Positions 1 through 11,498 of a stretch of DNA of 11,498 bases are shown here, one piece after another. A program made the position numbers and the translations under genes. Position 1 is the stretch's first letter. The number at the start of each line of letters is the position of its first letter. The notes under the pieces are model-generated. The model saw only the letters and a list, made by a program, of their open reading frames with translations, was not told the origin of the DNA and ran no database searches. The stretch lies in NCBI GenBank assembly GCA_012841845.1, contig DUTZ01000431.1, forward strand, positions 1 to 11,498. The letters run 5' to 3'. The stretch is from Actinomycetales bacterium. Its GTDB lineage: Bacteria; Actinomycetota; Actinomycetes; Mycobacteriales; Mycobacteriaceae.

Positions 1-180
1 ACCGGGACGGCGGTCATGGTCTCCGTGGTCGACGCCCAGGGCCGCTCGACGACCCGCCTCGTCGTCCCCGCCTCCGTCGGCGGCGGCCGCGTCGAGGGCA
101 TCGAACCCGACTCCGCCGAGCCCGTCACCCTGCCCCTGCACCGGGTCATCACCGTGGCCGACGTCGAGCCCACCCGCTGA
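1..180 (+). CDS. Helicase-associated domain protein, C-terminal fragment (5' end outside window)
   Basis: The first 180 bases are open in frame 1 and end at TGA 178-180, giving the last 59 residues of a protein that begins before the window. The tail has a beta-rich pattern, 'VVPASVGGGRVEGI' followed by 'LPLHRITV'-like residues (here LPLHRVITV). I recognise this as the C-terminus of the actinobacterial 'helicase-associated/XPB-Ssl2-like' proteins related to M. tuberculosis Rv0862c. In mycobacteria that gene sits directly beside the XPB helicase gene, as it does here (132 bases to the next start, same strand). The function of the family is not established; a role with the XPB helicase in DNA repair is inferred from the pairing only. 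With just 59 residues the family call rests on the tail pattern plus context. Confidence 0.65.
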   Translation, partial: TGTAVMVSVVDAQGRSTTRLVVPASVGGGRVEGIEPDSAEPVTLPLHRVITVADVEPTR

Positions 181-311
181 CCCACCCACTGACCCCGGCC
201 GGCGCGTCGCCCGTCGCCACCCGCCCGCCGCCGCGCCGCCCGGATTTCCTGGACAATGGACGGTCTGGCCGGGCGCCCACCCGGGCCGTGAACCGAGGGA
301 GGGGTTTTTCC

Positions 312-1979
312 GTGAGTGGTGGTCCGCTGATCGTCCAGTCCGACAAGACCGTGCTGCTGGAGATCGACCACGAGCAGGCCGACGACGCCCGCCAGGCCCT
401 GGCCCCGTTCGCCGAGCTCGAGCGCGCCCCCGAGCACGTGCACACCTACCGGATCACCCCGCTCGCCCTGTGGAACGCCCGCGCCGCCGGGCACGACGCC
501 GAGCAGGTCGTCGACGTGCTCGTCACCTACTCGCGCTTCCCGGTGCCGCAGCCGCTGCTCGTGGACATCGTCGAGACCATGGCCCGCTACGGCCGGCTGC
601 AGCTGGTCAAGAACCCGGCGCACGGGCTCACGCTGGTCTCGCTCGACGCCGCCGTGCTCGCCGAGGTGCGCCGCCACAAGAAGATCGCCCCCATGCTCGG
701 CGCCGAGATCGACGCCGACACGGTGGTGGTCCACCCCTCCGAGCGCGGGCGGCTCAAGCAGGAGCTGCTCAAGGTGGGCTGGCCGGCCGAGGACCTGGCC
801 GGCTACGTCGACGGCGAGGCCCACCCCATCGACCTGTCCACCGAGCACGAGCAGTGGGAGCTGCGCGACTACCAGCAGATGGCCGCCGACTCCTTCTGGG
901 CCGGCGGCTCCGGCGTGGTGGTGCTGCCGTGCGGCGCCGGCAAGACGATGGTCGGCGCGGCCGCGATGGCCAAGGCCAAGGCCACCACCCTGATCCTCGT
1001 GACCAACACCGTGGCCGGGCGGCAGTGGAAGCGCGAGCTGCTCGCCCGCACCTCGCTCACCGAGGACGAGATCGGCGAGTACTCCGGCGAACGCAAGGAG
1101 ATCCGCCCCGTTACCATCGCCACCTACCAGGTGGTCACCCGTAAGACGAAGGGCGTGTACCGGGCGCTCGAGCTGTTCGACTCCCGCGACTGGGGTCTCA
1201 TGATCTACGACGAGGTGCACCTGCTGCCCGCGCCCGTGTTCCGCATGACCGCCGACCTGCAGTCGCGCCGCCGGCTCGGGCTCACCGCGACGCTGGTGCG
1301 CGAGGACGGGCGCGAGGGCGACGTGTTCTCCCTCATCGGCCCCAAGCGCTACGACGCCCCGTGGAAGGACATCGAGGCGCAGGGCTGGATCGCGCCCGCG
1401 GACTGCGTCGAGGTGCGCGTGACCCTGACCGAGAACGAGCGGATGCTGTACGCGACCGCCGAGGCCGAGGACAAGTACAAGCTGTGCTCCACCGCGCGGA
1501 CAAAGATCCCGGTGGTGCGGCGGATCCTGGAGAAGCACGCCGGGGCGCCCACGCTCGTGATCGGCGCCTACCTCGACCAGCTCGAGGAGCTCGGCGGCGA
1601 GCTCGACGCGCCGGTGATCCAGGGCTCGACCCCCACCAGGGAGCGGGAGACGCTGTTCGACCGGTTCCGTTCCGGGGAGATCTCCACGCTGGTCGTGTCC
1701 AAGGTCGCCAACTTCTCGATCGACCTGCCCGAGGCGAGCGTCGCCGTGCAGGTCTCCGGCACCTTCGGCTCCCGGCAGGAGGAGGCCCAGCGCCTCGGCC
1801 GGCTCCTGCGCCCCAAGCACGACGGCGGCCAGGCCCACTTCTACTCCGTGGTCGCCCGGGACACCCTCGACGCCGAGTACGCCGCCCACCGCCAGCGCTT
1901 CCTCGCCGAGCAGGGCTACGCCTACCGGATCGTCGACGCCGACGACCTGCTGGGCCCCGGGATCCCCGAGGTGGGATAG
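312..1979 (+). CDS. ercC3: XPB/ERCC3-type DNA repair helicase
   Basis: A superfamily 2 3'-5' DNA helicase of 555 residues, the bacterial counterpart of eukaryotic XPB. The protein is close throughout to M. tuberculosis Rv0861c as I remember it. The N-terminal third (about residues 1-185) is the XPB damage-recognition-like domain. The helicase core has Walker A (CGAGKT, about 207-212, Lys211), a DEVH box at 300-303 (D-E-V-H rather than DEAD), motif III LTATL, an RED-like element (VREDG) just after it, and motif VI QRLGR at 493-497. Length is normal for the family. I chose GTG 312 because a purine-rich ribosome-binding site (GAGGGAGGGG, about 294-303) lies 8 bases upstream; an in-frame GTG at 288 lies before that site and is less likely. 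It follows a helicase-associated gene on the same strand and probably acts with it in nucleotide excision or related DNA repair in the cytoplasm. No damage to the reading frame is seen. Confidence 0.95.
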   Translation: MSGGPLIVQSDKTVLLEIDHEQADDARQALAPFAELERAPEHVHTYRITPLALWNARAAGHDAEQVVDVLVTYSRFPVPQPLLVDIVETMARYGRLQLVKNPAHGLTLVSLDAAVLAEVRRHKKIAPMLGAEIDADTVVVHPSERGRLKQELLKVGWPAEDLAGYVDGEAHPIDLSTEHEQWELRDYQQMAADSFWAGGSGVVVLPCGAGKTMVGAAAMAKAKATTLILVTNTVAGRQWKRELLARTSLTEDEIGEYSGERKEIRPVTIATYQVVTRKTKGVYRALELFDSRDWGLMIYDEVHLLPAPVFRMTADLQSRRRLGLTATLVREDGREGDVFSLIGPKRYDAPWKDIEAQGWIAPADCVEVRVTLTENERMLYATAEAEDKYKLCSTARTKIPVVRRILEKHAGAPTLVIGAYLDQLEELGGELDAPVIQGSTPTRERETLFDRFRSGEISTLVVSKVANFSIDLPEASVAVQVSGTFGSRQEEAQRLGRLLRPKHDGGQAHFYSVVARDTLDAEYAAHRQRFLAEQGYAYRIVDADDLLGPGIPEVG

Positions 1980-1988
1980 GGCCTGGCC

Positions 1989-2009
1989 GGGCCGTTTGCC
2001 GAGCGGCCC
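1989..2009 (+). terminator. Hairpin terminator after the XPB helicase gene
   Basis: Ten bases after the helicase stop, GGGCCG (1989-1994) pairs with CGGCCC (2004-2009). The stem can extend inward by a U-G and a U-A pair to about 8 bp around a 5-base loop. It has no long U tract, which is usual in high-GC actinobacteria. It separates the helicase from the promoter of the next two genes. Confidence 0.45.
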
Positions 2010-2038
2010 TTCACACTCGATGTGCCATGCACTAACGT
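2010..2038 (+). promoter_or_regulatory. Sigma-A-type promoter for the tiny gene pair
   Basis: TTCACA (2010-2015) differs from the TTGACA -35 consensus at one base. It is followed after exactly 17 bases by TAACGT (2033-2038), a TANNNT -10. Transcription would start near 2045, about 29 bases before the first ATG, leaving room for the AGGAAG ribosome-binding site at 2066-2071. It is the best-formed promoter I see in the window, which suggests high expression of the two small genes. Confidence 0.6.
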
Positions 2039-2052
2039 GCCTGCCGCACGTT
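2034..2052. promoter_or_regulatory. Perfect inverted repeat overlapping the -10 and start site (candidate operator)
   Basis: AACGTGC (2034-2040) and GCACGTT (2046-2052) are exact reverse complements separated by CTGCC. The 19-base element begins inside the -10 hexamer and spans the predicted start site, where a dimeric repressor would block RNA polymerase. I cannot assign it to a regulator family. Confidence 0.45.
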
Positions 2053-2073
2053 CCGACGGGAAGGCAGGAAGCG

Positions 2074-2196
2074 ATGAACGAGAACCTCGGCAGCCTCGCC
2101 GACATGGGTGTCGGCGGCACCCTCGCGGAAGGCTCGATGGCCGCGTTCGGTCTGCTCTGGCTGGCCTCCAGCGCGCTCACGGGGGACTGGCTCTGA
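2074..2196 (+). CDS. Tiny acidic hydrophobic protein (40 aa), first of a coupled pair; PorA/PorH-like in type
   Basis: A 40-residue product with no recognised family. The start ATG has a good ribosome-binding site (AGGAAG, about 2066-2071) and lies 36 bases behind a near-consensus promoter. Residues 1-20 are polar, Gly-rich and acidic (E3, D10, E19); residues 22-36 form a hydrophobic helix-capable stretch with Trp29 and several Ser; the end is GDWL. There are no Lys or Arg at all, so the net charge is about -4. There is no signal peptide or leader. The stop overlaps the next start as TGATG, so the two products are probably made in equal amounts. Small, acidic, leaderless, Ser-containing peptides made from tandem genes recall the PorA/PorH channel proteins of Corynebacterium, which act together in the mycolate outer membrane and carry mycolic acid on Ser. 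That is an analogy of size, charge and layout, not a sequence match. A two-peptide bacteriocin is less likely because those are usually cationic with a leader. Confidence 0.7.
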   Translation: MNENLGSLADMGVGGTLAEGSMAAFGLLWLASSALTGDWL

Positions 2197-2324
2197 TGAA
2201 CCCCACCGGCAGCACCGGCAGCATCGACCTCTCGGAGATCTCCGGATCGCTCGCGGGGAGCATCGATTTCCCCTGGTCCTCGGTCGTGGTCCTCTGGGAG
2301 TTCCTCAACGGTCGCCTGTTCTGA
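2196..2324 (+). CDS. Tiny Ser/Gly-rich hydrophobic protein (42 aa), second of a coupled pair; PorA/PorH-like in type
   Basis: A 42-residue product whose ATG overlaps the previous stop by one base (TGATG). A GGGGGA stretch about 10 bases upstream serves as the ribosome-binding site inside the first gene. Residues 4-24 are Ser/Gly/Thr-rich with repeated GS units (TGSTGS, SGS, GS) and acidic (D11, E14, D24). Residues 25-37 are hydrophobic and aromatic (F25, W27, W34, F36), and the protein ends RLF. Net charge is about -3. It has no signal peptide and no known domain. Together with the preceding gene it forms a tight two-gene unit under one promoter, arguing that the two proteins act as partners. 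A heteromeric cell-wall or membrane channel is my leading guess, as for PorA/PorH, with Ser residues available for acylation. The amino-acid composition is plainly not random GC-rich noise, because there is only one Arg. Confidence 0.7.
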   Translation: MNPTGSTGSIDLSEISGSLAGSIDFPWSSVVVLWEFLNGRLF

Positions 2325-2377
2325 CGGTCGGCTCCCGGGCCGCCCCGGCTCCCCGGTCCGCTGCGGCCGCCGCCTGG

Positions 2378-2383
2378 GATACT
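2378..2383 (+). promoter_or_regulatory. -10 element (GATACT) for a leaderless transcript
   Basis: GATACT ends 7 bases before the ATG at 2390, so transcription would start at or next to the A of that ATG. There is no ribosome-binding site in the intervening bases (GGGCCC), which fits a leaderless mRNA, common in this order. No clear -35 is seen. Confidence 0.45.
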
Positions 2384-2389
2384 GGGCCC

Positions 2390-3076
2390 ATGGCCGCCGA
2401 ACGCACCCCCCGCGCCCCGCACGAGCAGTACCGACTCACCACCGTCCCCGTGGACTCCGCGTGGGTCCGCACGCACAACGAGAACCTCTCCGAGGTGCGC
2501 CGACTCCAGTGGTCGGCGGCGATCCTCGGGGCGGTGGTCCTCGCCGCCGGGGTCGCCGCGCTGATCCTCACCGGCTTCGCCTCGTGGGCGTGGATCCTCG
2601 CGGTGATGGCCGGGCTCTTCGCCGTGGGCTGCCTGTCGATGATCGTCTACATCCCCCGCAAGATGGGCTCGATGGAGCGCACCTACGCCACCTCCGAGCT
2701 CGTCCCGGCGATGGTGGCCGAGGTCCGGCCGCGCGGGGTCACCCTCATGGCGCTGGTGGACCGCACCGTCGACCGGTCCGCCGGATCGCTGCCCGCGCTG
2801 GTCACGCGGAGCTGCGAGAAGCTGCCCGGCCACGACATCCGCGTGGGCGAGCGCGTGCCCAGCGTCGCCGTGGTGGGCAACCGCAGCGCCCGCGGCGGCG
2901 ACAACACCTACCAGTTCATCTCCCCCATGCCCATCGCCTGGGCCACCGGCGACGCCGCCGTGCTGCGCCGCTGCGCCAAGGAGATCCCCTCCGGCGAGTG
3001 GGAGCGCCTGCGCCAGAACCTCGACCGTGTCGAGGAGGTCACCGCCCTGCCCGGCCGGCTGCTCCCGCTCGACTGA
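2390..3076 (+). CDS. DUF3239-like two-TM membrane protein
   Basis: A 228-residue protein. Residues 1-41 are a cytoplasmic polar N-terminus. Two hydrophobic helices follow at about 42-61 and 66-88, then IPRK (88-91), a basic flank that places the C-terminal domain (90-228) on the cytoplasmic side by the positive-inside rule. The soluble part is a mixed alpha/beta domain with 'LVPAMVAEVRPRGVTLMALV' near its start and 'NTYQFISPMPIAWATGD' later. I recognise the layout as the DUF3239 family found in Corynebacteriales, whose function is unknown. ATG 2390 is chosen because a -10 hexamer lies 7 bases upstream and the sequence before it has no coding character. It follows the tiny gene pair on the same strand but has its own promoter and a strong terminator after it. 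Confidence 0.75.
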   Translation: MAAERTPRAPHEQYRLTTVPVDSAWVRTHNENLSEVRRLQWSAAILGAVVLAAGVAALILTGFASWAWILAVMAGLFAVGCLSMIVYIPRKMGSMERTYATSELVPAMVAEVRPRGVTLMALVDRTVDRSAGSLPALVTRSCEKLPGHDIRVGERVPSVAVVGNRSARGGDNTYQFISPMPIAWATGDAAVLRRCAKEIPSGEWERLRQNLDRVEEVTALPGRLLPLD

Positions 3077-3089
3077 CCGGCGGCCGCCC

Positions 3090-3116
3090 CGCGCCCCGCC
3101 ACCTCACCGGGGCGCG
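3090..3116 (+). terminator. 9-bp GC hairpin terminator after the DUF3239-like gene
   Basis: CGCGCCCCG (3090-3098) pairs perfectly with CGGGGCGCG (3108-3116) around a 9-base loop, 14 bases after the stop codon. It has no U tract. Stem strength and position fit an actinobacterial intrinsic terminator. Confidence 0.6.
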
Positions 3117-3346
3117 CGCGCCCTGTGAGCGAGTCGCAACGACACCGTGACGGACGGCCACAGCGCGGCGACGCACGGCGTGGTGACCGGCGGCGGCCTC
3201 CTCGGCCTGGAGGCCGAATCCGGGCGAACCGGACTCGGCGGAGCGCGCCGCGCCCGCCTCGAGCGCCTGTCGTGCGCCCCTGGTCGCCGGTCTCCCCGCG
3301 GCCCGTCCGGGCCGGTTTCGACCGCCTCAGATCGTGCCGCCCCTGT
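3117..3346. other. Non-coding gap with two short hairpins
   Basis: About 230 bases with no gene I can support; the open frames here have the Arg/Pro-rich composition of GC-rich noise and lack ribosome-binding sites. Two perfect inverted repeats are present. One is CGGCCTCC (3194-3201) with GGAGGCCG (3209-3216), an 8-bp stem with a 7-base loop. The other is CGGCCC (3299-3304) with GGGCCG (3309-3314), a 6-bp stem with a 4-base loop, about 33 bases before the next -10. In sequence this rich in GC such repeats can arise by chance. Confidence 0.35.
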
Positions 3347-3352
3347 TACCGT
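3347..3352 (+). promoter_or_regulatory. -10 element (TACCGT) for the lipoprotein gene
   Basis: TACCGT fits the TANNNT pattern, with transcription expected near 3359. That gives a 5' leader of about 23 bases containing the GAGGGGAA ribosome-binding site. No good -35 is seen. Confidence 0.35.
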
Positions 3353-3381
3353 GGGGCCGTCGCACGGGAAGAGGGGAACTC

Positions 3382-4008
3382 GTGGCGTTGTCGCATGGAC
3401 AGATCCGGGACCGGAGGCGGGAGGACGGCGCCGGCTCCACGATCTCCGGCGTCGCCGACGCCGGACGCCGGGCTGACGGTTCGATGCCCGCCTGCCGCCT
3501 GCGTATGGCCGGCGCCGTCGCCGGCGCGGCACTCGCCCTCACCGGCGCCGCCTGCGGCACCACGCCGCCCCCTGCACCACAGGAGACGACCATGCCGTCC
3601 AGCGAACCGCCCCGGGTCACGCACGCGCAGGCGGAGGCTGCGATGGAGTCCGTGATCGCCGAGATCGGCACCGCGCTGTACACCCATGTGCCCGAGGACC
3701 GATGGCGCACCCTGGAAGAATCACAAACCGTCGGCTGCGGCGGCGGCGTCGCGCGCCGGCTGTGGGGCGAGATGCGCTCCACCTCCGAGGAACTGTCACC
3801 CGAGGCGGTGTCGGAGGTCATCGAGATCGCCGACCGTCACGGATACCGGTCCGACGTGAGCCCGCCCCTCGAGGCGCCCGACCTCATGCTCAAGCTCAAC
3901 AACGAGTGGGGCGACACCGTCGCACTCTCGGTGATCGCCGGCACGGGCAGCACCTTCAGTGGCAAGACGCCGTGTCACCCCGATCCGAAACCCGCGACCG
4001 GCGACTGA
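3382..4008 (+). CDS. Putative LppA-like lipoprotein
   Basis: A 208-residue secreted protein if read from GTG 3382, which has a strong ribosome-binding site (GAGGGGAA, 3371-3378). This start puts 34 polar residues ahead of an otherwise typical signal peptide. From Met35 (ATG 3484) the protein starts with Arg39/Arg41, a hydrophobic run at 42-57 and an imperfect lipobox, LTGAAC, with Cys58 as the likely lipidated residue (Gly at -3 is unusual). ATG 3484 is therefore a serious alternative start, giving 174 aa, although its ribosome-binding site is weak. The mature part begins with a Pro/Thr-rich linker and carries a Cys in 'VGCGGG' and another in 'TPCHP' near the end, probably a disulfide. The pattern GCGG...HGY...GDTVALSV...PCHP resembles the LppA/LppV lipoproteins of mycobacteria as I remember them. 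Those have no known function. It converges on and overlaps the BLUF gene by 34 bases. Confidence 0.65.
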   Translation: MALSHGQIRDRRREDGAGSTISGVADAGRRADGSMPACRLRMAGAVAGAALALTGAACGTTPPPAPQETTMPSSEPPRVTHAQAEAAMESVIAEIGTALYTHVPEDRWRTLEESQTVGCGGGVARRLWGEMRSTSEELSPEAVSEVIEIADRHGYRSDVSPPLEAPDLMLKLNNEWGDTVALSVIAGTGSTFSGKTPCHPDPKPATGD

Positions 4009-4415
4009 CGCCGCTCGTTGACCGTGAACCAGATCGACAGGTCCTCGGCGGCCCGCTTGACGTCCTCGTAGCTCGTCGCGTCCGTGAGATCGGCGAAGCG
4101 CGACTTCTCGGGGATGCCGAACCCCATCCGCCAGTCGCCGAAGCTGCGCTCGGTGATGCGCTCCACGAGCACGACCCGGACGTGGCTGTGGCGATCGTCG
4201 GCGGCGATGCTGTCCATCAACGAGTCGATCTCGGCGGGCGGCCCCTCGAGGAACTGGATAAAGCTGTCGTCCCGGTAGAGCAGGGCACCGGTGATCCCCG
4301 CCCGCTCGTTGTGCGTCCTCGCGGTGTGCAGGATGGACTCGAGGTCGCTCGGCGACATCTCCCGCGTCGCGACACTCGTGTACACGAGGTACTTCAACTC
4401 GCCGTCCGTCGACAT
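3975..4415 (-). CDS. BLUF-domain blue-light sensor
   Basis: A 146-residue protein consisting essentially of one BLUF domain, which binds FAD and changes its hydrogen-bond network on absorbing blue light. The key residues are all present: Tyr12 (LVYTS), Asn36 (HNERAGITG), Gln54 in FIQFLEG, and Trp95/Met97 in DWRMGF. They correspond to Tyr21, Asn44, Gln63, Trp104 and Met106 of AppA. The C-terminal 45 or so residues are short helices. No EAL, GGDEF or cyclase domain is attached, so any output must go through a partner protein, as in PixD/Slr1694-type short BLUF proteins. The chosen ATG 4415 is preceded by GGAG at a spacing of 5; GTG 4421 is an alternative start two codons upstream. The gene lies 104 bases behind the truncated narK on the same strand, and its 3' end overlaps the convergent lipoprotein gene (3975-4008). 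No partner gene is recognisable in the window. Confidence 0.9.
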   Translation of the reverse strand: MSTDGELKYLVYTSVATREMSPSDLESILHTARTHNERAGITGALLYRDDSFIQFLEGPPAEIDSLMDSIAADDRHSHVRVVLVERITERSFGDWRMGFGIPEKSRFADLTDATSYEDVKRAAEDLSIWFTVNERRQSPVAGFGSG

Positions 4416-4519
4416 CGTCACTCCGCTTCCCGGATTCCGTCGCGTCCGGGCGACGGCGGCCGGTGGCGATTCTCCCACGGCGGCGTCGACCCCGTTCACG
4501 TCCGTTCCGGTTTCGCCGG

Positions 4520-5215
4520 CTACACCGCCAGCCGGTACCCCGCTTGACGACGGTCGCCACCAGGCCCGGCACACCCGGCGCCCACACCGGCCACCACCAG
4601 CAAGACCAGGTACACCCCGATCACCCAGTGCGGCGACCGGTTGCCCGCCGCCGCGATCACCAGCAGCCCCACCACCTGGATGGTGGCCACGCCCAGGTTG
4701 CCGCCGCCGGCGTTGAGCCCCAACGCCCAGCCCTTCTGCCGCTGCGGGAAGAAGGCGTTGATGTTGGTCATGGACGAGGCGAAGTTGGCCCCGCCCAGGC
4801 CGGCGAGGGCGCCCGTGACGAGGTACGCCCACAGCGGCTGACCCGGGTTGGCCATGATCCACAGCATCCCCAGGGCAGGGACGAGCAGGACGAACGCGGA
4901 GAACATGGTCCAGTTCCGACCGCCGAACGTGGCCGTGGCCAGCGTGTACGGGATCCGCAGGAACGCGCCCGTCAGCGTGACCACCGCGGACACGAGGAAC
5001 TTGTCCGGCGCGTCCAGGCCGTAGACGTCCTGCGGCATGAACAGCACCATGACCGCGAACAGGGTCCACACCGAGAACCCCACGTGCTCGGCGAAGACCG
5101 ACCAGTAGAGGTTGCGCATGGCGGTCCTCCGGCCGCCCGACTCCCACTGCGCCGTGTCCTCCGGATCCCAGTGCTCGATGGTGTGCGAGCGCGACATGAC
5201 ATGTGAGCGCGACAT
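4520..5215 (-). pseudogene. narK: Truncated nitrate/nitrite transporter, N-terminal half only
   Basis: NarK-type major-facilitator proteins move nitrate and nitrite across the cytoplasmic membrane. The 231 residues match the N-terminal half of the family: 'HWDPED...W' and 'RNLYWSVFAEHVGFSVW' at the start, Arg87 in LRIPY on TM2 (the substrate-binding Arg), GGRNW at 98-102, the nitrate-signature region GLGGANFASSM...NINAFFP (139-157), KGWALGLNAGGGNLGVA (161-177), and a sixth TM segment at about 196-213. After about residue 212 the sequence becomes unrelated (GCAGPGGDRRQ...) and stops. Full-length relatives have about twelve TM segments and 400-480 residues, so the second half is missing, and I find no sign of it in any frame before the BLUF gene. 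ATG 5215 is supported by an AGGGGGA ribosome-binding site 8 bases upstream. The first residues are a near repeat, MSRSHV-MSRSHT, with a second ATG at 5197. It is unlikely to transport anything. Confidence 0.8.
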
Positions 5216-5240
5216 GAGGTCGTCCCCCTCTCGTGGTGGC

Positions 5241-5260
5241 GGGCGCCTCGTCCGGCGCCC
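5241..5260. promoter_or_regulatory. Inverted repeat in the narK leader
   Basis: GGGCGCC (5241-5247) and GGCGCCC (5254-5260) are exact reverse complements around TCGTCC, 26-45 bases upstream of the narK start. A weak minus-strand -10, TAGCGT (5272-5277), lies just before it, so the repeat would form a hairpin or operator at the beginning of the narK mRNA. Weak evidence in GC-rich DNA. Confidence 0.25.
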
Positions 5261-5428
5261 CGTGCCACGGGACGCTACGAGTGTCGTGTTGCCCCGGCGC
5301 TACCCGCGGTGTCGGTCCGGTATCGGTGTCCTCACGCCGCGACCGGCCACGCGTGAGGGCGCCGACGGCCCGCCCCGCGTCCGCCGGGCGGCCGGGACGC
5401 GCGGCTTCGTCGTCGTCACCCCGGCGGC

Positions 5429-5434
5429 TACCCT
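5429..5434 (+). promoter_or_regulatory. -10 element (TACCCT) for the PatB-like gene
   Basis: TACCCT fits TANNNT, with transcription expected near 5441 and a leader of about 38 bases containing GAGAGGA (5464-5470). The remaining narK-patB divergent gap (5216-5478) shows no gene; no clear -35 is seen. Confidence 0.35.
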
Positions 5435-5478
5435 GGGGCCCTGTCCGCCCGCCGCCGACCCGCGAGAGGAACCCCGCC

Positions 5479-6632
5479 GTGCCCTTCCCCCTCGACGTGC
5501 CCGAAGCCGTCCTCCGCCGGCGCCGCAGCGAGAAGTGGGTCGCCCATCCCGAGGACGTCCTGCCGCTGTTCGTGGCGGAGACCGACGTGCTGCACGCCCC
5601 CGCGATCCGCGAGCGCCTGGCCGCCGCGGTGGCCGACGGGGACACCGGCTACTCCGCGGACGCAGGGCACCTCGCCGCGGTGTGCGCGACGTACTACTCC
5701 CGGTTCGGCTACGAGGTGCCGGCGGACGCCGTGGTGCCGGTCAACGACGTCGGCGTGGGCGTGCGGGAGACCCTCGCCCGGGTCCTGCCCGCCGCAGCGG
5801 CGTCGTGTACACCCCGCCCGTCTACATGCCGTTCGCCCCGTGGATCAGGCGCGTGGGCCACTCCCCCGTCGCCGTGCCGCTGCTCGACCACAGCGGCGAG
5901 GACCCGCGGCTGGACCTCGAGGGCATCGAGCGGGCGCTCGCCGACGGCGCCCGCGCCGTGGTGCTCTGCCACCCCCACAACCCCACCGGCGTCGTGCACG
6001 GCGACGACGAGCTGCGCGCCCTCGCCGACCTGGCGGCACGACACGACGCCGTGGTGGTCTCCGACGAGATCTGGGCGCCGCTCACCATGCCGGGCGTGGA
6101 GTTCCGGTCGTTCCTCGCCGCCTCCGGGACCGCGCGCGAGGTGGGACTGGCCGTCTCGTCGGCATCCAAGGCGTTCAACCTGGCCGGCCTCAAGTGCGCG
6201 TTCGTCGTGAGCGGCAACCCGGAGCGCTTCACCGGCGTGCGGCGCTCCGCGCTGTCCGGTGCCGTCGGACACCTGGGCGCCCTGGCCTGCGAGGCCGCGT
6301 TCGTCGACTCGCTGGACTGGCTCGACGACATGCGGGCCGCGCTGGCGTCCAACGTGGACCTGCTGGACCGGCTGCTGGCCGAGCACCTGCCCCGGGCCCG
6401 CTGGCGGCGTCCCGACGCGACCTTCGTCGCGTGGCTCGACCTGCGGGGCTACCCCGGGCTCGGTGACGACCCGGCGGCGCTCTTCCTCGAGGAGGGCCGG
6501 GTCGCGCTGAGCCCCGGACCCGCGTTCGGCACCGAGGGCAGGGGCTTCGCCCGGCTCAACCTCGCGTGCTCGGAGGAGCTGCTCACCGAAGCGCTCACGC
6601 GGATGGGGCGCGTCGCCACACGTACTCGATGA
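5479..6632 (+). pseudogene. PatB/MalY-type PLP C-S lyase/aminotransferase, broken by a frameshift
   Basis: A fold-type I pyridoxal-phosphate enzyme of the PatB/MalY group, which cleaves cystathionine and related thioether amino acids (cystathionine beta-lyase) or transaminates. From GTG 5479 (ribosome-binding site GAGAGGA, 5464-5470) the first 107 or so codons are in one frame: 'RRRSEKWVAH', 'LPLFVAETDV', 'GDTGYSADAG'. Near 5797-5802 the frame must move by -1 to continue with 'GVVYTPPVYMPF', 'HPHNPTG', 'SDEIWAPL', the PLP-lysine motif 'SSASKAFNLAGLK' (codon 6168-6170) and 'FARLNLACSEE', ending at TGA 6630-6632. Restoring one base gives 384 residues, normal for the family, with Asn168, Asp196 and Lys231 as PLP ligands. 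The missing base lies in a G/C-rich run (GCAGCGGCGTCG), so a sequencing error is as likely as a true mutation. If real, the enzyme is lost. The gene is divergent from narK and convergent with fadB. Confidence 0.85.
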
Positions 6633-6633
6633 C

Positions 6634-6676
6634 GACGGCGGCCGCGACCCTCACCGGGAGGGACGCGGCCGCCGTC
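6634..6676. terminator. Bidirectional terminator hairpin between patB-like gene and fadB
   Basis: GACGGCGGCCGCG (6634-6646) pairs perfectly with CGCGGCCGCCGTC (6664-6676). After an A-A mismatch the stem continues with CCCTC (6648-6652) and GAGGG (6658-6662) around a 5-base loop. It sits exactly between two convergent genes (stops at 6632 and 6699) and can work in both directions; there is no U tract. Confidence 0.75.
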
Positions 6677-6698
6677 ATCGTGTCGGTGCCTGAGCCGG

Positions 6699-8879
6699 TC
6701 AGCCCTGCTCGGCCGCCAGCTTCTTCAGCGACTCGGTGGGCGCGAAGCGCTCGCCGTACTTCGCCGCGAGCTCCTCGGCGCGGGCGACGAAGCCCGCGTA
6801 GCCCTTGCCGGCCTCGCCGTCGAAGTTCTTGGCGTACTGGCGGGTGCCGCCGGTCCACGCCGGGAACCCGATGCCGATGATCGAGCCGATGTTGGCGTCG
6901 GCGTCCTCGACGATCACGCCCTCGTCGAAGCACTTCTGCGTCTCGATCGCCTCGGCGAAGAGCATGCGGTCGATGAGGTCCTGCAGCGGCGGGGCGTTGT
7001 CCACGGAGGTGTCGAACGCCTCGCGCAGGCCCGACCACAGCCCGGTGCGCTTGCCGTCGGCGTACTCGTAGAAGCCGGCGCCGGCGGCGCGGCCGGAGCG
7101 CTCGAGCTCCTCGACCATCTTGAGCACCACGCGGTCGGAGGGGTCCGGCACGAACTCCCGGCCCTCGGCGGCGGCCGCGTCCCGCGCGGTCTGGCGGATC
7201 TTGACCATGAGGTTGAGGTTCAGCTCGTCCGAGAGCTGCAGTGGCGCGGCGGGGTAGCCCGCCATGCGGCCGGCCTGCTCGATGGTGGCGGGCTCGATGC
7301 CCTCGTCGAGCATGCCGATGGCCTCGTTGACGAACGTGCCGATGACGCGCGAGGTGTAGAAGCCGCGCGAGTCGTTGACGACGATCGGCACCTTGCGGAT
7401 GGCGACCGTGTAGTCGATGGCCTTGGCCAGCGTCTCCGGCGTGGTCTTCTCGCCCTTGATGATCTCGACGAGCTGCATCTTGTCGACCGGCGAGAAGAAG
7501 TGGACGCCGATGAAGTCCTCGGGGCGCTTGACGCCGGTGGCGAGGTCGGTGATCGGCAGGGTCGAGGTGTTGGAGCCGAGCAGGGCGGTGGGCTCGACGA
7601 TGTCCTCGATCTCCTGGAACACCTGCTTCTTGAGGTCCGGCGACTCGAAGACGGCCTCGATCACGATGTCGCAGCCGGCGAGGTCGGCGGCGTCGGCGGT
7701 CGGGGTGATGCGGGCGAGCAGGGCGTCGGACTTCTCCTGCGTGGTGCGGCCCCGCTCGAGCGCCTTGGCCTCGAGCTTCTCCGAGTAGGACTTGCCCTTC
7801 TCGGCGCCCTCCTGCGAGACGTCCTTGAGCACGACCTCCATGCCGGCCTTGGCCGAGACGTAGGCGATGCCGGCGCCCATCATGCCGGCGCCCAGGACGC
7901 CGACCTTGCGGAACTCGGTCTTCGGGATCTCCGAGCCGTCGGCGGCCTTGGGCCGGGCCCCACCGGAGGCGCAGTGCTGCATGTCGAAGAAGAACGCCTG
8001 GATCATGTTCTTGGCGATCGACCCGGTGACGAGCGAGACGAAGTAGCGGGCCTCGATCTGCTCGGCGGTGGCGAAGTCCACCTGCGAGCCCTCGACGGCC
8101 GCGGACATGATGGCGCGCGGGGCCGGCGACGGGGCGCCCTTGGTCTGCTTGCGCATGTTGGCCGGGAACGACGGGAGCACGGAGCTCACGGCGCGGTCGT
8201 TGACGGTGCCGCCGGGCAGCGTCCAGCCCTTGCGGTCCCACGGCTGCGAGGCCTCGGGCCCGGTCTTGATCCACGCCTTGGCGGCGTCGAGGAGCTGCTC
8301 GGCCGCCACGACCTCGTCCACGAGGCCCATCTCGAGGGCCTTGGCGGGGACGAAGGACTTGCCGGACATAAGGATGTTGGGCACGGCCTGGGCGAGGCCG
8401 AACATGCGGACGGTGCGGACGATGCCGCCGCCGCCCGGCAGCAGGCCGAGGGTGATCTCGGGCAGGCCCACCTTGTTGCCGCGAACGTCGGCCATGACGC
8501 GGTGGTGGCAGGCCAGGGCCAGCTCGAGGCCGCCGCCGAGCGCGGCACCGTTGAGGGCGGCCACGACGGGGACGCCGCAGGTCTCGAGGGCGCGCATCCG
8601 GCCCTTGATGGCCATCGAGCGCTCGTAGATCTCCTGGGCGTTCTCCGGCCCCATGGTGATCATGGACTTGAGGTCGCCGCCGCCGAAGAAGCTCTTCTTG
8701 GCGGAGGTGAGCACGACGCCCGTGATCGAGTCCTTCTCGTCGACGATCCGCTGGACCGTCGCGTCGAAGTCCTCGGTGAAGCGCGTGTTCATGGTGTTGG
8801 CGCCGTGGTCGGGGTCGTCCATGGTGAGGGTGACGATGCCGTCGCCGTCCTGCTCCCACCGGAACATGTTCTCAGTCAC
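6699..8879 (-). CDS. fadB: Fatty-acid oxidation complex alpha subunit (enoyl-CoA hydratase / 3-hydroxyacyl-CoA dehydrogenase)
   Basis: A 726-residue two-enzyme protein that hydrates enoyl-CoA and then oxidises 3-hydroxyacyl-CoA with NAD+ in fatty-acid beta-oxidation. The crotonase domain (about 1-190) has the oxyanion-hole segment FFGGGDL (64-70), GGGLELALAC with catalytic Glu119, and GLPEITLGLLPGGGG with catalytic Glu141. The dehydrogenase domain (about 324-510) has the NAD-binding VLGAGMMGAG (328-337), an E-A-V-F-E segment near 408-412, SNTSTLPI and the catalytic His460 in GVHFFSPVDK. The C-terminal dehydrogenase domain follows. Length and order match M. tuberculosis Rv0860, the alpha subunit of the trifunctional enzyme. 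GTG 8879 is chosen for its AGGAG ribosome-binding site (8890-8894, spacing 10); ATG 8867 is possible. It follows fadA by 43 bases, so the two form an operon, and both products should assemble into one complex. Confidence 0.95.
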   Translation of the reverse strand: MTENMFRWEQDGDGIVTLTMDDPDHGANTMNTRFTEDFDATVQRIVDEKDSITGVVLTSAKKSFFGGGDLKSMITMGPENAQEIYERSMAIKGRMRALETCGVPVVAALNGAALGGGLELALACHHRVMADVRGNKVGLPEITLGLLPGGGGIVRTVRMFGLAQAVPNILMSGKSFVPAKALEMGLVDEVVAAEQLLDAAKAWIKTGPEASQPWDRKGWTLPGGTVNDRAVSSVLPSFPANMRKQTKGAPSPAPRAIMSAAVEGSQVDFATAEQIEARYFVSLVTGSIAKNMIQAFFFDMQHCASGGARPKAADGSEIPKTEFRKVGVLGAGMMGAGIAYVSAKAGMEVVLKDVSQEGAEKGKSYSEKLEAKALERGRTTQEKSDALLARITPTADAADLAGCDIVIEAVFESPDLKKQVFQEIEDIVEPTALLGSNTSTLPITDLATGVKRPEDFIGVHFFSPVDKMQLVEIIKGEKTTPETLAKAIDYTVAIRKVPIVVNDSRGFYTSRVIGTFVNEAIGMLDEGIEPATIEQAGRMAGYPAAPLQLSDELNLNLMVKIRQTARDAAAAEGREFVPDPSDRVVLKMVEELERSGRAAGAGFYEYADGKRTGLWSGLREAFDTSVDNAPPLQDLIDRMLFAEAIETQKCFDEGVIVEDADANIGSIIGIGFPAWTGGTRQYAKNFDGEAGKGYAGFVARAEELAAKYGERFAPTESLKKLAAEQG

Positions 8880-8922
8880 TGGTTCTCTACTCCTGTATGG
8901 CTGGTGGTCTCGGTGGGGCGGG

Positions 8923-10134
8923 TCAGACGCGCTCGATGATGGTGGCGACGCCCATGCCGCCACCCACGCAGAGGGTGATGAGGGCGCGCTTGCCGCCGGT
9001 GCGCTCGAGCTCGTCGAGCACGGTGCCGGTGATCATCGCGCCGGTGGCGCCCAGCGGGTGGCCCATGGCGATCGCGCCGCCGTTGACGTTGAGCTTCTCG
9101 TCCGGGATGTTCATGTCCTTCTGGAAGCGCAGCACGACGGAGGCGAAGGCCTCGTTGATCTCCCACAGGTCGATGTCGTCCGGGGTGAGGCCGGCGATCT
9201 CGAGCGCCTTCTTGGAGGCGGGGGTGGGGCCGGTGAGCATGATCGTGGTGTCCGCGCCGGAGGTGGCGGCGGCCACGACGCGGGCGCGCGGCGTCATGTT
9301 CATGTCCTTGCCGGCCTGCTCGGAGCCCACCACGACGAGCGCGGCGCCGTCGACGATGCCCGAGGAGTTGCCGCCGTGGTGGACGTGGTCGATCTTCTCC
9401 ACGTGGTGGTACTTCTGCAGCGCGACGGCGTCGAAGCCGCCCATGTCGCCGACCATGGCGAACGACGGCTTGAGGCCTGCGAGCGCCTCGACGGTGGTGC
9501 CGGGGCGCATGTGCTCGTCGCGGTCCAGCACGGTGAGGCCGTTGATGTCCTTGACCGGCACGACCGAGTTGGCGAAGCGACCCTCGTCCCAGGCCCGGGC
9601 GGCCAGGCGCTGCGAGCGCTCGGCGTAGCGGTCCACGTCCTCGCGGGTGAAGCCCTCGAGGGTGGCGATGAGGTCGGCACCGATGCCCTGCGGGGAGAAG
9701 TAGGTGTCGTAGTTGGTGGCCGGGTCCAGGGCCCAGGAGCCGCCGTCGGTGCCCATCGGCACGCGCGACATGGACTCGACGCCGCCGGCGAGGACGACCT
9801 CGTCCCAGCCGGAGCGGATCTTCTGCGCGGCCATGTTGATGGTGGTGAGGCCGGAGGCGCAGAAGCGGTTGATCTGCACGCCCGCGACGGTGTCGGGCAT
9901 CTCGGCGGCCAGCGCGGCGATGCGCGGCAGGTCCATGCCCTGGTCGCCGAGCGGGGTGACGATCCCGTAGATGATGTCCGAGATCCGGTTCTCGTCGAGG
10001 TCGGGGAACCGACGCCGCATCTCCTCGATGAGTCCGACGACGAGGTCGATCGGCTTGACGCCGTGAAGGGCCCCGCCGGGCTTGCCCTTCCCGCGCGGGG
10101 TCCGGATGGCGTCGTAGATGAATGCCTCGGTCAT
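8923..10134 (-). CDS. fadA: Acetyl-CoA acyltransferase (3-ketoacyl-CoA thiolase), beta subunit of the trifunctional enzyme
   Basis: A 403-residue thiolase that cleaves 3-ketoacyl-CoA with CoA to release acetyl-CoA, the last step of the beta-oxidation cycle. The nucleophile Cys92 is in NRFCASGL, the NEAF motif is in '[11 protein letters not shown]', the His359 motif is [15 protein letters not shown], and the acid/base Cys389 is in LCVGGGMG near the end. Length is normal for the family. The start ATG 10134 gives the expected thiolase N-terminus ([13 protein letters not shown]), although its ribosome-binding site (AGAAAGG) is far, at about 13 bases. It is the first gene of a fadA-fadB operon, matching Rv0859-Rv0860 in M. 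tuberculosis, where the two proteins form a membrane-associated alpha2beta2 complex. A promoter and candidate operator lie directly upstream (10183-10206). Confidence 0.95.
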
Positions 10135-10182
10135 GGGTGGTCCACGGCCTTTCTCTGGGCGGAACTGCTGTCCTGGTCCGAA

Positions 10183-10196
10183 ATGAACGTGTTCCA
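10183..10196. promoter_or_regulatory. Candidate TetR/KstR-like operator upstream of fadA
   Basis: On the minus strand the sequence reads TGGAACACGTTCAT, matching the KstR consensus TNNAACNNGTTNNA at every fixed position but the last. The symmetric core is GAAC-NN-GTTC. It covers the predicted transcription start of fadA, a repressor position. It is nested in a wider repeat, GTCCTGG (10170-10176) with CCAGGAC (10194-10200). Which regulator binds is not known, and KstR itself usually controls sterol genes. Confidence 0.4.
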
Positions 10197-10200
10197 GGAC

Positions 10201-10206
10201 AGATTA
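10201..10206 (-). promoter_or_regulatory. -10 element (TAATCT) for fadAB
   Basis: TAATCT on the minus strand fits TANNNT; transcription would begin near 10194 and leave a leader of about 60 bases before fadA. It lies immediately after the cbiO stop codon. The region where a -35 should be (about 10224-10230) is GC-rich and shows no good match. Confidence 0.45.
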
Positions 10207-10211
10207 CGTGG

Positions 10212-11039
10212 TCACACCTCGCCCGGTCGGAGCACGGTCCGCTTCAGCCGCCGCGAGACCCTCGCACCCCACGGCACGGCCAGTCGCGCCGCGCCGAGCA
10301 GCGCCTCGTCCCGCAGCACGTCGTGCGCCGGGCCGCGGGTCAGGTGGCCCGCGGTGAGCACCGCCGCCTCCCGCGCCCAGGCCCAGGCCAGGTCGACGTC
10401 GTGGGTGGCCATGACCACCGCCGTCCCGGCCGCGCGCACCGCCTCCAGCGCCGCCAGCAGGTCGTCGCACGCCACCGGATCCAACCCGGCGCTCGGCTCG
10501 TCGAGCAGCAGGACCCGGGGCCGCATGGCCAGGGCGCCGGCGATCGCGGCGCGTTTGCGCTGGCCGAAGGACAGGTGGTGCGGGACGCGGTCGGCGAGGT
10601 CGGCGATCGCCAGGGCCGCCAACGCCTCGTCGACGCGCCGCTCGACCTCGGCGCGGTCCAGGCCGAGGTTCACCGGCCCGAACGAGACGTCGGCCCGCAC
10701 GGTGGTGGCGAAGAGCTGGTCGTCGGGCTCCTGGAGGACGAGCTGCACGGACTCGCGCAGGCGGGTGCGGTCGGCGCGGCGGTCCCGGACGCGCTCGCCG
10801 TCGAGCTCGAGCGTCCCGCCGTCGAGCCGGTTCAGCCCCACGAGCAGACGCAGGAGGGTGGTCTTGCCGCTGCCGTTGCCGCCCAGCAGCGCGAGGCGCT
10901 CCCCCGGCGTCACCTCGAGGCCGGCGCCGTCGAGCACGGTGTGCCGGTGGCCGCCGGTGGAGTCGAGGCAGCGGTGCGCGAACCGGGCGTCGCGCAGGGC
11001 GAGGACGGGCGGCCGGGCCGTGTCACGCGGGGCCGTCAC
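10212..11039 (-). CDS. cbiO: ECF-type cobalt/nickel transporter ATPase
   Basis: A 275-residue ABC ATPase that powers an energy-coupling-factor importer from the cytoplasmic side. Motifs in order: Walker A GGNGSGKT (53-60), the Q-loop Gln103 followed by EPDDQLF (a CbiO/EcfA hallmark), the signature LSFGQRKRAAIAG (156-168) with Phe in place of the usual Gly, as is typical of this group, Walker B VLLLDE (176-181), and the switch His213 in ATHD. The start GTG 11039 overlaps the upstream cbiQ stop as GTGA (4 bases), so the two are translationally coupled. The ion (cobalt or nickel) cannot be told from the ATPase; the substrate-binding CbiM/CbiN would be expected beyond the window edge. The last 25 or so residues are basic and variable. 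Confidence 0.9.
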   Translation of the reverse strand: MTAPRDTARPPVLALRDARFAHRCLDSTGGHRHTVLDGAGLEVTPGERLALLGGNGSGKTTLLRLLVGLNRLDGGTLELDGERVRDRRADRTRLRESVQLVLQEPDDQLFATTVRADVSFGPVNLGLDRAEVERRVDEALAALAIADLADRVPHHLSFGQRKRAAIAGALAMRPRVLLLDEPSAGLDPVACDDLLAALEAVRAAGTAVVMATHDVDLAWAWAREAAVLTAGHLTRGPAHDVLRDEALLGAARLAVPWGARVSRRLKRTVLRPGEV

Positions 11040-11498
11040 GCCGCCATCCCCACGGCGACCACGGCGCCCACCACCACGGTGATGACGACGAGGCGGGCGA
11101 CCGAGACCGGCCGGGCGGGCGCGAGGACCGCCGTCTCGCCCCGTTCGGCGCGTAGCGCCATGGCGTCGTCGATCGCCCGGGCCCGGGTCAGGGCCAGCAC
11201 GAAGACGGTCGCGAACTGCGTCCCCACGGACGTGATCGCCGCGCGGGCCGTGCGGTGCCCCAGCCGCAGGTCGTGGGCCTGCCGCAGGGTCCGGATGGTG
11301 CCCACGAGAATCCCGACGAGCCGGTAGGTGATGTCCACGACGTGTGCGAGCGGGGCCGGTAGGCCTGCCCGCCGGCCCGCGGCGAGGAGGTCGGCGACGG
11401 GCGTGGTGCAGGCCAGGGTGACGGTGGCGGCCGTGGCCGCGATCGCCCTGCTCACCGCGCGCCACGCCGCGTCGACCCCGGCGGGGTCCACGACGAGC
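11036..11498 (-). CDS. cbiQ: ECF transporter transmembrane coupling protein, C-terminal part (5' end outside window)
   Basis: A partial gene whose reading frame is open to the window edge; about 153 C-terminal residues are seen, ending at TGA 11036-11038 inside the cbiO start. CbiQ is the conserved membrane subunit that links the ATPase to the substrate-binding component. Two Ala-Arg-rich coupling-helix motifs that dock on the ATPase are visible: 'LRQAHDLRLGHR' and 'RAIDDAMALRAERGE', the second being a variant of the usual A-R-G triplet. A hydrophobic segment lies between them, and a final TM helix (VVITVVVGAVVAVGMAA) sits at the C-terminus. A GTG near 11489-11491 is in frame but internal to the family's usual length (about 220-260 residues), so it is not taken as the start. 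The tight overlap with cbiO supports the call. Confidence 0.8.
   Translation of the reverse strand, partial: LVVDPAGVDAAWRAVSRAIAATAATVTLACTTPVADLLAAGRRAGLPAPLAHVVDITYRLVGILVGTIRTLRQAHDLRLGHRTARAAITSVGTQFATVFVLALTRARAIDDAMALRAERGETAVLAPARPVSVARLVVITVVVGAVVAVGMAA

Follow-up and report, generated by a model that had tools for sequence, protein, structure and literature searches.

Between a DNA helicase gene and a gene for a DUF3239 protein, a stretch of actinomycete DNA carries two overlapping open reading frames whose peptide products would be 40 and 42 residues long. The locus raises two questions: do these frames form a genuine gene pair, and do their products do the work of PorA and PorH, as an earlier note on this DNA had proposed? 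We refer to the whole stretch that was analysed, 11,498 nucleotides, as the window. Judged by its sequence, the source organism belongs to the genus Dietzia; the same helicase-DUF3239 junction occurs in three named Dietzia records, with DUF3239 proteins 73-74% identical and helicase-DUF3239 spacers of 57, 57 and 126 nt. The features of the locus are as follows.

312..1979, + strand: XPB-type DNA helicase (ERCC3/RAD25; Pfam PF16203, PF13625), the upstream flank
1989..2009, + strand: GC stem GGGCCG/CGGCCC, 3' of the helicase gene, with no T run
2010..2038, + strand: candidate promoter TTCACA-17-TAACGT, a loose pattern match
2034..2052, no strand assigned: perfect inverted repeat AACGTGC-CTGCC-GCACGTT, spanning the candidate -10 and the expected start
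2058..2071, + strand: ribosome-binding-like GGGAAGG (2058-2064) and AGGAAG (2066-2071), just 5' of the ATG at 2074
2074..2196, + strand: ORF1, encoding P1 (40 aa), acidic, predicted to be a single helix (residues 3-36)
2194..2198, + strand: TGATG, the ORF1 stop and the ORF2 start, which would couple translation
2196..2324, + strand: ORF2, encoding P2 (42 aa), acidic, with four GS dipeptides
2390..3076, + strand: DUF3239 protein (Pfam PF11580), the downstream flank

We take ORF1-ORF2 to be a real two-gene unit. Much of what the earlier note had read in the letters was confirmed: the two tiny genes share TGATG at the coordinates listed, basic residues are almost absent (no Lys, Arg or His in P1, one Arg in P2), and Trp is present in both products, at residues 29 and 39 of P1 and 27 and 34 of P2. 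The GC content by codon position is 0.65/0.53/0.93 in ORF1 and 0.50/0.50/0.93 in ORF2. A codon-bias measure was trained on four genes of the window, and each ORF was recoded synonymously 20,000 times according to base composition: 4 recodings reached the score of P1 and 7 that of P2. In both stretches, all five alternative frames scored below the ORF itself. Per codon, the scores were 0.12 for P1 and 0.08 for P2, the four training genes scoring higher (0.33-0.41). A comparable tandem pair appeared in none of 3000 dinucleotide shuffles of positions 1980-2389.

The good ribosome-binding site that had been claimed is present, since both GGGAAGG and AGGAAG stand shortly before the ATG of ORF1. The claim of a near-consensus promoter was overstated: the -35 element fits at five of six positions and the -10 element fits TANNNT, but the latter agrees with TATAAT at just three of six, and a stricter sigma-70 scan returned no site, missing the candidate. 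The window holds a single copy of the looser pattern TTCACA-N15-19-TANNNT, and 3 of 200 shuffles held at least one. ORF1-ORF2 probably has its own promoter. The inverted repeat is the sole exact match to AACGTGC-N5-GCACGTT among 23 genomes of the genus, with one-mismatch matches in two others, and is a possible operator. The GC stem, unreported by a terminator scan, may mark the end of the helicase transcript. A terminator-like site was found on the minus strand within ORF1 (2087-2102; one site, 0.1 expected), and an Rfam search over 1900-2500 gave two matches (E 0.11 and 0.95), both below the family cut-offs. Ahead of the downstream flank, TGGGATACT at 2375-2392, 6 nt before the DUF3239 start, is exact in 18 of 19 congener junctions and resembles the -10 element of a leaderless transcript.

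We then compared the junction across the genus. In 19 of the 22 other genomes (loci L002-L018, L020 and L025) the helicase and DUF3239 genes lie at a computed distance of 18-205 nt, without the pair; G012 had no DUF3239 match after the helicase within the locus obtained, and G006 and G019 gave no such locus. Further along the window we observed a gene for a protein with a BLUF blue-light sensor domain (3975-4415; PF04940), an MFS gene of 231 aa (4520-5215) that we take to be nitrate-transporter-like and that looks truncated, covering profile positions 9-167 of 347, and an aminotransferase-type gene in two frames (5479-6632), split near 5803 by a frame break or an assembly error. The second piece of the latter matches PF00155 and the first piece matches no family.

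The earlier note had raised conservation of the pair in related genomes. Neither frame was found in the 22 other Dietzia genomes (no match below E 0.05), which counts against an orthologous pair, not against a lineage-specific one. In 38 genomes outside the genus, the best match had an E value of 0.00985 (P1, in one genome of 61); it is part of a 104-aa ORF from another family of the order and was rejected as chance. Searches with both peptides gave no family match in Pfam and NCBIfam and no relative by tblastn against plasmids (one chance match, E 7, Rhizobium), and a 26-base exact pattern across the ORF1/ORF2 overlap was absent from the viral contigs searched. Among 5.8 billion predicted proteins, P1 and P2 met nothing besides their own clusters; each cluster has two member sequences, which lie on 36 contigs for P1 and 42 for P2. 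Both peptides are predicted proteins in that collection, and the statement that annotation misses such genes is not true in every case. As far as searched, ORF1-ORF2 is confined to one Dietzia lineage.

The two peptides have net charges of -4 (P1) and -3 (P2), contain Gly/Ser stretches, and begin without the basic residues that a Sec signal would need. AlphaFold2, run on single sequences, predicted one helix for P1 (residues 3-36, mean pLDDT 87.7) and two helices for P2 (12-22 and 27-38, interrupted at 23-26; mean pLDDT 72.1). The GS dipeptides of P2 number four against 0.98 expected, a count reached by a fraction of 0.00345 of 20,000 shuffles, while the two of P1 against 0.72 expected are not unusual (shuffle fraction 0.14). 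In-frame internal repeats were observed in both genes: GSLAD/GTLAE in P1, 27 nt apart (2088-2129), and GSID/GSID in P2, 39 nt apart (2217-2266). The helical moment of P1 is weak at 0.15, which would make it hardly amphipathic, and that of P2 is 0.24.

The pair was set beside known systems of similar build. Like PorA and PorH of Corynebacterium glutamicum (groEL2-porH-porA-ppk2), it consists of adjacent genes for two leaderless peptides of fewer than 60 aa, predicted here to be helical, and both products are acidic. It differs in lying between the XPB helicase and DUF3239 genes and not at groEL2/ppk2, in being joined by TGATG, and in that channel formation and acylation are here putative. PorACj (40 aa, C. 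jeikeium) and PorACur (37 aa, C. urealyticum), both found by position, are of the same size class but are single-gene channels at groEL2. The PE/PPE and Esx proteins of mycobacteria are larger than P1 and P2 and type VII dependent. They are nonetheless alike in being small helical proteins from paired genes, and a comparison between them and PorA/PorH has been drawn (PMC12632848). PorA and PorH are described as shorter than 60 aa, helical and without presequence (PMC5944148), and in Corynebacterium porH and porA are placed between groEL2 and ppk2 (PMC5944148, PMC3792995). The enzyme reported to O-mycoloylate PorA and PorH is Cmt1/MytC (PMC11066868, PMC9671496); by the account in PMC11066868, the modification prefers Ser among Gly, Ala and Ser and follows no strict motif.

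In the congeners, 30 cpn60 loci were fetched out of 48 cpn60 matches listed. Small acidic ORFs adjoin cpn60 in 18 of these 30 loci, from 18 genomes. Typically they form a pair of 47-aa and 51-aa peptides, 48-66 nt apart, and a second pair is often present; the size classes are about 47 + 51 aa and 45-59 + 53-58 aa. In 15 of 15 loci that were extended, groEL2 is accompanied by one to five small acidic leaderless ORFs, as defined by a filter, and then by a homologue of Cmt1/MytC on the same strand:

L306:7353-9995, L307:3335-5279 and L308-L320: groEL2 loci with small ORFs followed by a mycoloyltransferase homologue

The N-terminus of the Cmt1/MytC homologue is signal-like. PF00756 was matched by two reference copies, and each of the remaining 13 shares 73-99% identity with one or other of them; against the Protein Data Bank the L306 copy found Cmt1 as best match (E 8.6e-52), followed by Protein PS1 (7.3e-28) and Antigen 85-A (1.4e-24). 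We did not see ppk2 at the 15 extended loci. In two of the loci, a small GS-rich ORF was observed directly 5' of a pyridine-nucleotide-disulphide-oxidoreductase gene (L306:3779-3931, L307:8623-8748). Among 27 cpn60 loci of 14 other genera, a set holding no confirmed porA/porH Corynebacterium as positive control, we counted five scattered small ORFs and no pair. The context of groEL2 and a Cmt1 homologue is the best evidence that the small acidic leaderless pairs of Dietzia belong to the mycolate outer membrane. In the genome that carries the window, which is 78% complete, the contig ends 568 nt past groEL2 and no small acidic ORF was detected there; its six PF00756 genes are all at most 31% identical to the groEL2-linked Cmt1 homologues.

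The proposal that the window pair does a PorA/PorH-like job is supported in kind, since congeners have small leaderless acidic tandem pairs at groEL2 followed by a Cmt1/MytC homologue, and is not supported in detail, in locus or in sequence. The groEL2-linked pairs share with the window pair the genus, the general build and the tandem arrangement. They differ in being conserved across many congeners, in adjoining the Cmt1 homologue, and in being amphipathic (helical moments 0.37 and 0.41 in the one pair measured), and they gave no confident alignment to P1 or P2.

A second superfamily of Dietzia was reached through a chance tblastn match, whose flank held two other small acidic ORFs. It comprises GS-rich acidic proteins of 46-66 aa that are clustered and carry no Pfam or NCBIfam name; ten of them, searched against both databases, gave no match near cut-off.

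L124-L178, L143, L299 and L297:1096-1621: loci of the GS-rich superfamily

One protein, of 48-55 aa with a core like GSAAIDG..LP, was matched at E < 1e-10 in 20 of the 23 genomes, that of the window included. Its divergent neighbour where seen, a protein of 58-61 aa, occurs in 9 of 23 at E < 1e-18. Families starting MDLTGS and MGSL occur in tandem; at L297, in the genome of the window itself, two genes of the MDLTGS family stand in tandem, adjoining genes that we read, without a family search, as purine-synthesis genes. A GSxxxD core is invariant in the 22 aligned members (22/22), yet it is not absolute: a relative in the own genome reads GSMALN, with N for D, and 53-aa ORFs of L152 and L153, outside the 22-member alignment, have N or E for D. 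At a threshold of E < 1e-6, the 22-member profile matched 21 of the 23 Dietzia genomes, among them the 12 that had supplied its rows; one more matched at E 0.06 and G012 held none. It found three members in the own genome. Searched against the protein collection, the profile returned 79 proteins; among the matches listed, the names were 'hypothetical' or 'uncharacterized' apart from two odd transferred names, and the organisms were Dietzia in all cases but one.

Outside the genus, the same profile gave weak matches alone (E 0.0019-0.073), in 11 of 78 other genomes. Nine of these outside loci were scanned, and in four (L288, L290, L291 and L293) there are small acidic ORFs that share the core. 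At L291:1510-2117, in another genus, we observed two ORFs (40 and 42 aa; motifs TGSSVLD and TGSSGID), flanked on one side by a mycothiol-isomerase-type gene (PF11716) and on the other by a class I tRNA-synthetase gene (PF00749). ORFs of 46-48 aa with TGSAVIDGL were observed in other genera at L288:1483-1629, L290:1465-1605 and L293:1465-1605, one of them adjoining a sortase gene.

The window pair resembles this superfamily in its GS-rich acidic N-terminal part, its hydrophobic C-terminal part and the tandem clustering, but lacks the GSxxxD core, P1 having GSLAD and P2 GSID. To place P1 and P2 among the Dietzia families, we scored each on 13 HMMs (7 + 6) of the GS-rich and groEL2-linked families against 3000 shuffles. 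The best result for P2, against one groEL2-linked family, was equalled by 6 of 3000 shuffles, and by 157 of 3000 with an earlier build that held one sequence fewer; the best for P1, out of 13 models, was equalled by 21-22 of 3000. With the GS-rich models, P2 stood at 27 of 3000 against family A and P1 at 22 of 3000 against family B, the other models of that set being worse. Direct homology of either peptide to these families was not accepted, the scores being marginal over shuffles and dependent on the build. A sequence relation to the groEL2-syntenic members was likewise not established, in a comparison that covered the Dietzia members. BLAST with porA is reported to have given no clear homologue in C. 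jeikeium, where the 40-aa channel was found by position (PMC3792995). As the published PorA-like channels were found by position and porA BLAST was of no help (PMC3792995, PMC5944148), a lack of sequence relation is to be expected in proteins of this type, and its absence here weighs little either way.

The rarity of the build was gauged with two small-ORF filters, which were shaped with the window pair known and so speak for rarity elsewhere, not for the likelihood of the window pair. Across the 30 Dietzia cpn60 loci, the tandem-pair filter, which allowed the second ORF of an overlapping pair to lack a ribosome site, returned 17 distinct pairs, and it also returned the window pair; it returned none in 1.2 Mb of one congener, a sample outside which its groEL2 locus lies, and none in the same DNA reversed. 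The single-ORF filter returned nine ORFs in that 1.2 Mb against one in the reversed DNA, and we count four or five of the nine as members of the new families. P2 fails the strict small-ORF filter.

Taken together, we favour, at a probability of roughly one half, the reading of ORF1-ORF2 as a species-specific pair of mycolate-outer-membrane mini-proteins. One Dietzia lineage would make two leaderless, acidic, helical peptides from ORF1-ORF2. These would leave the cell by the same route as PorA and PorH, and Ser in their Gly/Ser stretches would be O-mycoloylated by an enzyme of the Cmt1/MytC type. P1 and P2 would then come together in the mycolate outer membrane, presumably as a hetero-oligomer, and serve as a surface protein pair or perhaps a small pore. 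The sequence data show the coding signature, the TGATG overlap, the restriction to one lineage and the wider occurrence in Dietzia of similarly built proteins, including a group beside a Cmt1 homologue; the coding signature and these similarly built proteins favour the explanation. The low helical moments, the absence of relatives and of GSxxxD, the marginal HMM scores, and the fact that no groEL2-linked Cmt1 orthologue was found in the 78% of the own genome available count against it.

A narrower proposal, that P1 and P2 are a true PorA/PorH-type pair and assemble, in the mycolate outer membrane of this species, into a mixed ion channel, strikes us as doubtful. Size, acidity, pairing and leaderlessness fit, one-gene PorA variants of 37-40 aa have been published (PMC5944148, PMC3792995), and the break between the two modelled helices of P2 recalls the PorA described in PMC11927696. 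Against this, the pair lies away from the groEL2 locus, where congeners hold pairs of their own, no sequence relation is established, P1 has a low moment, and Dietzia has been credited with an MspA-type channel (PMC9233653, citing a 2014 paper).

It is also unlikely, in our view, that the peptides are small proteins of some other function, such as inner-membrane regulators of the helicase or of the DUF3239 protein. The hydrophobic run of P1 (MAAFGLLWLASSALT) and its confidently predicted single helix would suit such a role. Inner-membrane proteins usually have a basic flank, however, which neither peptide possesses, and in 19 congeners both neighbours are present although the pair is not.

Still less probable is that the pair has no function, being either newly arisen or in decay, or that an insert happens to contain two chance ORFs. 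This would agree with the lack of relatives in 22 congeners and with codon scores under those of the four window genes, but it is opposed by the codon bias itself, GC3, the overlap, the ribosome site and the shuffles of the locus, and by the two member sequences of each peptide on 36 and 42 contigs. Finally, a two-peptide bacteriocin or toxin pair is very improbable: the coupling, the length of about 40 aa and the Gly-rich stretches would fit, but members of that class are typically basic, bear leaders and lie near a transporter or immunity gene, whereas P1 and P2 are acidic and leaderless and have a helicase and DUF3239 for neighbours.

The likeness to PorA/PorH in kind is stronger than the earlier note could know, while membership of that family is not established. 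The wider finding is a repertoire in Dietzia, above all the cluster of groEL2, small pairs and cmt1; we found no print record of it, nor of such mini-proteins in Dietzia and the wider order, in a literature search that left most subscription journals outside. We suggest tentatively, at somewhat less than even odds, that Dietzia has a large, fast-turning repertoire of leaderless mycolate-outer-membrane mini-proteins, made up of groEL2-linked pairs with their own mycoloyltransferase, GS-rich clusters and newcomers like the window pair. If so, surface mini-proteins would be swapped between species, much like the outer-membrane proteins of Gram-negative bacteria. The means by which PorA/PorH-type peptides, lacking a signal, pass through the cell membrane is described as an open question (PMC12632848), and most knowledge of the class comes from Corynebacterium. 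Should Dietzia share this class, with a clustered Cmt1 homologue and many variants, comparison could reveal what export and acylation require, and the window pair would offer a very short, species-specific case for asking whether the class can arise or be gained anew.
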